Assembly: GCF_015160875.1 (NCBI RefSeq)
Contig: NZ_CP063374.1
Coordinates: 7,319,501-7,383,500, forward strand
DNA from: Streptomyces chromofuscus
GTDB lineage: Bacteria > Actinomycetota > Actinomycetes > Streptomycetales > Streptomycetaceae
Length of the DNA: 64,000 nucleotides
Direction: 5' to 3'
In this document: positions 1-64,000 of the stretch, piece after piece
Position numbering within the stretch: position 1 is the first letter of the stretch
Layout of the letters: every line of letters starts with the position of its first letter
Made by a program: the position numbers and the translations under genes
Notes under the pieces: model-generated
What the model saw: only the letters and a program-made list of their open reading frames with translations
Told to the model about the DNA's origin: nothing
Databases searched by the model: none

Positions 1-104
1 GGCCCACGCCCGTGACGACCACGGCTCCGACGTCCGAGGGACCACCTCCGGCAAGTCCGTCCGTGACGACCCCCGCCCCGACGTCCGAAGGAGCCCGCCA
101 GTGA
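1..104 (+). CDS. 3' end of an upstream gene with a Pro/Thr-rich repeated tail
   Basis: A frame open from the window edge reads a low-complexity tail and stops at TGA 102-104. That stop overlaps the GTG start of the dehydratase gene (GTGA), the usual sign of translational coupling. The tail contains two copies of a VTTxAPTSEG-like unit 17 codons apart (from 12 and from 63). Each DNA copy also ends in a purine-rich GAGGGA or GAAGGA, and the second serves as the ribosome site of the next gene. The rest of the gene lies outside the window, so its function cannot be named. It could be a chance open frame, but the exact overlap with the next start argues for a real gene. Confidence 0.45.
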   Translation, partial: PTPVTTTAPTSEGPPPASPSVTTPAPTSEGARQ

Positions 105-1078
105 CGACCACCACCCCGCCCGTCACCCTCGACGACGTCCGGGACGCCGCCGCGCGGCTGACGGGCGTCGCCCACCGCACCCCCGTCCTGCGCTCACGGA
201 CCCTGGACGCCCTGGTCGGCGCCGAGGTCCACCTCAAGTGCGAGAACTTCCAGCGCGTCGGCGCCTTCAAGTTCCGCGGCGCCTACAACGCCGCCTCCCG
301 GCTGGCGCCCGAGCAACTGGCCCGGGGCATCGCCGCGTACTCCTCCGGCAACCACGCCCAGGCCGTAGCCCTCGCCGCCCGGGAACTGGGCACCACCGCC
401 GTGATCGTCATGCCCGAGGACGCCCCCGCCGCCAAGCGGGACGCCACCGCCTCCTACGGCGCCGAGATCGTGACGTACGACCGCTACACCGGCGACCGGG
501 TCGCCATCGCCGAGGCCCTGGCCGCCGAGCGGGGCCTCACGGTCGTCCCGCCCTACGAGCACCCCCATGTGATCGCGGGTCAGGGCACCGCGGCACTGGA
601 ACTCCTGGAAGAGGCGGGGGAGTTGGACGCGCTGATCGTCCCGGTCGGCGGTGGCGGGCTGATCGCCGGGAGCGCCACCGTGGCCAAGGCGCTGCACCCC
701 GGCATCCGGGTGATCGGTGTCGAGCCGGAGGCCGGTGACGACACCAGGCGGTCGCTGGAGGCGGGCCACCGCGTCAGCGTCCCGGTGCCCCGCACGATCG
801 CCGACGGGCAGGCGCTGACCACACCCGGCGAGCTGACCTTCTCGGTCAACCGGCGGCTCGTCGACGGCGTCGCGCTGGTCGGTGACGACGAGATCCGGGC
901 CGCGATGCGCTTCGCGTTCGAGCGGCTGAAGACCGTCGTCGAGCCCAGCGGCGCGACGCCGTTGGCCGCCCTGCTCGCCGGCCGCGTGGAGCGCCTCCCG
1001 CGTCGGATCGGCGTGATCGTCTCCGGCGGCAACGTCGACGCCGAACGCTTCGCCCGGCTGTGCGCGGGCGGCGACTGA
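101..1078 (+). CDS. Threonine/serine dehydratase (PLP-dependent, fold type II)
   Basis: Cytoplasmic PLP enzyme, 325 residues, expected to deaminate threonine to 2-oxobutyrate and/or serine to pyruvate. The Schiff-base lysine is K57 in GAFKFRGA, the substrate loop SSGNHAQA lies near residues 85-92, and the phosphate-binding glycine loop PVGGGGL near 183-189. The C-terminal SGGN motif is also present. There is no regulatory ACT domain, so it is the short catabolic or serine/threonine dehydratase type rather than full-length biosynthetic IlvA. The start is GTG at 101 after GAAGGAG and overlaps the upstream stop. A serine racemase-like activity is possible because the fold is shared. Confidence 0.9.
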   Translation: MTTTTPPVTLDDVRDAAARLTGVAHRTPVLRSRTLDALVGAEVHLKCENFQRVGAFKFRGAYNAASRLAPEQLARGIAAYSSGNHAQAVALAARELGTTAVIVMPEDAPAAKRDATASYGAEIVTYDRYTGDRVAIAEALAAERGLTVVPPYEHPHVIAGQGTAALELLEEAGELDALIVPVGGGGLIAGSATVAKALHPGIRVIGVEPEAGDDTRRSLEAGHRVSVPVPRTIADGQALTTPGELTFSVNRRLVDGVALVGDDEIRAAMRFAFERLKTVVEPSGATPLAALLAGRVERLPRRIGVIVSGGNVDAERFARLCAGGD

Positions 1079-1207
1079 GCGCGGGGTGGCGGGCCGGGGC
1101 CGGACGGGCGGACGATGAGACGGAGGGCTCGGCCTCCGCCGGCGCCGCTCAGGAACCCCCGGAGCGGGCGACGGAGACCGACGACCCGGCCGGAAAGGAG
1201 AGCGGTC

Positions 1208-1573
1208 ATGCTAGAGGTGAAGACGCTCGACAAGCCGGACGAGCGGCGCGACTTCCCGCGCGGCCACCTGGAGGCCGTCCATCTCTCGGGACTCGACTTC
1301 GCGGTGGCCACCTTCGAGCCGGGCTGGCGCTGGTCGGAGTCCGTCGCCCCGATCGCGGGCACCGACACCTGCCAGATCCACCACAACGGCTACGTCGTCC
1401 AGGGCCGGATGCGGATCCGGATGGACGACGGCGCCGAGCAGGAGGTCGGCCCCGGCGACGTCTTCGTCTGCGCCCCCGGACACGACGCCTGGGTCGTCGG
1501 CGACGAGCAGGTCCTGATCTACGACTTCGCGGGCACCATGGCCAAGGAGTACGCCAAGTCCTCGGAGGGCTGA
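1208..1573 (+). CDS. Cupin-domain protein
   Basis: A 121-residue single-domain cupin. The first cupin motif is recognisable around the IHHNGYVVQGRM segment and the second around GPGDVFVCAPGHDAW. ATG 1208 is chosen over an upstream in-frame start because GGAAAGGAG lies 8 nt before it, while the earlier 31 codons read as low-complexity arginine/proline sequence. The family covers sugar-binding, sensor and small dioxygenase proteins, so no substrate can be given. A strong hairpin follows and separates it from the convergent oxidoreductase gene. Confidence 0.85.
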   Translation: MLEVKTLDKPDERRDFPRGHLEAVHLSGLDFAVATFEPGWRWSESVAPIAGTDTCQIHHNGYVVQGRMRIRMDDGAEQEVGPGDVFVCAPGHDAWVVGDEQVLIYDFAGTMAKEYAKSSEG

Positions 1574-1596
1574 CCGAGTCGAGGGGGAGGACGGCA

Positions 1597-1627
1597 GTGC
1601 GGGCACGCCCGGCGGGCGTGCCCGCAC
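1597..1627. terminator. Bidirectional terminator hairpin
   Basis: A perfect 14-bp stem (1597-1610 with 1614-1627) closes a 3-nt loop. It starts 23 nt after the cupin stop and ends 1 nt before the stop codon of the convergent MDR gene, so it can end transcripts from both sides. Confidence 0.8.
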
Positions 1628-1628
1628 G

Positions 1629-2603
1629 TCACACGGTCACGACGATCTTCGCCCGCGCGTGCTCGACCTCCAGGTGCCGGATGGCCTCGGCCGCCTCGCT
1701 CAGCGGATACGTCCGTTCGACGACCGGGGTGAGCTTCCCGGACTCGACGAGGTCCCGCAGTGCCGTGAGGTTCTCCTTGCTCTGCTTCGCGGGGAGTTCG
1801 ACCAGCCGCTGGCCGACGAACGGCGCCACCAGGCGCCGTTTGAAGAAGAGTCCCATCGGGCCGAGGAGGCTGCCGCCCTCGTAGAACCCCCCGCCGGACA
1901 GGACGAGCGTCCCGTCCGGGGTGAGAGCGCGCCGGAAGTCGCTCAGGGACCGGTTGCCCACCAGGTCCAGCACGACCTCGTACCGCCGCCCGGCGCGGGT
2001 GAAGTCCTCCCGCGTGTAGTCGACGACGTGGTCCGCGCCGAGCGAGCGGACCAGTTCCACGTTCCGGGTGCTGCACACGCCGGTGACCTCGGCGCCGTAC
2101 GCCTTGGCGATCTGCACGGCGAAGGTGCCCACCCCGCCCGACGCGCCGTTCACCAGAACGGTCCGGCCCGGCCGCACCCGGGCGACGTCGCGCAGGCCGA
2201 TGAGCGCGGTGTTCGCGGCGAGCGGCATCGCCGCGGCCTGCTCGAAGGTGAGGCGGGCCGGTTTCCGGTCGACCGCGCTGTCCGCGACGCGGACGAACTC
2301 CGCGAACGCCCCGTCGGCCTCGCCGTAGACCTCGTCGCCGGGCGCGAGACCCCGCACCGAGGCGCCGGCCGCCTCCACCACGCCCGCGAAGTCCCGGCCC
2401 CGTATGGCCGCCTTCGGCCTGCGCAGCCCGAAGGCGGCCCGCGCGATCTTCGGATCGCCGTGCATGTAGTGCCAGTCGTAGGCGTTGACGGAGGCGGCCC
2501 GCACCCGCACCAGCACCTCGCCGGCCGCGGGCACCGGCTGGTCGACCTCGCGGAACTCCAGCGTGTCCCAGCCGCCGTACCGGTCCTGAACCACTGCCTT
2601 CAT
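1629..2603 (-). CDS. NADP-dependent MDR oxidoreductase (zinc-independent quinone-oxidoreductase type)
   Basis: A 324-residue medium-chain dehydrogenase/reductase. It has an N-terminal GroES-like domain (VRVRAASVNAYDWH near 32-45), then a Rossmann domain with the nucleotide motif NGASGGVGTFAVQIAK near residues 150-165. No catalytic-zinc cysteine ligands are seen, which fits the quinone reductase/enoyl reductase branch. Its ATG faces an SDR gene across a 207-bp spacer that carries two copies of a TetR-type palindrome, so both genes may be induced together. The substrate is unknown. Confidence 0.87.
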   Translation of the reverse strand: MKAVVQDRYGGWDTLEFREVDQPVPAAGEVLVRVRAASVNAYDWHYMHGDPKIARAAFGLRRPKAAIRGRDFAGVVEAAGASVRGLAPGDEVYGEADGAFAEFVRVADSAVDRKPARLTFEQAAAMPLAANTALIGLRDVARVRPGRTVLVNGASGGVGTFAVQIAKAYGAEVTGVCSTRNVELVRSLGADHVVDYTREDFTRAGRRYEVVLDLVGNRSLSDFRRALTPDGTLVLSGGGFYEGGSLLGPMGLFFKRRLVAPFVGQRLVELPAKQSKENLTALRDLVESGKLTPVVERTYPLSEAAEAIRHLEVEHARAKIVVTV

Positions 2604-2715
2604 GAGACCCCCCTCTGTTGCAGCGAGCGTAGGGAACGACCGGCGAGCGGCACATCAGGGCGAACCCCGAATCACCTCCGGGTCGCCTCCGGGAGGAACC
2701 CGGCCTTGCCCCGAG

Positions 2716-2764
2716 AAACCGATCGGTTTACTGTTCTCGTGTCGGGATGGAAACCGATCGGTTT
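2716..2764. promoter_or_regulatory. Two tandem TetR-type operators (AAACCGATCGGTTT)
   Basis: Two identical 14-bp perfect palindromes at 2716-2729 and 2751-2764, 35 bp apart centre to centre, sit in the spacer between the divergent MDR and SDR genes. A one-mismatch copy lies at 5989-6002, directly before the TetR gene at 6035. That TetR protein is therefore the likely ligand (inference). Confidence 0.8.
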
Positions 2765-2810
2765 CCCGTCCTGGTCGCCTCTGTGGCTCCGAGACAGTGA
2801 GGACAACCCC

Positions 2811-3512
2811 ATGACCACCCTCGAAGGCTCCGTCGCCCTCGTCACCGGCGGCAGCCGCGGCATCGGCAAGGCGCTGGTGACGGCCCTGTACGAGCGCGGC
2901 GCGAAGAAGGTGTACGCCACCGCCCGCGACCCGCGCACCGTCACGCACCCCGACGCCGTGCCCCTCGCCCTGGAGGTCGGCGATCCCGCATCCGTCCGGG
3001 CCGCCGCGGCCGAGGCGCAGGACGTCACGATCCTGATCAACAACGCGGGTGCCGCGGTCCAGGCGAACTTCCTCGACTCGCCCGTCGAGGACGTGCGCCG
3101 CGAGTTCGAGACGAACTTCTACGGCCCGCTCCTCGTGACCCGCGCCTTCGTCCCGATCATCGAACGCAACGGTGGCGGTCACATCCTCAACGTGCACTCG
3201 GTGCTGTCGTGGATCGGCCTCGCGGGCTCGTACAGCGCCTCCAAGGCGGCGTTCTGGTCGCAGACCAACTCCCTGCGCCTGGACCTCAGGCCGCGCGGCA
3301 TCGAGGTCACCGGTCTGCACGTGGGATACGTCGACACGGACATGGCCGCCGGGGTCGACGCGCCGAAGTCCACGCCCGAGAGCGTCGCCGGCCAGGCCCT
3401 GGACGGCATCGAGTCCGGCGCGTTCGAGGTGCTGGCCGACGACATCTCACGGCGGGTCAAGGCGGGCCTGTCGGCCGACCTCGCGGCGCTGTACCCGCAG
3501 CTCGCCGCCTGA
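2811..3512 (+). CDS. SDR family oxidoreductase
   Basis: Classical short-chain dehydrogenase of 233 residues. It has the NAD(P) motif TGGSRGIGKA (12-21), the structural NNAG motif near 81-84, a serine in the VHSVLSW segment and the catalytic YSASK near 147-151. ATG 2811 is used because the longer frame upstream is an antisense shadow of the MDR gene and the start lies 46 nt past the second operator palindrome. The family reduces or oxidises small alcohols and ketones. The shared operator suggests a role in detoxifying the signal sensed by the TetR protein, but no substrate can be read from the sequence. Confidence 0.88.
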   Translation: MTTLEGSVALVTGGSRGIGKALVTALYERGAKKVYATARDPRTVTHPDAVPLALEVGDPASVRAAAAEAQDVTILINNAGAAVQANFLDSPVEDVRREFETNFYGPLLVTRAFVPIIERNGGGHILNVHSVLSWIGLAGSYSASKAAFWSQTNSLRLDLRPRGIEVTGLHVGYVDTDMAAGVDAPKSTPESVAGQALDGIESGAFEVLADDISRRVKAGLSADLAALYPQLAA

Positions 3513-3681
3513 GCCGCCGCCCGGTTCGAACGCTCTGGCCCCGAGCCACCTCGGCGCCCGAGCCGCCACCCCGACGTGCCCCCGGCGCCCGGGCCGTCCC
3601 CCCCCGGCTCGTCCCGGCGGCTGTGCTCAGCCCCGGGCCCGCCACCGGCTGAGCCCCGCCCCGGGCTCGGCCCCCGTCCGA

Positions 3682-5034
3682 TCACACCGGCAGCAGGCGG
3701 GCGATCAGCCCGCTGAGCTGCCGGGCGTTGCGGCACTCATGCATCTCGACCAGCTCGGCGTAGGCGGGCGCGGCGGAGTCGCCGGTGCCCCACTGGCGGC
3801 GTGGCTCGGGGTTCAGCCAGTAGACGCGGCGGGCCCGCCGGGCGATCTGCCGTACGGCCGCCAGGTTCGGGTCGCCCATGTTCGTCCGGGCGTCGCCGAG
3901 CACGAACACCGTGGTGCGGGGGCCGACGGCGTCGCCGTACCGCTCGGCGAACTCGCCCAGCGCCATGCCGTAGTCGCTGCTGCCGTGCCAGCCCGTGAGC
4001 GTCGCCTCGGCGCGGATGCGCGCGCCGAGGCCGTCGGGGTCGGCGGCGCCGTGCGTCAGCAGGCCGGTCACCTCGTCGATCCGGTTGACGAACGCGAACA
4101 CGCGCAGCTTGCTGAACTGGTCGTGCAGCGCCTGCACCAGCAGCATCGTGAAGTCCGAGAAGCCGGACACCGAGCCCGACACATCGCACAGCAACACGAG
4201 TTCGGGCCGGGCCGGACGCCGCCTGCGCAGCACCGGCCGCATGGGCACACCGCCCGTCGACAGCGAGCCGCGCAGCGTGCGCCGCAGGTCGATGCTGCCC
4301 CGGGCGGCACGGCGCCGCCGGGCGGCCAGCCGGGTGGCGAGCTTGCGGGCCAGCGGCCGCACCGCCCGGCGCAGCTCCGCCAGCCGGTCCTTACCGGCGT
4401 ACAGGAAGTCGACCCGGTCGGCGGTGGGCGCCACCGCCCGCCGCGCGATCTCGTCCCGGTCGCGCCGCTCGGCCACCCGGCGCCGCGCCTCCGCCGCCAC
4501 CAGCGCGCGGAAGACCTCGACGCGCCGCCGGATCTCGTCGTCCAGCAGCCGGTCCGCGAACCCCGTTTCCCCCGGCCGGGCCCGCAGTTCGGCGCGGACC
4601 CGGGCGAGCAGCGTCTGCGGGCGGATCCGGTCCAGCGTCTGGTACGCCGACCAGCCGTCGGACGCCGGGGAGCCGCCGTATCCGCCGAAGCCGTCGACGG
4701 CCTCGATCGCCAGCCGGCCCAGCAGCGCGCTGTCGTTGTCCGTGAGCGCCGCCGCGAGCCGGTCGCGCAGGTCGTCCCGGTCCGCCGCCCCGCCCTCCGG
4801 CCCGCCCACCGCGCGCGGGAAGTACAGGTCGAAGACCGGGTCGAACACCTGCCGCTGGCCCGTGGAGTGCAGCAGCGTGCCGGCGAGGCCCTCGCGCAGC
4901 AGCTCGCGGTCGGCGAGGCCGAGCACCTCCACCGCGCGCGCCGCGTCCACGGTCTCGCCGGTGCCGACGCGGACGCCGTGCGCGCGCAGCGCGGCCACGA
5001 AGTCCGTCAGCCGGGCGGCGACGTCGGCGGTCAT
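3682..5034 (-). CDS. VWA-domain protein (CoxE-like), partner of MoxR ATPase
   Basis: A 450-residue protein. A helical N-terminal part is followed by an Arg-rich stretch near 200-260, then a von Willebrand A domain with the metal site DVSGSVSGF near residue 280. CoxE-like VWA proteins work with MoxR AAA+ ATPases as chaperones for cofactor insertion or complex assembly. Here the two genes overlap by ATGA (5031-5034), which ties their expression. The client is not evident: no CO dehydrogenase or methanol dehydrogenase genes lie nearby. Confidence 0.85.
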   Translation of the reverse strand: MTADVAARLTDFVAALRAHGVRVGTGETVDAARAVEVLGLADRELLREGLAGTLLHSTGQRQVFDPVFDLYFPRAVGGPEGGAADRDDLRDRLAAALTDNDSALLGRLAIEAVDGFGGYGGSPASDGWSAYQTLDRIRPQTLLARVRAELRARPGETGFADRLLDDEIRRRVEVFRALVAAEARRRVAERRDRDEIARRAVAPTADRVDFLYAGKDRLAELRRAVRPLARKLATRLAARRRRAARGSIDLRRTLRGSLSTGGVPMRPVLRRRRPARPELVLLCDVSGSVSGFSDFTMLLVQALHDQFSKLRVFAFVNRIDEVTGLLTHGAADPDGLGARIRAEATLTGWHGSSDYGMALGEFAERYGDAVGPRTTVFVLGDARTNMGDPNLAAVRQIARRARRVYWLNPEPRRQWGTGDSAAPAYAELVEMHECRNARQLSGLIARLLPV

Positions 5035-5888
5035 CCGGCGTCCAGGTCCAGCTTGGCCGCCGCCTTCAGCACGTCGTCCTGGTGCTTCAGGAGCACGCCC
5101 AAGGTGTCGCGGACGACCTTCTCGTCGAGGGTGTCGGCGCCGAGCGCGAGCAGGGTGCGGGCCCAGTCGACGGTCTCGGCGACGGACGGCGCCTTCCGCA
5201 GGTCCATCGCGCGCAGCGCACCGACCACCCGGACCACGGACTCGGTCAGCGCCGCGTCGATCCCGGGCACCTTCAGCCGGACGATCCGCCGTTCCAGCTC
5301 CTCCTCGGGGAAGCCGATGTGCAGGAACAGGCAGCGGCGGCGCAGCGCCTCGGACAGTTCGCGGGTCGCGTTGGAGGTCAGCACCACGAAGGGGCGGCGT
5401 GTCGCGCTGACCGTGCCCAGCTCGGGAACGGTGACCTGGAAGTCGCTGAGCACCTCCAGCAGCAGTCCCTCGACCTCGACGTCGGCCTTGTCCGTCTCGT
5501 CGATCAACAGCACCTTGGGGTCGTCGCCGCGGATGGCGGTCAGCAGCGGGCGCGCCAGCAGGAACTCCTCGCTGAAGATGTCGGTGCGCGCCTCGTCCCA
5601 CGTCTCGTCGCGGCCCGCGCTGATGCGCAGCAGCTGCTTGGCGTGGTTCCACTCGTACAGGGCCCGGGACTCGTCGACGCCCTCGTAGCACTGCAGCCGC
5701 ACCAGCCGCGCCCCGGCGACCCGGGCGACGGCCTTGGCGAGCTCCGTCTTGCCGACACCGGCGGGCCCCTCCACGAGGAGCGGCTTGCCGAGGCGGTCGG
5801 CGAGGAAGACGGTCGTGGCGACCGCGGGTGATGCCAGGTAGCCGGTCTCGGCCAGGCGTGCGGAGACATCGTCGACGGAAGTGAACAA
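5031..5888 (-). CDS. MoxR-family AAA+ ATPase
   Basis: AAA+ ATPase of 285 residues from the preferred start. Walker A is GPAGVGKT (41-48), Walker B VLLIDE (about 126-131), and an AAA_lid region follows. The start is chosen as TTG 5888, which has GGAGG 5 nt upstream. The longer alternative, GTG 5960, has a poor ribosome site and adds a Pro-rich, non-conserved 24-residue extension containing a rare TTA codon. It forms an operon with the overlapping VWA gene and is divergent from a TetR gene. One TetR operator copy (5989-6002) lies just upstream, so repression by that protein is plausible. Confidence 0.85.
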   Translation of the reverse strand: MFTSVDDVSARLAETGYLASPAVATTVFLADRLGKPLLVEGPAGVGKTELAKAVARVAGARLVRLQCYEGVDESRALYEWNHAKQLLRISAGRDETWDEARTDIFSEEFLLARPLLTAIRGDDPKVLLIDETDKADVEVEGLLLEVLSDFQVTVPELGTVSATRRPFVVLTSNATRELSEALRRRCLFLHIGFPEEELERRIVRLKVPGIDAALTESVVRVVGALRAMDLRKAPSVAETVDWARTLLALGADTLDEKVVRDTLGVLLKHQDDVLKAAAKLDLDAG

Positions 5889-5988
5889 CCGGGCCTCCGG
5901 CGGTGGCGGCGAATGGGGACGGCGGCTCCTATCTAAGCGCTTGTTCAGCGACTCTGCCACCCTCTCGCGGCCGCTGTGTCAGGCCCGT

Positions 5989-6002
5989 ATACCGATCGGT
6001 TT
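5989..6002. promoter_or_regulatory. TetR operator copy upstream of tetR/moxR
   Basis: ATACCGATCGGTTT differs by one base from the two perfect palindromes at 2716-2764. It lies between the divergent MoxR and TetR genes, 21 nt before the TAACCT hexamer proposed as the tetR -10. This fits autoregulation. Confidence 0.7.
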
Positions 6003-6034
6003 CCGCTGCGGTCGCGGCGCGGTAACCTCGCGGT

Positions 6035-6631
6035 ATGGCCACGACTGACAGGGCGACCGACGGGGCGACCGGCAAGGCGTCCCCCCGCGACCGGCTGCTC
6101 GACGCCGCGGCCCGGCTCTTCTACCGCGACGGCGTCTCCATCGGCGTGGAGGCGCTGTGCCGGAGCGCCGGGGTGTCGAAGCGGTCGATGTACCAGCTCT
6201 TCGACAGCAAGGACGAGGTGCTCGCCGCGAGCCTGGAGCGTCGGATCCCGGCGTACGAGGCCCAGCTCGCGCTCGGATCCCCGCACGCCGGAACGCCGCG
6301 GGAGCGGATCCTGCACGTCTTCGAACGGCTGGAGAAGGCTTCCGGGGACGCCGACTACTGGGGCTGCCCCTACCTTGCCGCGCTGGTCGAGCTCAAGAAC
6401 CCCGAGCACCCGGCGAGCGTGGTCGCCCGGGCCGCCAAGGAGCGGCTCAAGACCGCCTTCCGTACCCAGGCCGAGCTGGGCGGCGCGCGGGATCCGGAAC
6501 TGCTCGCCCGGCAGCTGATGCTGGTCTTCGACGGGGCGAGCGCCCGGTCCGGGGCGCGGGTGGAGGCGCTGGACGACGGTTTGGCGACGGCGACGGCGGG
6601 GGCGCTGCTCGACGCGAGCGGCGTGACGTAG
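6035..6631 (+). CDS. TetR/AcrR family transcriptional regulator
   Basis: A 198-residue repressor. The N-terminal helix-turn-helix (LLDAAARLFYRDG through GVSKRSMYQLFDSKDEVL, about 15-60) is followed by a helical ligand domain. ATG 6035 is preceded by TAACCT with 6 nt between and no ribosome site, so the transcript is probably leaderless. Copies of an ACCGATCGGT palindrome before its own gene and between the MDR and SDR genes make a three-site regulon likely. The inducer is unknown. Confidence 0.88.
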   Translation: MATTDRATDGATGKASPRDRLLDAAARLFYRDGVSIGVEALCRSAGVSKRSMYQLFDSKDEVLAASLERRIPAYEAQLALGSPHAGTPRERILHVFERLEKASGDADYWGCPYLAALVELKNPEHPASVVARAAKERLKTAFRTQAELGGARDPELLARQLMLVFDGASARSGARVEALDDGLATATAGALLDASGVT

Positions 6632-6683
6632 CAAAACCGGGGAGGAACGGCGAGCGGGCGACCGCCTAAGCGACCGCCCGCGT

Positions 6684-6880
6684 TCACGTGCTCCTGTGCC
6701 GTCCGGGGTGCTTCCGCGTCCCGGCGCTCCCCGAGTCCACGCCGGACGGCGCGGCCGTGTCGTACAGCGAGCTGAACGCATGATGATCGCCGCGCCGAGG
6801 AACGCGGCCGGCAGCGTCGCCAGGAGCCGCCCGGGACGGTGCCGGACCGACCCCGTCGCCAGGAAGACCGTCTCGTTCAC
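6684..6880 (-). pseudogene. ABC exporter permease remnant (truncated, frameshifted)
   Basis: From GTG 6880, overlapping the ATPase stop as ATGTGA, about 33 codons read as the start of an FtsX/MacB-like permease: short cytoplasmic lead, then a hydrophobic helix (LLATLPAAFLGAAIIM). The frame then slips near 6783. In the next frame it continues as FSSLYDTAAPSGVD and ends at 6684, so almost the whole permease is missing. With the decayed ATPase gene upstream it marks a dead exporter operon. Confidence 0.7.
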
Positions 6881-7435
6881 ATCCTTGCCGCGACGTCGTC
6901 GCCCGGATGCGCCAGCCGTTCGGCCTCCGCGTCCGGCGTCGGCGCGTCCAGCCGTCCCGCGAGCCGGCCGTCGGCCAGGACAGCACCGAGTCGGCGTACG
7001 AGGCGGCGACCGGGTCGTGCGGCACCCTCACCACCGTCCGCCCGTGTACCCGCACCGCGTCCCGCAGCAGCCGCAGCACGTCCCGGGCGCTGCGTGAGTC
7101 GAGGGTGCCGGTCGGCTCGTCCGCGAAGATCACCCGGGGTTCGGTCACCAGCGCGCGGGCGATCGCCACGCGCTGGGACGTGCCCGAGCCCGACAGGTCC
7201 GCCCGGTGCAGGCGCCGCCCTCGGCAGGGGGCCGGGGGCGGCGCCGCCTGGCCGACCAGGCCCGCGCCTACGCCCATCACGGCCGTGAAGGTGCCGGCCC
7301 CAGGGTGAGCGTCACACCGTCCAGCGCGGTCACCGCGCTGTCGCCACTGCCACAGGGCTTGGTCACCTCGACCAGCCGCAGGGCCTCGGCGGCGGGTCCC
7401 CGGTCGTGCGTGGGTCGTGAGCCCGTGCGAAGCAT
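6877..7435 (-). pseudogene. ABC exporter ATP-binding protein (LolD/MacB type), decayed
   Basis: Reading from ATG 7435 gives a normal ABC N-terminus (LRLVEVTKPCGSGDSAVTALDGVTLTL). A frame change near 7305 leads to AGTFTAVMG, but Walker A and the Q-loop are gone and the sequence jumps to a degenerate signature LSGSGTSQRVAIARALV. Walker B (VIFADEPTGTLD) and the following helix are intact. A second single-base loss near 6975 shifts the C-terminus, which ends at 6877. Two frameshifts plus an internal deletion rule out function. GC and codon use match the neighbours, so decay looks recent. Confidence 0.8.
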
Positions 7436-7603
7436 CGTCGTCGCCCTCCCCGGGGCACGCCCTGTGCCTCGCCCACGACGCTACGGACGGTGGGCGCCGA
7501 GCACACGGGGCGCAGGACCCGTATCGCGGGGTTGTACTCGGCGACACCCCGGACGGGCCACCACAACGAGCCGACCGATCGGCCCGCCCGATGCAATGGA
7601 GGC

Positions 7604-8281
7604 GTGACCGCGCCCCCGGACGACTGCCTCGCGCGCAACGAGTGGATCTGCGGCGACTATCTGAGCACCCGCCGCGAGATCCTGCTCGACGCCGTGGGCC
7701 AGCACCTGCGCCTGACGTCCGTCTCGGTGCTCATCGCCCTCGCGCTCGCCGTGCCGTTGGCGGTGCTGGCCCGCCGCTGGGGCTGGGCGGCCGGTCCCGT
7801 CCTCGCCGCGACGACGATCCTCTACACCATCCCGTCCCTGGCGATGTTCTCGCTGCTGCTGCCCCTGTACGGGCTGTCGGCGACGCTCGTGATCGCCGGG
7901 CTCGTGCTGTACTCGCTGACCCTGCTGGTGCGCAACATCCTCGCCGGTCTGCGCGCCGTCCCCGAGGAGACCCGGCAGGCCGCCCGCGGCATGGGCTACG
8001 GACCGGTCCGTCTCCTGCTCACCGTGGAACTGCCGCTCGCCCTGCCGGCCGCGATGGCCGGGCTGCGCCTCGCCACGGTCTCCGCGGTGTCGCTGGTGAC
8101 GGTCGGCGCGATCGTCGGCTTCGGCGGGCTCGGCAACCTGATCTACGCGGGCATGAACACCTACTTCAAGGCACAGGTGCTCACGGCGTCGGTGCTCTGC
8201 GTGGTCGTCGCGGTGGCGGCCGACCTGCTCCTGCTGGGCGTCCAGCGGCTGATCACCCCCTGGACGAGGGCCCGTGCATGA
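7604..8281 (+). CDS. Osmoprotectant (glycine betaine/choline) ABC transporter permease 1
   Basis: A 225-residue inner-membrane permease of the OpuC/ProW type with about five to six hydrophobic segments and the EAA loop region (PEETRQAARGMGYGPVRLLLTVELPLALP, about 114-142) that docks the ATPase. GTG 7604 gives the family N-terminus; GGAGG ends only 1 nt before it, which is unusually close. The next permease gene overlaps by ATGA and the binding protein gene follows the same way, so the three are one operon. The ATPase gene is downstream on the other strand. Confidence 0.88.
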   Translation: MTAPPDDCLARNEWICGDYLSTRREILLDAVGQHLRLTSVSVLIALALAVPLAVLARRWGWAAGPVLAATTILYTIPSLAMFSLLLPLYGLSATLVIAGLVLYSLTLLVRNILAGLRAVPEETRQAARGMGYGPVRLLLTVELPLALPAAMAGLRLATVSAVSLVTVGAIVGFGGLGNLIYAGMNTYFKAQVLTASVLCVVVAVAADLLLLGVQRLITPWTRARA

Positions 8282-8949
8282 CCACGCTCACCGGAACCTG
8301 GGAGTGGCTCACCGACCCGGCGCACTGGTCCGGCCCCGACGGCGTCTGGCGGCGGCTGCTGCAGCACCTCGTGCTCACCGTGGTCTGCCTGGCCGTCAGC
8401 TGCCTGATCGCCCTGCCCGTCGCGGTGGTGCTCGGCCACCTGGGCAGGGGCGGTGCGCTCGCGGTCAACCTCTCCAACGTCGGCCGCGCCGTCCCCACGT
8501 TCGCGGTCCTGGTCCTGCTGCTGCTCACGCCGATCGGCGCGTGGGGCAAGGGTCCCACGGTCGTCGCCCTGGTGCTGTTCGCCGTACCTCCCCTGCTGAC
8601 GAACGCCTACGTCGGCATGCGCGAGGTCGACCGCGACACGGTGCAGGCCGCCCGCGGCATGGGGATGACGGGACGCCAGGTGATGTTTCACGTGGAGCTG
8701 CCCCTTTCCTCCCCGATGATCCTGAACGGGATGCGGATCGCCGCCGTCCAGCTCGTCGCGACCGCCACCATCGCCGCCCTCGCGGGCGGGGGAGGCCTGG
8801 GGCGGATCATCACGGCCGGCTTCAACCTCGCCAGTACGCCCCAGGTGGTGGCGGGCGCCGTGCTCGTCGCCGTGTTCGCACTGATCGTCGAGGGCCTCTT
8901 CGAGGTGGCCGAACGCCTGGCGCCGCCGTGGGCCAGGGGCACGCCATGA
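8278..8949 (+). CDS. Osmoprotectant ABC transporter permease 2
   Basis: A 223-residue permease paralogous to its neighbour. It has hydrophobic helices (LVLTVVCLAVSCLIALPVAVVL, AVPTFAVLVLLLLTPIGAWG and others) and an EAA motif (QAARGMGMTGRQVMFHVELPLS, about 125-146). Both ends overlap neighbouring genes by 4 nt (ATGA at 8278 and at 8946), which should give equal output of the two permeases expected in an OpuCB/OpuCD heterodimer. Confidence 0.88.
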   Translation: MTTLTGTWEWLTDPAHWSGPDGVWRRLLQHLVLTVVCLAVSCLIALPVAVVLGHLGRGGALAVNLSNVGRAVPTFAVLVLLLLTPIGAWGKGPTVVALVLFAVPPLLTNAYVGMREVDRDTVQAARGMGMTGRQVMFHVELPLSSPMILNGMRIAAVQLVATATIAALAGGGGLGRIITAGFNLASTPQVVAGAVLVAVFALIVEGLFEVAERLAPPWARGTP

Positions 8950-9887
8950 GACGCCGTGCGCCGTCGGCCGGTGCGTCGCTGCTCCTGGTGGCCGCCTGCT
9001 CCACCGGCCCCTCCCTGGAGAGCCGGGGCGAGGTCACCGCGCCGCCCGGCGACAGCCGCCGGCTGACCGTCGGCTCCGCCGGGTTCACCGAGAGCGACCT
9101 GCTCGCCCAGATGTACGCCCTGCTGCTGGAGCAGGCCGGCCACCGGACGTCTCTCATCACCGTCGCCAACCGCGAACTGTACGAACCGGCCCTGGAGTCC
9201 GGCCAGATCGACGTCGTTCCCGAGTACGCGGCCACCTTCGCCGACTGGCTCAACGCCAGGACCAACGGCCCCGACGCCCCGCCGGTCGGCTCGCCCGACC
9301 TCGACGCCACGATGAAGGCGCTGCGCCGGCTGGCCACGCCCCGCGGCCTGACCGTCCTGCCCCCCGGCCGGGCGGTCGACCAGAACGCCTTCGCCGTGAG
9401 CGCGTCGTACGCGCGCCGGCACGGCCTCAGAACGCTGAGCGACCTCGGCAGGTCCGGGCTGAAGGTCCGGCTGGCGGCCGGCGACGAATGCGTGCAACGC
9501 CCTTACTGCGCCCCCGGCCTGCGCAGGGTCTACGGCATCGACATCACCGCCGTCGACCCCAAGGGCGTCGGCACCACCCAGGCCAAACGGGCGGTGCAGA
9601 GCGGTCAGGACCAGATGGTCCTCACCACCACGACCGACGCCACCCTCGGCGAGTTCGGCCTGGTCCTCCTCACCGACGACCGGCACCTGCAGAACGCCGA
9701 CTACGTCGTCCCCGTCGTCAACCGCGCCCGCGCCGGCGCCCCCGGCGTCACCAAGGCCCTGGACCGGCTCAACACCGTCCTCACCACGGCCGACCTGGCC
9801 GCCATGAACCAGCAGGTGGACAGCTGGCGCCGCCTGGCGACGGACGTGGCCCGAACGTACCTGGAGGACAAGGGCCTGCTGAAGTGA
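8946..9887 (+). CDS. Osmoprotectant-binding lipoprotein (OpuAC/OpuCC type)
   Basis: A 313-residue substrate-binding protein. A very short signal peptide ends in the lipobox VAAC with lipidated Cys18. The mature part starts with LTVGSAGFTESDLLAQMYALLLEQAGH, typical of the OpuAC fold that binds glycine betaine, choline or proline betaine through aromatic residues. It is the last gene of the permease operon. The short spacer behind it contains three copies of GCCACCGGG, then the convergent ATPase gene. Confidence 0.87.
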   Translation: MRRRAPSAGASLLLVAACSTGPSLESRGEVTAPPGDSRRLTVGSAGFTESDLLAQMYALLLEQAGHRTSLITVANRELYEPALESGQIDVVPEYAATFADWLNARTNGPDAPPVGSPDLDATMKALRRLATPRGLTVLPPGRAVDQNAFAVSASYARRHGLRTLSDLGRSGLKVRLAAGDECVQRPYCAPGLRRVYGIDITAVDPKGVGTTQAKRAVQSGQDQMVLTTTTDATLGEFGLVLLTDDRHLQNADYVVPVVNRARAGAPGVTKALDRLNTVLTTADLAAMNQQVDSWRRLATDVARTYLEDKGLLK

Positions 9888-9901
9888 GGCACGGGCGGGC
9901 C

Positions 9902-9962
9902 GCCACCGGGCCCCGGGCGTTCGCCACCGGGCCGACGCAGCCACCACCCGGCCGCCACCGGG
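9902..9962 (+). repeat. GCCACCGGG short repeats in an intergenic spacer
   Basis: Copies at 9902-9910, 9923-9931 and 9954-9962 with related text between them fill the 134-bp gap between the convergent binding-protein and ATPase genes. No function is evident. Confidence 0.4.
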
Positions 9963-10021
9963 TCCGACGTATCCGCGAGCCCGACGCATCCCGGAACAGG
10001 GCCCGGCGCATCCCGTCCCCG

Positions 10022-11176
10022 CTAGGCGTCCGCCACCGAGTCGAAGACGACCTGCCGGCGCGACACGCCCTGGGCGTCCGCGTCCACCGAGCGGCGCAGG
10101 GCCTCGTGGAGTTTGGCGGGCGTCAGGACGCCCAGGAAGCGGGCACCCTCCAGGACCGCGACCCAGCCCGCGTCGTGCTGCAGCATCACGCCGAAGGCCT
10201 GCTTCAAAGGGGCGCCCAGCGGGACCCAGGCGTTCATCCGGTGGGCGAGGTCCCCGACGGAGCCGCTTGTGCCGAGTTCGTCGATGCCGACCCAGCCGTG
10301 CAGGTCGCCGTGCGTGTCGAGCACGACCGCCCACCGGGCACCCTCGGACCGCAGCCGCCGCGCCGCCCGGACCGACGGCTCGTCGAGGCGGGCGATCGGC
10401 GGCTGCTCCAGGTCGCCGGGCTCGATCGCCGTCACCGACAGCCGCTTCAGCCCCCGGTCGGCGCCGACGAACTCGGCGACGTACGGCGACGCGGGGGTGC
10501 CCAGTACCGCTCCGGGCGTGTCGAACTGCTCGATCCGCCCCTGCCCGTACACGGCGATCCGGTCACCGAGCCGTACCGCCTCCTCGATGTCGTGCGTGAC
10601 CATCAGCACCGTCTTGCGCACCGCGGCCTGCATGCGCAGGAACTCGTCCTGCAGCTGCTCGCGCACCACCGGGTCGACCGCCCCGAACGGCTCGTCCATC
10701 AGCAGCACCGGCGGATCGGCGGCCAGCGCCCGCGCCACCCCGACCCGCTGCCGCTGACCGCCCGACAGCTGATGCGGGTAGCGCGGCCCGTACGTCCTCG
10801 GGTCCAGCCCCACCAGGTCGAGCAACTCCGCCGCCCGCGCCCGGGCCCTGGCCCGTTTCCAGCCGACCAGCGACGGCACGGTCGCGGTGTTGTCGAGGAT
10901 CGTGCGGTGCGGGAAGAGGCCGACCTGCTGGATCACGTACCCGATGCGCCGCCGCAGCCGGACCGGATCGACCGTCGCGATGTCCTCGCCGTCCACCAGG
11001 ATCCGGCCCGAGGTCGGTTCGATGAGCCGGTTGACCATCATCATGGTCGTCGTCTTGCCGCAGCCCGACGGCCCCACGAGCGTGACGAGCTCGCCCTCGG
11101 ACACCTCGAAGGACAGCTCGTCCACAGCGGTCGTACCGTCCGGATACCGCTTGGTGACCTGCTCGAACCGGATCAT
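10022..11176 (-). CDS. opuCA: Osmoprotectant ABC transporter ATPase with CBS domains
   Basis: A 384-residue ATPase. Walker A is GPSGCGKTTT (about 36-45), the signature LSGGQRQRVGVARAL (about 138-152) and Walker B PVLLMDEPFGAVDP follow, and two C-terminal CBS modules run from about 255 to 370. In OpuC/OpuA systems the CBS pair senses ionic strength or cyclic di-AMP. It has no permease on its own strand, and the only candidates are the convergent operon at 7604-9887, so it almost certainly energises that importer from a separate promoter. Confidence 0.9.
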   Translation of the reverse strand: MIRFEQVTKRYPDGTTAVDELSFEVSEGELVTLVGPSGCGKTTTMMMVNRLIEPTSGRILVDGEDIATVDPVRLRRRIGYVIQQVGLFPHRTILDNTATVPSLVGWKRARARARAAELLDLVGLDPRTYGPRYPHQLSGGQRQRVGVARALAADPPVLLMDEPFGAVDPVVREQLQDEFLRMQAAVRKTVLMVTHDIEEAVRLGDRIAVYGQGRIEQFDTPGAVLGTPASPYVAEFVGADRGLKRLSVTAIEPGDLEQPPIARLDEPSVRAARRLRSEGARWAVVLDTHGDLHGWVGIDELGTSGSVGDLAHRMNAWVPLGAPLKQAFGVMLQHDAGWVAVLEGARFLGVLTPAKLHEALRRSVDADAQGVSRRQVVFDSVADA

Positions 11177-11247
11177 GCCCTCACGCTAAGGGCGCCGGCC
11201 GGCAGCCGCTCTCCGACCGTTCCCGGACCCCGCGGACGGCACCGCTC

Positions 11248-11937
11248 CTACCGGCTGCCCTCCGGTCGTGACGAGCTGACCTCGGCGCTCGCCCGAGAGT
11301 CCACCAGCACCACCTCCAGGGTGCGCGGGCCGTGCACCCCCTCGACCCGGTCGAGCTCGATGTCGCTGGTCGCCGACGGACCGGAGATCCACGTCAGCGG
11401 ACGGGCCGGGTCGAGGCGTTCGAGGGCCTGCGGGACGGAGGAGACGACCTGGTCGGGAACCCGCACGACACAGATGTGGTGGTCCGGCACCAGCGTGATC
11501 CGGCGGCGGCCCTGGTCGGGGCCGCCGTCCAGCACGATGGTGCCGGTCTCGGCGATCGCCACCGCGCAGGCCGTCAGCACACTGTCGACGCGGTCGAGTT
11601 CGTGCGCCGTGCTGTCCGCCCGGTCCTGCACACGCGGCACCTCCGTCGCCGCCGGCCACCGCTCGTCCAGACCGGCCGGCACGAGCAGCGACCGCGCGCC
11701 ACGGTCCGCGAGCAGCCCGGCGATCAACGACGGCAGCGCGTCCGGCGTGCAGCGGTGCACGATCGCCCGGTAGTCCGCCAGATTCTCGGCGAGCAGTTCC
11801 ACCGTCTCCTCGACGCTCCGCTGCCCGTGCTCGCGCAGATAGTCCCGGGCGACCGCCTCTTCGTACGGCGTGTCGTCCCGCGGCACGTCCGCGAGGGCGC
11901 GCCGCACCCGGCCCAGGATCCGTTCCCTGCTGCTCAC
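11248..11937 (-). CDS. lutC: L-lactate utilization protein LutC
   Basis: A 229-residue LUD-domain protein, third subunit of the LutABC complex that oxidises L-lactate to pyruvate. Characteristic stretches are the GTIVLDGGPDQGRRRITLVPDHHICVV region (about 140-165) and the ISGPSATSDIELDRVEGVHGP region near the C-terminus. GTG 11937 overlaps the lutB stop (GTGA 11934-11937). Gene order is lutA-lutB-lutC on the minus strand, directly downstream of the rhamnose catabolic genes. Confidence 0.9.
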   Translation of the reverse strand: MSSRERILGRVRRALADVPRDDTPYEEAVARDYLREHGQRSVEETVELLAENLADYRAIVHRCTPDALPSLIAGLLADRGARSLLVPAGLDERWPAATEVPRVQDRADSTAHELDRVDSVLTACAVAIAETGTIVLDGGPDQGRRRITLVPDHHICVVRVPDQVVSSVPQALERLDPARPLTWISGPSATSDIELDRVEGVHGPRTLEVVLVDSRASAEVSSSRPEGSR

Positions 11938-13412
11938 TTCGCGCCGTCCTTTCCTCCGTGCGTGCGCTGCCACCAGTCCCGGAAGGGTTCGGCGGGCACC
12001 GGCGGCAGATCCCGGCTGCCGCTCCACGCCCTGCCGGGACCCGGCAGTGTGCGCGGGTGGAAGCGCCGGGTGCGCGAGGCGAGCCGCTGCCCGGTGCGCA
12101 GCGCGCCGGGGTGGGCGAACGCCCAGCGGGCCGCCCGCATCGCCGCCCGCTCGGCCGCGTGCCCCTTCGCCGGCTTCAGCACCACCTTGTTGCCGGCCCG
12201 CGTCACCGGGCCGCCCTCGACGACCCGCTCCCGCAGATGCACCAGCACCTCGGGGATGTCGATGGCCACCGGGCACACCTCGTAGCAGGCCCCGCACAGC
12301 GAGGACGCGTACGGCAGCGAGGCGTCGATCTCGCTCGCCGTGCCCCTCAGCTGAGGGCTGAGGATCGCGCCGATCGGCCCCGGGTACACCGAGCCGTACG
12401 CGTGCCCGCCCGCCCGCTCGTACACCGGGCACACGTTGAGACAGGCCGAGCAGCGGATACAGCGCAGGGCCTGCCGGCCGACCTCGTCGGCGAGCGTGTC
12501 GGTGCGGCCGTTGTCGAGCAGCACCAGGTGGAAGGTGCGCGGGCCGTCCCCGTCCGTGGTGCCGGTCCACGTGCTCGTGTACGGGTTCATGCGCTCGGCC
12601 GTCGAGGAGCGGGGGAGGGTCTGCAGGAACACCTCCAGGTCCCGCCACGTCGGCACGATCTTCTCGATGCCGACGACCGAGATCAGCGTCTCGGGGAGGG
12701 TCAGGCACATGCGCCCGTTGCCCTCGGACTCCACGACCACCAGCGTGCCCGTCTCGGCGACCATGAAGTTGGCGCCGGAGACACCGACCTTCGCGCGCAG
12801 GAACTTCTCCCGCAGGTGCAGCCGGGCGGCCTCGGCCAGTTCGGCGGGCGTGTCCGTGAGGCCGTCGGGGGCCGGGCGGCCCCACTCGCGCATCTCGCGG
12901 GCGAAGATGTCGCGGATCTCACCGCGGTTGCGGTGGATCGCGGGGACCAGGATGTGCGAGGGCCGGTCCTTGCCCAACTGCACGATCAGCTCGGCGAGAT
13001 CCGTCTCGTACGCCCGGATCCCCTCCGCCTCCAACGCCTCGTTGAGCCCGATCTCCTGCGTGGCCATCGACTTGACCTTGACGACCTCCGACTCGCCGGT
13101 CGCCTTGACCAGGTCGGTGACGATCCGGTTGGCCTCGTCGGCGTCGACGGCCCAGTGGACGGTGCCGCCAGCGGCCGTCACCGCCTCCTCCACCTGCTCC
13201 AGGTAGCGGTCGAGATGACGCAGCGTGTGGTCCTTGATCCGCCGCCCCGCCTCCCGCAGCTGCGCCCAGTCCGCGACCTCGGCGACCGCCTTCTCCCGCT
13301 TGGCGCGGATGGTGTGCGTGGCGTGCCGCAGGTTGCCCCGCAGGGTCTGGTCGCGCACCGCCTCGTGCGCGGCGGCCGGGAAGGCCGGCATTCCGACGAA
13401 CGTTCCGCTCAC
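11934..13412 (-). CDS. lutB: L-lactate utilization iron-sulfur protein LutB
   Basis: A 492-residue subunit. An N-terminal LUD domain (VVKVKSMATQEIGLNEALE, NRGEIRDIFAREM) is followed by two 4Fe-4S cluster motifs, CIRCSACLNVCPVY near 313-326 and CGACYEVCPVAID near 366-378. It passes electrons from lactate toward the respiratory chain. GTG 13412 overlaps the lutA stop and its own stop overlaps lutC, so the three genes are translationally coupled. Confidence 0.92.
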   Translation of the reverse strand: MSGTFVGMPAFPAAAHEAVRDQTLRGNLRHATHTIRAKREKAVAEVADWAQLREAGRRIKDHTLRHLDRYLEQVEEAVTAAGGTVHWAVDADEANRIVTDLVKATGESEVVKVKSMATQEIGLNEALEAEGIRAYETDLAELIVQLGKDRPSHILVPAIHRNRGEIRDIFAREMREWGRPAPDGLTDTPAELAEAARLHLREKFLRAKVGVSGANFMVAETGTLVVVESEGNGRMCLTLPETLISVVGIEKIVPTWRDLEVFLQTLPRSSTAERMNPYTSTWTGTTDGDGPRTFHLVLLDNGRTDTLADEVGRQALRCIRCSACLNVCPVYERAGGHAYGSVYPGPIGAILSPQLRGTASEIDASLPYASSLCGACYEVCPVAIDIPEVLVHLRERVVEGGPVTRAGNKVVLKPAKGHAAERAAMRAARWAFAHPGALRTGQRLASRTRRFHPRTLPGPGRAWSGSRDLPPVPAEPFRDWWQRTHGGKDGAK

Positions 13413-14164
13413 AGCGTCGGCTCCTCCTCCGTGACGGCCAGGATCTCCGCGATGTGCACCGGCCGCATTCCCGTGCGCAGCCGGGCCATGGTGCCGCCGA
13501 TGTGCATCAGACAGGAGTTGTCCGCCGCGCACAGCACCTCCGCGCCGGTCGACTCGGCGTTGCGCACCTTGTCGGCCCCCATCGCCGCGGAGACGTCCGC
13601 GTTCTTCAGCGCGAACGTGCCCCCGAACCCGCAGCACTCGTCCGCACCCGGCAACTCGACCAGCTCCAGCCCCTTCACCGCCTGCAGCAGCCTGCGCGGA
13701 CGGTCACCGAGGCCCAGCCCGCGCAGCCCGTGGCAGGTGGGGTGGTAGGTCACCCGGTGCGGGTAGTACGCGCCCACGTCCGTCACCCCCAGCACGTCGA
13801 CCAGGAACTCGGTGAGTTCGTACGTCTTCGGCACCACCGGCGCCAGCGCGGTGGCCAGCGTGCTGCCGCGCCCTTCGGCCCGCGCCCGCGCGGCCATCCG
13901 CGGATACAGCTCCCGCACCATCGCCCCGCACGACCCGGACGGCGTGACGATGGCCTCGTACTCCCCGAAGACATCCGAGAAGTGCCGGGCCAGCGGCTCC
14001 GCCTCACGCCGGTAGCCGGTGTTGTAGTGAGCCTGCCCGCAGCAGGTCTGGGCCATCGGGAAGTCGACCTCGACGCCCAGCCTGGTCAGCAGTTTCACCA
14101 CGGCGCGCCCGGTGTCCGGATAGAGCGTGTCGTTGACGCAGGTCAGGAACAGGGCGACACGCAT
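13409..14164 (-). CDS. lutA: L-lactate utilization protein LutA (CCG-domain)
   Basis: A 251-residue protein with two cysteine-rich CCG domains: TCVND and QTCCGQAHYN in the first half, HPTCHGLRGL and ECCGFGGTFALKN in the second. Such domains bind an iron-sulfur cluster as in glycolate and heterodisulfide oxidoreductases. ATG 14164 follows AAGGAG at 6 nt, which excludes the longer frame. It is 77 nt downstream of rhaB, and no obvious promoter separates them, so it may be read from the rhamnose operon. Confidence 0.92.
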   Translation of the reverse strand: MRVALFLTCVNDTLYPDTGRAVVKLLTRLGVEVDFPMAQTCCGQAHYNTGYRREAEPLARHFSDVFGEYEAIVTPSGSCGAMVRELYPRMAARARAEGRGSTLATALAPVVPKTYELTEFLVDVLGVTDVGAYYPHRVTYHPTCHGLRGLGLGDRPRRLLQAVKGLELVELPGADECCGFGGTFALKNADVSAAMGADKVRNAESTGAEVLCAADNSCLMHIGGTMARLRTGMRPVHIAEILAVTEEEPTL

Positions 14165-14241
14165 CGCGGCTCCTTGGGGTTGATCATCCGATGAGTGCAG
14201 GGTAGTGCGGTGCTGCCGACCGGGACAGGCCCCGCTCACGC

Positions 14242-15684
14242 TCAGGCGAGGCGGGCCTGGGCCGCCCGCCAGGGGCCCGTGTCACCGCGCGGTGCGTAGC
14301 GGGTGAGGGGCTGGGTGCCGGCGAGCAGCCGTCGCATGTCCGCCCGGTCGCCGACGAGTCCGTGGGCCCTGGCCTGCACCAGCACGTTCCCGAAGGCCGC
14401 GGCCTCCGCCGGGCCGGCGACCACCGGCAGCCCGCAGGCGTCGGCGGTCAGCTGGCACAGCAGCGCGTTGCGGACCCCGCCGCCCACGACGTGGACGACG
14501 TCCACGGCGTGCCCGGCCAGCCGCTGGGCGTCCTCGACGGCCCGCCGGTGGGCGAGGGCGAGGGAGTCGAGGATGCAGCGGGTGACCTCGGCCGGCGACT
14601 GGGGCACCGGCTGCCCCGAGGCACGGCACGCCTCGGCGATCCGCTCCGGCATCCGGCCCGGCGCCAGGAACAACGGGTCGCCCGCGTCCACCACCGACCG
14701 CAGCGCCGGAACCTCGGCCGCCGCCCGCAGCAGCTCCCCGAGGTCCGGCTCCCGCCAGGCCCGTACGCACTCCTGGAGCAGCCACAGCCCCATGATGTTG
14801 CGCAAGTAGCGGACCGTGCCGTCCAGCCCCAGCTCGTTGGTGAAGTTGGCGGCCCGGCTCTCCTCCGTCAGCACCGGCGCGTCCAGTTCCAGCCCGGCCA
14901 GCGACCAGGTGCCGGTGCAGATGTACGCGAAGCGCTCCCCGGACGCCGGCACGGCCGCCACCGCGGACGCCGTGTCGTGCGAGGCGACGGCCGTGACCGG
15001 AACGGGACCGTCCAGCCCCGTCTCCCGCAGCACCTCGGGGCACAGCGTGCCCGCCGGGTCGCCCGGCCGGCGCAGCGGCGCGAACAGGCTCAGGTCCACG
15101 CCGAGCCGCGCCGCCACGTCGTGGGACCAGTCCCGCGTCCGGGGATCGACCAGCTGGGTCGTCGAGGCGTTGGTGAGCTCGGTGCCCTGCTCCCCGGTGA
15201 GCCAGTACGACAGCAGGTCGGGGATCAGCAGCAGACGCTCGGCGTGCGCGAGCTGACCGGCGGAACGGGCGGCGACCAGCTGGTACAGCGTGTTGAAGGG
15301 GGCGTACTGCAATCCGGTCGCCGCGTACAGCTCGGCGGCGGGCACGCTCGCCCACACCGCCTCGGCGACGCCCTCGGTGCGGCCGTCCCGGTAGTGCACC
15401 GGGTTGGCGAGCAGCGCCCCGTCGGCGTCCAGCAGCCCGTAGTCCACGGCCCAGCTGTCGATGCCGACGGAGTCGACCCGGCCCGCCGCCCGCAGCCCGT
15501 CGAGGACTCCGGCGTACAGCCCGAGCACGTCCCAGCGCAGGCCCTCCGGCACCCGCACCGGCCGGTTGGGGAAGCGGTGCGCCTCGGTCAGCTCCAGCTC
15601 GTGCCGCCCGACGCGGCCGACCATGACCCGCCCGCTGGACGCGCCGAGGTCGACCGCGGCGTACGACGTCACGGCGCCGCTCAT
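14242..15684 (-). CDS. rhaB: L-rhamnulokinase
   Basis: A 480-residue FGGY-family sugar kinase: phosphate-1 motif AAVDLGASSGRVMVG near the N-terminus, IDSWAVDYGLLD near 74-85, and the C-terminal adenosine motif VHVVGGGVRNALLCQLTADACGLPV near 400-424. It phosphorylates L-rhamnulose to L-rhamnulose-1-phosphate. The start overlaps the stop of the aldolase/dehydrogenase gene by ATGA (15681-15684), in line with consecutive pathway steps. Confidence 0.93.
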   Translation of the reverse strand: MSGAVTSYAAVDLGASSGRVMVGRVGRHELELTEAHRFPNRPVRVPEGLRWDVLGLYAGVLDGLRAAGRVDSVGIDSWAVDYGLLDADGALLANPVHYRDGRTEGVAEAVWASVPAAELYAATGLQYAPFNTLYQLVAARSAGQLAHAERLLLIPDLLSYWLTGEQGTELTNASTTQLVDPRTRDWSHDVAARLGVDLSLFAPLRRPGDPAGTLCPEVLRETGLDGPVPVTAVASHDTASAVAAVPASGERFAYICTGTWSLAGLELDAPVLTEESRAANFTNELGLDGTVRYLRNIMGLWLLQECVRAWREPDLGELLRAAAEVPALRSVVDAGDPLFLAPGRMPERIAEACRASGQPVPQSPAEVTRCILDSLALAHRRAVEDAQRLAGHAVDVVHVVGGGVRNALLCQLTADACGLPVVAGPAEAAAFGNVLVQARAHGLVGDRADMRRLLAGTQPLTRYAPRGDTGPWRAAQARLA

Positions 15685-17720
15685 CGCAGGAACGCGGCGG
15701 CCACGCCGGCGTCGACCGGGACGTGCAGGCCGGTGGTGTGCGTCAGTTCCCCGCCGGTCAGCGCGAACACGGCATTGGCCACGTGCTCCGGCAGCACCTC
15801 GCGCTTGAGGATCGTCCGCTGGGCGTAGAACTCCCCGAGCTTCTCCTCCGGCACCCCGTACACGGCCGCCCGCTGGGCGCCCCAGCCGCCCGCGAAGATC
15901 CCCGATCCGCGCACCACCCCGTCCGGGTTGACCCCGTTGACCCGGATGCCGTGCTCGCCCAGCTCGGCCGCCAGCAGCCGCACCTGGTGAGCCTGGTCGG
16001 CCTTGGTGGCGGAGTAGGCGACGTTGTTCGGCCCGGCGAAGACGGCGTTCTTGGACGCGATGTAGACGATGTCACCGCCCAGCCCCTGGGCGATCATCAC
16101 CCGCGCCGCCTCCCGCGACACGAGGAAGGACCCGCGCGCCATGATGTCGTGCTGGAGGTCCCAGTCCCGGGCGGACGTGTCCAGCAGCGGCTTGGAGATG
16201 GAGATCCCGGCGTTGTTGACCACCAGGTCCACGCCGCCGAAGGCGAGCGCCGCGGCCTTGAACGCCTCGGCGATCTGCTCCTCGGAGGTGACGTCGACCG
16301 TGACGGCGACGGCCTTGTCGGGACCGCCCAGCTCCTCGGCGACCTTGCCGGCGTTCTCCGCGTCCAGGTCCGCCACCACGACGCAGGCGCCCTCGGCCAC
16401 CAGCCGCTGCGCGATCGCCCTGCCGATCCCGCTGCCCGCGCCGGTCACCAGCGCCACCCGCGTGGCGAGCGCCCTGGGCTTCGGCATCCGCCGCAGCTTG
16501 GCCTCCTCCAGCGCCCAGTACTCGATGCGGAACTTCTCCGACTCCTCGATCGGCGCGTACGTCGACACGGCCTCGGCGCCACGCATCACGTTGATGGCGT
16601 TGACGTAGAACTCGCCGGCGACGCGGGCCGTCTGCTTGTCCTTGCCGAAGCTGAACATGCCCACGCCCGGCACCAGCACAATGGCGGGGTCGGCGCCGCG
16701 CATCGCGGGGGAGTCGGGCAGGGCGTGCCGCTCGTAGTAGGCGGCGTACTCCTCGCGGTACGCCGCGTGCAGCTCCTTCAGCCTCGCGATCACCTCGGCC
16801 GGCGGGGCCGTCGGCGGCAGGTCGAGGACCAGCGGCCGGACCTTGGTGCGCAGGAAGTGGTCGGGGCAGGAGGTGCCGAGCGCGGCGAGCCGGGGGTGCT
16901 CGGCACGGGCGAGGAAGTCGAGCACGACGTCGGTGTCGGTGAAGTGCCCCACCTGCGGCCTGTCCTGGGAGGCGACGGCACGGACGTACGGCGCCAGCGC
17001 CGCCGCCCGCTCCCGCCGCTCCGCCTCGGGCAGCGCCTCGTAGCCCTCGACGACCGCACCGAAGGGCTCCGGCCGGCCTCGCTCGGCGAGGAACCTCTCC
17101 GCGGTGCGGATGATGTGCAGCGAGTTGCGCTCGCACTCCTCGGCGGTGTCGCCCCAGGCGGTGATGCCGTGGCCGCCCAGGATCACGCCGACGGCCTGCG
17201 GGTTGGCCGCCTTGACGGCGGCGATGTCCAGGCCGAGCTGGAAACCGGGCCGCCGCCACGGCACCCACACGACGTTGTCCCCGAAGCACTCGGCGGTCAG
17301 TTTCTCCCCGTCCGCCGCGCAGGCCAGGGCGATGCCCGAGTCCGGGTGCAGATGGTCCACGTGGGCGGCGTCGACGAGCCCGTGCATGGCGGTGTCGATG
17401 GACGGCGCCGCCCCGCCCTTGCCGTGCAGGCAGTAGTCGAACGCGGCGACCATCTCGTCCTCGCGTTCGACGCCGGGGTACACGTCCTTGAGCGCCCGCA
17501 GCCGGTCCAGCCGCAGCACGGCGAGTCCCGCTTCGGTGAGCGTCCCGAGGTCCCCTCCGGACCCCTTGACCCACATCAGCTCGACGTCCCCACCGGTGAC
17601 GGGATCGACGTCGCTGCCCTTCGCGGACGCGTTGCCGCCGGCGTAGTTGGTGTTACGGGGGTCGGAGCCGAGCCGATGAGAACGAGCGAGGAGAGCGGCG
17701 GCTTCGGGATGGGCTGACAT
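15681..17720 (-). CDS. rhaEW: Bifunctional rhamnulose-1-phosphate aldolase / lactaldehyde dehydrogenase
   Basis: A 679-residue fusion. The N-terminal class II aldolase domain carries the zinc histidines in HVDHLHPDS (about 135-143) and GGHGI. The C-terminal SDR domain has TGAGSGIGRA (about 428-437), NNAG and YSATK. The aldolase half splits rhamnulose-1-phosphate into DHAP and L-lactaldehyde, and the SDR half oxidises lactaldehyde to L-lactate. That product is the substrate of the LutABC genes downstream. GAAAGGA precedes ATG 17720; the 113-bp gap to rhaI shows no clear promoter. Confidence 0.92.
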   Translation of the reverse strand: MSAHPEAAALLARSHRLGSDPRNTNYAGGNASAKGSDVDPVTGGDVELMWVKGSGGDLGTLTEAGLAVLRLDRLRALKDVYPGVEREDEMVAAFDYCLHGKGGAAPSIDTAMHGLVDAAHVDHLHPDSGIALACAADGEKLTAECFGDNVVWVPWRRPGFQLGLDIAAVKAANPQAVGVILGGHGITAWGDTAEECERNSLHIIRTAERFLAERGRPEPFGAVVEGYEALPEAERRERAAALAPYVRAVASQDRPQVGHFTDTDVVLDFLARAEHPRLAALGTSCPDHFLRTKVRPLVLDLPPTAPPAEVIARLKELHAAYREEYAAYYERHALPDSPAMRGADPAIVLVPGVGMFSFGKDKQTARVAGEFYVNAINVMRGAEAVSTYAPIEESEKFRIEYWALEEAKLRRMPKPRALATRVALVTGAGSGIGRAIAQRLVAEGACVVVADLDAENAGKVAEELGGPDKAVAVTVDVTSEEQIAEAFKAAALAFGGVDLVVNNAGISISKPLLDTSARDWDLQHDIMARGSFLVSREAARVMIAQGLGGDIVYIASKNAVFAGPNNVAYSATKADQAHQVRLLAAELGEHGIRVNGVNPDGVVRGSGIFAGGWGAQRAAVYGVPEEKLGEFYAQRTILKREVLPEHVANAVFALTGGELTHTTGLHVPVDAGVAAAFLR

Positions 17721-17833
17721 GGATGTCCGATCCTTTCAAAAGACGAAAGAGGGGTGCTTCTTCAGGGGCGCGGGAACTGCGCGACCAGCCACACGGGTCC
17801 GCGCCCCGCAGAGGACAGAAACCCGGCAGACGC

Positions 17834-19000
17834 CTACGCGCCCCACCCGGCCTGCTGCCCACCGACTCGCTCAGCGGCGATCTTCTCGGCCCACCCCGAC
17901 CGCGCGTAGGCGGCAAGGGGCTCGGGGTCCAGCCCCATGTCCTCCCGCACCTCGCGCAGCAACGGCCGCACATCCGTGTTGTACGCGTCCATCAGCACGG
18001 CGTTGGCCCCCAGCACGTCCCCGCTCCGCTGAGCCTCGGCCAACGCCTCCCGATCAACGAGCAGCGCCTTCGCCGTGGCCTCCTGGACGTTCATCACGGA
18101 CCGGATGATCGCCGGGATCTTCGCCTCGATGTTGTGGCACTGGTCGAGCATGAACGCGACGTCGGACTCCACGCCGAACCCGCCCCCGCGCACCACCTCG
18201 TACATGATCCGGAACAGCTGGAACGGATCCGCCGCCCCCACCATGAGGTCGTCGTCGGCGTAGAACCGCGAGTTGAAGTCGAAGCCGCCGAGCTTGCCCT
18301 CCCGCAGCAGCGTGGCCACGATGAACTCGATGTTGGTCCCCGGCGCGTGGTGCCCCGTGTCGACGACGACCCGCGCCTTCGGCCCGAGCTTCAGGCAGTG
18401 CGCGTACGCCGTCCCCCAGTCCGGCACGTCCGTCGTGTAGAAGGCCGGCTCGAAGAACTTGTACTCCAGCAGCATCCGCTGCCCGTCCCCGAGCCGCTCG
18501 TACACCTCGGCCAGCCCCTCCGCCAGCCGGTCCTGCCGCGCGCGCACGTCGTCCTGCCCGGGATAGTTCGTCCCGTCCGCGAACCACAGCTTCAGATCCC
18601 GCGACCCGGTCGCGTCCATGATGTCGACGCACTCCAGCAGATGGTCGACCGCCTTGCGCCGCACCGCCGCGTCCGGATGGCAGATGCTGCCGAGCTTGTA
18701 GTCGTCGTCCTGGAAGGTGTTGGAGTTGATCGCGCCCAGCTTCAGCCCGCGCTCCTCGGCGTGCTCGGCCAGCGCGGCGTAGTCGTCGACCTTGTCCCAC
18801 GGGATGTGCAGGGCGACCGTCGGGGCCGCGCCGGTGAACTCGTGCACCTTCGCCGCGTCGTCCAGCTTCTCGCGCGGGTCGCGGGGCACGCCCTGCTGGG
18901 CGAAGACCTTGAACCGGGTGCCCGAGTTTCCGTACGCCCACGACGGCGTCTCTACTGCCTGGGTCTTGAGCGCGGCCTTCACCGCGGCGGGATCGGTCAC
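17834..19000 (-). CDS. rhaI: L-rhamnose isomerase
   Basis: A 388-residue TIM-barrel xylose-isomerase-like enzyme of the Pseudomonas/Rhizobium RhaI type, not E. coli RhaA. Metal-site segments include KLWFADGTNYPGQ (about 146-158), EYKFFEPAFY, VDTGHHAPGTNIEF and FDFNSRFYADDDL. GTG 19000 is chosen because GAGGAG lies 7 nt upstream; the longer frame adds 19 residues that overlap leader sequence. First gene of the minus-strand rhamnose operon, with a near-consensus promoter and operator at 19066-19113. Confidence 0.93.
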   Translation of the reverse strand: MTDPAAVKAALKTQAVETPSWAYGNSGTRFKVFAQQGVPRDPREKLDDAAKVHEFTGAAPTVALHIPWDKVDDYAALAEHAEERGLKLGAINSNTFQDDDYKLGSICHPDAAVRRKAVDHLLECVDIMDATGSRDLKLWFADGTNYPGQDDVRARQDRLAEGLAEVYERLGDGQRMLLEYKFFEPAFYTTDVPDWGTAYAHCLKLGPKARVVVDTGHHAPGTNIEFIVATLLREGKLGGFDFNSRFYADDDLMVGAADPFQLFRIMYEVVRGGGFGVESDVAFMLDQCHNIEAKIPAIIRSVMNVQEATAKALLVDREALAEAQRSGDVLGANAVLMDAYNTDVRPLLREVREDMGLDPEPLAAYARSGWAEKIAAERVGGQQAGWGA

Positions 19001-19065
19001 TGGGGGCTCCTCGGGCAGGGATCGGAAGAACGCTGTCGGCAACGACCGCGTGAACAACTGCTGCG

Positions 19066-19113
19066 TGAAACGATTCAGAACGGCAAGCTATGAGTCGTCG
19101 CCAGGGGTGTCAA
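19066..19113 (-). promoter_or_regulatory. rhaI promoter with RhaR-type operator
   Basis: On the minus strand TTGACA (19113-19108), a 17-nt spacer and TAGCTT (19090-19085) form a strong promoter. Starting 7 nt beyond the -10 is TGAATCGTTTCA (19077-19066), an imperfect palindrome of the LacI-family type. Its position near +1 implies repression by blocking RNA polymerase. Confidence 0.8.
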
Positions 19114-19187
19114 GCGCTCTCGCCGTGCCCGCTCTGTGTGACCCCGCCGTGACCTTCCCCTACCGATAACTTTTCGACGCGGACCCA

Positions 19188-19243
19188 TTGACGTGACAAC
19201 GCTGACCCGCCTAACGTCCCGGCAATCCAGTTGAAACCTTTCA
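19188..19243 (+). promoter_or_regulatory. rhaT-operon promoter with RhaR-type operator
   Basis: TTGACG (19188-19193), an 18-nt spacer and TAACGT (19212-19217) are followed by the perfect palindrome TGAAACCTTTCA (19232-19243). It matches the rhaI operator in the outer TGAA/TTCA bases and has the same spacing from the -10. The LacI protein at 24665 is the likely repressor. Confidence 0.78.
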
Positions 19244-19296
19244 CGACGCAGTGCGGGCCGCCTCACCGCCCTTGCCGCGTCGTCGAGGAGCCCCTC

Positions 19297-20814
19297 ATGA
19301 CCCACCCGTCCGACACGGGGCCGGCCCCGGTAGTGGCGCTCAAGGGCATCTCCAAGTCCTTCGGCGCGGTACGCGCCCTGCGGGACGTGTCCCTGGAGCT
19401 GTTCCCGGGAGAGGTGCACGCTCTCGCCGGCGAGAACGGCGCGGGCAAGTCGACCCTCATCAAGACGCTCGCCGGAGTGCACCGGCCGGACACCGGCCAG
19501 GTGCTGCTCGACGGTGAGCCCGTCGTCTTCCACGGTCCCGGCGACGCCCGTGACGCCGGCATCGCCGTGATCTACCAGGAGCCCACGCTCTTCCCCGACC
19601 TGTCGATCGCCGAGAACATCTTCATGGGCCGGCAGCCCCGGCGCGCCCTCGGCCGCATCGACCACAAGGCGGTCCACGCCGCGACGCTGGCGCTGATGCG
19701 GCGCCTGGGCGTCGAGCTCGACCCCGACCGCCCGGCCCGCGGCCTGTCCATCGCCGACCAGCAGATCGTCGAGATCGCCAAGGCCCTCTCCTTCGACGCC
19801 CGGGTCCTGATCATGGACGAGCCCACGGCCGCGCTCACCGGCAGCGAGGTGGCCCGCCTCTTCGGTGTCGTGCGCGCGCTCCAGGAGCAGGGCGCCGCCG
19901 TCCTGTTCATCTCGCACCGCCTGGAGGAGATCTTCCAGATCTGCCGCCGGGTCACGACCCTGCGCGACGGCGCCTGGATCGCCTCCGAACTCCTCGACGG
20001 CATGACCGAGGACGACCTGGTCCGCCGGATGGTCGGCCGCGACCTCGACGCGTTGTACCCGAAGCAGGACGTCCGTCCCGGCGAGGTCGCCCTGAGCGTG
20101 CGCCGGCTGACCCGCGAGGGCGTCTTCACCGACATCTCCTTCGAGGTGCGGAGCGGCGAGATCGTCGGCCTCGCGGGCCTCGTCGGCGCCGGGCGCACGG
20201 AGGTGGCGCGGGCCGTCTTCGGCGTCGACCGGTGGGACGCCGGCGAGGTCGAGCTGGACGGGCGGAAACTGATCAACGGCGCCCCCTCCACCGCCATGGC
20301 CGCCGGGCTCGCCCTGGTTCCCGAGGACCGGCGCGCCCAGGGCCTGGTGATGGACATGTCCATCGAGCGCAACATCGGCCTGACCGGACTGCGTACGACC
20401 GTCCGGGCCGGGCTGATGGACCGCGGCGCCGAACGCAGCCGCTCCCTCGACTGGGCCGTCAGACTCCAGGTCAAGTACGCCCGGATCGCCGACGCCGTCT
20501 CCACCCTGTCCGGCGGCAACCAGCAGAAGGTCGTCCTCGCCAAGTGGCTCGCGACGCGGCCGAAGGTGCTCATCGTCGACGAGCCGACCCGCGGCATCGA
20601 CGTCGGCACCAAGGCGGAGGTGCACCGGCTGTTGTCCCAGCTCGCCGCCGACGGCGTGGCCGTACTGATGATCTCCTCCGACCTGCCCGAGATCCTCGGC
20701 ATGGCCGACCGCGTGCTGGTGATGCACGAGGGCCGGCTCACCGCCGAGATCCCCCGCTCCGACGCCACCGAGGAAACCGTGATGGCCGCAGCCACCGGGA
20801 GGGCCGCCGCATGA
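19297..20814 (+). CDS. rhaT: Sugar (rhamnose) ABC transporter ATPase
   Basis: A 505-residue double-ABC protein of the RbsA/MglA/RhaT class. The first Walker A is GENGAGKST (45-53), with DEPTAAL as Walker B. The second half keeps the signature LSGGNQQKV near 404-412 and [10 protein letters not shown]. Its own second P-loop is degenerate (GLVGAGRTE), usual for this class. ATG 19297 follows GAGGAG. The first permease gene overlaps by ATGA. Rhamnose is assigned from the flanking catabolic genes and mutarotase, not from the ATPase itself. Confidence 0.9.
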
Positions 20815-21851
20815 CGGTGACCACCCCGCAGCCGACCCCCGTCGCCGAGGTGCCCAAGTCCAGCGGCACCCGCCTGGTGGACCGGGTCTTCAAGATGCGC
20901 GAACTCGCCATCCTCGTCGTGTTCCTGGTGATGATCGCCGTCACCCGGGCCGGCAACAGCGAGTTCCTGTCCGAACAGGGCGTCAAGGACCTGCTGCTGA
21001 ACGCGACGATCCTGGTCCTGGTCGCCACCGGCCAGTCCCTCGTCGTCATCACCCGCAACGTCGACCTGTCCGTCGGCTCCACCCTCGGCATCAGCGCGTT
21101 CGCCGCCGGCACCTACCTCCAGGGCGGCGGCGACTCCGTGGTGGCCGTGCTGCTGGCCGTGCTGATGGGCGTCGGCTTCGGCCTGCTCAACGGGCTGCTG
21201 GTCAGCCTCGGCCAGGTGCCCGCGCTGGTCGTCACCCTGGGCACGCTGTACATCATCCGGGGCATCGACTCCATCTGGGTCGGCTCCCGCCAGATCACCG
21301 CCGCCGACCTGCCCGGCGGATTCGTCGACTTCGGCTCCGGCGGCATCTCTGCGGTGCCCTACCTCGCGCTGATCGCCCTCGCGGTCCTGGTGGCCACGGC
21401 GTACTACCTCAAGCACTTCCGCAGTGGCCGTGAGCTGTACGCCCTCGGCTCCAACCCCGAGGCCGCCCGGCTCGCCGGCATCCAGGTCAGGAAGCGGATC
21501 CTGACGGCGTACACCTTCTGCGGGGCGCTCGCCGGACTCGCCGGCGCGATGTACCTGGCCCGGTTCGGCAACGTCGACTCCGGCACCGGCAACGGCTACG
21601 AACTCACCGTCGTCAGCGCCGTCGTCGTCGGCGGCGTGGTCTTCACCGGCGGCTCCGGCAGCGTCTACGGCGCCGCGCTCGGCGCGCTGCTGCTGACCTC
21701 CATCAACAGCGTGCTGCCCGCCCTGGGCGTCAGCTCGGTGTGGGTGCTTGCGATCAACGGCATCCTGCTCATCCTCGCCATCGCCGTGGACCGTGTGGTC
21801 GCCCTGCGCGTGGCGTCCGCCCTGAAGAAGAGGAACGCACGCCATGCCTGA
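20811..21851 (+). CDS. rhaP: Sugar (rhamnose) ABC transporter permease 1
   Basis: A 346-residue permease of the ribose/xylose type (BPD_transp_2) with eight or more hydrophobic stretches, such as [29 protein letters not shown] and [15 protein letters not shown], and the conserved [13 protein letters not shown] loop near 82-94. It overlaps the ATPase stop by 4 nt and the next permease by 8 nt. Works as a heterodimer with the downstream permease. Confidence 0.88.
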
Positions 21852-22818
21852 GTCCTTGACGCGCGCCGTCCGCTGGGACACGGTCGTCGGCGCCCTGCTG
21901 ATCGTCGTGCTGCTGCTGTCGTTCGGCTTCGTCGACGGCTTCGGCAACGCGCTGAACCTGTCGTTCCTCATCGGCAACACGCTGCCCATCGCGCTGATCG
22001 CGCTGCCGATGACCCTGCTCGTCGTCTCCGGCGAGATCGACCTGTCCGTCGCCTCCACCGCCGGGCTGTCCGGCGCGGTGATGGGCGCCCTGTGGAACCA
22101 GGGCATGACCATCGAGACGATCATCCCGCTGTGCCTGCTGCTCGGCGTGGTGTGCGGGCTGATCAACGGCCTGCTCGTCACCCGCCTGGGGCTGCCGTCG
22201 CTCGCCGTCACCATCGGCACCCTCGCCGCGTACCGGGGCATCGCGCAGATCGTGCTCGGCTCCGACGCGGTGACCGACTTCCCCTCCGCGTACCTGGACT
22301 TCGCGGCCGGCCGGATCGGCGACACGTTCGTCCCCCACGCCCTGCTGCCCTTCCTCGTGCTGCTGGCGATCGCGGTGGTCGCGCTGCACGCCACGCCGTT
22401 CGGGCGGTCGCTGTTCGCGATCGGCGCGAGCGAGGAGGCCGCGCGGTTCGCCGGGATCCGGGTCAAGCGGCAGAAGCTGATCCTTTTCACGGTGACCGGC
22501 CTGATGGCATCGCTCACGGGCGTGTTCTGGGCGCTGCACTACGCCAGTGCGCGGTACGACAACGCCACGGGGCTGGAGCTGTCCGTGGTGGCCGCCGTGC
22601 TGCTCGGCGGTATCGACTTCGACGGCGGCAAGGGCACGCTCGGCGGCGCGATCGCGGGTGTGTTCCTGCTGGGCGCGCTGCAGAACGTCATGAGCCTCCA
22701 GGACGTCTCCGCCCAGTCGCAGATCGTCGTGACCGGTGTGCTGCTCGTCCTGTCCGTGCTCGGGCCGCGTGTCGCGCGGCAGATCTCCCTCGCGAGGGCC
22801 GCTCGCTCCGCCGGCTAG
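21844..22818 (+). CDS. rhaQ: Sugar (rhamnose) ABC transporter permease 2
   Basis: A 324-residue permease, same family as its neighbour, with the SGEIDLSVASTAGLSG loop near 61-76 and the late GGIDFDGGKGTLGG segment before the last helices. ATG 21844 lies inside the end of the previous gene (8-nt overlap). A GC hairpin (22893-22910) lies between it and the binding-protein gene. Confidence 0.88.
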   Translation: MPESLTRAVRWDTVVGALLIVVLLLSFGFVDGFGNALNLSFLIGNTLPIALIALPMTLLVVSGEIDLSVASTAGLSGAVMGALWNQGMTIETIIPLCLLLGVVCGLINGLLVTRLGLPSLAVTIGTLAAYRGIAQIVLGSDAVTDFPSAYLDFAAGRIGDTFVPHALLPFLVLLAIAVVALHATPFGRSLFAIGASEEAARFAGIRVKRQKLILFTVTGLMASLTGVFWALHYASARYDNATGLELSVVAAVLLGGIDFDGGKGTLGGAIAGVFLLGALQNVMSLQDVSAQSQIVVTGVLLVLSVLGPRVARQISLARAARSAG

Positions 22819-22892
22819 GCGGTACCGAAACCGCGGGCCGCCCCGGGCCGGTCGCGCCCACGCGGCGGAGCCGCACCGCAAGCACAGCCCAC

Positions 22893-22910
22893 GCGCCCCT
22901 CACGGGGCGC
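22893..22910 (+). other. Intercistronic hairpin before the binding-protein gene
   Basis: GCGCCCC (22893-22899) pairs with GGGGCGC (22904-22910) around a 4-nt loop, 31 nt before the binding-protein start. In binding-protein importers such stems often protect the 3' mRNA segment and raise binding-protein level; that role is inferred. Confidence 0.5.
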
Positions 22911-22940
22911 CCCACTCATCCTCGTCGCAAAGGACCCGTC

Positions 22941-24026
22941 ATGCGCAAGCCGCCGTTCCTCCGCCGTACCAGCGTGGCCCTCGCCGCCGTCACCTCGCTC
23001 GCCCTCGCCCTCACCGCCTGCGGCGGCACGACCAAGGAGGACGTCGCCGACGAGGGCGGTTCCGCCGCCGCGGCCGGCGAGGCGAACCCGAACGCCGAAC
23101 TGAAGAAGGGCCTCACCGTCGGCTTCCTGCCCAAGCAGGTCAACAACCCCTACTTCACCACCGCGGACAAGGGCGGCGAGGCGGCCCTGAAGGAGCTCGG
23201 CTCCACCTACAAGGAGGTCGGCCCGTCCAGCGCGACCGACACCTCCGGCCAGGTCTCCTACGTCAACACGCTCACCCAGCAGCAGGTCGACGCCATGGCC
23301 GTGTCCGCGCAGGACCCGGGCGCCCTGTGCACGGCCCTCAAGCAGGCCATGAGCAACGACATCAAGGTCGTGACCTACGACTCCGACACCAAGCCCGAGT
23401 GCCGCAACGCCTTCGTGTCGCAGGCGTCCGCCGAGGACCTCGGCCGCACCGAGGTGCAGCTGCTCGCCGAGCAGATCGGCTACAAGGGCGAGATCGCGAT
23501 CCTGTCCGCCGCGCAGACCGCGACGAACCAGAACACCTGGATCGAGTTCATGAAGGACGAGCTCAAGGACCCCAAGTACAAGGACATGAAGCTCGTCAAG
23601 ATCGCCTACGGCAACGACGACGCGCAGGCGTCCTTCCAGCAGACCCAGGGACTGCTCCAGGAGTACCCGAACCTGAAGGGGATCATCTCCCCGACCACCG
23701 TGGGCATCAAGGCCGCCGCCCAGTACCTGTCCGGCTCGAAGTACAAGGGCAAGGTCGAGCTGACCGGCCTCGGCACCCCCAACGACATGCGCAAGTACGT
23801 CAAGAACGGCACCGTCGAGGCATTCGAGCTGTGGGACCCGGCGAAGCTCGGCGAGCTCGCCGCCCGCACCGCCGTCGCGCTCGCGTCGGGCCAGATCACC
23901 GGCAAGGAGGGCGAGACGTTCACGGCCGGTGACATGGGCGAGTACACGATCGGCAAGGACGGCGTCATCAGCCTCGGCAAGCCGACCGTGTTCGACGCCG
24001 ACAACATCGACCAGTTCAACTTCTGA
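22941..24026 (+). CDS. rhaS: Rhamnose-binding lipoprotein
   Basis: A 361-residue periplasmic-binding-protein-like lipoprotein. The signal peptide ends in the lipobox LTAC (Cys near 24). The mature fold begins LTVGFLPKQVNNPYFTTADKGG, typical of RhaS/RbsB-type sugar-binding proteins. AAAGGA precedes ATG 22941. The placement after the ATPase and two permeases and before the mutarotase gene matches the rhizobial rha transporter set. Confidence 0.9.
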   Translation: MRKPPFLRRTSVALAAVTSLALALTACGGTTKEDVADEGGSAAAAGEANPNAELKKGLTVGFLPKQVNNPYFTTADKGGEAALKELGSTYKEVGPSSATDTSGQVSYVNTLTQQQVDAMAVSAQDPGALCTALKQAMSNDIKVVTYDSDTKPECRNAFVSQASAEDLGRTEVQLLAEQIGYKGEIAILSAAQTATNQNTWIEFMKDELKDPKYKDMKLVKIAYGNDDAQASFQQTQGLLQEYPNLKGIISPTTVGIKAAAQYLSGSKYKGKVELTGLGTPNDMRKYVKNGTVEAFELWDPAKLGELAARTAVALASGQITGKEGETFTAGDMGEYTIGKDGVISLGKPTVFDADNIDQFNF

Positions 24027-24041
24027 TCACCGGGGGCGTCG

Positions 24042-24362
24042 ATGCAGCGTGTGTGCTTTCTGCTGAAGGTCCGGGCGGAACGTCTCGACGAGTACCGCGA
24101 GCGGCACGCCGCCGTGTGGCCCGAGATGCTCGAGGCGCTCTCGGCCACCGGGTGGCACAACTACTCGCTCTTCCTGCGCGAGGACGGCCTGCTGGTCGGC
24201 TACCTGGAGACCGAGGACTTCGCCGCCGCCCGGGCAGGCATGGAGGCCACCGATGTCAACGCCCGTTGGCAGGCGGAGATGGCGCCGTTCTTCGAGTCGC
24301 TGGACGGCGCCCGACCCGACGAGTCGATGACACCCCTCACCGAAGTCTTCCACCTCGCCTGA
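24042..24362 (+). CDS. rhaM: L-rhamnose mutarotase
   Basis: A 106-residue enzyme that interconverts alpha and beta L-rhamnopyranose so the isomerase is supplied with its preferred anomer. The family signature is complete: FLLKVRAERLDEYRERHAAVWPEM with the catalytic histidine near 23, GWHNYSLFL near 37-45, and the terminal MTPLTEVFHL. It lies 15 nt after the binding-protein stop, so it belongs to the transport operon. Confidence 0.93.
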   Translation: MQRVCFLLKVRAERLDEYRERHAAVWPEMLEALSATGWHNYSLFLREDGLLVGYLETEDFAAARAGMEATDVNARWQAEMAPFFESLDGARPDESMTPLTEVFHLA

Positions 24363-24378
24363 CCGGAGCCCGCCCGTC

Positions 24379-24585
24379 ATGAGAAGACGTTCCCTGCACG
24401 CGTCGGCCCTGCTTGAGCGCCGTCGCCGGCCCCGCCCTCGCCTCCGGCAGCGCCCGGGCGGCGAGGGCGCGATCGACGAGACGCGCCTCGCGCAGGACGG
24501 CGTGCTGTCCTTCGTGTACCAGCAGAAGTCCGAGGGCACGACGCCCTCGGCGCTGCATGTCGTCGACGTCCGGCTGCCCGCATGA
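24379..24585 (+). pseudogene. Remnant of a small secreted protein (compensating frameshifts)
   Basis: From ATG 24379 the frame starts RRRSLHASALL, then becomes an Arg/Pro stretch. Between about 24414 and 24463 the neighbouring frame instead reads a good signal-peptide core (SAVAGPALASGSARA). The original frame resumes as EGAIDETRLAQDGVLSFVYQQK and ends at 24585. One inserted T and one lost G explain this. Either the export signal of a tiny secreted protein was destroyed, or a larger gene lost its body. The family is not recognised. Confidence 0.5.
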
Positions 24586-24664
24586 CCACTGCTGTCCCTG
24601 GGCGGCGTGCGGGTAGTGTGAAGCCCCTCCCGTCGCCCCCTGTTCTCCTGGAGGTCGCTGCCTG

Positions 24665-25690
24665 ATGGCCCAGTCGGTGGGTATCAAGGACGTCGCCCGC
24701 GCCGCCGGCGTCTCCGTGGGCACGGTCTCGAACGTCATCAACCGGCCGGACACGGTGGCCACCGAGACCCGGGCGCGCGTGCAGTCCGCCATCGACCGGC
24801 TCGGCTACGTCCGCAGCGAGTCCGCGCGCCAGCTGCGCGCGGGCCGCAGCCGCATCATGGGTCTGCTGGTCCTGGACATGGGCAACCCCTTCTTCGTCGA
24901 CGTGGCGCGCGGCGCCGAGCGCGCCGCCCGCGGGGCCGGCCTGGGCGTGATGGTGTGCAACAGCGCCCAGGACCCGTCGGAGGAGGCCGAGTACCTCTCG
25001 CTCTTCGCCGAGCAGCGGGTACGCGGCGTGCTGCTCACCCCGGCCGACGCGACCGGCCGCAACATCGAGGGCTTCCGCCGCCACAACATCCCCTTCGTCC
25101 TCGTCGACCGGGTCGCGGAGGGCGCCACCGAGTGCTCCGTCTCCGTCGACGACGTGGCGGGCGGCGCCCTCGCCGTACGCCATCTGGTCGACGCCGGGCA
25201 CCGGTCCATCGCGTACGTCAGCGGCCCGCCCGGCCTCAATCAGGTCCGCGACCGCCGCACGGGCGCGCTGAACGCCCTTGCCGAGGCGGGTCTCGGTCCC
25301 GGCGCGCTGCGTGAGCTGCCCACCGAGCGGCTCGACGTCGCCGCCGGTCGGGACGCCGGCGCCCGGCTGCTCGGCCTCGCCGACCGGCCGACCGCCGTCT
25401 TCTGCGCCAACGACCTGCTCGCGCTCGGTGTCCTGCAGGCCATGTACGCGGCCGGTGTCGGCGTCCCCGACGACCTCGCCATCGTCGGTTACGACGACAT
25501 CGAGTTCGCCGCCGCGGCCGCCGTGCCGCTCACCTCCGTACGCCAGCCGGCCGTCACGATGGGCGCGATGGCCGCCGAACTCCTGCTGGAGGAGACCGAG
25601 ACGGACAACGGCGGGCCCCGGCACGAGCACCGCCGGGTGGTGCTCCAGCCGGAGCTGGTGGTGCGCCGCTCCAGCCTGTCCGGCCGCTGA
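24665..25690 (+). CDS. LacI-family regulator of rhamnose use
   Basis: A 341-residue repressor. The HTH is IKDVARAAGVSVGTVSNVINRPDTV (about 6-30) with the hinge VRSESARQLRAGRS, then a periplasmic-binding-protein-like effector domain (LLVLDMGNPFFVDVARG through VGYDDIEFAAAAAVPLTSVRQP). GGAGG lies 10 nt before ATG 24665. Being at the end of the rha transport operon and next to LacI-style palindromes in both divergent rha promoters, it most likely represses them until rhamnose or a derivative binds. Confidence 0.88.
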   Translation: MAQSVGIKDVARAAGVSVGTVSNVINRPDTVATETRARVQSAIDRLGYVRSESARQLRAGRSRIMGLLVLDMGNPFFVDVARGAERAARGAGLGVMVCNSAQDPSEEAEYLSLFAEQRVRGVLLTPADATGRNIEGFRRHNIPFVLVDRVAEGATECSVSVDDVAGGALAVRHLVDAGHRSIAYVSGPPGLNQVRDRRTGALNALAEAGLGPGALRELPTERLDVAAGRDAGARLLGLADRPTAVFCANDLLALGVLQAMYAAGVGVPDDLAIVGYDDIEFAAAAAVPLTSVRQPAVTMGAMAAELLLEETETDNGGPRHEHRRVVLQPELVVRRSSLSGR

Positions 25691-25747
25691 ACCGGCGCCG
25701 CCCGGACGGCGCACTGACCCGTCCTTCAGCACCACAGGATCCAGCCA

Positions 25748-25763
25748 CTGAACCGGCGTTCAG
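25748..25763. repeat. 16-bp inverted repeat after rhaR
   Basis: CTGAACCGGCGTTCAG is a 6-bp perfect inverted repeat with a 4-nt centre, 57 nt after the LacI stop and 90 nt before the S33 hydrolase start. It may be an operator or a weak terminator. Confidence 0.4.
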
Positions 25764-25853
25764 CAGTCGTTCATGATCCCCGGCGGTGGCGGGCGGCCGG
25801 CGATGTGCTGAACTGGGACGCGGCCAGCACCGTCGTCCGCCCCGGGAGCCCTG

Positions 25854-27155
25854 TTGAGCGTCAGCTACCGCCAGCCCGGCGTCGTCCTCACCGACCGCCA
25901 CTTCACCGTGCCCCTCGACCACGACCACCCGGCGGGCGGGACCGTCGAGCTCTACGCCCGTGAGGTCGTCGCGAGCGACAAGGCGGGCCAGGACCTGCCC
26001 TGGCTGCTCTACCTCCAGGGCGGCCCCGGCTTCGGGGCGAATCGTTTCGTCGGAAAGCAGGCCTGGCTCGGGCGGGCCCTGAAGGAGTACCGCGTCCTCC
26101 TCCTGGACCAGCGCGGCACCGGTCACTCCACCCCCGCCAACCGCCAGACGCTCCCGCTGCGCGGCAGCCCCGAGGAACAGGCCGCCTACCTCACGCACTT
26201 CCGTGCCGACGCGATCGTCCGCGACTGCGAGGCGATCCGGCCCGAGGTCACCGGCGGCGCGCCCTGGACCGTGCTCGGCCAGAGCTTCGGCGGCTTCTGC
26301 GCGGTGCACTACCTGTCGACCGCCCCCGAAGGCCTCGCCACCGCCGTCATCACCGGCGGCCTGCCCTCCCTCGACGCGCACGCCGACGACGTCTACCGCG
26401 CCGCCTACCCGCGCATCGAGCGCAAGGTCACCGCCCATTACGCCCGCTACCCGCAGGACGTCGAGCGGGCCCGCCGGATCGCCGACCACCTGCTCACCCA
26501 CGACGTGGTCCTGCCGAACGGCTACCGGCTCACCGTGGAGGCCTTCCAGTCCCTCGGCATCCTGCTCGGCGGCAGCGAGGGCAGCCACCGGCTGCACTAC
26601 CTGCTGGAGCACGCCTTCGTGCGCACCCCGGGCGGGACGGTCCTGTCCGACGCGTTCCAGGAGGAGGCGCAGGCCCTGCTGTCGTACGCCGGGCACCCGC
26701 TGTACGCGCTCGTCCACGAGGCCTGCTACGGCCAGGACCACCGGCCCACGGCCTGGTCGGCCGAACGGATCCGCGCGGAGTTCCCGCAGTTCGACGCGGC
26801 CAAGTCGCTCGCGGGCGACGGACCGGTGCTGTTCACCGGAGAAACGATCCATCCCTGGATGTTCGACTGCGACCCGGCGCTGCGCCCGCTGCGCGAGACC
26901 GCCGAACTCCTCGCTGCCCACACCGGCTGGCGGCCCCTGTACGACCCCGCGCGCCTCGCCGCCAACGAGGTGCCGGTCGCGGCGGCGGTCTACCACGACG
27001 ACATGTACGTGGACACGGCCCACTCGTTGCGGACCGCCCGCGCCGTCCGGGGCCTGCGCACCTGGGTCACCGACGAGTTCGAACACGACGGCGTACGGGC
27101 GGGCGGGCCCCGGGTCCTGGACCGGCTGCTGGCGCTGGCCCGCGACGAGGCCTGA
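25854..27155 (+). CDS. Alpha/beta hydrolase, proline iminopeptidase-like (S33)
   Basis: A 433-residue hydrolase. The oxyanion segment LLYLQGGPGFGANRF lies near 45-59, the arginine-rich LLLDQRGTGHSTP near 83-95, and the nucleophile elbow GQSFGGFCAV near 142-151 (Ser144). A terminal histidine (EFEHDGVRAGG) completes the triad. The N-terminal GGPG with DQRGTG is typical of prolyl aminopeptidases. The start is TTG 25854 with GGGAG upstream. No signal peptide, so it should act inside the cell on short peptides or amino-acid amides. Confidence 0.85.
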   Translation: MSVSYRQPGVVLTDRHFTVPLDHDHPAGGTVELYAREVVASDKAGQDLPWLLYLQGGPGFGANRFVGKQAWLGRALKEYRVLLLDQRGTGHSTPANRQTLPLRGSPEEQAAYLTHFRADAIVRDCEAIRPEVTGGAPWTVLGQSFGGFCAVHYLSTAPEGLATAVITGGLPSLDAHADDVYRAAYPRIERKVTAHYARYPQDVERARRIADHLLTHDVVLPNGYRLTVEAFQSLGILLGGSEGSHRLHYLLEHAFVRTPGGTVLSDAFQEEAQALLSYAGHPLYALVHEACYGQDHRPTAWSAERIRAEFPQFDAAKSLAGDGPVLFTGETIHPWMFDCDPALRPLRETAELLAAHTGWRPLYDPARLAANEVPVAAAVYHDDMYVDTAHSLRTARAVRGLRTWVTDEFEHDGVRAGGPRVLDRLLALARDEA

Positions 27156-27180
27156 CGCCGACGGTCGGACAGGCCCCGGT

Positions 27181-27230
27181 GCCCCGGCAGGCAACGTCCG
27201 GCTCGTCGGGCAAACGTTGCCTGCCGGGGC
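27181..27230. terminator. 17-bp perfect hairpin
   Basis: 27181-27197 pairs exactly with 27214-27230 around a 16-nt loop. It follows the S33 hydrolase stop by 25 nt, and the next gene's likely -10 (TAGGCT, 27233-27238) begins directly behind it. Confidence 0.75.
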
Positions 27231-27245
27231 CCTAGGCTGCCGGGT

Positions 27246-27989
27246 ATGACCGAGCCGACGACCCCTCAGCTCCAGCCCATGCCCGACGACTGGCGGCGTG
27301 CCCTCGCCGTCGTGGCGCACCCGGACGACCTCGAGTACGGCTGCTCGGCGGCGATAGCCGCCTGGACCGACGCCGGCCGCGAGGTGGCGTACGTCCTGGC
27401 CACCCGCGGCGAGGCGGGCATCGACACGCTGGACCCCGTGCGGTGCGGCCCGCTGCGCGAGCGCGAGCAGCGGGCGAGCGCGGCGGTCGTCGGTGTGTCG
27501 GAGGTGGAGTTCCTCGACCACCGGGACGGTGTCGTCGAGTACGGCACCGCCCTGCGCCGGGACATCGCCGCGGCCATCCGCCGCCACCGGCCCGAGCTGG
27601 TGATCACCCTCAACCACCGGGACACCTGGGGCGGCGTCGCCTGGAACACCCCCGACCACGTGGCCGTCGGCCGGGCCACGCTCGACGCGGCGGGCGACGC
27701 GGGCAACCGGTGGATTTTCCCGGAGCTGGCCGAGCGCGGCCTGAAACCCTGGAACGGCGTCCGCTGGGTCGCGGTCGCCGGCTGCAGCGCCCCGACGCAC
27801 GCCGTGGACGCCACGCCCGGCATGGAGCGCGCGGTGCGCTCGCTGCTCGAACACCGCGCGTACATCGAGGCGTTGACGGACGAGGACCCGGAGACGTACG
27901 TGCGGAACTTCCTGACCGGATACGCCGGGAGCACGGGGGAGCGGTTCGGGGGCCGGCCCGCCGTGGCGTTCGAGCTGTTCACCCGCTGA
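27246..27989 (+). CDS. PIG-L family deacetylase
   Basis: A 247-residue LmbE/MshB-like zinc deacetylase. The metal motif is AHPDDLEYG (about 22-30) and the second ligand region is TLNHRDTWGGVAWNTPDHVAVG (about 120-141). Family members remove N-acetyl groups from GlcNAc conjugates, including mycothiol and mycothiol-S-conjugate pathways. TAGGCT ends 7 nt before ATG and no ribosome site is visible, so the transcript is probably leaderless. Confidence 0.87.
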   Translation: MTEPTTPQLQPMPDDWRRALAVVAHPDDLEYGCSAAIAAWTDAGREVAYVLATRGEAGIDTLDPVRCGPLREREQRASAAVVGVSEVEFLDHRDGVVEYGTALRRDIAAAIRRHRPELVITLNHRDTWGGVAWNTPDHVAVGRATLDAAGDAGNRWIFPELAERGLKPWNGVRWVAVAGCSAPTHAVDATPGMERAVRSLLEHRAYIEALTDEDPETYVRNFLTGYAGSTGERFGGRPAVAFELFTR

Positions 27990-28074
27990 GGCCCCATGGA
28001 CTCCGGCCGCCGCGGCCGGTCCGCCCGGCAGGGTGGTCGGCGGGTGACGCCGGGCCGGTCATTAGGCTGAGGGG

Positions 28075-28904
28075 ATGCACGATCATCCCGGCGGCCTCGC
28101 CGACCTGCGCGGAGACTGCGCCAACTGCTTCGGCCTGTGCTGTGTGGCCCTGCCCTTCGCCGCCTCGGCGGACTTCGCGCTCGACAAGGGCGCCGGCACG
28201 CCCTGCCCCCACCTGCGGGGCGACCACCGCTGCGGCATCCACGGCGCGTTGCGGCGCGAGGGCTTCACCGGCTGCACGGTCTACGACTGCTTCGGCGCCG
28301 GACAGCGGGTCTCGCAGGTCACCTTCGGCGGACAGGACTGGCGCACCGGCTCCCGGGAGCACGCCCGGCGGATGTTCGACGTGTTCCCCGTCGTACGGCA
28401 GTTGCACGAGCTGCTCCGGTACCTCACCGAGGCCCTCGCCCTGCCCGCCGCCCGCCCCGTCCAGGCCGAGCTGCGCCGTTCCCTCGAGGACACCGAACGG
28501 CTGGCGCGGCGCGGTCCGGAGGAACTCGCCGCACTGGACGTCGCCGCCCACCGTCAGCAGGTCGACGTCCTGCTCCTGAAGGCCGGCGAGCTGGCCCGGG
28601 CGGGCACGCGGGGCCGGAAGAAGGCCGCCGGGGTGCGGACCTGGTGGGGGCCCGGCTCAAGGGCGCCGATTTGCGCGGCGCGAACCTGCGCGGTGCCTGT
28701 CTCATCGCGGCCGACCTGACCGGCGCGGATCTGCGCGGCGCGGAGCTGATCGGCACGGACCTGCGCGACGCCGACCTCACGGACGCCGATCTGACCGGTG
28801 CGTTCTTCCTGACCCAGCCTCAGCTCGACGCGGCCCGGGGAACGGACGGAACCCGGCTGCCGGAGTCGGTGTCCCGGCCCCGGCGCTGGACCGCCCTTCA
28901 CTGA
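28075..28904 (+). pseudogene. Pentapeptide-repeat protein with Cys-rich N-terminus, single frameshift
   Basis: The first frame (from ATG 28075, TAGGCT 6 nt upstream) encodes a YkgJ-like metal-binding head with CANCFGLCC and [13 protein letters not shown] cysteines, then a helical region, up to about 28635. The pentapeptide repeats (ADLxG/ANLRG units, about ten) and the C-terminus lie in the next frame and end at 28904. A single lost G in the run GGGG near 28631 explains the break. Restoring it gives one continuous protein of about 276 residues. It could be a true mutation or a sequencing error in a homopolymer. Confidence 0.75.
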
Positions 28905-28960
28905 CGCACAGGAAAGCCCGCGGGCACTCCTGGTTGGCGTGCGCCCGGATCTCCGATAGG

Positions 28961-28979
28961 TTAGGTGAGCCTTACCTAA
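28961..28979. promoter_or_regulatory. Iron box (DmdR/IdeR operator)
   Basis: TTAGGTGAGCCTTACCTAA is a 19-bp inverted repeat matching the actinobacterial iron box (TTAGGTTAGGCTNACCTAA) at nearly every position. It lies 16 nt before the start of the DUF2470 gene, so that gene should be repressed when iron is plentiful. Confidence 0.88.
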
Positions 28980-28994
28980 TTAGGAGGAACTGGG

Positions 28995-29720
28995 ATGGGT
29001 GACAGCCAAGCCTGGACGGCCGCGCCCGCCGCGGCGGAACAGGCCCGATCGGTGCTCGCCACCTCGTGGTCGTGCGCGGTGACCGCGGAGGGCGTGCGCG
29101 AGGAACTCGTCGGCACGCACACCGTGGAGGGGGACGGCCGGATCCTCCTGCACGTGCCGGACGACAGCGCCCTGCTCGCGGCCACCATCTGCGCGCCCCG
29201 CGGCGAGCCGTCCGCCGTCCTGGAGTTCGCCGACGTCGCACCCGTTCCGATGCGCAACCGCATCCGGGCCCGGCTCTGGCTGGCCGGATGGTTCACCCTC
29301 GAGAAGGGCCACCTCGCCTTCCGGGCCACCCGGGTGGTGCTGCGCCGGCCGTCCGGCGCGCTGGTGATCGACCTCGACGAGTTCGCCGCCGCCGCGCCCG
29401 ACCCGCTGGCCACCGCCGAGGCACGGCTGCTCACCCACCTGGCCGAGGCCCACCCCGACGCGGTCGAGCGGCTCACCCGGCTCGTCGAACCCGGCAGCCT
29501 GCACGGCGTGGTGCGCGTCCAGCCGCTCGCGGTCGACCGGCACGGACTGACGCTGCGTATCGAACGGCGCCGCGCCCACGGCGACGTACGGCTGGCCTTC
29601 CACACGCCCGCCGACGGCGTCGCCCAGCTCACCGAACGCATGCACGTGCTGCTCGCGCAGGCGAGTGCCGCCTCCTGCCCCTGCGCGCTACAGCGGCAGC
29701 GCGCAGACGGCGACGGGTGA
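28995..29720 (+). CDS. DUF2470-domain protein under iron control
   Basis: A 241-residue protein. The N-terminal half resembles a split-barrel flavin/heme-binding domain (VLEFADVAPVPMRNRIRARLWLAGWF) and the C-terminal half is DUF2470 (HLAEAHPDAVERLTRL). DUF2470 is found in HugZ-like heme-degrading or heme-storage proteins. GGAGG lies 8 nt before ATG 28995 and a near-consensus iron box overlaps the promoter, so a role in heme or siderophore iron use is the best inference. Its last 33 nt overlap the end of the convergent lactonase gene. Confidence 0.82.
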   Translation: MGDSQAWTAAPAAAEQARSVLATSWSCAVTAEGVREELVGTHTVEGDGRILLHVPDDSALLAATICAPRGEPSAVLEFADVAPVPMRNRIRARLWLAGWFTLEKGHLAFRATRVVLRRPSGALVIDLDEFAAAAPDPLATAEARLLTHLAEAHPDAVERLTRLVEPGSLHGVVRVQPLAVDRHGLTLRIERRRAHGDVRLAFHTPADGVAQLTERMHVLLAQASAASCPCALQRQRADGDG

Positions 29721-30884
29721 GGCGAACGGCTCGCCGGCCAGGCGCAGTTCGCCGCTCTCGGCGTCCACGTGGAAGACGCTGACGCTGCCGGACCGCTGGT
29801 TCGCCGCGAACAGCAGCCGTCCGTCCGGCGAGAGGGCGATCTGCCGGGGGAAGTCGCCCGCGACGGGCACCGTGCCGAGCAGCCGCAGCCGGGCGCCGTC
29901 GGCCTCCACCGCGTAGCGGGCCAGGCTGTTGTGGCCCCGGTTGGCGAGATACGCGTACGAGCCGTCGGTGGTCACCAGGAGCTGCGCCGGGTAATGGGTG
30001 CCCGGGCCCGTCCCGGTGGGCTGCGGCTCGCCGATCGTCAGACGCCCGGTCGCCGGGTCGTACGCGCACACGGCGACGGTGTTGTCGACCTCGTTGGCCA
30101 GATAGGCGTGCCGGCCGCCGGGGTGGAAGGTGAGATGGCGCGGACCCGCGCCCGGCCGGGTGTGCGCCCGCGCGACCTCGCGCAGCGTGCCCTTCCGCTG
30201 GTCGAGGCGGTAGGTGTAGACGGTGTCCGTGCCGAGGTCGACGGCGAGGACGTGGCGGCCGTCCGGGCTCGCCGCGAACTGGTGGGCGTGCGGGCCCTCC
30301 TGCCCGGGTCCCGGCGCCGGGGTGAAGTGCGCGACCAGGTCGGTGCGCTCGCCGAGCGCGCCCGACGCGCCGATCGGGTGCACGGCGACGCTGCCGGAGG
30401 TGTAGTTGGCGCTGAGCAGCCAGCGACCGCTCGGGTGCACGGACAGATGGCAGGGGGCCGCGCCTCCCGTGCCCCGGCTGCCGAGGATCTTGCGGTCGGC
30501 CAGCCGCACGGCGGTCACGGCGCCGTCCTCGCGCTCGCTCACGGCGTACAACGTGCGGCCGTCGGGGTGCACCGCCAGATACGACGGGTCGGCCACGCCG
30601 GTGAGAGTGCCGGCCCCGGTCACACGGCCCGTCGCCGGATCGTAGGTCGCCAGGGCGATGCCGGTACCGCCCCCCTCGACGGAGGTGTAGGTGCCGAGGT
30701 AGAGCGGGCGGGGACCGGACGGCTCGCCCGCGGGAGTCGGTGCGCCGGGATCGGCCGACGCCTCGGGGGCCTTGGCGGCCGGCCGGGTACCGCAGGCGGC
30801 CGACGCCGACAGCGCCGTCCCCGTGACGGCGCCGACGAAGCGCCGCCTGCTCCAGCCGCCGCCGGCCCGCGCACCCCTGCTCAT
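29688..30884 (-). CDS. Secreted lactonase-family beta-propeller protein
   Basis: A 398-residue protein. A twin-arginine signal (SRRRFVGAVTG, residues 12-22) ends in a lipobox-like SAAC, so it is probably a Tat-exported lipoprotein. The mature part is a seven-bladed lactonase propeller (PF10282 type) with repeats such as HPDGRTLYAVSE, HPSGRWLLSANY, SPDGRHVLAVD, HPGGRHAYLANE. Cytoplasmic relatives hydrolyse 6-phosphogluconolactone; an exported form probably acts on another lactone or only binds. Upstream, 30977-30994 holds the perfect small stem CGGCAAC/GTTGCCG. Confidence 0.85.
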   Translation of the reverse strand: MSRGARAGGGWSRRRFVGAVTGTALSASAACGTRPAAKAPEASADPGAPTPAGEPSGPRPLYLGTYTSVEGGGTGIALATYDPATGRVTGAGTLTGVADPSYLAVHPDGRTLYAVSEREDGAVTAVRLADRKILGSRGTGGAAPCHLSVHPSGRWLLSANYTSGSVAVHPIGASGALGERTDLVAHFTPAPGPGQEGPHAHQFAASPDGRHVLAVDLGTDTVYTYRLDQRKGTLREVARAHTRPGAGPRHLTFHPGGRHAYLANEVDNTVAVCAYDPATGRLTIGEPQPTGTGPGTHYPAQLLVTTDGSYAYLANRGHNSLARYAVEADGARLRLLGTVPVAGDFPRQIALSPDGRLLFAANQRSGSVSVFHVDAESGELRLAGEPFASPVAVCALPL

Positions 30885-31041
30885 CTCCGCACCTCAGCTC
30901 GTCGCCCGCCCCGGGACCCGTCGACGGTCCCGGACGTGACAGCCACCTTGGCGCGGATCACCCGTCCTGTGCAACGCGGCAACAGACGTTGCCGGACGCA
31001 CGGCAGCGGCCGCGGACCACCGGACGCGCGGCAGCCGCGGG

Positions 31042-32085
31042 CTACCAGTCGCCGTCCGTGACCGGCCAGCCCGGCGCGAGGGGCTTCACCTGCGGCGGCG
31101 TGGGCTCCTGCCAGGGCTCGTGGTCGTCACCGAGCCAGTCACCGACGGGCTTGACGGCCGACAGCGTGTCCGGGGCGGCGAGATCCTGAGCGTCCTGGTC
31201 GTAGTAGTCGAACCAGGGCAGACCCGCGCGCGTGTACGCCGCCCGGTCCACGGGCGACGGCGGGGGAGCCTCGCCGGTGATCCGGCGCCACTCCGGCGGC
31301 GTCACCAGGTGGACGAAGACCCGCCCGGCCGGCCCCTGGGCCCAGTCCGTGAGCGGCCGGTCGTCCCGGTAGACCTCCTGGCGCATCGAGCCACCGACGC
31401 CGAGTCCCATCGCGGCGGCGGCCCGGGGCGGACCTCCGGGGCGGGCCGCCCCCGGAGTCGCCATCGGCGCGGGCGGGGCCCCGAAGTCGAGGCCGCCGGG
31501 GACTGGGGGCATCGCCGGGGGCCGCAGCGCCCTGCTCCGCTGCTCCTCGCGCCAGGCGGCCAGCGCCGCGTCGTTCAGCGGGAACGACTGCAGCTGCACG
31601 CCGCCCCAGACCTCCTCGCCCGTGACCTGCCCCTCCACGGTCGCGCCGAGGCCCAGCGGCACCGCCACGAACTGGCGCACGGTGCCCTTGCCGGAGTTGA
31701 TGCCGTCCAGCCACGGCTGACGCGGCAGCACGACGTAGTTCTGCGGGTCCCGGGCGAGCCGGTCGCTCCACGGCCGGCCCGAGACCGCGCACACCTTGCC
31801 CGCACCGACCTGGAGGGCCGCCGGCTCGGCCGTACCCGCGAAGCTGAGCCACATCGCCTCGCGCAGATACACCGGCAGCATCACGCCACCGCGCGCCCGC
31901 CACTGCTCGGGCACCGTGTCCGCGTAGTCGGCGACCCGCCGGACGGGGAACTCGCCGAGGCCGGGCGGCAGGGGGTGGGTGCCCGTCTCCGGCAGCCGCA
32001 GCGTGCGGATGAAGCGCACCGCCACACCGCCCGGCAGCCGCAGGGTGTTTCCGTCGATCCATACCGCGGTGTTGCTCATCCGCAC
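31042..32085 (-). CDS. Hypothetical protein with Pro/Ala-rich linker
   Basis: A 347-residue protein of no recognised family. It has an ordered N-terminal half (NTAVWIDGNTLRLPGG, VMLPVYLREAMWLSF), a flexible linker rich in proline, alanine and glycine at about 190-240, and a C-terminal part with TDWAQGPAGRVFVHLVTPPEWRRITGE. No signal peptide or membrane helix. GTG 32085 is 5 nt behind GAGGGGG; ATG two codons later is equally possible. It is 40 nt downstream of the exporter-like gene on the same strand and may be co-transcribed. Confidence 0.75.
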   Translation of the reverse strand: MRMSNTAVWIDGNTLRLPGGVAVRFIRTLRLPETGTHPLPPGLGEFPVRRVADYADTVPEQWRARGGVMLPVYLREAMWLSFAGTAEPAALQVGAGKVCAVSGRPWSDRLARDPQNYVVLPRQPWLDGINSGKGTVRQFVAVPLGLGATVEGQVTGEEVWGGVQLQSFPLNDAALAAWREEQRSRALRPPAMPPVPGGLDFGAPPAPMATPGAARPGGPPRAAAAMGLGVGGSMRQEVYRDDRPLTDWAQGPAGRVFVHLVTPPEWRRITGEAPPPSPVDRAAYTRAGLPWFDYYDQDAQDLAAPDTLSAVKPVGDWLGDDHEPWQEPTPPQVKPLAPGWPVTDGDW

Positions 32086-32125
32086 GCCCCCTCGCGACCG
32101 GCGCCGGCTTCGCCCCGGCGCTCTC

Positions 32126-33379
32126 TCACCGAGAACGCCTGCCGGCCCCGGTGCGGTTCCGCCACAGCTGCTCCTGAACGCCCAGCCGCTCGCGCACCCG
32201 GGTCAGCCGCGGCATGCGCTCGCGCTGCTCACGGGTGTGGCGGTCGAGTTCCTCCAGCAGCCGGCGCGAGCGGTGCTCGGTGTCCAGTTCGTCGAGGATG
32301 CGGTTGACCTCGGTGAGCACGGCGCCGTACAGCTGCCACTCGCGCGCGTCCCGCCTGACCTCCCCCAGCAGCAGCTGGGCCAGCTTGTCGCGGGTGGCCG
32401 CGGCCGCGTGCAGCTCCGCGGCGAGCCGGTCCTCCGCCGACTCGGCGCTCGCGCTGACGCTGGTGGTGACCAGCACCGCGAAGCTCACCACGGCGTCGCC
32501 GATCTCGGACAGCAACTGCTCCACGACGGAGCCGGTCTCGTCCTCGAACAGGGGCTCGGGATCGCGCGCCTTCGCCAGGTCCGTGAGCGTGCGCGCCAGG
32601 ACCCGCAGCACCACCGTGCAGATCTCCAGGGTGTCCAGGCCCGTGCGCAGGACCACCCGGTTCAGCAGCCCCTCCCGTACCCGCGGATTCAACCGCAGGC
32701 TGTCCTCGGCCTGGCGCAGCGCGGCGTCCACCCGCACGATGTCGTGGTCGAGCCGGCGCGCCTCGTGCAGGCGCTCGGCCGCGTACTCGACGGGCGTGCG
32801 GCCTCCGGCCTCCTCGCCGACCCGCAGCATCAACTGCCGCATCCGACGGGCCAGCCCTTCGATGGACTCGCCCGCCTCGCCCACCCACACAGGCGGCGCC
32901 AGCAGCAGGTTGCAGGAGAGGCCGACGACCGCGCCGATCAGCGTCTCGACGATCCGCGCCCAGGCGGTGTCCCCGACGCTGGTGACGCCGAGCACCAGCA
33001 TCGCGCTGATCGCCACCTCGGGTACGTACTCGTCGACCCGGACCAGGTGCCCGACGGCCAGCGCGGCCAGGATCACCAGGGCGAGGCTCCACCAGGTCAG
33101 GCCCACCAGCAGACTGAACGCGATGGCGACGAGCACGCCCGCCACCACGGAGTTCACGCGGCGGACGCCGTTGGTGAGGGTGGCGTACAGGGTCACCTGG
33201 ACGACCAGCAACGCGGTCAGCGGCGCTGTCAGCGGGGCGGCCTCGGGACTCAGGCGCAGGGCGATGACGTACGCGATGGTGGCCGCGAACGTCGAGCGCA
33301 GCGTCTGGACGACCACGGGGTCACGTACCCACTTCGTCAGGCGCGCACGGTACGCCGACCAGTTTCGTTCGACTCGCAT
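32126..33379 (-). CDS. Aromatic acid exporter-like (FUSC/ArAE) membrane protein
   Basis: A 417-residue protein. Residues about 25-165 hold six hydrophobic helices (TLRSTFAATIAYVIALRL, LTALLVVQVTLYATL, VAGVLVAIAFSLLVGL, LALVILAALAVGHLV, VAISAMLVLGVTSV, LIGAVVGLSCNLLLAPP), matching the ArAE/FUSC domain. A long soluble helical tail (170-400) with coiled-coil character follows. Relatives export hydroxybenzoate-type acids; no substrate is visible here. Confidence 0.83.
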   Translation of the reverse strand: MRVERNWSAYRARLTKWVRDPVVVQTLRSTFAATIAYVIALRLSPEAAPLTAPLTALLVVQVTLYATLTNGVRRVNSVVAGVLVAIAFSLLVGLTWWSLALVILAALAVGHLVRVDEYVPEVAISAMLVLGVTSVGDTAWARIVETLIGAVVGLSCNLLLAPPVWVGEAGESIEGLARRMRQLMLRVGEEAGGRTPVEYAAERLHEARRLDHDIVRVDAALRQAEDSLRLNPRVREGLLNRVVLRTGLDTLEICTVVLRVLARTLTDLAKARDPEPLFEDETGSVVEQLLSEIGDAVVSFAVLVTTSVSASAESAEDRLAAELHAAAATRDKLAQLLLGEVRRDAREWQLYGAVLTEVNRILDELDTEHRSRRLLEELDRHTREQRERMPRLTRVRERLGVQEQLWRNRTGAGRRSR

Positions 33380-33520
33380 CCCTTGGCCTGTTCCCCGTCA
33401 CCTGGGGCATCGAACGTATCGCCGGTATCGGCCAGTGCAGTGCAGTACCAGCCGGTGTCGTCCGGCCGTGGCTGAACACCCCGGTCCGCGCCCGTGCTCG
33501 GGCCGGTCGGCCGGGAGGCC

Positions 33521-34015
33521 TCAGGCGGACAGCTTGTCGAGGAAGGCGTACAGATTGCCCGTCGTCCGGGCGATCTGTTCCTCCAGAGTGAGGCTCTCCT
33601 CGAAGCGCGCGCCCGATTCGGAGATCTTCTTCCCGCGGACGTAGAGGGAGCAGGCGAGGTCGGTGCACATGTACACGCCGACGGAGTTGCCCTCGCGGCC
33701 CGCCGCTCCCGCCTTGCGCGCGGTCATCAGGGAGACGCCGCCCCTGGGGTGCGCGGTCAGGCAGAGGGAGCACAGACTCCGGTGCAGATAGCCGCGCCGC
33801 GGCGGAGGGAAGCGCAGGGTGACCCCGGTGAGCCGCCCCTCCCGCTCGGCCACGAGACAACTGCGGTCGGGCGCCCCGGGATCCCGCCAGCCCAGGAAGT
33901 CCAGGTCGTCCCAGGGCAGGTCGGCGAGATCACGCGGCACGGCCAGGCGTTTGGCCTCTCCCTTCGAGCAGTTGACGAAGGAGTCGCGGATCTCCCGCTC
34001 GGTGAGCGGCTGCAT
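33521..34015 (-). CDS. FBP-domain protein (treble-clef zinc finger)
   Basis: A 164-residue protein matching the FBP domain of EF-G-binding proteins. It starts MQPLTEREIRDSFVNCSKGEAKR and carries a four-cysteine zinc site, SLCSLC in the middle and CTDLAC later. In other bacteria the domain binds EF-G and releases it from the ribosome, notably under antibiotic stress. ATG 34015 has AGGAGG at good spacing. Two inverted repeats sit just upstream (34068-34102). Confidence 0.85.
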   Translation of the reverse strand: MQPLTEREIRDSFVNCSKGEAKRLAVPRDLADLPWDDLDFLGWRDPGAPDRSCLVAEREGRLTGVTLRFPPPRRGYLHRSLCSLCLTAHPRGGVSLMTARKAGAAGREGNSVGVYMCTDLACSLYVRGKKISESGARFEESLTLEEQIARTTGNLYAFLDKLSA

Positions 34016-34067
34016 GGGGAGCCTCCTGGGGCGTTGCCGGGCGCGGCGGTCGTCGGTGCGCCCGCCC

Positions 34068-34102
34068 AAACCTAGGGTTCATAGGTTTTTGCCTACAGTA
34101 GG
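34068..34102. promoter_or_regulatory. Two inverted repeats upstream of the FBP gene
   Basis: AAACCTA (34068-34074) and TAGGTTT (34082-34088) form a 7-bp inverted repeat around 7 nt. Immediately next is CCTACAGTAGG (34092-34102). The first overlaps a possible minus-strand -10 (TAGGTT). A repressor site is likely, but the regulator is unknown. Confidence 0.55.
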
Positions 34103-34129
34103 AAGTCGACAGGTGATGGAGCCACCGAA

Positions 34130-34159
34130 TTTCCCCACAGGCGGAGCGAGGTGGGGAAA
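34130..34159. other. Perfect 9-bp hairpin in a divergent spacer
   Basis: TTTCCCCAC pairs with GTGGGGAAA around a 12-nt loop. It lies in the 355-bp spacer between the FBP and ROK genes. Apart from this hairpin and the inverted repeats on either side, no gene is seen in 34016-34370. Confidence 0.5.
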
Positions 34160-34287
34160 GCGCCGACGGCGACGGTGTAGGGGCGGCTCCGGGTGCCAGG
34201 CATTCCGTACCCTGTACCGGAAGCGCGCCCAGGTGTCGACGTGAAGCCCGCCGTAGCGGTCGCCGAGTGTCGCCCCGCTTAGCTCAG

Positions 34288-34303
34288 ACCCTGAATTAAG
34301 GGT
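34288..34303. promoter_or_regulatory. Probable ROK operator
   Basis: ACCCTGAATTAAGGGT, a 5-bp inverted repeat with an AT centre, precedes a TAATAT hexamer (34309-34314) and the ROK regulator start at 34371. Position and symmetry suggest autoregulation. Confidence 0.5.
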
Positions 34304-34370
34304 TGGAGTAATATCCACTCGGTGGCCCGGGCCGGTGCGGCCGGGTGGGGCAGGGTTCGGAAGGAGCCAC

Positions 34371-35660
34371 ATGGCGGGGCGGAACGGGCGCACGGTGCGT
34401 GACCTCAGGCGGGCCAACCGGACGGCCGTGCTGCAACGACTCTACTTCGACGGCCCGCTCAGCCGCTTCGAGCTGGGCCCGGCGACCGGACTGAGCTCGG
34501 GCTCCGTCAGCAACGTCGTCGCCGACCTGGTCGCCGACCAGCTGGTGGAGGAGGCCGGCAGCGTCGACTCCGACGGCGGCCGGCCGCGCACGCTGCTGCG
34601 GGTGGCGCCCGGCAGCGGCCACATGATCGGCGTCGACGTCGGCGAGACGCGGGTGCGCATCGAGTTGTTCGACCTCACCCTCACCGAACTCGCCCGCACG
34701 GAACGGCCCCTGGAGCACCAGCGGTACGACGTCGAGGTGATCGTCGGCCACATCCGCGACGGCGTCGCGGAAGTGCTGGCCGCCGCGGACGTGGCTCCCG
34801 AGCAGCTCCTCGGCGTCGGGATCGGTGTCCCCGGCATCGTCGAACGCACCCCGGACCGGGGCGCCGTGGTGCACGGCCAGACGATCGGCTGGGACGCGGT
34901 CCCGCTGGAGGCGCTGCTGCGCTCCACCTCCCGACTCCCCGAGACCGCCGCGTACTTCATCGACAACGGCGCCAAGACGCTCGGCCAGGCCGAGATGTGG
35001 TTCGGCGGCGGGCGCGGCGCCCGCAGCGCGGTCGTCGTCCTGTTCGGCTCCGGCGTGGGCGCCTGCCTGGTCACCCCCGAGGTGGACCACGGGCGGGCCG
35101 TCGAGTGGGGCCATCTGACGGTACGCGTCCGGGGACGCCGCTGCCGGTGCGGTGCGCTCGGCTGCCTGGAGGCCTACGCGGGCGCCGAGTCGCTGCTGGA
35201 GCGCTGGCGCGAGGAGGGCGGGCGACCGCCCGGGGGCACCGACGAGGAGACCGCGCTCACCGCGATGCTGGCCGCCGCCTACCCGACCGGGGGCGGTGCG
35301 GCGGACCCGGCGGCGCTGGCCGTGCTGGAGGAGACCGCCGAGTACCTGGGCGCGGGCCTGTCCGACCTGATCAACCTCTTCCAGCCGGAGCGGATCCTCA
35401 TCGGCGGCTGGGCGGGCCTGCAGCTGGGCGCCGGGTTCCTGCCCGCCGTACGGCGGCACGCGGCGGCGTACGCCCTGCGGCATCCGGCCGAGAAGGTCAC
35501 CATTGAGCTGGGACGGCTCGGCCCCGACGCGGTGACCGTCGGTGCGGCGATCCTGCCGCTGGCCGACTTCTTCGCTCGCGGCGGCCGCCGCCCGGACCCC
35601 GTACCGCAGGGGCCGCCGCCGGCCTGGCGCGCGGTCCTGGAGGAGCGGGCGCCGCGCTGA
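34371..35660 (+). CDS. ROK-family transcriptional regulator
   Basis: A 429-residue protein. A winged HTH (LRRANRTAVLQRLYFDGPLSRFELGPATGLSSGSVSNVV, about 12-52) is followed by an ASKHA sugar-kinase-like domain with VDVGETRVRIELFD and the zinc loop CRCGALGCLEAYAG (about 260-273). The DNA domain marks it as a XylR/NagC-like repressor rather than a glucokinase. AAGGAG precedes ATG 34371. No sugar operon adjoins it, so the target is unclear. Confidence 0.88.
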   Translation: MAGRNGRTVRDLRRANRTAVLQRLYFDGPLSRFELGPATGLSSGSVSNVVADLVADQLVEEAGSVDSDGGRPRTLLRVAPGSGHMIGVDVGETRVRIELFDLTLTELARTERPLEHQRYDVEVIVGHIRDGVAEVLAAADVAPEQLLGVGIGVPGIVERTPDRGAVVHGQTIGWDAVPLEALLRSTSRLPETAAYFIDNGAKTLGQAEMWFGGGRGARSAVVVLFGSGVGACLVTPEVDHGRAVEWGHLTVRVRGRRCRCGALGCLEAYAGAESLLERWREEGGRPPGGTDEETALTAMLAAAYPTGGGAADPAALAVLEETAEYLGAGLSDLINLFQPERILIGGWAGLQLGAGFLPAVRRHAAAYALRHPAEKVTIELGRLGPDAVTVGAAILPLADFFARGGRRPDPVPQGPPPAWRAVLEERAPR

Positions 35661-35742
35661 GCGGGCGACGTCCACGACGTGCGGTTTCGCGACCGTAGCC
35701 GGAGGTACTCGCATGCCTCGGACGCCACGAAGGGAGTACGTC

Positions 35743-36015
35743 GTGACCGACCACCGTCATGAGGAGCCGGGCCGCAGTCCCGAGCCCGTACCGCGTGACC
35801 TGCCCGACCAGCAGGCGGTCCCGGACGAAGAAGATCCTTGGGAGGTGTCCCCGGCCGAGGAGGCCGAGGACACCGAGGGTGCACAGGGCGTCGAACGGGA
35901 CGAGGCCCCCGCCGACGTCCCGGACGTGGACGAGGCGGGCTCGGGCCGGCAGGGTGCCCCCCGGTCGGCCACGGTCCACCCCGAGCACCCGGGGCCGGAC
36001 GAGTCCCCCGACTGA
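35743..36015 (+). CDS. Small acidic hypothetical protein
   Basis: A 90-residue, highly acidic, proline-rich protein with no predicted fold, similar in style to conserved short streptomycete proteins of unknown function. GTG 35743 is used because AAGGGAG lies 5-6 nt upstream; the ORF continues further 5' without a better site. It ends 19 nt before the convergent epimerase stop. Confidence 0.6.
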   Translation: MTDHRHEEPGRSPEPVPRDLPDQQAVPDEEDPWEVSPAEEAEDTEGAQGVERDEAPADVPDVDEAGSGRQGAPRSATVHPEHPGPDESPD

Positions 36016-36034
36016 CCGGCCGGCCTTCGGGGAC

Positions 36035-37063
36035 TCAGCCCACCTTCCGCGCGCGCAGCGGCTCCGTCTCCGCCCCCGCTCCCTGCTGGAGGCCCTGAAG
36101 GAACTCGGTGATCACCTCGGTCGCCGTGCGCGTCGGGCTCCAGCCCAGTTCGGTGTGCGCGCGCGTGCAGTCCATCAGCGGCAGCCGCAGCACGGCGTCG
36201 AAGAGGTGCGGTGAGGCCGGCAGCAGGTGCAACCCCCACGCGGCGGCGATCGCCGAGCGGGCCGCGGTCCTCGGCAGCCGGACCGGTCGGCTGCCGAGCA
36301 GCTCGCCCAGCAGTTCGGCGTCGACCGGCGGATCGGCCGCGAGGTTGAAGGCGCCCCGCACGTCCGAGTCCACCGCGAGCCGGTACGCCCTGGCCGCGTC
36401 GTCGGTGTGCAGCGCCTGCACCCGCAGTCCCGGGACGTCCGGCAGGAACGGCAGCAGCTCGGGACGCGCCAGCGGTCCCGGCAGGAACCTGCCGCCGAAG
36501 ATCCGCCGCTGCTCGCTCGCCGACTCCCGCTTGAACAGGAACGCCGGCCGCATCCGCACCACGCGGACGCCGGGATGGTCGCGTTCGAAGATGTCGAGGG
36601 TGCGTTCCAGATAGGCCTTCTCCCGGCAGTACGCGGCGTCCGGCCAGCCGTGCGTCGGCCAGGACTCGTCCACCGCCCGATCCTTGGGCCCCGGTGAGTA
36701 CGCGCCCACCGAGGAGGCGTGGACGAGCGTCGGCACGCCCGCGGCGGCGACCGCGTCGAACACCTGGATGCTGCCCAGCACGTTGGTGCGCCAGGTGATC
36801 GCCGGATCGTGCGTCGGCTGGAAGGCCCAGGCCAGATGGATCACCGCGTCGGCCCCGAGGAACTCCTTGACGAGGTCGGCCTGTTCGGACGCCACGTCCA
36901 CCGCCGCCCAGTCGGTCTTCGGCGGCGACCACTCGGGCAGCCGCCGCGCCAGGCCGCGTACCGACCCGACCCGCGGATCCTCGGACAGGAGACGCACCAC
37001 GCTGGTACCCACGTTGCCGGTGGCGCCCGTGATCACGATCCTGCTGCCCGCTTCGCTGCTCAC
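36035..37063 (-). CDS. NAD-dependent epimerase/dehydratase family protein
   Basis: A 342-residue extended SDR. The Rossmann motif is TGATGNVGTS near 12-21, a VHASSVGAYSPG segment carries the active serine, and the YCREKAY segment near 145-151 supplies the Tyr-x3-Lys pair. Substrate is probably a nucleotide sugar or another sterol/sugar-like hydroxyl compound. GTG 37063 follows GAGAGGAG at 7 nt. A two-stem terminator upstream (37170-37220) separates it from the HAD gene. Confidence 0.83.
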   Translation of the reverse strand: MSSEAGSRIVITGATGNVGTSVVRLLSEDPRVGSVRGLARRLPEWSPPKTDWAAVDVASEQADLVKEFLGADAVIHLAWAFQPTHDPAITWRTNVLGSIQVFDAVAAAGVPTLVHASSVGAYSPGPKDRAVDESWPTHGWPDAAYCREKAYLERTLDIFERDHPGVRVVRMRPAFLFKRESASEQRRIFGGRFLPGPLARPELLPFLPDVPGLRVQALHTDDAARAYRLAVDSDVRGAFNLAADPPVDAELLGELLGSRPVRLPRTAARSAIAAAWGLHLLPASPHLFDAVLRLPLMDCTRAHTELGWSPTRTATEVITEFLQGLQQGAGAETEPLRARKVG

Positions 37064-37169
37064 GTTCGGCTCCTCTCGGGCGTGCTCCTGAGGTGGAGGG
37101 CACCGAGTACCCGGCAGCGGCGGCTCGCACGCGTACGGAGCGGACCTCGAGCCCGCGTACCGGAAGACC

Positions 37170-37220
37170 CCTGCCGCGGGCAGGAGAAAGCCCCGGCCGG
37201 ACGGGGGATTCCGGTCGGGG
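37170..37220 (-). terminator. Two-stem terminator after the HAD gene
   Basis: An 11-bp stem with one G-U pair (37191-37201 with 37210-37220) is followed on the minus strand by CTTTCT and a second stem CCTGCC/GGCAGG (37170-37184). It would stop transcripts from the HAD phosphatase before the epimerase. The rest of the 345-bp spacer (37064-37408) shows no gene. Confidence 0.65.
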
Positions 37221-37408
37221 CGGCACTGGGGTGGGCGCGGATGGCGGTCGCCTCTCGGCGAAGGGCTCCACAGGGCTTCAGCCGAACGATCGTCCCTGTG
37301 GGCGAAAGGTGAGGCCCGGGGACACTGTCCCATCCGCACCCACGAGTTGTTCAACAGGCAACCGTCCTCGGGTGTTCCGTCGCTCGCCGCACAGCGCGGT
37401 GATGTACG

Positions 37409-38071
37409 TCACTCACCGGTCGGGTTCAGCTCGGGCAGGGACGCCAGCAGATGAGCGGGGTCGTCGAAGACGGCGTCGGCGCCCGCCTCCTCCAGGTCGG
37501 CCCGCGGAATCCCGCCGCACAGCACCCCCACGCACCGCACCCCGGCCCGGCTGCCGGCCCGCATGTCCCACACGGTGTCGCCGACGAACACGGCCCGCTC
37601 GGCCGGAACCCCGGCGAGTTCCAGGGCGTGTTCGACAGGCTCGGGCGCGGGCTTGCCCTCCTCGACGTCGTCCGCGCTTGCCGTCGCGGTGATCGCCTCG
37701 TCCGCGTCGAGCGCGCGGCGCAGCGCGGTCAGCTCCGCGCCGCCCGCCGAGGTCGCGAGGACCACGCTCCAGCCGTCGTGGTGCAGCCGGCGCAGCAGCC
37801 GTGCGGCGTCGGGCAGCGCGGGCAGCCGGTCGAAGTACTGCCCGTAGAGGACCTTGTGGGCGGTGCTCAGCTCGTCGTCCCGGTCCTTGTCCCGGTCGTC
37901 ACCGAGCAGGTGCGCGATCAGGTCCGACGAACCCAGGCCCACCGCCCGGTGGATGGCGTGCATCGGGACGTGGTGGCCCGCCTGCCGGAAGGCCTCCCAC
38001 CAGGTCGCGACATGCAGATGGTTGGTGTCGACGAGCGTTCCGTCGACGTCGAACACGGCGGCGCGATCCAT
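37409..38071 (-). CDS. HAD-superfamily hydrolase (phosphatase, PGP/CbbY type)
   Basis: A 220-residue HAD with motif I DVDGTL (residues 8-13), motif II VVLATSAGG near 103-111, the lysine in EEGKPAPEP and motif IV VFVGDTVWDMRAG near 158-170. The helical cap between motifs I and II places it in the beta-phosphoglucomutase/phosphoglycolate phosphatase group. Substrate unknown. Confidence 0.86.
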   Translation of the reverse strand: MDRAAVFDVDGTLVDTNHLHVATWWEAFRQAGHHVPMHAIHRAVGLGSSDLIAHLLGDDRDKDRDDELSTAHKVLYGQYFDRLPALPDAARLLRRLHHDGWSVVLATSAGGAELTALRRALDADEAITATASADDVEEGKPAPEPVEHALELAGVPAERAVFVGDTVWDMRAGSRAGVRCVGVLCGGIPRADLEEAGADAVFDDPAHLLASLPELNPTGE

Positions 38072-38230
38072 GGCGGTCCTTCCGCTCCCTTCCTCGTCGG
38101 GCCCAGGGCCCTCAGGGCCTCATCGGCCCACGTCAGCCCCAGTGACCGGCGTCTGCGTTCGGTCAGCCGTATCGGCTCTCGTCAGTCACTCGAGTACCAC
38201 GAGCACGGGCGGCCAAGCAGACATCGGGTC

Positions 38231-39265
38231 TCATCCCACCCCGGCCGGTACGCGACCCTCGCGTGTCCAGGCCAGCAGTTCGTCGGCCGACCAGGCGGTC
38301 ACGACTCGTTCCGCGGGCACGCCGCACTCCTCCGCGCGGGCACAGCCGTTGATCTGCCAGTCCAGCTGCCCCGGCGCGTGCGCGTCGGTGTCGATCGAGA
38401 AGAGCACGCCCGCCGCCAGCGCCTGCCGCAGCAGCCGGCGGGGCGGGTCGAGCCGCTCGGGGCGGCTGTTGATTTCCACGGCCGTGCCGGACTCGGCGCA
38501 CGCGGCGAACACCTCGTCCGCGTCGAACGCCGACTCCGGCCGCCCTCGCCCGGTCACCAGCCGTCCGGTGCAGTGGCCGAGGATGTCGGCGTGCGGATCG
38601 CGCACGGCCCGCACCATGCGGCGGGTCATCGAGCGGGCGTCCATGCGCAACTTGGAGTGCACGGAGACCACCACGACGTCCAGCCGGGCGAGCAGCCGGG
38701 GGTCCTGGTCCAGCGAGCCGTCCTCCAGGATGTCGCACTCGATGCCGGTGAGCAGCCGGAACGGCGCCCACGTCTCGTTGAGGGCGGCCACCACGTCCAG
38801 TTGCTCGCGCAGCCGCTCCGCCGACAGCCCGCGCGCCACCGTCAGCCTGGGGGAGTGGTCGGTGAGCGCGGTCCACTCGTGGCCGAGCCCCGCGGCCGCG
38901 CGCCCCATCTCGTCGATGGGGCTGCCGCCGTCCGACCAGTCGGAGTGCACATGGCAGTCCCCGCGCAGCCGGGCCAGCAACCGCTCCCCGCCCCGCACCG
39001 GCCGCTCCCGCCCGGCCTCGTCCTCCAGCTGCGTCAGGTAGCCCGGCACCTGCCCGGCCAGCGCCTCCCGCACCACCTGCGCCGTCTTCGGCCCGATGCC
39101 TTTGAGGGACTCCAGCGAACCCGCCGCCACGCGCGCCCGCAGTTCGTCCTCGGGCAGGTCGGCGACCACACGTGCGGCGGTGCGGAAGGCGCGGACGCGG
39201 TACGTCGGCGCCAGCGACCGCTCCAGCAGGAAGGCGATCCGGCCCAGTGCCTCGACGGGATCCAT
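38231..39265 (-). CDS. PHP-domain phosphoesterase with helix-hairpin-helix N-terminus
   Basis: A 344-residue protein. Residues 1-75 look like the DNA polymerase X N-terminal helical domain with a helix-hairpin-helix (LESLKGIGPKTAQVV). The PHP domain follows with metal motifs GDCHVHSDWSDGG (about 101-113), ALTDHSPRL, GIECDILEDG, VHSK and DTDAHAPGQLD near the C-terminus. It resembles bacterial PolX without the polymerase palm, so a DNA 3'-end processing role is plausible. GAGGAGGT precedes ATG 39265. Divergent from an SDR gene. Confidence 0.87.
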   Translation of the reverse strand: MDPVEALGRIAFLLERSLAPTYRVRAFRTAARVVADLPEDELRARVAAGSLESLKGIGPKTAQVVREALAGQVPGYLTQLEDEAGRERPVRGGERLLARLRGDCHVHSDWSDGGSPIDEMGRAAAGLGHEWTALTDHSPRLTVARGLSAERLREQLDVVAALNETWAPFRLLTGIECDILEDGSLDQDPRLLARLDVVVVSVHSKLRMDARSMTRRMVRAVRDPHADILGHCTGRLVTGRGRPESAFDADEVFAACAESGTAVEINSRPERLDPPRRLLRQALAAGVLFSIDTDAHAPGQLDWQINGCARAEECGVPAERVVTAWSADELLAWTREGRVPAGVG

Positions 39266-39487
39266 CGCCACCTCCTCGAAAGTCACCCTCCAGGGTTCCC
39301 CAGCCACAGGGGGGCCGCACGGCGAGCTTCGATGCCGCGGCGGGGTCCGAGTGCCGGGTTCCGGGCCGGGCGGTGCCGTGCGGGAAGGCCGGTGGCGGGG
39401 CCGTGCCTCGGCGGCGGGACGGTTTGTCCGGTACGCGTCGGGGTACTGCGATGCCTCGTCCTGTACGTCGTCCAGCCGGAGGCCTTC

Positions 39488-40297
39488 ATGACCGCCCCCA
39501 CCGCACCCCACCCCGAGGTCGCCCTGATCACCGGCGCCGACTCCGGCATCGGACGCGCCACCGCCGTCCGGCTGGCCGAGGCGGGGCTGGACGTCGGCAT
39601 CACCTGGCACAGCGACGAGAAGGGCGCCGAGGAGACCGCCGAGGAGGTGCGGGCCACGGGCCGGCGGGCGGCCGTCGCCCGGATGGATCTCACGCGGCTG
39701 CCCGAGGCCGCGGACACCGTCGACGAGCTGTGCGAGACGCTCGGCCGGCTGGACGTCCTGGTCAACAACGCCGGAACGGGCACGGCCACCCCCTTCCTCG
39801 ACCTCGAGCTCAGCACGGTGCGCGAGGTCCTCGACGTCGATCTCGTCGGCCCGTTCCTGTGCGGTCAGCGGGCGGCGCGGCACATGATCCGGCAGGGCGA
39901 CGGGGGCCGGATCGTGAACGTGACGTCGGTGCACGAGCACCAGCCGCGGGTGGGCGCCGCGCCGTACTGCGCCGCCAAGGGCGGCCTCGGCCTGCTCACC
40001 CAGGTCATGGCCCTGGAGCTCGCCGAGCACGGCATCACCGTCAACGCCGTCGCCCCCGGCGAGATCGCCACACCGATGACCGGGCATGAGGACACGGACG
40101 TGCGCACCGAACGGCGCCCCGGCGTGCCGCTCGGCCGGCCGGGCGACGCGCGCGAGGTCGCCGCCGTGATCGCCTTCCTCGTCGGCCCGGACGCCTCGTA
40201 CGTCACCGGCGCCTCCTGGAGCGTCGACGGCGGCATGCTCCGCATGGGCCCGCAGGCGGGCTCCCACCTGACCACGGACGACTGGCGGCGCCCCTGA
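39488..40297 (+). CDS. SDR family oxidoreductase (FabG-like)
   Basis: A 269-residue SDR with TGADSGIGRA (15-24), NNAG near 94-97, YCAAK near 158-162 and the C-terminal SVDGGMLRM common to FabG/glucose dehydrogenase-like enzymes. GGAGG is a few nt before ATG 39488. The 222-bp divergent spacer to the PHP gene has no other feature. Substrate unknown. Confidence 0.88.
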   Translation: MTAPTAPHPEVALITGADSGIGRATAVRLAEAGLDVGITWHSDEKGAEETAEEVRATGRRAAVARMDLTRLPEAADTVDELCETLGRLDVLVNNAGTGTATPFLDLELSTVREVLDVDLVGPFLCGQRAARHMIRQGDGGRIVNVTSVHEHQPRVGAAPYCAAKGGLGLLTQVMALELAEHGITVNAVAPGEIATPMTGHEDTDVRTERRPGVPLGRPGDAREVAAVIAFLVGPDASYVTGASWSVDGGMLRMGPQAGSHLTTDDWRRP

Positions 40298-40375
40298 AGC
40301 CCTTGCGGGCCCCCGGGCGCCGCCCCGGCCGCCGCGGGGGGCGGTGATGGCCGGATCCGCTCTACGCTCTATGTC

Positions 40376-40618
40376 ATGACCGAAATCGCGAGCCCCTACA
40401 TCTCCCACCCGCGGATCATGGTGCTCGGCGTCCAGCCCGGCAGTCCGCCCTTCCGCATCGTGGAGATCGACGGTGAGGTGGTCGGTGCGGCGCGGGCCCT
40501 CACCGACGTCCTGGAGACCGCCGCAGCCTTCGGCATCACGGTCCACGACCTGGACGACCCGGACGTGGTGCGCTGGGTCGGCGGCGACAAGTTCACCTGG
40601 ACCCCGCGCAGGCGTTGA
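40376..40618 (+). CDS. Conserved small hypothetical protein
   Basis: An 80-residue soluble protein (ISHPRIMVLGVQPGSPPFRIVEIDGEVVG and a helix), resembling short conserved streptomycete proteins; function unknown. TACGCT ends 7 nt before ATG 40376 and there is no ribosome site, suggesting a leaderless mRNA. Its stop directly abuts the stop of the convergent glucanase gene (TGATCA). Confidence 0.7.
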   Translation: MTEIASPYISHPRIMVLGVQPGSPPFRIVEIDGEVVGAARALTDVLETAAAFGITVHDLDDPDVVRWVGGDKFTWTPRRR

Positions 40619-41875
40619 TCACCCGACGGTCCACTTCTGGTTCGCGCCGCCCGTGCAGGTCCAGATCTGCAGCCGCGTGCCATTGGCCGCGTTGTTGCCG
40701 GTGACGTCCAGGCACTTGTCGGCCTGGGGGTTGACGATGTCCCGCGCCGCCGTGACGACCCACCTCTGGGCGGCGGTGCCGTTGCAGTCCCACAGCTGGA
40801 CGGCCGTCCCGTCCGCCGTGCCGCCGCCCGCGACGTCCAGGCACTTGCCGAGCGCCCGGATCGTCCCGTCCGGGCCGACGGTCCAGCGCTGCGCGGCGGT
40901 GCCGTTGCAGTCGTAGAGCTGGACGGGGGTGCCGTTGGCGGAGTCGGCCCCGGCGACGTCCACGCACTTGCCGGCCAGTCCCCTGATCGCGACGCCGGTC
41001 GCCGAGTCGCTCGTGGTCACCGACACGTGGTCCACCAGGAGCTGCTGGGGGAAGACGGTGGACCCGTCCGGGTCGCCCGGCCAGTAGCCGCCGACCGCCA
41101 GGTTCAGGATCAGGAAGAAGGGCTTGTTGAACACCCAGGCCCGCCCGCCGAGGTCGGCGGGTGTCCGGCGCTGGTACACGGTGCCGTCCACGGACCAGGT
41201 GATGGAGTCGGGCGCCCAGTCGACGGCGAAGGTGTGGAAGCCGTCCGCGAAGGCCTGCCCGTTCGGCAGCGTGTACGCCGCGCCGATGCCGCCGGAGCCG
41301 GAGTAGCCCGGACCGTGGATCGTGCCGTGCACCGTGGACGGCTCGAAACCGACGTTCTCCATGACGTCGATCTCGCCCGAGTTCGGCCAGCCGACCTGCC
41401 CGAGGTCGTTGCCGAGCATCCAGAACGCCGGCCACATGCCCTGCCCGCGCGGGATCTTCATCCGGGCCTCGACGTGCCCGTACTGCGCGGTGAACTTCCC
41501 GGCGGTGTTGAGCCGCGCCGAGGTGTACTCGCAACGGCCGTACCAGCACTGGTAGTTCGCCGGGTTCTCCCGCCGGGCGGTGATGACCAGACGGCCCTGG
41601 CCGTCGAGCGCGGCGTTGTTGGTGCCGGACGTGTAGTACTGCCGCTCGTGGTTGTTGACGTTGTCGCCGGTCTCGATCTGCCACTTCGAGGAGTCGACCG
41701 CCGCGCCGGCGGGGCCGTCGAAGGTGTCGGAGAACGTGACGGCCTGGACGGCGGCCGGCTCCGCCCGCGTGTCGGCCGGCTCCGCCTGGGCGGGCGCGGC
41801 GACGGCGGCGGAGGCGAGCAGTGCGGCGGACAGCGCGCCGAGCAGGCATCTGCGGAGCAGTCGTGGGGAAGCCAC
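40619..41875 (-). CDS. Secreted GH16 endo-beta-glucanase with ricin-type lectin domain
   Basis: A 418-residue protein. A Sec signal peptide (about 1-31, cleaved after AQA) leads to a GH16 catalytic domain with the motif GEIDVMENVG near 147-156, where two glutamates and an aspartate act. A C-terminal beta-trefoil lectin (about 292-418) has QxW repeats (QRWTVG, QRWVV, QKWTVG). The enzyme likely cuts beta-1,3 or mixed-linkage glucan outside the cell. The start is GTG 41875 after AAGGGAAGG. A possible DasR-like site lies upstream. Confidence 0.92.
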   Translation of the reverse strand: MASPRLLRRCLLGALSAALLASAAVAAPAQAEPADTRAEPAAVQAVTFSDTFDGPAGAAVDSSKWQIETGDNVNNHERQYYTSGTNNAALDGQGRLVITARRENPANYQCWYGRCEYTSARLNTAGKFTAQYGHVEARMKIPRGQGMWPAFWMLGNDLGQVGWPNSGEIDVMENVGFEPSTVHGTIHGPGYSGSGGIGAAYTLPNGQAFADGFHTFAVDWAPDSITWSVDGTVYQRRTPADLGGRAWVFNKPFFLILNLAVGGYWPGDPDGSTVFPQQLLVDHVSVTTSDSATGVAIRGLAGKCVDVAGADSANGTPVQLYDCNGTAAQRWTVGPDGTIRALGKCLDVAGGGTADGTAVQLWDCNGTAAQRWVVTAARDIVNPQADKCLDVTGNNAANGTRLQIWTCTGGANQKWTVG

Positions 41876-41946
41876 GGCCTTCCCTTCCGTACGGCGCTCC
41901 GCGCACGGGAGCGCCGACTGAGGTGGGGGGTGAAGGACTCCCCTTG

Positions 41947-41994
41947 ATTCAAGAGATGAGGTAAGAGTCCGTCAATACCTTGGACTGGACCAGG
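41947..41994 (-). promoter_or_regulatory. Promoter of the glucanase gene with dre-like element
   Basis: On the minus strand TTGACG (41975-41970), 17 nt, then TTGAAT (41952-41947). Just upstream, CCTGGTCCAGTCCAAG (41994-41979) matches 11 of 16 bases of the DasR consensus ACTGGTCTAGACCAGT. Chitin/GlcNAc-linked control is a possibility only. Confidence 0.4.
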
Positions 41995-42004
41995 ACTCCG
42001 GCCG

Positions 42005-42697
42005 TCAGTGCCGCGCGTGCACCGTCCGCCCGAGCCGGCGCCCCACCAGCAGATACCCGGCCAGCGCACCCGTCGTGTTGAGGATGACGTCGTCGATGTC
42101 GAAGGCGCGGCCCGTGATCATCGCCCCCTGTGCCAGCTCCACCGTCAGCATCACGACCGCGGTGAGCAGTGCTACCCGGAGGATTCCCCGTGAGCGGGGC
42201 GCGAGTACCGGTACCAGCACACCGAAGGGCACCCCGAGCAGCAGGTTGCCGCCGATCTGCTTCACCGCGTCGCGCAGTTGCGGCTGGTCCAGATAGGCCC
42301 GCAGGGAGTCGCCCGGACGCAGGTTGCTGTGCGTCAGCGCCTCGGACGCGGGGGAGGGCTGCAGGGTCAGCCGGGCCAGCACCACGGCGAACGCCACCAT
42401 GAAGGCGAAGGCGCACGCCATGGCCAGCGCCCGGCCGATCAGGGAGGACAGCGGCCGCCGCTCCCTCGGCTCCCGCCGCGCGGCGGGCTTCGACCTGGCG
42501 GCGCGCCTCGACTCGCCCGCGGACTTCGGCCCGGCGCCGAACCTCCACCGGGTGGAGGGCTTCTCCTTGGCTCCGGGCTTGCCCTTGGCTCCGGGCCTCC
42601 ACCTGGCGCCGGGCTTCCACCACGCGGAAGACCTCGCGGATCCGTCGGCGGGCCGCGGACGCGACAGAACACGGGACAGCAGGGCTGCACGGGCCAC
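42005..42697 (-). CDS. VanZ-family membrane protein with basic repeat head
   Basis: A 230-residue protein. Residues about 1-85 are extremely basic with repeated K/R-PGA units, followed by four hydrophobic segments (MACAFAFMVAFAVVLARL, LLLGVPFGVLVPVL, VALLTAVVMLTVELAQG, VILNTTGALAGYLLVG) with the VanZ signature GNLLLGVPFG. VanZ proteins alter teicoplanin or surfactant susceptibility in some bacteria; most homologues have no proven role. The head is encoded by 18-nt imperfect repeats. Confidence 0.83.
   Translation of the reverse strand: MARAALLSRVLSRPRPADGSARSSAWWKPGARWRPGAKGKPGAKEKPSTRWRFGAGPKSAGESRRAARSKPAARREPRERRPLSSLIGRALAMACAFAFMVAFAVVLARLTLQPSPASEALTHSNLRPGDSLRAYLDQPQLRDAVKQIGGNLLLGVPFGVLVPVLAPRSRGILRVALLTAVVMLTVELAQGAMITGRAFDIDDVILNTTGALAGYLLVGRRLGRTVHARH
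42544..42615 (-). repeat. Four 18-nt imperfect tandem repeats inside the VanZ gene
   Basis: Units at 42544-42561, 42562-42579, 42580-42597 and 42598-42615 share a CTTGGCTCCGGGC-like core and encode the basic K/R-PGA repeats of the VanZ N-terminus. Repeat number may vary between strains. Confidence 0.65.
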
Positions 42698-42761
42698 TCG
42701 GTCCTCCTCCAGAGTTCAACTTGCCTGCGCCTAAAGGCGGTTACCCCCGGATACGGCAGAG

Positions 42762-43016
42762 ATGCGGTGCGGATTCGTCGACGCGTGGCGACCCGGGAAG
42801 CCCGCGGACACGGCTGCCCGACGACCCGGCGTAGACGCCCTCGCGGTGGCCGTGGGGCCGGCCTCGTGGGCCGCGCCCGGTGCGCTGTGGCCGGCCCTGG
42901 TCACCGCGATCGACGCGCTGCAGCTCGCCGTGGCACCGCCGCGACCGTGGCCGCTCCGGCGGCGCGCGCCGCGTGAGTACCGGACGGCGAACGGCCGGCC
43001 GTCGTGGCGGCCATGA
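42762..43016 (+). CDS. Doubtful small ORF
   Basis: An 84-codon frame with strong G/C at third positions and an Ala-rich middle (ALAVAVGPASWAAPGALWPALV) in the 409-bp gap 42698-43106. No good ribosome site and no recognised family, so it may be a chance frame. Nothing else is seen in the gap. Confidence 0.25.
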   Translation: MRCGFVDAWRPGKPADTAARRPGVDALAVAVGPASWAAPGALWPALVTAIDALQLAVAPPRPWPLRRRAPREYRTANGRPSWRP

Positions 43017-43106
43017 CGCGGGCGGGGACCGGCGGCGACGGTGGGCCGCCGCCGACGTGGGCGGCTGCGCCGTCGCCCCGTGCCGCCCGGCGTCCTCGCC
43101 GCGTCG

Positions 43107-43769
43107 TCAGGTTCCGTACGTGACCTTGACCTCCTTGAAGCCGAGGGACCCCAGGAGTCCTTCGAGCATGTCGGTGGTGTTGCTCTCCGCGCGCGCGGTG
43201 AGCTCGCTCTCCTTCGCCGCGTCCCGGATGTGGCGCACCGCGAGCTGCTGCACGGCCTGTTCGCCGTTGGGGTTGTCCGAGAACAGGTCGCCGAGCCGGT
43301 CGAGCAGCCCGCGCTGCTTGGAGACGGCGTAGGAGCGGTCGGGGTCGAGGGCCGGCTCGCCGAGTGCCGCGTGCGGCAGTCGCAGCGTTGCGGACGTGCG
43401 GTCCTCGTCGACCGTCACGTCGTCCTCGCCGACCTTGCCGAGGTCGACGTAGGCGTCGACGGTGCCCGCCCCGACGTACAGGGTGCGGGTGCCGCGGACG
43501 GCGTCGGGCAGGTACTTGGCGTCCTTCTCCAGGTCCACGACGACCTGGAAGTTGCCGGAGGCGGCGTCGTAACGGCTGATGTCCTGGATGGACTTGAGCA
43601 GGGCCGGCCCCGAACGGTCGTGCGTCTCCGTGCCGAACAGGTCCTTCAGGCCCGGCAGTACGCTCAGCCGGATCCCGGCGAACAGCACGACGAGCACCAG
43701 GACGACGGCGCTCAGCGCCTTCGCCCAGCCGGGCATGCGCCGGGGGAGGCGCTTCGTGGAAGTCGTCAT
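43107..43769 (-). CDS. DUF4230-domain membrane-anchored protein
   Basis: A 220-residue protein with one N-terminal helix (ALSAVVLVLVVLFAGIRL, about 17-34) and an extracytoplasmic DUF4230 domain (LYVGAGTVDAYVDLGKV, VTVDEDRTSATLRLPHA). Function unknown. GGAAGGAGGA precedes ATG 43769. Confidence 0.85.
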   Translation of the reverse strand: MTTSTKRLPRRMPGWAKALSAVVLVLVVLFAGIRLSVLPGLKDLFGTETHDRSGPALLKSIQDISRYDAASGNFQVVVDLEKDAKYLPDAVRGTRTLYVGAGTVDAYVDLGKVGEDDVTVDEDRTSATLRLPHAALGEPALDPDRSYAVSKQRGLLDRLGDLFSDNPNGEQAVQQLAVRHIRDAAKESELTARAESNTTDMLEGLLGSLGFKEVKVTYGT

Positions 43770-43895
43770 TCGACGGTCCTCCTTCCTGCTCTCCTCCATG
43801 CCCGCCAAACTCCGCGGCAGTCCCGTCGGTTGACCGATGTACGACCGTTGCGGGTGCCGGAGGGGAGACGGGGGAGCGCGCCGGCGTGCCGGGGC

Positions 43896-44270
43896 TCAGA
43901 CCGAGGGCGTCCGGGGCTGCCGCAGGGCCTCGTCCAGCGTGGGCAGCGGCGGCAGCACCCTGTGCAGCCCGGTGACCCGCAGGACGCGCAGGGTCATCGG
44001 GTGGGCGCACACCAGGTGCAGCCGCCCGTCGTGGTCGGCCACCCGGCTGCGCGCCCGGTACAGCAGCCGCAGTCCGGAGCAGTCGAAGAACTCGACCGGG
44101 CTGAGGTCGATCACGATGCGGGCCCCGGGCCGCGCCGTCACGTCGTCCAGATGGGGGAGGATCTCCGCCGCCGCGGCGATGTCGATCTCCCCGCGGAACT
44201 CCAGGACGGTGTGGCCCTGCTCCCGGTGGACCCGCAGATGCCGGGTGGGCGGCGCGGCGTTCCGTTCCAC
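43896..44270 (-). CDS. STAS-domain anti-sigma factor antagonist
   Basis: A 124-residue STAS protein like BldG/RsbV, with the phospho-site region VEFFDCSGLRLLYRA (Ser about 61) and GEIDIAAAAEILPHLDD. Dephosphorylated antagonists bind anti-sigma kinases and free the sigma factor. GTG 44270 is chosen because GGGAGG lies 10 nt upstream and the longer frame has low-GC non-coding codon use. The nearby SpoIIE-like phosphatase (56340) is a candidate partner. Confidence 0.82.
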   Translation of the reverse strand: MERNAAPPTRHLRVHREQGHTVLEFRGEIDIAAAAEILPHLDDVTARPGARIVIDLSPVEFFDCSGLRLLYRARSRVADHDGRLHLVCAHPMTLRVLRVTGLHRVLPPLPTLDEALRQPRTPSV

Positions 44271-44455
44271 CTCGACCACCCCTCCCACCGGCACCCGTGG
44301 GCCCCAACTACGGGACCCACTCTGCAAGTTACCCCCGATGGGAAGCATTCCAGCATGTTCGATTGACATATGTCTTCGAAATGCGACCGAGTTTCTTCGC
44401 GACGTGAGCGAAGTGCGACGACGAGGGCGGGCCGGGGCCATCCCTCGGGCGGGGG

Positions 44456-45406
44456 TCAGTCGGCGAGCAGCACCAGCTTCCCCGTGGTCCGGCCGGTGCC
44501 GCCGATCTCGTGCGCCTTGGCCGCCTCGGCCAGGGGGAAGGTCCCCGCGATCGTCGGGCGCAGCCGGCCGTCCTCGACCAGCCCGGCGATCTCCTGCATG
44601 CCGTGGTGGTCGGCGTCGACGAGCATCCGGACGGCCCGTACGCCGAGCCGCGCGGCCTCCGTGAAGAAGTCGTCCGACCCGACCGGCAGGATCGACACCA
44701 CGATGCCGCCCGGACGCAGTACGCGCAGCGAGCGCACGGAGTGGTCGCCGCCGATGGTGTCCAGCACGACGTCGACGTCCTGCACGGCCTGCTCGAAGTC
44801 GGTCGCGCGGTAGTCGACCGGCTCGTCCACGCCGATCTCGCGCAGGAAGTCGTGCTTGCCCGCGCTCGCCGTGCCGATCACGTACGCGCCGCGGGCCTTG
44901 GCGATCTGCACCGCCACGTGCCCGACGCCGCCCGCAGCGGCGTGGATCAGCACCCGCCGGCCCGGTCGCAGGTCCGCCCGTTCGACCAGCGCCTGCCACG
45001 CGGTCAGGGAGACCAGCGGCAGCGCGCCCGCCTGCGTGTGGTCGATCCCGGCGGGCTTGGCGACGAGGGCGCGGGCCGGGGCGATGACGTACTCCGCGTG
45101 CGAGCCGTGGCCGAAGGGGTAGGGCAGCATGCCGAAGACCTCGTCACCGGGCTGGAAGAGGGCCACGCCGATGCCGGTCTCCTCGACGACGCCGGAGACG
45201 TCCCAGCCGAGGGTGAAGGGCGGCTCGCCGAGGAAGCCGCCGGTGGCGCGGTGCTTCCAGTCGGTGGGGTTGACGCCGGCGGCCCGCACCCGGACCAGCA
45301 CCTCGTTCGGCCGGGGCCTCGGCCGCGGGACCTGGACTTCCTTGAGTACCTCGGGGCCGCCGAGGACGTCCTGACGGATGGCTCGCATGGTGTTCACATC
45401 GCTCAT
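44456..45406 (-). CDS. NADP-dependent MDR oxidoreductase
   Basis: A 316-residue zinc-independent MDR of the quinone oxidoreductase type with VRVRAAGVNPTDWKH near 37-51 and the nucleotide motif HAAAGGVGHVAVQIAKARG near 154-172. It is divergent from a GlxA-type regulator, and the spacer carries that regulator's probable operator, so it is the regulator's likely target. It resembles the MDR at 1629 in family only. Confidence 0.87.
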   Translation of the reverse strand: MSDVNTMRAIRQDVLGGPEVLKEVQVPRPRPRPNEVLVRVRAAGVNPTDWKHRATGGFLGEPPFTLGWDVSGVVEETGIGVALFQPGDEVFGMLPYPFGHGSHAEYVIAPARALVAKPAGIDHTQAGALPLVSLTAWQALVERADLRPGRRVLIHAAAGGVGHVAVQIAKARGAYVIGTASAGKHDFLREIGVDEPVDYRATDFEQAVQDVDVVLDTIGGDHSVRSLRVLRPGGIVVSILPVGSDDFFTEAARLGVRAVRMLVDADHHGMQEIAGLVEDGRLRPTIAGTFPLAEAAKAHEIGGTGRTTGKLVLLAD

Positions 45407-45443
45407 GGTGGCCCAGCCTGCCCGGGTCCGCGCGCTCGGAAAA

Positions 45444-45478
45444 TGGCACGATTGCCAAGCTTCGATAGGATCGTGCCA
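45444..45478. promoter_or_regulatory. GlxA-type operator
   Basis: TGGCACGAT (45444-45452) and ATCGTGCCA (45470-45478) form a perfect 9-bp inverted repeat with a 17-nt gap. The left half also makes TGGCA-CGAT-TGCCA. The right half overlaps TAGGAT (45466-45471) and the ATG of the regulator, which fits autorepression. Confidence 0.7.
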
Positions 45479-46431
45479 TGCAGCGTGCGGAACCGGAACG
45501 GGTCGTCGTCCTGGCCCTCGACGGCGTCTATCCCTTCGAACTGGGCATCCCGAGCCGGATCCTCGGCGCGGCCGACGGCCGGTACGAGGTGGTGACGTGC
45601 AGCGCCGACGGCGGACCGGTGCGTACCAACGCCGACTTCTCGGTCACCGTGGAGCACGGTCCCGAGGCCCTGGCCACGGCCGGCACGGTGGTCGTCGCGG
45701 CCGTGGCGCCGGAGTTCCTCATCGGCGGCGTCCCGGACGAGGTGCGGGCCGCGCTCGCCCGGATCCGGCCCGGCACCCGCATCGTCTCGATCTGCACCGG
45801 CGCGTTCGTGCTGGCCGCCGCGGGCCTGCTGGACGGCCGCAGGGCGACCACGCACTGGCAGCTGGCCGACTGGTTCCGGGAGTTGTACCCGCACATCGAC
45901 CTCGACCCCGACGTGCTCTTCGTCGACGACGACCCGGTCCTCACCTCCGCCGGGGCCGCCTCCGGCGTCGACGTCTGCCTGCATCTCGTGCGCAAGGACC
46001 ACGGCCACCGGCTCGCCAACGCGGTCGCGCGGCGCTGTGTGGTGCCGCCCTTCCGGGACGGCGGCCAGGCCCAGTACATCGAGCAGCCCGTGCCCGAGGC
46101 CGGCGCCGCTAGCACGGCCGCCACCCGCGCCTGGGCCCTGGAGCGCCTCGGCGAGCCGCTGACCCTGTCCGACCTCGCCGGACACGCCCGGATGAGCCTG
46201 CGCACCTTCGCCCGCCGCTTCCACGACGAGGTGGGCGTCAGCCCCGGCCGCTGGCTCATCCAGCAGCGCGTCGCCCGCGCCCGGCACCTGCTGGAGTCCA
46301 GCGACCTCACCGTCGACCGCATCGCCGGCCAGGTCGGCTTCGCCACGGGCGCGTCCCTGCGCCAGCACCTGCACGCCGCCATCGGCGTCTCACCGCAGGC
46401 GTACCGCCGTACGTTCCAGAGCGCGCGCTGA
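45478..46431 (+). CDS. GlxA-family AraC-type regulator (DJ-1/PfpI + HTH)
   Basis: A 317-residue regulator. The N-terminal DJ-1/PfpI-like domain carries the elbow SICTGAFVLAAAGLLDGR near 102-119; the C-terminal AraC HTH pair is LSDLAGHARMSLRTFARRFHDEVGVSP and DRIAGQVGFATGASLRQHLHAAIGVSP. TAGGAT ends 6 nt before ATG with no ribosome site, so it is probably leaderless. Such proteins respond to small metabolites and govern an adjoining divergent gene, here the MDR. Confidence 0.9.
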   Translation: MQRAEPERVVVLALDGVYPFELGIPSRILGAADGRYEVVTCSADGGPVRTNADFSVTVEHGPEALATAGTVVVAAVAPEFLIGGVPDEVRAALARIRPGTRIVSICTGAFVLAAAGLLDGRRATTHWQLADWFRELYPHIDLDPDVLFVDDDPVLTSAGAASGVDVCLHLVRKDHGHRLANAVARRCVVPPFRDGGQAQYIEQPVPEAGAASTAATRAWALERLGEPLTLSDLAGHARMSLRTFARRFHDEVGVSPGRWLIQQRVARARHLLESSDLTVDRIAGQVGFATGASLRQHLHAAIGVSPQAYRRTFQSAR

Positions 46432-46494
46432 GCGAACGTTCCGGACGGCCGCGGCGTCGGAGGAGCGACGGACGCACGGAGCAGAGGGGGGCAC

Positions 46495-47349
46495 ATGCGC
46501 AGAGGGCGGCGGACGGCGGCGGTGACGGTGCTGGTGGCGGCGACGGCGGCGGGGTGCGCCGCGGACCCCGCCGGCCGGGAGGACCTGGTGATCACGGGCA
46601 CACCCCCCGCGCGGCCCTACGACGGCCCCCTGCACATCCCGGCGCGGGCCACCGGCGAACACACCGAACAGGCCGTGCACCTGGAGGCGGGCGCGGCGGC
46701 CCGGGCGCTGGAGTGCGACGGGCCGATCCACACGGGCGGGCCGAGCGGCGGCTGGAGCCGGGACGACGGGGGCGCCACGCCGGAAGAGGGCCTGGCGGCC
46801 CACTTCGCGCTGGAACAGCCCGAGGTACCGGACCACGGCTACCGCGTGGAACGCCGTGAGGGCGACCGCGTCCTGTACTCCTTCGACGTGGGCGGCAGGA
46901 CCAAGGTCGCGGTCGTGGTCGCCAAGGACCGCCCCGACTCGCCGGGTTGGGGCCCGGAGACAAGCGCCGTCTGTGACCCGGCCGAACTCCCCGCGTCCTT
47001 CACCGACACCCAGCCCTACGACATCTGGACCGACGCCCGCGGTCACCGCGTGCCCTTCGCGGAGCTGCACACCATCGAGGGCGACGCCCACTGCGACTGG
47101 CAGTCGGTCACCTTCCTGCAGACCCCCCGGGGCACCTACGCCCGCGATCCCGAGGGCGCACTGCCCGCCACCGCGCTTATCGCCCCCTACGTCGCGGACA
47201 CCCGCCTGCCCGCCGAGGCACGCGACACCGGCCGCCACGACGGAGAACGCCACCTGTGGCTGACCGGCGACACGTCGGCCGTGTACGTGCGCACACCGGG
47301 TGGCGTGGAGTCCTGGCCGCGAGTGACACCGGGGCTGGGCTGCAAGTGA
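46495..47349 (+). CDS. Hypothetical lipoprotein
   Basis: A 284-residue protein with a signal peptide ending in the lipobox AAGC (Cys near 21). The mature part is soluble, with CDG, CDP and CDW motifs that could form disulphides. No recognised family. It is followed by a stem-loop at 47351-47383. Confidence 0.75.
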   Translation: MRRGRRTAAVTVLVAATAAGCAADPAGREDLVITGTPPARPYDGPLHIPARATGEHTEQAVHLEAGAAARALECDGPIHTGGPSGGWSRDDGGATPEEGLAAHFALEQPEVPDHGYRVERREGDRVLYSFDVGGRTKVAVVVAKDRPDSPGWGPETSAVCDPAELPASFTDTQPYDIWTDARGHRVPFAELHTIEGDAHCDWQSVTFLQTPRGTYARDPEGALPATALIAPYVADTRLPAEARDTGRHDGERHLWLTGDTSAVYVRTPGGVESWPRVTPGLGCK

Positions 47350-47350
47350 A

Positions 47351-47383
47351 CCGCCGACGCGTCGGTGCACGGCTCGTCGGCGG
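47351..47383 (+). terminator. Stem-loop after the lipoprotein gene
   Basis: CCGCCGACG pairs with CGTCGGCGG around 15 nt, starting 2 nt after the stop codon of the lipoprotein gene. A factor-independent terminator without a T-run, as usual here. Confidence 0.55.
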
Positions 47384-47574
47384 CGCGCGGGGTCACCGCA
47401 CTGGAAACTTGAGCTGCCTGCGCTCCCACCGCCCGTCAGACGCACGGCAGGTGAGGATGCGCCCCGGAGCGCGGAGGGTGCCCGCAGGCGCCTGAATCCG
47501 GCGGGCCGGGATATCCGCAAGGACAGGGCGGCGGGACAGCACCGTCCCCTGCCCCTTGACCCTTCGGAGGAGAC

Positions 47575-47967
47575 ATGTCAGAGGTGACCGCGGGCGTCAT
47601 GGTGCTCGACTGCGCCGAGCCCGAGAAGCTCGCCGTGTTCTACAAGGAGCTGATGGGGGCGGAGGAGACCGACGCGACCGCCAACCGCGTGGAGATCAGG
47701 AGTCCCGACGGCACTCGCCTGGCCTTCCGGCGCGACGTCAACGCCACCCCGCCGAGCTGGCCGCGCCCCGAGAACTCCCTGCAGGTGCACCTGGAGTTCG
47801 TGGTGACGGACATGGACGCGGCCGAACGCAGGATCGTCTCGCTGGGCGGGCGCCCCGTGGACACGAAGGACTCCGCCGGGCCGTTCGAGGAACGCGGCTA
47901 CGCCGACCCGGCGGGTCACTCCTTCACCCTGCGTCGTGCCCTGCCCACGGCGCCGAAGCAGGGCTGA
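47575..47967 (+). CDS. VOC-family (glyoxalase/bleomycin-resistance-like) protein
   Basis: A 130-residue single VOC module: GVMVLDCAEPEKLAVFYKELMG, the middle LQVHLEFVVTDMDAAERRIVSLGG and the final DPAGHSFTL. VOC proteins bind a metal and act as lyases, dioxygenases or antibiotic binders. Ligand unknown. GGAGGAG precedes ATG 47575. Confidence 0.85.
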   Translation: MSEVTAGVMVLDCAEPEKLAVFYKELMGAEETDATANRVEIRSPDGTRLAFRRDVNATPPSWPRPENSLQVHLEFVVTDMDAAERRIVSLGGRPVDTKDSAGPFEERGYADPAGHSFTLRRALPTAPKQG

Positions 47968-47979
47968 ACAGGGCCGGGA

Positions 47980-48285
47980 TCAGTCCCGGCCGCCCTTTTG
48001 CGTCGCCGGCCACACACCGGTAGAACGCTCGATGGCCTTGGCGCCACCGCGGTCCACGGCGCTGCGCACGGCGGCGAAGATGGCGCCCTGGACCGCCGCG
48101 GCCAGCAGGACCTCGCCCCAGCCGCGGTCCGGGTCCAGCGCGTCCGGTGCGTCCTCCTCGTGCCGGATGGCCATCCACGTCTTGCGGAAGGCCATACCGG
48201 CCAGCCACCCGCCGGCCCACCCGAGCACCCATCCGACGGGCTGGTAGGCGAGGGGCAGCTTCTGCTTCTTCTTTTTCTTGGCCAC
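47980..48285 (-). CDS. DUF4235 membrane protein
   Basis: A 101-residue protein starting with a lysine run and two hydrophobic segments (VGWVLGWAGGWLAGMAF and LLAAAVQGAIFAAVRSAV). DUF4235 is a small membrane family of unknown role, common in actinobacteria. GTG 48285 follows GAGGAG at 6-7 nt; the longer frame is not conserved. Confidence 0.82.
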   Translation of the reverse strand: MAKKKKKQKLPLAYQPVGWVLGWAGGWLAGMAFRKTWMAIRHEEDAPDALDPDRGWGEVLLAAAVQGAIFAAVRSAVDRGGAKAIERSTGVWPATQKGGRD

Positions 48286-48349
48286 CTGGGTCTCCTCACA
48301 TTCGCGATGTGGACGTACGAGATGGGGACGTGAAAGACGGGAAGCGGGG

Positions 48350-49381
48350 TCAGGGCCGGCCGGTCGCCGGGACCTCCTCACCGGGGCGCACCGGCCCCGG
48401 CGGGGTGCCGTCCCCGAACGGGCGCCCGCCGAGCTGCTCGCGGTGATGCGGCGTCAGCCAGCCCGTGAGGTCCGGGCCGAGCGGCACGATGCCGGTCGGG
48501 TTGATGCCCGTGTGCACCTGGTAGTAGTGCCGCTTGATGTGGTCGAAGTCGACCGTGTCCCCGAAGCCGGGCGTCTGGAACAGGTCGCGAGCGTAGGCCC
48601 AGAGCACCTCGTTCTCCGTGAGCTTCCATCGGTTGCACTTGAAGTGGCCGTGATAGACCGCGTCGAAACGCACCAGTGTGGTGAACAGCCGGATGTCCGC
48701 CTCGGTGATCGTGTCGCCGACCAGATAGCGCTGCCGGGCCAGCCGCGGCGTCAGCAGCTCCAGCCGCCGGAAGACGTCCGCGCAGGCGGCCTCGTACTCC
48801 GCCTGCCCGGTGGCGAAACCGGCCCGGTACACGCCGTTGTTGACGTCCTCGTAGATCCTCGCCATCACCTCGTCGATCTCGTCCCGCAGCTTGTCCGGGT
48901 ACAGGTCCGGCGCGTCGTCCCGGTGCAGGGTGGTCCACTCGGTGGCGAAGTCCAGGGTGATCTGCTGGTAGTCGTTGGTGACCAGCTGTCCGGTGGGTAC
49001 GTCGACGACGGCCGGCACGCTGACACCGCCCGGGTAGCCGGTCTCGCGCTGGTCGTAGGCCTCGCCGAGGAAGCGGATGCCGAGCACGGGGTCACGGCCG
49101 TCCGGGTCGAGGGTGAAGCGCCAGCTGCGGTCGTCCTGGACCGGGTCGGCGACGGCCATCGACACGGCCGCCTCCAGCCCCAGCAGCCGGCGTGAGATCA
49201 CCGCCCGGCTCGCCCACGGACAGGCACGGCTGACGACCAGACGGTAACGCGCGGCCGCCACCGGCCAGCCGTCCCGGCCGTCCGCCGTGATCCGGTCCGC
49301 GAAGTGGCTGCGGGACCGCCGGAACGGCTTTTGGCCGTACGCGCTGTTGCCGGCGCCCTTCCCGTCTCCCTGGCCGCTCAT
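48350..49381 (-). CDS. Xi-class glutathione transferase / glutathionyl-hydroquinone reductase family
   Basis: A 343-residue protein with the xi-class active site ACPWASRA (Cys about 56) and the C-terminal helical domain YLVGDTITEADIRLFTTLVRFDAVYHGHFKCNR. The family reduces glutathionyl-hydroquinones in bacteria with glutathione. Streptomycetes use mycothiol, so the physiological thiol here is probably mycothiol or unknown. GGGAGGAGAGAGG precedes ATG 49381. Confidence 0.9.
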   Translation of the reverse strand: MSGQGDGKGAGNSAYGQKPFRRSRSHFADRITADGRDGWPVAAARYRLVVSRACPWASRAVISRRLLGLEAAVSMAVADPVQDDRSWRFTLDPDGRDPVLGIRFLGEAYDQRETGYPGGVSVPAVVDVPTGQLVTNDYQQITLDFATEWTTLHRDDAPDLYPDKLRDEIDEVMARIYEDVNNGVYRAGFATGQAEYEAACADVFRRLELLTPRLARQRYLVGDTITEADIRLFTTLVRFDAVYHGHFKCNRWKLTENEVLWAYARDLFQTPGFGDTVDFDHIKRHYYQVHTGINPTGIVPLGPDLTGWLTPHHREQLGGRPFGDGTPPGPVRPGEEVPATGRP

Positions 49382-49490
49382 GGCCTCTCTCCTCCCTGCC
49401 GTGGGCAATGCTGCGGATCGAGTTCCCCGAGTTCCCCCGTTTCCGCCACCGGCACGGTGTGATCCGCTGCGACGGGGGCAAGCGGCGGTG

Positions 49491-50621
49491 GTGAGCGGGA
49501 CATCGACGGAATCATCGAAGGACGGAGACGACCACCGGGCCGAGGCCCGCAGGAGGAGTTCGGATCCCAGGAACGATCCCCCGACCGACCGGCGGGCCGA
49601 CGCCCCGGCCGACCGCGAGACCGTCCCCCTGACCGACGACGGGACCGACGGCAGAACCGACACCGCGACCGACCACCAGGCCGACCGTAAGACCCGCGTC
49701 ACCGTGCTGGTCGCGCTCGCGGCGAACCTGGTGATCGCGGTCGCCAAGGCGATCGGCGGCGTGGTCGCCGGGTCGCCCGCGCTGCTGTCGGAGGCGGCGC
49801 ACTCCGTGGCCGACAGCCTGAACGAGGTCTTCCTGCTGGCCGCCCTGCGCCGCAGCCGCCGCCCCGCCGACCGGCGGCACCCCTTCGGCTACGGCAAGGA
49901 GCGGTTCTTCTGGTCGCTGCTGGCGGCCGTCGGGATCTTCGTCATGGGCGGCTGCTTTTCCGTCCTCCAGGGCGTCGAGGCCCTCACCAAGGGCACCGAG
50001 GAGAGCTTCGGCGGCTATGTGGCCGGCATGGTGGTCCTCGGGGTCGCCTTCCTCGCCGAGGGAGCGTCCCTGCTGCGCGCCCTGCACCAACTGCGCGAGC
50101 AGGGCGTCGCCGACGGCCTGCGCGACCCCGCCCTGCGCACCGTCGTGGCCGAGGACGGCACCGCGGTGCTCGGCGTGACCCTGGCCCTCACCGGCATGGC
50201 GCTGCACATGGCCACCGGCGAGGTGGTGTGGGAGGCGTCCGCCTCGCTCGCCATCGGCGCGCTGCTGGTGTACGTCGCCTACCACCTCGGCAAGGACGCC
50301 CGCGCCCAGCTGATCGGTGAGGCGGCGGACCCGGAGGCGAGCGGCAGGATCCGTTCGCTGCTCCGGGCGCAGCCCGAGATAGACAGCGTGGAGGCGCTGT
50401 TCACGATGAAGACCGGCGTCGACTCCGCGCTGGTGGCGGCCCGCGTCGACCTGGTGCCCGGCCTGGACAGCGAGCGGGTCGAGGAGGTCGCCGTACGCAT
50501 CAAGCGGTCGATCGCCCGGACCGTGCCCGAGGCGCGCCAGATCTTCCTCGACGTGACCGACCGGCCCGCCCAGGAGGCACGGGAAAGCCCCGCCGCGACG
50601 GGGGAACGCGGCGGGGCCTGA
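49491..50621 (+). CDS. Cation diffusion facilitator transporter
   Basis: A 376-residue CDF protein from the preferred GTG. Residues 1-65 are an unusual Asp/Thr/Arg-rich leader encoded by ACCGAC-rich DNA (TDDGTDGRTDTATDHQADR). Six hydrophobic helices follow from about residue 70, with the zinc-site SEAAHSVADSLNE near 93-105, then a soluble cytoplasmic domain. It likely exports Zn2+ or a similar ion. The start is uncertain: no strong ribosome site exists, and the divergent GST gene limits the choice. Confidence 0.84.
   Translation: MSGTSTESSKDGDDHRAEARRRSSDPRNDPPTDRRADAPADRETVPLTDDGTDGRTDTATDHQADRKTRVTVLVALAANLVIAVAKAIGGVVAGSPALLSEAAHSVADSLNEVFLLAALRRSRRPADRRHPFGYGKERFFWSLLAAVGIFVMGGCFSVLQGVEALTKGTEESFGGYVAGMVVLGVAFLAEGASLLRALHQLREQGVADGLRDPALRTVVAEDGTAVLGVTLALTGMALHMATGEVVWEASASLAIGALLVYVAYHLGKDARAQLIGEAADPEASGRIRSLLRAQPEIDSVEALFTMKTGVDSALVAARVDLVPGLDSERVEEVAVRIKRSIARTVPEARQIFLDVTDRPAQEARESPAATGERGGA
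50587..50617. terminator. Hairpin overlapping the end of the CDF gene
   Basis: An 11-bp perfect stem (50587-50597 with 50607-50617) with a 9-nt loop lies within the last codons of the CDF gene, 4 nt before the end of the stop codon. It probably stops transcripts from the CDF gene and, from the other side, from the convergent oxidoreductase. Confidence 0.65.
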
Positions 50622-50728
50622 CGTACGGGTGCCCGGCACCCGCGCCTCCATGCACCCCGGTCCCGTAAATCACCGAGCGAGCCGGAAGCCCCCGGTCGGC
50701 GACGGTGCCGGCGCCCACGAGGGCCGGC

Positions 50729-51178
50729 TCAGCCCGCGTCGAGCGGCTCCAGCACGAACACCGGGATCTCACGCTCGGTCTTCTTCTGGTAGTCGGCGTA
50801 CGGCGGATACGCGGCCACGGCGCGTTCCCACCACCGCGCCTTCTCCTCGCCGGTGACCTCCCGGGCCGTCATGTCCCGCTTGGCCGGGCCGTCCTGGAGC
50901 TCCACGTGCGGATCGGCCTTGACGTTGTGGTACCAGACCGGGTGCTTGGGCGCCCCGCCCAGCGACGCCACGACGGCGTAACGCCCCTCGTGCTCGACCC
51001 GCATCAGCGGCGTCTTGCGGATCTTGCCGCTGCGCGCGCCCCGGGTCGTCAGCACGACGACGGGCAATCCGGTGTCCAGCAGCGTCGTTCCCCGAGTACC
51101 GCCGGAGCTCTCGTACAACTCCACCTGCTCACGCACCCATTGCGTCGGACTGGGCTCGTACTCGCCCTCAAGTGGCAT
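50729..51178 (-). CDS. Deazaflavin (F420)-dependent nitroreductase-family protein
   Basis: A 149-residue split-barrel protein of the Ddn family: [46 protein letters not shown] is the typical F420-binding stretch. These enzymes use reduced F420 to reduce quinones or nitro compounds. ATG 51178 follows AGGGGA; longer frames are shadows. Confidence 0.87.
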
Positions 51179-51362
51179 GGCAACCGTCCCCTCTGCGTAC
51201 CGAAGTCGCTCCTTCACGGAGCCCCAACACTGACAAACGCGGGATTCATCCACCCCGGCCGACACTCCGGTCACCCCGATTACCTCGGGCGTCATCGCTC
51301 CGGCCGCGCGCCGGCGGCACAGTCGGACACCCACCCCGCCGGCCGCCGCCCGAAGGCGCGGC

Positions 51363-51611
51363 GACGCCGCCGCCCACTACCGCGAGCCGGCCGCCCACCA
51401 CGTCCCCGGCACCGCGGACACCATCGAGCGCGTTCTCGTCGACGGCCCCGACGGCGTCGTGCTCGGCGGGATCCGCCAGAGGGCCCGCCCCACCGGACGC
51501 TCCTACCGCGCCCGGGGCGCGCCGCACCGCACCGTCGAGGACGGCCGGATCGTCCGCCACCACGTGCACGAGGACAGCCTGGCGGTGGCCCGGGCCCTCA
51601 CGGAGAGCTGA
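51363..51611 (+). pseudogene. SnoaL-like (NTF2 fold) gene fragment
   Basis: A frame open from the upstream stop but with no plausible start reads [28 protein letters not shown], then the SnoaL C-terminus TVEDGRIVRHHVHEDSLAVARAL and stops at 51611. The N-terminal half and an internal piece are missing. It ends 14 nt inside the convergent sigma gene, whose own C-terminal domain has the same fold. Confidence 0.6.
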
Positions 51612-52476
51612 GTCCGTCGAGCACCGCCGGCTCCAGCCGCCGCAGCCGCTCCGGGGCGGCGACGACCTCGTACGCGCCGATCCGGTCGCCCTCGACGGTG
51701 ACCGTGAGGGCGAGCAGCAGCCGTCCGCGCGGGGCGACGACGATGCCGACACGGCCGTCGAGGAGGGCGGTGGCCGCGTACCGGGACCGCTCGCGCAGCC
51801 GCACCGTCCCCTCGGCCACCGCCCGGGCGCCCCGCAGCTCGGGAGCGACCCCGGGCGGCAGGACGGCGGGGTCGGCCCGGCGCACCACGTCCGGGGCCAG
51901 CACGTCCAGCAGCGCGGCGATGTCGCCACCCCGCGCGGCGGCCAGGAACGCCTCGACGACCCGCCGGTGCCGGTCCACCTCGGCGGCGGGCAGCGCCGGC
52001 GTGCCCCGCACCTTCTGCCGGGCGCGGCTGGCCAGCTTCTTCGCTGCCGGCCGCGAACGGCCGACGACGCGGGCGACGTCCTCGAAGGGCACGGCGAACA
52101 GGTCGTGCAGGACGAACGCGACCCGCTCGGCCGGCCCCAGCGTGTCCAGCACGACCAGCAGCGCCCGTCCCACCGAGTCGACGAGCACCGCCTCGTCCTC
52201 GGGCACGTCGCCGTCGCCGTCGGCCTCCCGGCCGTACGGCTCCTCGCGCCGGGCCGTGCGCGCCCGCAGCATGTCGAGGCAGATCCGGGACACGACCGTG
52301 GTCAGCCAGGCCGCGAGGTTGCCGATGCCGTCGCCGTCGGCGCGGCTCAGCCGCAGCCAGGCCTCCTGGACGGCGTCGTCCGCCTCGTCGGGCGAGCCCA
52401 GCATCCGGTACGCGACCGCCCGCAAGCGCCCCCGCTCCGCCTCGAAGCGCGCCGCCAGCTCCTCCCGGCCGCCCAT
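51598..52476 (-). CDS. ECF sigma factor with C-terminal SnoaL-like domain (SigJ/ECF41 type)
   Basis: A 292-residue sigma factor. Region 2 (RLRAVAYRMLGSPDEADDAVQEAWLRLSR, about 17-45) and region 4 (LGPAERVAFVLHDLFAVPFEDVARVVGRSRPAAKKLASRARQKV, about 114-157) are joined to a C-terminal NTF2/SnoaL-like domain (VVEAFLAAARGGDIAALLDVLAPDVV and onward). In ECF41-like factors this domain controls activity in place of an anti-sigma factor. A TetR gene is just upstream on the same strand. Confidence 0.9.
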   Translation of the reverse strand: MGGREELAARFEAERGRLRAVAYRMLGSPDEADDAVQEAWLRLSRADGDGIGNLAAWLTTVVSRICLDMLRARTARREEPYGREADGDGDVPEDEAVLVDSVGRALLVVLDTLGPAERVAFVLHDLFAVPFEDVARVVGRSRPAAKKLASRARQKVRGTPALPAAEVDRHRRVVEAFLAAARGGDIAALLDVLAPDVVRRADPAVLPPGVAPELRGARAVAEGTVRLRERSRYAATALLDGRVGIVVAPRGRLLLALTVTVEGDRIGAYEVVAAPERLRRLEPAVLDGLSSP

Positions 52477-52506
52477 GGGTCACCTCTCTTCGGCCGCTCC
52501 GCTCCG

Positions 52507-53091
52507 TCACCTTCCCGACGAACCGGCCCCGGCCGAGGTGACATCCGAGGCCAGCAGCAGCCGCGCCCCTTCACGCGCCTGCGCGGCGGGCTCCGTGCTC
52601 CCCGTGATCCCGGCGGTGACCATGGCGCCCTCCGCCAGCAGGAACAGCGGCCCGGTGAGCGCGGCGGGCAGCCCGGCGTCGGCCACCAGACCGGCGACGT
52701 AGTCGTGGAAGTGCTTCTTGTGCGCCCGCACCTGCCCGGCCACCAGGTCGGAGACGGCGCCCAGTTCGCCGAACGCGTTGATCCAGGCGCAGCCGCGGAA
52801 GTCGTCCTCGCCGAACCACTCCGCCAGCCAGTCGTAGACGGCCAGAATCCGCTCCCGGGGCTCCTCGCGGGTCGCCACGTACGCGGCGAGCCGCCCCCGC
52901 CAGCGCAGGTCGCGCCGCTCCAGGTACGCCTCGACCAGCTGCTCCTTCGCCGGGAACAGCTGGTACAGCCGCTTCAGCGAGACCCCGGAGGCGCCGCGCA
53001 CGTCGTCCATGCCGACGCTGCGCACGCCCTGCCCGTAGAACAGCCGCTCCGCGGCGTCCAGCACCCGCTCCCGGGCGACTTCGCTGTCCAT
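52507..53091 (-). CDS. TetR-family regulator
   Basis: A 194-residue repressor with HTH VLDAAERLFYGQG and GVSLKRLYQLFPAKEQLV (about 10-52). It is 30 nt upstream of the ECF sigma gene on the same strand and divergent from a DUF1348 gene. Two identical-core palindromes (GAGAACGxGCGTTCTC) lie in the spacer and are its likely operators. Confidence 0.88.
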   Translation of the reverse strand: MDSEVARERVLDAAERLFYGQGVRSVGMDDVRGASGVSLKRLYQLFPAKEQLVEAYLERRDLRWRGRLAAYVATREEPRERILAVYDWLAEWFGEDDFRGCAWINAFGELGAVSDLVAGQVRAHKKHFHDYVAGLVADAGLPAALTGPLFLLAEGAMVTAGITGSTEPAAQAREGARLLLASDVTSAGAGSSGR

Positions 53092-53113
53092 GGGGCGACC
53101 ACTCCCTTGACGT

Positions 53114-53165
53114 GAGAACGAGCGTTCTCCTACGGTAGCAGTTACGGGGAGAACGCGCGTTCTCC
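53114..53165. promoter_or_regulatory. Two TetR operators GAGAACGxGCGTTCTC
   Basis: GAGAACGAGCGTTCTC (53114-53129) and GGAGAACGCGCGTTCTCC (53148-53165), 35 bp between centres, lie between the TetR and DUF1348 genes. Both are perfect or near-perfect palindromes and can serve both divergent promoters. Confidence 0.82.
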
Positions 53166-53195
53166 ACTGCCGGCCCCGATCGCCGAGGAGCCCTC

Positions 53196-53654
53196 ATGAC
53201 CACCCGCCCGCCCCTGCCGCCCTTCACCCGCGAGACCGCCGCCCAGAAGGTGCAGGCCGCCGAGGACGCCTGGAACACCCGTGACCCCCACCGGGTGGCG
53301 CTCGCCTACTCCGAGGACTCGGTCTGGCGCAACCGCGACGCCTTCCTCACCGGCCGCGACCGGATCGTGGAGTTCCTCACCGCGAAGTGGCGCCGCGAGC
53401 AGGAGTACGCCCTGCGCAAGGACCTGTGGGCGTTCGACGGCAACCGCATCGCGGTCCGCTTCCAGTACGAGTGCCGGGACGCCGACGGCCAGTGGTGGCG
53501 GTCCTACGGCAACGAGCTGTGGGAGTTCGACGACGACGGCCTGATGACCCGGCGCGAGGCGAGCATCAACGACGTGCCCATCGAGGAGAGCGAGCGCCGC
53601 ATCCACGGTCCCCGGCCGGAGGCCGAGAGGGGCTGGTCCTTCCCGGTTCAGTAG
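53196..53654 (+). CDS. DUF1348 / NTF2-fold protein
   Basis: A 152-residue protein with the DUF1348 signature [43 protein letters not shown] (about 27-70) and [22 protein letters not shown] SnoaL-like fold of unknown catalytic role, commonly paired with a divergent TetR regulator as here. Confidence 0.87.
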
Positions 53655-53663
53655 GGTTCCCGG

Positions 53664-54182
53664 ATGACCGAACAGGACGGCAAGCCCTTCCTCTACGTCG
53701 TCGTCTGCGCCGCCGGGGTCGCCGCGGACGTCGGCGTGCTGATCGGCGCCGCGCGCGAGCGCGACTGGGAGGTGGGCGTCATCGCGACGCCCGTCGCCAT
53801 GGGCGGCTTCTTCGACGCCGCCGCCGTTGAGGCCCTGACCGGCCGCCCCGTCCGCTCCGCGTGGCGCACGCCGGGCGAGGCACGCCCGTTCCCGCCGCCG
53901 GACGCCGTGGTGGTGGCGCCGGCCACCTTCAACACCGTCAACAAGTGGGCGGCCGGCCTGGCCGACACCCTCGCCGTCGCCACCCTCTGCGAGGCGTACG
54001 GCCTCGGTGTGCCCGTCGCGGTCCTGCCGTGCGTCGCCGACGCGCTGGCCGCCCATCCCGCCTACCACGACAGCCTGACACGGCTGCGGGGGATGGGCGT
54101 GCGCTTCGGCGAGCCGTACTCCGGCGAGGAGGATCGCGCCGCGTTCCGCTGGGAGCGCGCCCTGGACCTGCTCGACCGCTGA
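53664..54182 (+). CDS. Flavoprotein (phosphopantothenoylcysteine decarboxylase-like)
   Basis: A 172-residue homo-oligomeric flavin-containing Cys decarboxylase (HFCD) fold: VVCAAGVAADVGVLIGAAR at the N-terminus, DAVVVAPATFNTVNKWAAGLADTLA near 74-98. Substrate unknown. TAGGGT (53652-53657) ends 6 nt before ATG, and its first three bases are the stop codon of the upstream gene, so this is probably a leaderless internal promoter. Confidence 0.84.
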   Translation: MTEQDGKPFLYVVVCAAGVAADVGVLIGAARERDWEVGVIATPVAMGGFFDAAAVEALTGRPVRSAWRTPGEARPFPPPDAVVVAPATFNTVNKWAAGLADTLAVATLCEAYGLGVPVAVLPCVADALAAHPAYHDSLTRLRGMGVRFGEPYSGEEDRAAFRWERALDLLDR

Positions 54183-54275
54183 GCGCGCCTCGGGCGCGCG
54201 CCGCACCCCGGTTGGAGTACGCGCGAAGACGTACGCTCGCCTCGCCATCCCACTCCGACGGCAGGAGCAGCAACG

Positions 54276-55244
54276 ATGCAGTACGTGAAGCTCGGTTCCA
54301 CGGGCCTGGACGTCTCGCGGATCTGTCTGGGCTGCATGACCTACGGCCTTCCCGACCGGGGCAGGCACGAGTGGACCCTCGACGAGGAGGCGTCACGCCC
54401 GTTGATCCGGCAGGCGCTGGAGGCCGGGATCACCTTCTTCGACACGGCCAATGTCTACTCGGACGGCACCAGCGAGGAGATCGTCGGCAAGGCGCTCAGG
54501 GACTTCGCCCGCCGTGACGAGATCGTGCTCGCGACGAAGGTGCACGGCCGGATGCGGCCCGGCCCCAACGGCGGCGGGCTCTCCCGCAAGGCGATCATGA
54601 CCGAGATCGACCACAGCCTCAGCCGGCTCGGCACCGACTACGTCGACCTCTACCAGATCCACCGCTGGGACCCCGACACGCCGATCGAGGAGACGATGGA
54701 GGCGCTGCACGACCTGGTCAAGGCGGGCAAGGTGCGCTACCTCGGGGCGAGTTCTATGTACGCGTGGCAGTTCTCCAAGGCGCAGTACACGGCCCGGCTG
54801 AACGGCTGGACCCGGTTCGTGTCCATGCAGAACCACTACAACCTCCTCTACCGCGAGGAGGAGCGCGAGATGCTGCCGCTCTGCGCGGACCAGGGCGTCG
54901 GCGTACTGCCGTGGAGCCCGCTCGCCCGCGGTCGTCTCACCCGGGACTGGGACACCACCACCGAGCGCAGCGCGCAGGACGACTTCGGCAGCCGTCTCTA
55001 CCCGGAGGGCGACCGCACCATCGTCGAGGCCGTCACCCGGATCGCGCACGACCGGGGCGTGCCGCGGGCGCAGGTCGCCCTCGCCTGGCTGCTGCACCAG
55101 GACACGGTGACGGCCCCGATCATTGGCGCCGCGAAGCCGCACCACGTCGACGACGCGGTGGCCGCCGTCGAACTGGAGCTCACCGACAAGGAGATCGAGG
55201 AGCTGGAGCGGCCCTACACCGCGCACGCCGTCTCGGGGCACTGA
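54276..55244 (+). CDS. Aldo/keto reductase
   Basis: A 322-residue AKR of the YajO/Kv-beta-like type with the catalytic FFDTANVYSDGTSEEIVGKAL region (Asp about 51, Tyr about 56), a lysine in LATKVHGRM and the histidine in LYQIHRWDPD. The C-terminus IIGAAKPHHVDDAV binds NADP. GGAGC precedes ATG 54276. Substrate unknown. Confidence 0.9.
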   Translation: MQYVKLGSTGLDVSRICLGCMTYGLPDRGRHEWTLDEEASRPLIRQALEAGITFFDTANVYSDGTSEEIVGKALRDFARRDEIVLATKVHGRMRPGPNGGGLSRKAIMTEIDHSLSRLGTDYVDLYQIHRWDPDTPIEETMEALHDLVKAGKVRYLGASSMYAWQFSKAQYTARLNGWTRFVSMQNHYNLLYREEEREMLPLCADQGVGVLPWSPLARGRLTRDWDTTTERSAQDDFGSRLYPEGDRTIVEAVTRIAHDRGVPRAQVALAWLLHQDTVTAPIIGAAKPHHVDDAVAAVELELTDKEIEELERPYTAHAVSGH

Positions 55245-55247
55245 GGC

Positions 55248-56066
55248 TCAGTGCGGGCCCGGCGGCGGGAACTCCGTGCCGCACGGGCCCGCGCCCTCGC
55301 TCTCCGGCAGTGGCACCCGGTCGCCGTTCATCGTCAGCGTGCGGTAGTAGCCGCCGATGCGTTCGGCGGAGCAGCCGACGTAGTGGCCGATGAACGAGCG
55401 GCGGAAGCGGTCCGGGGAGCGGTTCGGCCCCGAGCCGTGCACCAGGCTGCCGTTGAAGAACAGGACGTCACCCGGCCGCATGTCGACCGGCACCGGCGTC
55501 AGCCCGGGCGGCGGCGGCACGTACTCCCGGGCGAAGGACACCCGCTCGTCCGCCTCCTCCGGGCAGAAGACGTCCATCCGGTGCGTGCCCGGCACGACCT
55601 CCAGCCCGCCGTTCTCCCGGTCGATCACGTCGCAGGCCACCCAGGCCGCCAGGCACGTGCCCGGCTCGACCCGCAGATAGAAGTTGTCCTGGTGCAGCGC
55701 CTGCCCCCGGGCGCCCGGCGGCTTGAAGTAGAACATGCTCTGCGCGGCCAGCACCTCCTCGCCGAGCAGCACCTCCAGCACGGTCCGCAGTCGCGCGTCC
55801 AGCAGGAACCGCAGTGCCAGGTCGTCGATCTCGTGGGGGTGCATGACCCTCGGGTGGGCGGCGAGCGGATCGTCGCCGTCCCGCGGCTCGAAGTGCCCCG
55901 GCACGGGCCCCGCCGCGTGCAGCGCCGTGAACCGCGCGCACAGACGGTCGATCTCGTCCTGCCCGAACAGCCCTTCGAGGACCGTGAAACCGTCCTCCTG
56001 GAACCGTGCGAGCCCTTCCCGGGTGAGGATGGGGCGACCGGCGGCGCCGATGTCCGTGGCTGTCAT
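55248..56066 (-). CDS. Phytanoyl-CoA dioxygenase (PhyH) family protein
   Basis: A 272-residue Fe(II)/2-oxoglutarate dioxygenase. The metal-binding HxD lies in ALHQDNFYLRVEPGT near 137-151, the distal histidine in FFNGSLVHGSGPNRS near 221-235, and the 2OG arginine shortly after. PhyH relatives hydroxylate lipids, compatible solutes or antibiotic intermediates. GAGGAG precedes ATG 56066. It is convergent, 3 nt apart, with the aldo/keto reductase gene. Confidence 0.88.
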   Translation of the reverse strand: MTATDIGAAGRPILTREGLARFQEDGFTVLEGLFGQDEIDRLCARFTALHAAGPVPGHFEPRDGDDPLAAHPRVMHPHEIDDLALRFLLDARLRTVLEVLLGEEVLAAQSMFYFKPPGARGQALHQDNFYLRVEPGTCLAAWVACDVIDRENGGLEVVPGTHRMDVFCPEEADERVSFAREYVPPPPGLTPVPVDMRPGDVLFFNGSLVHGSGPNRSPDRFRRSFIGHYVGCSAERIGGYYRTLTMNGDRVPLPESEGAGPCGTEFPPPGPH

Positions 56067-56339
56067 GCGTCCACTCCTCGGTGAGGTGTCCTCGTCGCAC
56101 CACGCTAGGCCGGAACGCCTCGCCGGAGGAGGCCCCGCGCGCCCCCGGCGACCCGTCACCGCTGCCCGTCCCGGCGACGGTCGGCCACGGCGACCGGTGT
56201 CCGGGTCGCCCACCGCCCGCTCACCGGGGCTGGGCCACTCGGGTGACACGGGGCCGGGTCCGGTCGACAGGCACCCGGTACCCGGCGACCGATGCGGCAG
56301 TGAAAGGCACGGGGCGACCCACGACCGGTCCCGCCGCCC

Positions 56340-58715
56340 TCACTCCTCCTCGAACAGCGCCATTTCCGCCCAGATCGTCTTGCCCTCGGGCGTGTGCCGG
56401 CTGCCCCAGCGCTGGGTGAGCTGGGCGACCAGCAGCAGGCCGCGTCCGCCCTCGTCCCAGGTCTTGGCGCGCCGCAGGTGCGGGGCGGTGTGGCTGGCGT
56501 CGGACACCTCGCAGATCATGGTGGCCGCGTCGTGGATCAGCCGGAGCCGGATGGGCGGGGCGCCGTACCGGATGGCGTTGGTGACCAGCTCGCTGACCAC
56601 CAGCTCGGTGGTGAAGGATGCCTCCCCCAGCCCCCAGGTGCCGAGCTGGTCGACGACCTGCTTGCGCACGGGGGCGACCAGCGCCGGATCGGCCGGGATG
56701 TCCCAGGTGGCCACCTGGGAGGCGGGCAGTCCCCGGGTACGGGCCAGGAGCAGGGCCACGTCGTCGCGGGCGCCACCGGCCGGCAGCAGCTGATGCAGGA
56801 TCCCGTCGCAGCTCTCGTCCAGGGAGGCGGCGGGGCACGACACGGCGTCCCGCAGCAGCCGCAGTCCGACGCCCACGTCGGGGGCATGCCCCTGGATCAG
56901 CCCGTCGGTGTAGAACGTCAGGACGGTTCCCTCGGGCAGATACAGGTCGGCCGCCTCGAACGGCAGCCCGCCCAGCCCGAGCGGAGGTCCGGCGGGCAGC
57001 TGGACCTCCTCGGCCGTACCGCCCGGCCGCACCATCAGCGGCGACGGATGCCCGGCCCGGGCGAGCGTGCAGCGCTGGGACACCGGGTCGTACACGGCGT
57101 ACAGACAGGTCGCGCCCACTTCCCCGGGGCTGCCGTCCGCGCCGGCCTCCTCGGAGAGCCGTACGACCAGGTCGTCGAGGTGGGTGAGCAGCTCGTCGGG
57201 GGCGAGGTCGATGTCGGCGAGGGTGCGCACGGCGGTGCGCAGCCGCCCCATGGTGGCCGAGGCCTGGATCCCGTGGCCGACCACGTCACCGACGACCATC
57301 GCGACCCGCATCCCGGACAGCGGGATCACGTCGAACCAGTCGCCACCCACCCCGGACCGCGCCGCCGGGAGATAGCGGGAGCACGCCTGGACGGCGGCCG
57401 TGCTCGGCAGCGACCGCGGGAGCAGGCTGCGCTGCAGGGCGAGGGCGGTCTCGCGCTCGCGGGTGTAGCGGCGGGCGTTGTCGATGCAGACGGCGGCCCG
57501 TGCCGTGATCTCCTCGGCGAGCAGCCGGTCGTCCGGCGTGAACGGGTCGGGCCGCCGGAAACGGGTGAGGACGGCGACGCCCAGCGTCCTGCCCCGGGCC
57601 ACGATCGGCACCGACATCGCGGAGTGGACGCCGTACGTGCGGGCCCACTCCCTGCGGGTGTCGTCCCAGCCCAGGGAGTGGGCGAGGGAGCCCGACCGGA
57701 GGTCCGCGAGGGTCGTCCGGCCGGTCAGCAGGGACGCGCCCTGGGGCGAGTCGGCGGGGTAGACGTCCCGCCGGCCCGTCCACATCGTCGCGTCGACGCC
57801 CGGGTCGACCGACTGGTGGGCCGCACGGCGCAGCATGACGGGCTCGGTCGGCGGACCGGCCAGGAGTTCGGGCTCGCCCCCGGGGTCCCACGGGTCGAGC
57901 AGATCGACGCCGGCGAAGTCGGCGAGTCCGGGCACACAGACGTCCGCCAGCTCCTGCGCCGTGCGGTTGACGTCGAGGCTCTCGCCGATCCGGACGCTCG
58001 CCTCGTTGACCAGCTGGAGCCGCTCCTGGGCCAGGTGCTGCTCGGTGAAGTCGTGCACCGTGAGGCACACCCCGCACACCCGCCCCGCCGGGTCGGTGAT
58101 CGGGGCCATCCGGCCCAACCAGGCGTTCGTCCTGCCGGTCTCGCCGATCGGCACGTAGGTGCGGGAGTTGTGTCCCCGGCCGCTGGTCAGCACCTGGTGC
58201 AGCTGCCGCTCGATGTCCTCGGTCTGGAGCCGGCCGCTGATCTCGGTCACGCGCAGCCCTCTCAGCCGCTCCCCGGGCAGCCCGATCACCGAGGCCAGCG
58301 CGTCGTTCATCCGGTACAGCCGGAGCCGGTCGTCGTAGATCGCGGTGGCGCAGGGGGACTGGATGAGGTGGGCCCGGTCCAGCGGGTCGTCGGCCGGCCG
58401 CTCGCGGTCGGCCTCCAGCGGAGTGACGACGAGCCAGCCCTCGTCGCCGTCCGGCGCCGGCCGCCGGTGGGCGAGCAGCCAGACGGACACCGTACGGCCG
58501 TCGCGGTGGCGCAAAGTGAGCGTTCCGTCCCAGCGGGCTCCTCCGGCGGTGGGCGCCGCGCCCTCGACCAGCCGCACGGCGGGCCGGCCCACGACCTCGT
58601 CGGCCGTCCAGCCCAGCAGCCGCCGGGCCCCCTCGCCCCACTCGGTCACCCGGCCCTCGGCGTCGATGGCGGCCCGGGCCGTAGCGGCCTCGTCGAACGG
58701 GTACTCCGGGGTCAT
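56340..58715 (-). CDS. PAS-PAS-GAF-PP2C (SpoIIE) phosphatase with HATPase domain
   Basis: A 791-residue multidomain regulator from the preferred ATG. PAS-like region near 8-115, a second PAS near 120-240 (TAIYDDRLRLYRMNDALASVIGLPGERLRG), GAF near 255-410, a SpoIIE/PP2C phosphatase near 440-645 (VGGDWFDVIPLSGMRVAMVVGDVVGHGIQAS, LTFYTDGLIQ) and a C-terminal histidine-kinase-like ATPase near 665-790 (ELVVSELVTNAIRYG, GGRGLLL). It should dephosphorylate STAS antagonists and bind anti-sigma kinases, linking a signal to sigma factor release. ATG 58715 has GGAG 8 nt upstream. Confidence 0.9.
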   Translation of the reverse strand: MTPEYPFDEAATARAAIDAEGRVTEWGEGARRLLGWTADEVVGRPAVRLVEGAAPTAGGARWDGTLTLRHRDGRTVSVWLLAHRRPAPDGDEGWLVVTPLEADRERPADDPLDRAHLIQSPCATAIYDDRLRLYRMNDALASVIGLPGERLRGLRVTEISGRLQTEDIERQLHQVLTSGRGHNSRTYVPIGETGRTNAWLGRMAPITDPAGRVCGVCLTVHDFTEQHLAQERLQLVNEASVRIGESLDVNRTAQELADVCVPGLADFAGVDLLDPWDPGGEPELLAGPPTEPVMLRRAAHQSVDPGVDATMWTGRRDVYPADSPQGASLLTGRTTLADLRSGSLAHSLGWDDTRREWARTYGVHSAMSVPIVARGRTLGVAVLTRFRRPDPFTPDDRLLAEEITARAAVCIDNARRYTRERETALALQRSLLPRSLPSTAAVQACSRYLPAARSGVGGDWFDVIPLSGMRVAMVVGDVVGHGIQASATMGRLRTAVRTLADIDLAPDELLTHLDDLVVRLSEEAGADGSPGEVGATCLYAVYDPVSQRCTLARAGHPSPLMVRPGGTAEEVQLPAGPPLGLGGLPFEAADLYLPEGTVLTFYTDGLIQGHAPDVGVGLRLLRDAVSCPAASLDESCDGILHQLLPAGGARDDVALLLARTRGLPASQVATWDIPADPALVAPVRKQVVDQLGTWGLGEASFTTELVVSELVTNAIRYGAPPIRLRLIHDAATMICEVSDASHTAPHLRRAKTWDEGGRGLLLVAQLTQRWGSRHTPEGKTIWAEMALFEEE

Positions 58716-59008
58716 CGTCGTCACTCCATCGCGCATACGCACAGTGAACAGCCGAGTCGCTTCGGTTCCAGCCTAGTGCTTCGCGGTCCGGTGCGAACCC
58801 GGCCGCCGGGCGCCGCTCGGCACATCCGTCAAGCGGTGGAATCGGCCGATGTGGCACGCGGACCGCAGGGACCTCTCCACACCGTGGACGAGCGCGTATG
58901 GCACAGCGTCAGAAATCCTCGAATCGCGACCAGTTGTGCGCACGCGTGACCGTCCCGACCCTCTCTTCGCCGAACCCCGCGCCGCACGCCCCGCGCCCCC
59001 ACGGCCGG

Positions 59009-59448
59009 CGGTTCGCGGCGCGGGCGCTCGCGGCGGCCCGCAAGGCCTGGGCGGCGGCGCTCGCGCACCCCGCGAGGTACGCCGACCCGGACGACGGCAT
59101 CGGCGGTGGGGCCTACCCCGACAGCGACGCGACCGACGAGTTCTCCTGGGCGGCGGCCGAGCTGTACCCGGCCACCGGTGAGCGGCAGTTCGAGCGGCAT
59201 GTGCCCACCTCACCCCTGCACACCGCCGACATCTTCGGCCCGCTCGGCTTCGACTGGGCCCGCACGGCCGCCGCGGGCCGCCTCGACCACGCGACCGTGC
59301 CCGACCGACTCCCGGGCCGGGACACGGCCGCCAGGTCGGCGCGCAGAACCAGCACAGCCGCTGCTACGCCCGCCGGCTCGACCCCGACCTGCCGAACCCG
59401 CCGCGGGGCAGTCCTGGTCGACGACCGGGGAACGAGGGCCGGGAATGA
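59009..59448 (+). pseudogene. GH9 endoglucanase remnant
   Basis: From about 59009 the frame reads a GH9 segment ([50 protein letters not shown], then [27 protein letters not shown]). After a large internal deletion and frame change near 59330 another GH9 piece follows ([21 protein letters not shown]), ending at 59448. The N-terminal domains and the C-terminal catalytic region are absent. The 58716-59008 gap upstream shows no other gene. Confidence 0.7.
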
Positions 59449-59590
59449 GGCCCGGGAACGAGGGCACCGGGACTGAGGTCCGCCGACCGGTCCGGAAGTG
59501 ACAACGGGGGCGCTCAATGTGACGCACCTCTCGCCCATTCTGAGCGCCCCCTGTTCGCCCGGTACCGTCTCCTGACCCCTCTGAGCTGGG

Positions 59591-59610
59591 GGTATTTACG
59601 AGTAAGTACC
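59591..59610. promoter_or_regulatory. 20-bp palindrome before the toxin-antitoxin pair
   Basis: GGTATTTACGAGTAAGTACC is symmetric except at two positions. It lies 20 nt before the antitoxin ATG, next to a GGTACC (59617-59622) and the TACCGT hexamer (59618-59623). A self-regulating antitoxin binding here is the natural reading. Confidence 0.7.
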
Positions 59611-59629
59611 CTGGCGGTACCGTGAACGC

Positions 59630-59875
59630 ATGCCAGCCCTCAACGTGGAGTTCAGTGATCGTGAGCTCGAGGACCTGCGGCAGATCGCCAAGGAGCGCGG
59701 TACGTCGATGAAGGCCCTCGTGCGGGAGGCGGCCGCGGCCGACATCGCCCGGCACCGGGCGCTGCAGGAGGGCGCCGAGGCCTTCCGTCGGTTCTTCACC
59801 GCCCACGCGGACGAGTTCGCGGCCGCCTTCCCCGACGACGAGCAGCCCGCCGGCGGCGAAGGACGGGCCGCCTGA
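59630..59875 (+). CDS. Antitoxin (ribbon-helix-helix-like)
   Basis: An 81-residue protein starting MPALNVEFSDRELEDLRQIAKERGTSMKALVREAA, which looks like a beta-strand plus two helices as in ribbon-helix-helix antitoxins; the C-terminus is acidic and low-complexity, suited to toxin binding. No ribosome site; TACCGT 6 nt upstream suggests a leaderless mRNA. The toxin gene starts 3 nt after the stop. Confidence 0.72.
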   Translation: MPALNVEFSDRELEDLRQIAKERGTSMKALVREAAAADIARHRALQEGAEAFRRFFTAHADEFAAAFPDDEQPAGGEGRAA

Positions 59876-59878
59876 GCG

Positions 59879-60256
59879 ATGGCATCCGCCCTGCACATCG
59901 ACGTGCCCTGGCTGCTGCAGCGGCACGAGGAGGTCCTGCCGGACCAGCCGACGATCAACGACTTCTCCGCGCTGGTGGCCGCCGTCGCCCGGCACCGTGT
60001 CGACCCGCCCCGCCTCGGCGTCGACTCCGACCCCGCCTGGCGGGCCGCCGCCCTGCTGCACACGCTCGCCCTGCTGAGGCCCCTGCCCTCGGCCAACGCC
60101 CGTTTCGCCTGCGCGACCGCCGTGGCCTACATGTTCGTCAGCGGCGTCGGCATCGACCCGCCCTACGGCGCCCTCGTGGACCTCGCCCGGGACCTGATCG
60201 ACGGCAAGACGGACGTGTACGGGGCGGCGGACCGGCTGCGGTCCTGGCAGATCTGA
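59879..60256 (+). CDS. Fic/Doc-like toxin with altered active site
   Basis: A 125-residue helical protein. The segment LLRPLPSANARFACATAVAYMFVSG aligns with the Fic motif HPFxxGNxR: the proline, asparagine and arginine are kept, but the catalytic histidine position is not His (Leu or Arg) and the DG pair is SA. Doc toxins phosphorylate EF-Tu; loss of the histidine suggests an inactive or different activity. ATG 59879 is 3 nt after the antitoxin stop. I am sure of the pairing, less so of the biochemistry. Confidence 0.65.
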   Translation: MASALHIDVPWLLQRHEEVLPDQPTINDFSALVAAVARHRVDPPRLGVDSDPAWRAAALLHTLALLRPLPSANARFACATAVAYMFVSGVGIDPPYGALVDLARDLIDGKTDVYGAADRLRSWQI

Positions 60257-60595
60257 CCGGCGCCCGTTCTCGAGGAGGCGCCGTGGCCGCAGCGGCGTGC
60301 CCGGCCTTCACGTGCGGGAGTTTCCCGCGGGGCGCTCGAAAAGGCGAATGACGAGCGACTGGCCGTTGTCGTGGCCCAAATCAACTTTCTGTCAGTGGTG
60401 CTGAGCTTCCTCAAGCGCCTTGTTGGCCCAGAGTGAGCTGTGCAAAGGTGAACCCCCGGCGGGGGGCGCAATGGCCGGGCTCACGCGCACAATTAACGCC
60501 CCTCGCGCCCCCGTCAAAAAGGTACGCACCATCCGGGCCTCCTTTTTCGGCGGACAGAAATCTCGTGTCACCTTGCGTGGGAAGGAATCCGCTCA
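60257..60595. other. Spacer upstream of the membrane sigma-like gene
   Basis: About 339 bp of lower-GC sequence without a coding frame of good codon use. A weak stem AAAAAGG/CCTTTTT (60516-60522 with 60541-60547) is present. GAAGGAA (60581-60587) is the ribosome site of the next gene. No promoter of known type could be assigned. Confidence 0.4.
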
Positions 60596-62221
60596 GTGCC
60601 CACCCCCCACCCCCCTCGACCTCCTTACCCGCCGCCCGGCGGTGATCCGGGTGAGTCCGACGCCGCCCTCGCCGCCCGGCTGACAGGAGCCCCAGACGTC
60701 GAAGTCGCCCACGCGACCGCCCTGCTGACCGCCCGGCACTGGCAGCCGGTACACGACTACGCGGTCATCTGCCTCGCCTCCTCGGGAAGCGTCGCCTCCA
60801 TGGTCACCGCGGCGGCCTTCCACCAGGTCTTCGACCGGCTCACCCTGGGCGAACAGGGCGACGCGCTGCGGCCGCGCCTGCTGGTGACCGTGCGGGACGT
60901 CGTCCGGCTGTGGTCGGCCGAGGAGCGCATAGCCGCGGCGCTTCCGGCGTTGCTGAAACCGGCCGGCGGGCGCGGTATGCGCGCCGCCAAGTCGATGACC
61001 CCGGAAAACCGCAAGCTGGCCGAGCGCGCATTCGCGGGCCTTCCCGCAGCGGCACGGTGTCTGCTGTGGCACACCGAGGTCGAGGCGGAGCCGATCACGT
61101 TCCCCGCCGGTCTGCTCGGCATGGACGCCGGGATGGCGACGGCCGTCCTGGAACAGGCCCGGGACAAATTCCGGGAGGGCTGCCTGCGGGCCCATCAGGA
61201 ACTCGCGCCGTCCAAGGACTGCCGCTTCTACAACCGCCTCCTCGACGTCCCGATCCGCCGTGGCGGCGCCCTGCTGCCGGATGTCCAGCAGCATCTCGTC
61301 CAGTGCCGCCACTGCCGTGACGCCGCCGAACAGCTCAGCCACTTCGAGGGCGGGCTCGACGTGTTGCTGGCCGAGGCCGTGCTCGGCTGGGGCAGCCGCC
61401 GCTACCTCGACTCCCGGCCCGGCCGCACCCAGCACCGCGCGCGCACCCGCGCCGCCGCCCGGCACTCCGCCCGCGCGCGCGGCGCCGCACGCCACGGCGT
61501 CCTCGGCCGCATCCCCCGCATGGGCGGGCGCTCCTCCCGGGCACTGCGCACGGGTGCGGGCATCGCCGGCGCCGCCCTGCTGGGCACCGTCCTCGCCACC
61601 AGCCTGTCGTCCTACGACGGCGACACCGACCCCACGGCCTCCGCGGGCGCCACCGAGGGCACCAGGGCGGCGCCCGGCACCGGAACCCAGGCCCGGCCCA
61701 CGGCCTCCGCCACGCCCCCCGGCACCGCCCAACTCCCCACCGCGCCGCGGGAGACCCGGCTGCGCAACGCCGCGAGCGAGCTGTGCCTCGACGTCCGCGA
61801 CGGGGCCGAGGCGAGGGCCGGGGCCGTACTGGCGGTGTGTTCCTCCGAAGCCACCCAGCAGTGGTCGTACGAGAGCGACGGGCTGCTGCGCAGCGTGGCC
61901 GACCCCGGCCTGTGCCTGGACTCGCACGCGGACGCCGGTGTCGTCATCCTCGGCGCGTGCGCCGACGCCCAGGACGAGCGCGCCGACGACGTGCGCTACG
62001 ACCTCACCGTCCGGGGCGAACTGCTGCCCCGCTGGGACGAGCAGCTCGCGCTCGCCTCCACCGGCGGGGAACCGGGCGCCGACATGGTGGTGAAGGTCCG
62101 CGACGGCTCGGACGCCCAGCGGTGGCTGGTCGACCCGCAGCCGGCCGAGGCGGGTTCGCTGTCGGTCGCGGAGACGGTCGACCCGTCGGCGCGGCAGGCG
62201 GGGCTGGGGGAGGGGCCCTAG
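60596..62221 (+). CDS. Membrane-tethered sigma-like protein with anti-sigma motif and ricin-type lectin
   Basis: A 541-residue fusion. Residues about 39-115 resemble ECF sigma region 2 and about 138-202 region 4 (LPAAARCLLWHTEVEAEPIT, then a helix ending QARDKFREGCLRAH). A zinc anti-sigma-type motif H233-x3-C237-x2-C240 follows. After an Arg-rich linker comes one membrane span (318-338, GIAGAALLGTVLATSL), a Thr/Pro-rich spacer and a beta-trefoil lectin (385-512) with the QQW and QRW motifs. The inside part would face DNA and the lectin the exterior. GTG 60596 has GAAGGAA upstream. Confidence 0.8.
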   Translation: MPTPHPPRPPYPPPGGDPGESDAALAARLTGAPDVEVAHATALLTARHWQPVHDYAVICLASSGSVASMVTAAAFHQVFDRLTLGEQGDALRPRLLVTVRDVVRLWSAEERIAAALPALLKPAGGRGMRAAKSMTPENRKLAERAFAGLPAAARCLLWHTEVEAEPITFPAGLLGMDAGMATAVLEQARDKFREGCLRAHQELAPSKDCRFYNRLLDVPIRRGGALLPDVQQHLVQCRHCRDAAEQLSHFEGGLDVLLAEAVLGWGSRRYLDSRPGRTQHRARTRAAARHSARARGAARHGVLGRIPRMGGRSSRALRTGAGIAGAALLGTVLATSLSSYDGDTDPTASAGATEGTRAAPGTGTQARPTASATPPGTAQLPTAPRETRLRNAASELCLDVRDGAEARAGAVLAVCSSEATQQWSYESDGLLRSVADPGLCLDSHADAGVVILGACADAQDERADDVRYDLTVRGELLPRWDEQLALASTGGEPGADMVVKVRDGSDAQRWLVDPQPAEAGSLSVAETVDPSARQAGLGEGP

Positions 62222-62307
62222 GGGACTGCCGTCACACCGCGGCGGCGGGGCACGAGCGGCACCGCACCACGCCGCTGCGGTGAAGGACCACGGCGGCCTG
62301 TGCGGGC

Positions 62308-63018
62308 TCAGTAGACGCTCAGGCCGTACGCCGACAGCCACTCGACCACCGGTTGGTAGTAGGTGACGCCTCCCGAGCCGCAGTTCCCGCTGCTGCCGAC
62401 GATGATGCCCAGAGCCGTGCCGCCCGAGAAGGCCGGACCACCGGTGTCTCCGGGCTCGGAGCAGACGGTGGACCGGAACAGTCCGTACACGGTGCCCCCG
62501 CCGTAGTTGACGGTGACGTTCACGGCCTGGATGGTCCCGCAGCGGTATCCGGTGGTCCGGCCCACATGGCAGAGCGACTGCCCGACGACGGGACTCGCCG
62601 CGCCGGTGATGTCGCGGGAACCGGCGCCGGCGCCCAGCGAGACCTCGCCGGGGTAGGCGACCGCCGTGTTGGTGTACCGGACGCTCGCGTAGTCGTCGCC
62701 CGGGAAGCTCACTCCCGCGGTGACGCCGACGGCGACCGTCAGGGCGGCGTCGGCGTACCAGGCCTGGGCGCCCTGCGCGCACCGGCCCGGCACGAGCGCG
62801 TACAGCGCGGAGCCGGAACGGGCGTTGAAGCCCACGGTGCAGCGGGCGCCGGCGCTGTAGAGGGTGTCGCCCCCGCGCACCGCGACGGCCGCCTGTGGCC
62901 CCGCCCGCTCCCCGGCATGCGCGCCCGGCCCGGCGGCGGACCAGCCGAGGAGGAGTACCAGTGCGACGACCGCCTGGACGACGGTTCGGAGGAGTCTTTC
63001 GCCCTGCATGGGACTCAC
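62308..63018 (-). CDS. Secreted S1 protease-like protein with lost catalytic residues
   Basis: A 236-residue chymotrypsin-fold protein. Signal peptide about 1-35 (VVQAVVALVLLLGWSAAGPGAHA). At the catalytic sites the His position in the usual TAGHC motif is VPGRC, the Asp is kept (FPGDDYASVRY), and the usual GDSGGP is GDTGGP. With Arg and Thr in place of His and Ser it should not be a serine protease. The fold and cysteine pattern of the streptogrisin group are otherwise intact. GTG 63018 has AGGAGGT 5 nt upstream. Confidence 0.85.
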   Translation of the reverse strand: MSPMQGERLLRTVVQAVVALVLLLGWSAAGPGAHAGERAGPQAAVAVRGGDTLYSAGARCTVGFNARSGSALYALVPGRCAQGAQAWYADAALTVAVGVTAGVSFPGDDYASVRYTNTAVAYPGEVSLGAGAGSRDITGAASPVVGQSLCHVGRTTGYRCGTIQAVNVTVNYGGGTVYGLFRSTVCSEPGDTGGPAFSGGTALGIIVGSSGNCGSGGVTYYQPVVEWLSAYGLSVY

Positions 63019-63117
63019 GGTGACCTCCTGTGGCATGCACCGGCCATTGTGAGTCCCTCCGGCACGGATGGTCAGGCCGAAACCCGCCATCCACACGGCG
63101 CGCGGGCCACCGTCGGC

Positions 63118-63753
63118 TCAGTAGGCGACCGTGATCCGGCTGCGCGGATGTGCGTTGCTCTCGAGTTCGTCCATGAAAGCGACCGCGTAGTCCTCGGCGC
63201 TGATACGGCTGCGGCCCTCGGCGTCGGTCAGCAGTTGGTCGCCGCCGATCCGGAAGCTGCCCGTCCGCTCGCCGGGGGCGATCTCCGCCGCCGGGGACAC
63301 GTAGGTCCAGTCGAGATCGTCGACCGTGCGGTAGAAAGCGAGGACGTCGAGGTGCGCCATCGCTTCGCCGAGGACCTCGGCGGGAAAGCCAGGCTGGTCG
63401 ACCAGCGCCTCCCCGGGCGCCACCTCCAGACTGCCCGCACCGCCGACCACCACGAGCCGGGAGACGCCCGCCGTCCGTAGCGCGTCGACCACTGCGCTGT
63501 TCATGGCGAGGAAGGGCTCCCTGGGGTCGCTTCCGTCGCGCGGCGGCACCAGCGCGGACGCGACGGCGTCGTGCCCGGCGGCGAGCTCCGTGACACGGCG
63601 CGGGTCCGCCGCGTCCGCGGCGGTCGCGGTCACGTCCGGCACGGGAGCCTCGCCGGATCGGCTGACGCAGGTCACCTGGTGCCCCCGGGCGACGGCCTCG
63701 GCGGCGATACGGCTGCCGACCATGCCGGTGGCGCCCAGCAACATCACTCTCAT
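63118..63753 (-). CDS. NAD(P)-binding NmrA-like protein
   Basis: A 211-residue atypical SDR with the Rossmann motif LGATGMVGSRIAAEAVARGHQV (5-26). It lacks an evident YxxxK pair, as in NmrA-like sensors and flavin reductase-like proteins. Function unknown. A broken VOC gene lies directly upstream on the same strand. Confidence 0.84.
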   Translation of the reverse strand: MRVMLLGATGMVGSRIAAEAVARGHQVTCVSRSGEAPVPDVTATAADAADPRRVTELAAGHDAVASALVPPRDGSDPREPFLAMNSAVVDALRTAGVSRLVVVGGAGSLEVAPGEALVDQPGFPAEVLGEAMAHLDVLAFYRTVDDLDWTYVSPAAEIAPGERTGSFRIGGDQLLTDAEGRSRISAEDYAVAFMDELESNAHPRSRITVAY

Positions 63754-63780
63754 GTACGGCTCCTTGCTGGTGACGTGACC

Positions 63781-63935
63781 TCAGCGGCCGGGGAACCGCT
63801 CAATCCCCCGCAGCACTCGTCCGCTGCCGTCCGGCTCGGCGAAGGGAGCGCCGCTTGCGTCGTCGTGGAAGGCTTGGCCCGGTCCGTGTCGGAGACGGGC
63901 ACGGGCAGCACGAGGACGTCGAGCTTCAGGTCCAC
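63781..63935 (-). pseudogene. VOC-family gene remnant
   Basis: From ATG 63935 the frame reads MDLKLDVLVLPVPVSDTDRAK, the usual start of a VOC protein, then a one-base loss near 63868 shifts it. In the next frame it gives a VOC C-terminus (AEPDGSGRVLRGIERFPGR) and stops at 63781. The middle of the domain is deleted. The last 65 bp of the window hold nothing recognisable. Confidence 0.6.
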
Positions 63936-64000
63936 GGGGTGTCCTTGCGTGTGAGCGGTGGAGCTGTCCCTACCGTGTCCGCCGGCCGCTCAAACCGCGG

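What the first reader, a model, noticed from the sequence alone, without database searches (positions are those of the whole stretch)
60596..62221. One-piece transmembrane sigma-like factor with a lectin sensor
Seen: an ECF-sigma-like helical head, an H-x3-C-x2-C anti-sigma-type zinc motif, an Arg-rich linker, one membrane span and an extracellular ricin-type trefoil in one 541-residue ORF. Known: normally sigma and anti-sigma are separate proteins and the anti-sigma is the membrane part. Inferred: a glycan bound outside could directly free or silence a sigma head tied to the membrane. The region-4-like part may be degenerate, so it could be an evolved anti-sigma instead.
Basis: partly seen in the sequence, partly recalled or inferred. 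Interest (0 to 1): 0.78.

Follow-up and report, generated by a model that had tools for sequence, protein, structure and literature searches.

The report
Lectin receptor with decayed sigma head
A Streptomyces membrane protein carries a sugar-binding domain outside the cell and, inside, a former transcription-initiation (sigma) factor that has lost its usual contact residues but is still strongly conserved together with an anti-sigma-type zinc finger; it is probably a sugar sensor of a partly known type whose signalling step remains to be found.

Summary
In detail: ORF 60596-62221 encodes 541 residues with a sigma2/sigma4-like head, a C209-H233-C237-C240 zinc site, an Arg-rich linker, one weak membrane span and a ricin-type trefoil. 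One-piece membrane sigma factors with zinc finger and sugar-binding domain are already known (ECF52; SCO4117), and this genome has one (L003). New here: the window protein belongs to paralogous Streptomyces subclades whose head descends from an ECF52-like sigma but has lost its hallmarks. Pfam sigma region 2 is found in 0 of 135 subclade members, against 30 of 30 ECF52 proteins; the acidic residues of region 2.2 are mostly replaced and the region 4.2 helix turns from basic to acidic. The zinc ligands are kept in 135 of 135 and the head is the best-conserved part (dN/dS 0.13; zinc part 0.06). So it looks repurposed, not decaying. Outer modules differ between subclades (ricin, CBM2). The partner is unknown; a SigJ-like sigma gene near about half of the orthologues, but not near this copy, is a lead.

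The parts
60596..62221 (+). whole gene, 541 aa, GTG start
   Evidence: 80 orthologues kept of 347 relatives; conserved ribosome-site and start region in 73 upstream sequences
60653..60940 (+). residues ~20-115, sigma2-like fold; region 2.2 acids replaced (S68, M69, A73)
60992..61201 (+). residues ~133-202, sigma4-like fold; recognition helix net acidic
61202..61417 (+). residues ~203-274, ZAS-type zinc domain (C209, H233, C237, C240) followed by conserved AVLGWG..RY; most constrained part
61418..61540 (+). Arg-rich, poorly conserved cytoplasmic linker
61550..61606 (+). single membrane span, residues ~319-337 (hydropathy weak in this copy, stronger in orthologues)
61607..61750 (+). Ala/Pro/Ser/Thr/Gly-rich linker, presumably extracellular
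61751..62128 (+). ricin-type beta-trefoil lectin, CLD at 397 and 440, QxW at 421 and 508
60418..60451 (+). conserved element CCTTGTTG-N13-TGTGCAAAGGTGA in the upstream intergenic region, the only match (up to 3 mismatches) in this genome

Best explanation
The gene encodes a single-span glycan receptor derived from an ECF52-type one-piece sigma factor. Shown by computation: the cytoplasmic head is related to, and is predicted to fold like, a two-domain ECF sigma factor fused to a ZAS-type zinc domain; the subclades around it have lost the acidic region 2.2 signature (polymerase-clamp side) and the basic region 4.2 recognition helix, while the zinc ligands and the helix after them are the most constrained sequence. 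Inferred: the head no longer forms holoenzyme. It survives as a sigma-shaped protein-binding module that docks its own zinc finger; binding of a glycan by the outer trefoil (or shedding of the ectodomain) shifts or cuts the receptor and so exposes or removes the finger or the pseudo-sigma surface, which then acts on a partner in trans, most likely another sigma or anti-sigma factor. The trans partner and the direction of the switch are not known.
For: Kinship: the head matches the canonical ECF52 paralogue L003 at 33% identity, E 3e-18; sigma2 and sigma4 folds predicted. Loss: Pfam Sigma70_r2 in 30 of 30 ECF52 but in 0 of 135 subclade members: 0/81, 0/13, 0/11, 0/17, 0/13 (E<=1 for the first, 0.01 for the others); region 4 weakly in 2 of 135. 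Of 19 further mixed relatives 16 match region 2. Acidic residue at window positions 68/69/73: 45/46, 46/46, 46/46 in sigma-type rows against 15/135, 1/135, 19/135; net charge of 177-196 is +1.97 in ECF52, -1.8 in orthologues. Regions 2.1/2.2 bind the beta-prime clamp helices (PMC7406223, passages). NCBIfam sigma70-ECF (cut-off 42.9): L003 57.3, L156 70.3, L181 49.0; L130 of subclade C 16.1; no match listed for L002, L004, L116 or the window protein. Retention: zinc ligands 135/135. Function kept: median dN/dS over 30 orthologue pairs 0.134 for the head, 0.061 for zinc part plus WG motif, 0.261 for the lectin. One loss is the simplest account: sigma-type and pseudo-type rows need 2 changes on a tree built without region 2.2, one of them probably due to one row (L159, inside the CBM2 subclade) that my simple rule calls sigma-type. 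Docking in cis: the zinc domain scores pLDDT 68, pTM 0.49 alone but about 88-94 for most of it within the head. Possible partner: a SigJ-like sigma gene of one family (single linkage at >=70% identity) lies 1.1-6.7 kb upstream on the other strand in 37 of 80 loci; at >=75% identity it is in 9 of the 18 genomes that have the receptor and in 0 of the 43 others.
Against: No partner is shown. The SigJ-like gene is missing near 30 of the 65 loci with at least 7 kb upstream and from this genome at that identity (best 52%); the SigJ-like gene in the window (51598-52476) is a different one (31-39% identical), and shared position may be mere synteny. The canonical ECF52 is not required: G027 (3 contigs, 99% complete) and G014 (320 contigs) carry the receptor without it. 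Orthologue-only profiles do not find sigma factors, and the zinc profile without ECF52 rows finds collagen first (E 0.0012, 0.0061) and ChrR and RslA only at E 0.33-0.73; the better matches were carried by other paralogues. Loss of hallmarks does not prove loss of polymerase binding; arginines 189 and 193 and the aromatic at 75 are mostly kept, the CBM2 subclade keeps the acid at 73 in 17 of 17, and 14 of 81 have an acid at 68. The isolated zinc-domain model matched no anti-sigma fold (low confidence). Both sigma domains together do not superpose on a known pair (rmsd 10-14 A in the better sigma/anti-sigma rows). Coordinates could not be inspected, and the two models were built from different alignments, so docking in cis rests on confidence values that alignment quality may also explain.
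Confidence: 0.5

Rival explanations
1. It is still a working, membrane-tied ECF sigma factor of the ECF52 kind: glycan binding triggers regulated proteolysis, the head is released and directs transcription with unusual contacts, as proposed for SCO4117.
For: Same order of domains as ECF52; sigma2 and sigma4 folds predicted; head under strong purifying selection; subclade C still scores weakly with sigma region 4 (2 of 11; L130).
Against: Region 2.2 acids mostly lost and region 4.2 charge reversed; Pfam region 2 in 0 of 135.
Confidence: 0.2
2. The head is only a folded scaffold, dimerisation or anchoring module; the protein is a cell-surface glycan binder (adhesion to plant or fungal polymers, or to the cell's own wall) without a signalling role.
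For: Outer domains are of polymer- or sugar-binding families (ricin trefoil, CBM2); a gene of the GH9 cellulase cluster lies near in 50 of 60 loci.
Against: The cytoplasmic head is more constrained than the lectin (dN/dS 0.134 against 0.261) and the zinc part most of all, which a mere anchor does not need.
Confidence: 0.2
3. A sigma mimic in trans, like PhyR: the pseudo-sigma surface binds the anti-sigma domain of another protein and so frees a real sigma factor.
For: PhyR, a sigma-like anti-anti-sigma, is among the structural matches (4qic, 9by5, 3t0y); the clamp-contacting face, which also contacts anti-sigma helix 4, is what changed.
Against: The protein carries its own zinc domain in the same head, which would compete; PhyR matches rank below the best sigma factors. 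Whether another anti-sigma gene is linked was not examined.
Confidence: 0.1

Closest known systems
ECF52 sigma factors (SCO4117 of S. coelicolor; L003 in this genome)
   Same: One chain with ECF head, zinc finger, membrane span, Pro-rich linker and outer sugar-binding domain (PMC5826349, passages).
   Different: ECF52 keeps recognisable sigma region 2 (30 of 30) and mostly region 4 (23 of 30) and has an NPCBM domain (26 of 30); the window's relatives have lost the sigma signatures and carry ricin or CBM2 domains.
IutY (P. putida) and ECF48/ECF53
   Same: Sigma and anti-sigma in one membrane protein (PMC5411451 and PMC8999054, passages).
   Different: IutY is a working sigma factor activated by proteolysis via an outer-membrane receptor, not a lectin; ECF48/53 are described as sigma factors.
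RsgI anti-sigma-I factors of Clostridium thermocellum
   Same: Membrane regulator with an outer carbohydrate-binding module and a cytoplasmic anti-sigma part (PMC4711584, passages).
   Different: RsgI has a separate sigma gene next to it and a different cytoplasmic domain; here a pseudo-sigma is fused and no sigma gene is immediately adjacent in the window.
PhyR (sigma-like anti-anti-sigma)
   Same: A sigma-shaped domain used for protein mimicry instead of transcription (structures; mechanism recalled).
   Different: PhyR is a soluble response regulator acting on NepR; the window protein is a membrane lectin with its own zinc domain.

Membership tests
ECF52 sigma factors | Order sigma head - zinc finger - membrane span - low-complexity linker - carbohydrate-binding domain | tested here: met
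ECF52 sigma factors | Recognisable sigma-70 regions 2 and 4 | tested here: not met
   0 of 81 (window plus orthologues) match Sigma70_r2 or r4 at E<=1; 30 of 30 ECF52 match region 2 and 23 of 30 region 4 at E<=0.01
ECF52 sigma factors | Sigma2 and sigma4 folds | tested here: met
   predicted model, (alignment included three paralogues)
ECF52 sigma factors | Binds core polymerase and directs transcription | not testable with these tools
   only sequence hallmarks examined
ZAS (zinc) class I anti-sigma domain | C/H-x(n)-H-x3-C-x2-C zinc ligands | tested here: met
   invariant in 135 of 135 subclade rows and 64 of 64 rows of A10
ZAS (zinc) class I anti-sigma domain | Profile similarity to solved ZAS anti-sigmas | tested here: inconclusive
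   with ECF52 rows: RslA E 0.0018, ChrR 0.036, RsiW 0.056; without them: collagen first, ChrR 0.33, RslA 0.73; Pfam zf-HC2 in 1 of 81 at E 0.99
ZAS (zinc) class I anti-sigma domain | Four-helix anti-sigma fold | tested here: inconclusive
   isolated model of low confidence, no match
ZAS (zinc) class I anti-sigma domain | Binds and inhibits a sigma factor | not testable with these tools
   no binding test available
Ricin-type beta-trefoil lectins | Pfam Ricin_B_lectin above the gathering score | tested here: met
   64 bits against a cut-off of 29; 81 of 81 match at E<=1
Ricin-type beta-trefoil lectins | Sugar binding | not testable with these tools
   CLD and QxW of the first repeat kept; ligand unknown

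The most novel reading that the evidence does not exclude
Streptomyces evolved a set of one-piece glycan receptors in which a dead sigma factor is kept as a built-in decoy for its own anti-sigma finger: sugar binding outside undocks the finger, which then captures (or releases) a true sigma factor elsewhere, so that a transcription factor has become the lock of a receptor. Exchange of outer modules (ricin, CBM2) would give one signalling head several sugar inputs.
Probability: 0.3. Interest if true: 0.8.

Novelty: new variant of a known kind. Interest (0 to 1): 0.52.

Why it matters
If right, it shows a sigma factor turned into a non-transcribing signalling part inside a membrane receptor, and gives a set of paralogues with ricin or CBM2 ectodomains through which Streptomyces may sense plant, fungal or own-wall glycans. 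It also warns that architecture alone ('sigma + anti-sigma + lectin') does not make a protein a sigma factor. My paper searches (listings and abstracts) showed no description of these proteins; the main ECF reclassification paper was not held, so absence from print is not shown.

Tried and rejected
Artefact of high GC: a longer reverse-strand ORF (60593-63094) overlaps, but the forward frame is the conserved one. Dependence on the canonical ECF52: not obligatory. Controls that went against me: orthologue-only head profile (best matches Mediator 23 at E 0.066, then mostly histones) and zinc profile without ECF52 and L004-type rows. Foldseek alone gave no match at E<=0.001 for the head (best E 0.016) and nothing useful for the isolated zinc domain. 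Consensus promoter and terminator scan upstream: 0 found. Rows dropped: L086 (copy of L003), L101, L106, L129 (211 aa, in-frame stop) and L172 were left out of the tree; L141, L166 and L174 fall inside the large pseudo-type branch of that tree but were put in neither group, and are among the 19 mixed rows, where L141 matches region 4 weakly (E 0.0025) and not region 2; which of the other 18 lack region 2 was not resolved. The tree is the quick one; the careful search was not confirmed as finished, and long branches (L166, L174, L171, L176) may be misplaced. The 80 orthologues are the best of 347, so full length is favoured by the selection; with a head-only query the 18 of 61 genomes with E<1e-100 all show open frames of 527-732 aa at the best hit. 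Solved matches of the trefoil are ricin B chain and other plant lectins; this is fold kinship only.

Full report
What is there. The ORF at 60596-62221 (+) encodes 541 residues. It lies in a 7.48 Mb single-contig genome whose named close relatives are nearly all Streptomyces. The order is: sigma2-like part (~20-115), sigma4-like part (~133-202), zinc domain (~203-274), Arg-rich linker, one membrane span (~319-337, weak in this copy), a linker rich in Ala, Pro, Ser, Thr and Gly, and a ricin-type trefoil (386-511). Pfam sees only the trefoil; NCBIfam adds a sub-threshold anti-sigma hint at 230-247 (E 0.19).

Where the head comes from. A search of the own genome finds three further genes (four matches, two in one frame): L003 (654 or 696 aa by the start chosen; NPCBM), L002 (CBM2) and L004/L005 (ricin). 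L003 has sigma region 2 (E 1e-11) and weak region 4 and zf-HC2 matches, passes the NCBIfam ECF sigma cut-off, and lies downstream of a TetR-type gene (my reading), as SCO4117 lies downstream of atrA: I take it as the canonical ECF52 protein. The window head matches it at 33% identity, E 3e-18. AlphaFold2 of the head is confident and its two halves superpose on sigma2 and sigma4 of ECF factors; these Z values are middling for helical domains, but the great majority of rows are sigma factors or sigma-like proteins. Two cautions. The alignment for the model held three paralogues, L003 among them. And a profile of the 42 orthologous heads alone finds no sigma factor in the PDB at E<=10, while the mixed profile does (SigE, E 0.0015). 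So the kinship runs through the paralogues; the window head by itself is beyond profile recognition.

The head has lost what makes a sigma factor. I collected 80 orthologues, 72 further stretches from unnamed Streptomyces genomes and 29 ECF52 loci beside L003. Pfam region 2 is found in 30 of 30 ECF52 and in 16 of 19 mixed relatives, but in 0 of 135 proteins of the subclades around the window protein: 81 orthologues including the window, 13 near paralogues, 11 of subclade C, 17 with CBM2 and 13 of the L004 subclade. The acidic residues of region 2.2, aligned to window positions 68, 69 and 73, are present in 45, 46 and 46 of 46 sigma-type rows and in 15, 1 and 19 of 135 subclade rows (17 of the 19 are the CBM2 proteins); the helix at 177-196 changes from net +1.97 (ECF52) to -1.8 (orthologues). 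Subclade C is intermediate: it keeps the region 4 arginines and scores weakly as sigma. On the quick tree the two states need 2 changes, one probably due to a row that my simple rule misclassifies.

But it is not decaying. All four zinc ligands are kept in 135 of 135 subclade rows. Over 30 orthologue pairs the median dN/dS is 0.134 for the head, 0.215 and 0.114 for its sigma2 and sigma4 parts, 0.061 for the zinc part with the WG motif, 0.261 for the lectin and 0.43 for the Arg linker (my own Nei-Gojobori-type count). The zinc spacing is that of ZAS anti-sigmas (recalled), but profile support is mixed: with ECF52 rows the best solved matches are RslA, ChrR and RsiW (E 0.0018-0.056), without them collagen comes first and ChrR and RslA follow at E 0.33-0.73. 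Alone the zinc domain is predicted poorly, within the head well, which suggests that it packs on the pseudo-sigma; the two models used different alignments, so this is weak inference.

Distribution and neighbours. A hit to the head at E<1e-100 is found in 18 of 61 genomes of the genus and in 57 of 132 same-genus genomes, against 0 of 15 of other genera in the order (counted by eye; some best hits at 63-68% may be the second paralogue). An antitoxin-like and a Doc-like gene stand upstream in 70 and 71 of 80 loci at 87-98% identity; of the nine loci without the Doc-like gene eight begin at a contig end just before the receptor. Among 60 longer loci a gene of the GH9 cellulase cluster is near in 50, a subtilisin-inhibitor gene in 53 and an FMN-dependent dehydrogenase in 54 (families from one representative each); none of these clusters holds a gene called in the last 14 kb of the window, so they say little about this copy. 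A SigJ-like sigma gene of one family lies 1.1-6.7 kb upstream on the other strand in 37 of 80 loci, 35 of the 65 with at least 7 kb upstream. At >=75% identity it occurs in 9 genomes of 61, all of them among the 18 with the receptor. It is absent at that level from this genome, whose window holds a different SigJ-like gene at 51598-52476. It is a lead for a partner, or simply synteny. The protease and NAD-binding genes downstream in the window recur in 0 of 80.

Comparison with what is known. ECF52 sigma factors are described as one-piece proteins with zinc finger, membrane span, Pro-rich extension and carbohydrate-binding domain, thought to be activated by proteolysis or conformational change (PMC5826349, passages; PMC8999054, passages). 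A review notes carbohydrate-binding and glycosyl hydrolase domains on ECF52/53 proteins without experimental validation (PMC10766802, passage). RsgI anti-sigmas bind polysaccharides with outer modules (PMC4711584, passages). The window protein shares the architecture but fails the defining sigma test; I therefore do not file it as an ECF52 sigma factor, only as its derivative.

Mechanism. Shown: kinship, predicted fold, loss of sigma hallmarks, retention and constraint of the zinc domain, different outer modules between subclades. Inferred: no holoenzyme formation; intramolecular docking of the zinc domain; gating by glycan; action on a partner in trans. The regions that anti-sigma helix 4 contacts are the clamp-binding regions 2.1/2.2 (PMC7406223, passages), so a pseudo-sigma freed from polymerase binding could keep the anti-sigma contact. 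The canonical ECF52 is not required, since two genomes have the receptor without it. The checks weakened the profile evidence and added the SigJ-like lead; I left the odds as they were.

Noticed in passing
59630-59875 and 59879-60256: Antitoxin-like (ribbon-helix-helix) and Doc-like (by eye) gene pair directly upstream, 87-98% identical across Streptomyces, far more conserved than the receptor; the 125-aa protein has no Pfam or NCBIfam match at E<=0.01.
   Followed up: partly
51598-52476 (-) and 37 of the loci L011-L076: SigJ-like (ECF41-type, by eye) sigma gene in the window, and a different SigJ-like family near 37 of 80 orthologues, which at >=75% identity occurs only in receptor-bearing genomes, 9 of 61.
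   Followed up: partly
60418-60451: Conserved intergenic element CCTTGTTG-N12/13-TGTGCAA-GGTGA, the only match in this genome with up to 3 mismatches; no sigma-70 promoter match there.
   Followed up: partly
L130-L140 and genomes: A second ricin-type paralogue (subclade C) with a longer C-terminal tail lies about 11-22 kb from the orthologue on the same contig in 10 of 18 genomes (counted by eye) but was not found in this one.
   Followed up: no
L003:1462-3423: Canonical ECF52-type sigma factor (SCO4117-like) of this genome, with NPCBM domain.
   Followed up: yes
residues 57-75 (60764-60820): The altered region 2.2 helix is the most hydrophobic 19-mer of the protein (1.73), above the presumed membrane span (1.49).
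   Followed up: no
one row of alignment A4, perhaps L104: One of the 30 ECF52-type rows also matches AAA/NB-ARC/STAND NTPase models (row not named by the tool); L104 has by far the longest frame, 1321 aa.
   Followed up: no
56340-58742 (-): PAS-GAF-SpoIIE phosphatase with a C-terminal HATPase domain; a similar gene (E<=1e-8) lies near the orthologue in 24 of 80 loci.
   Followed up: no
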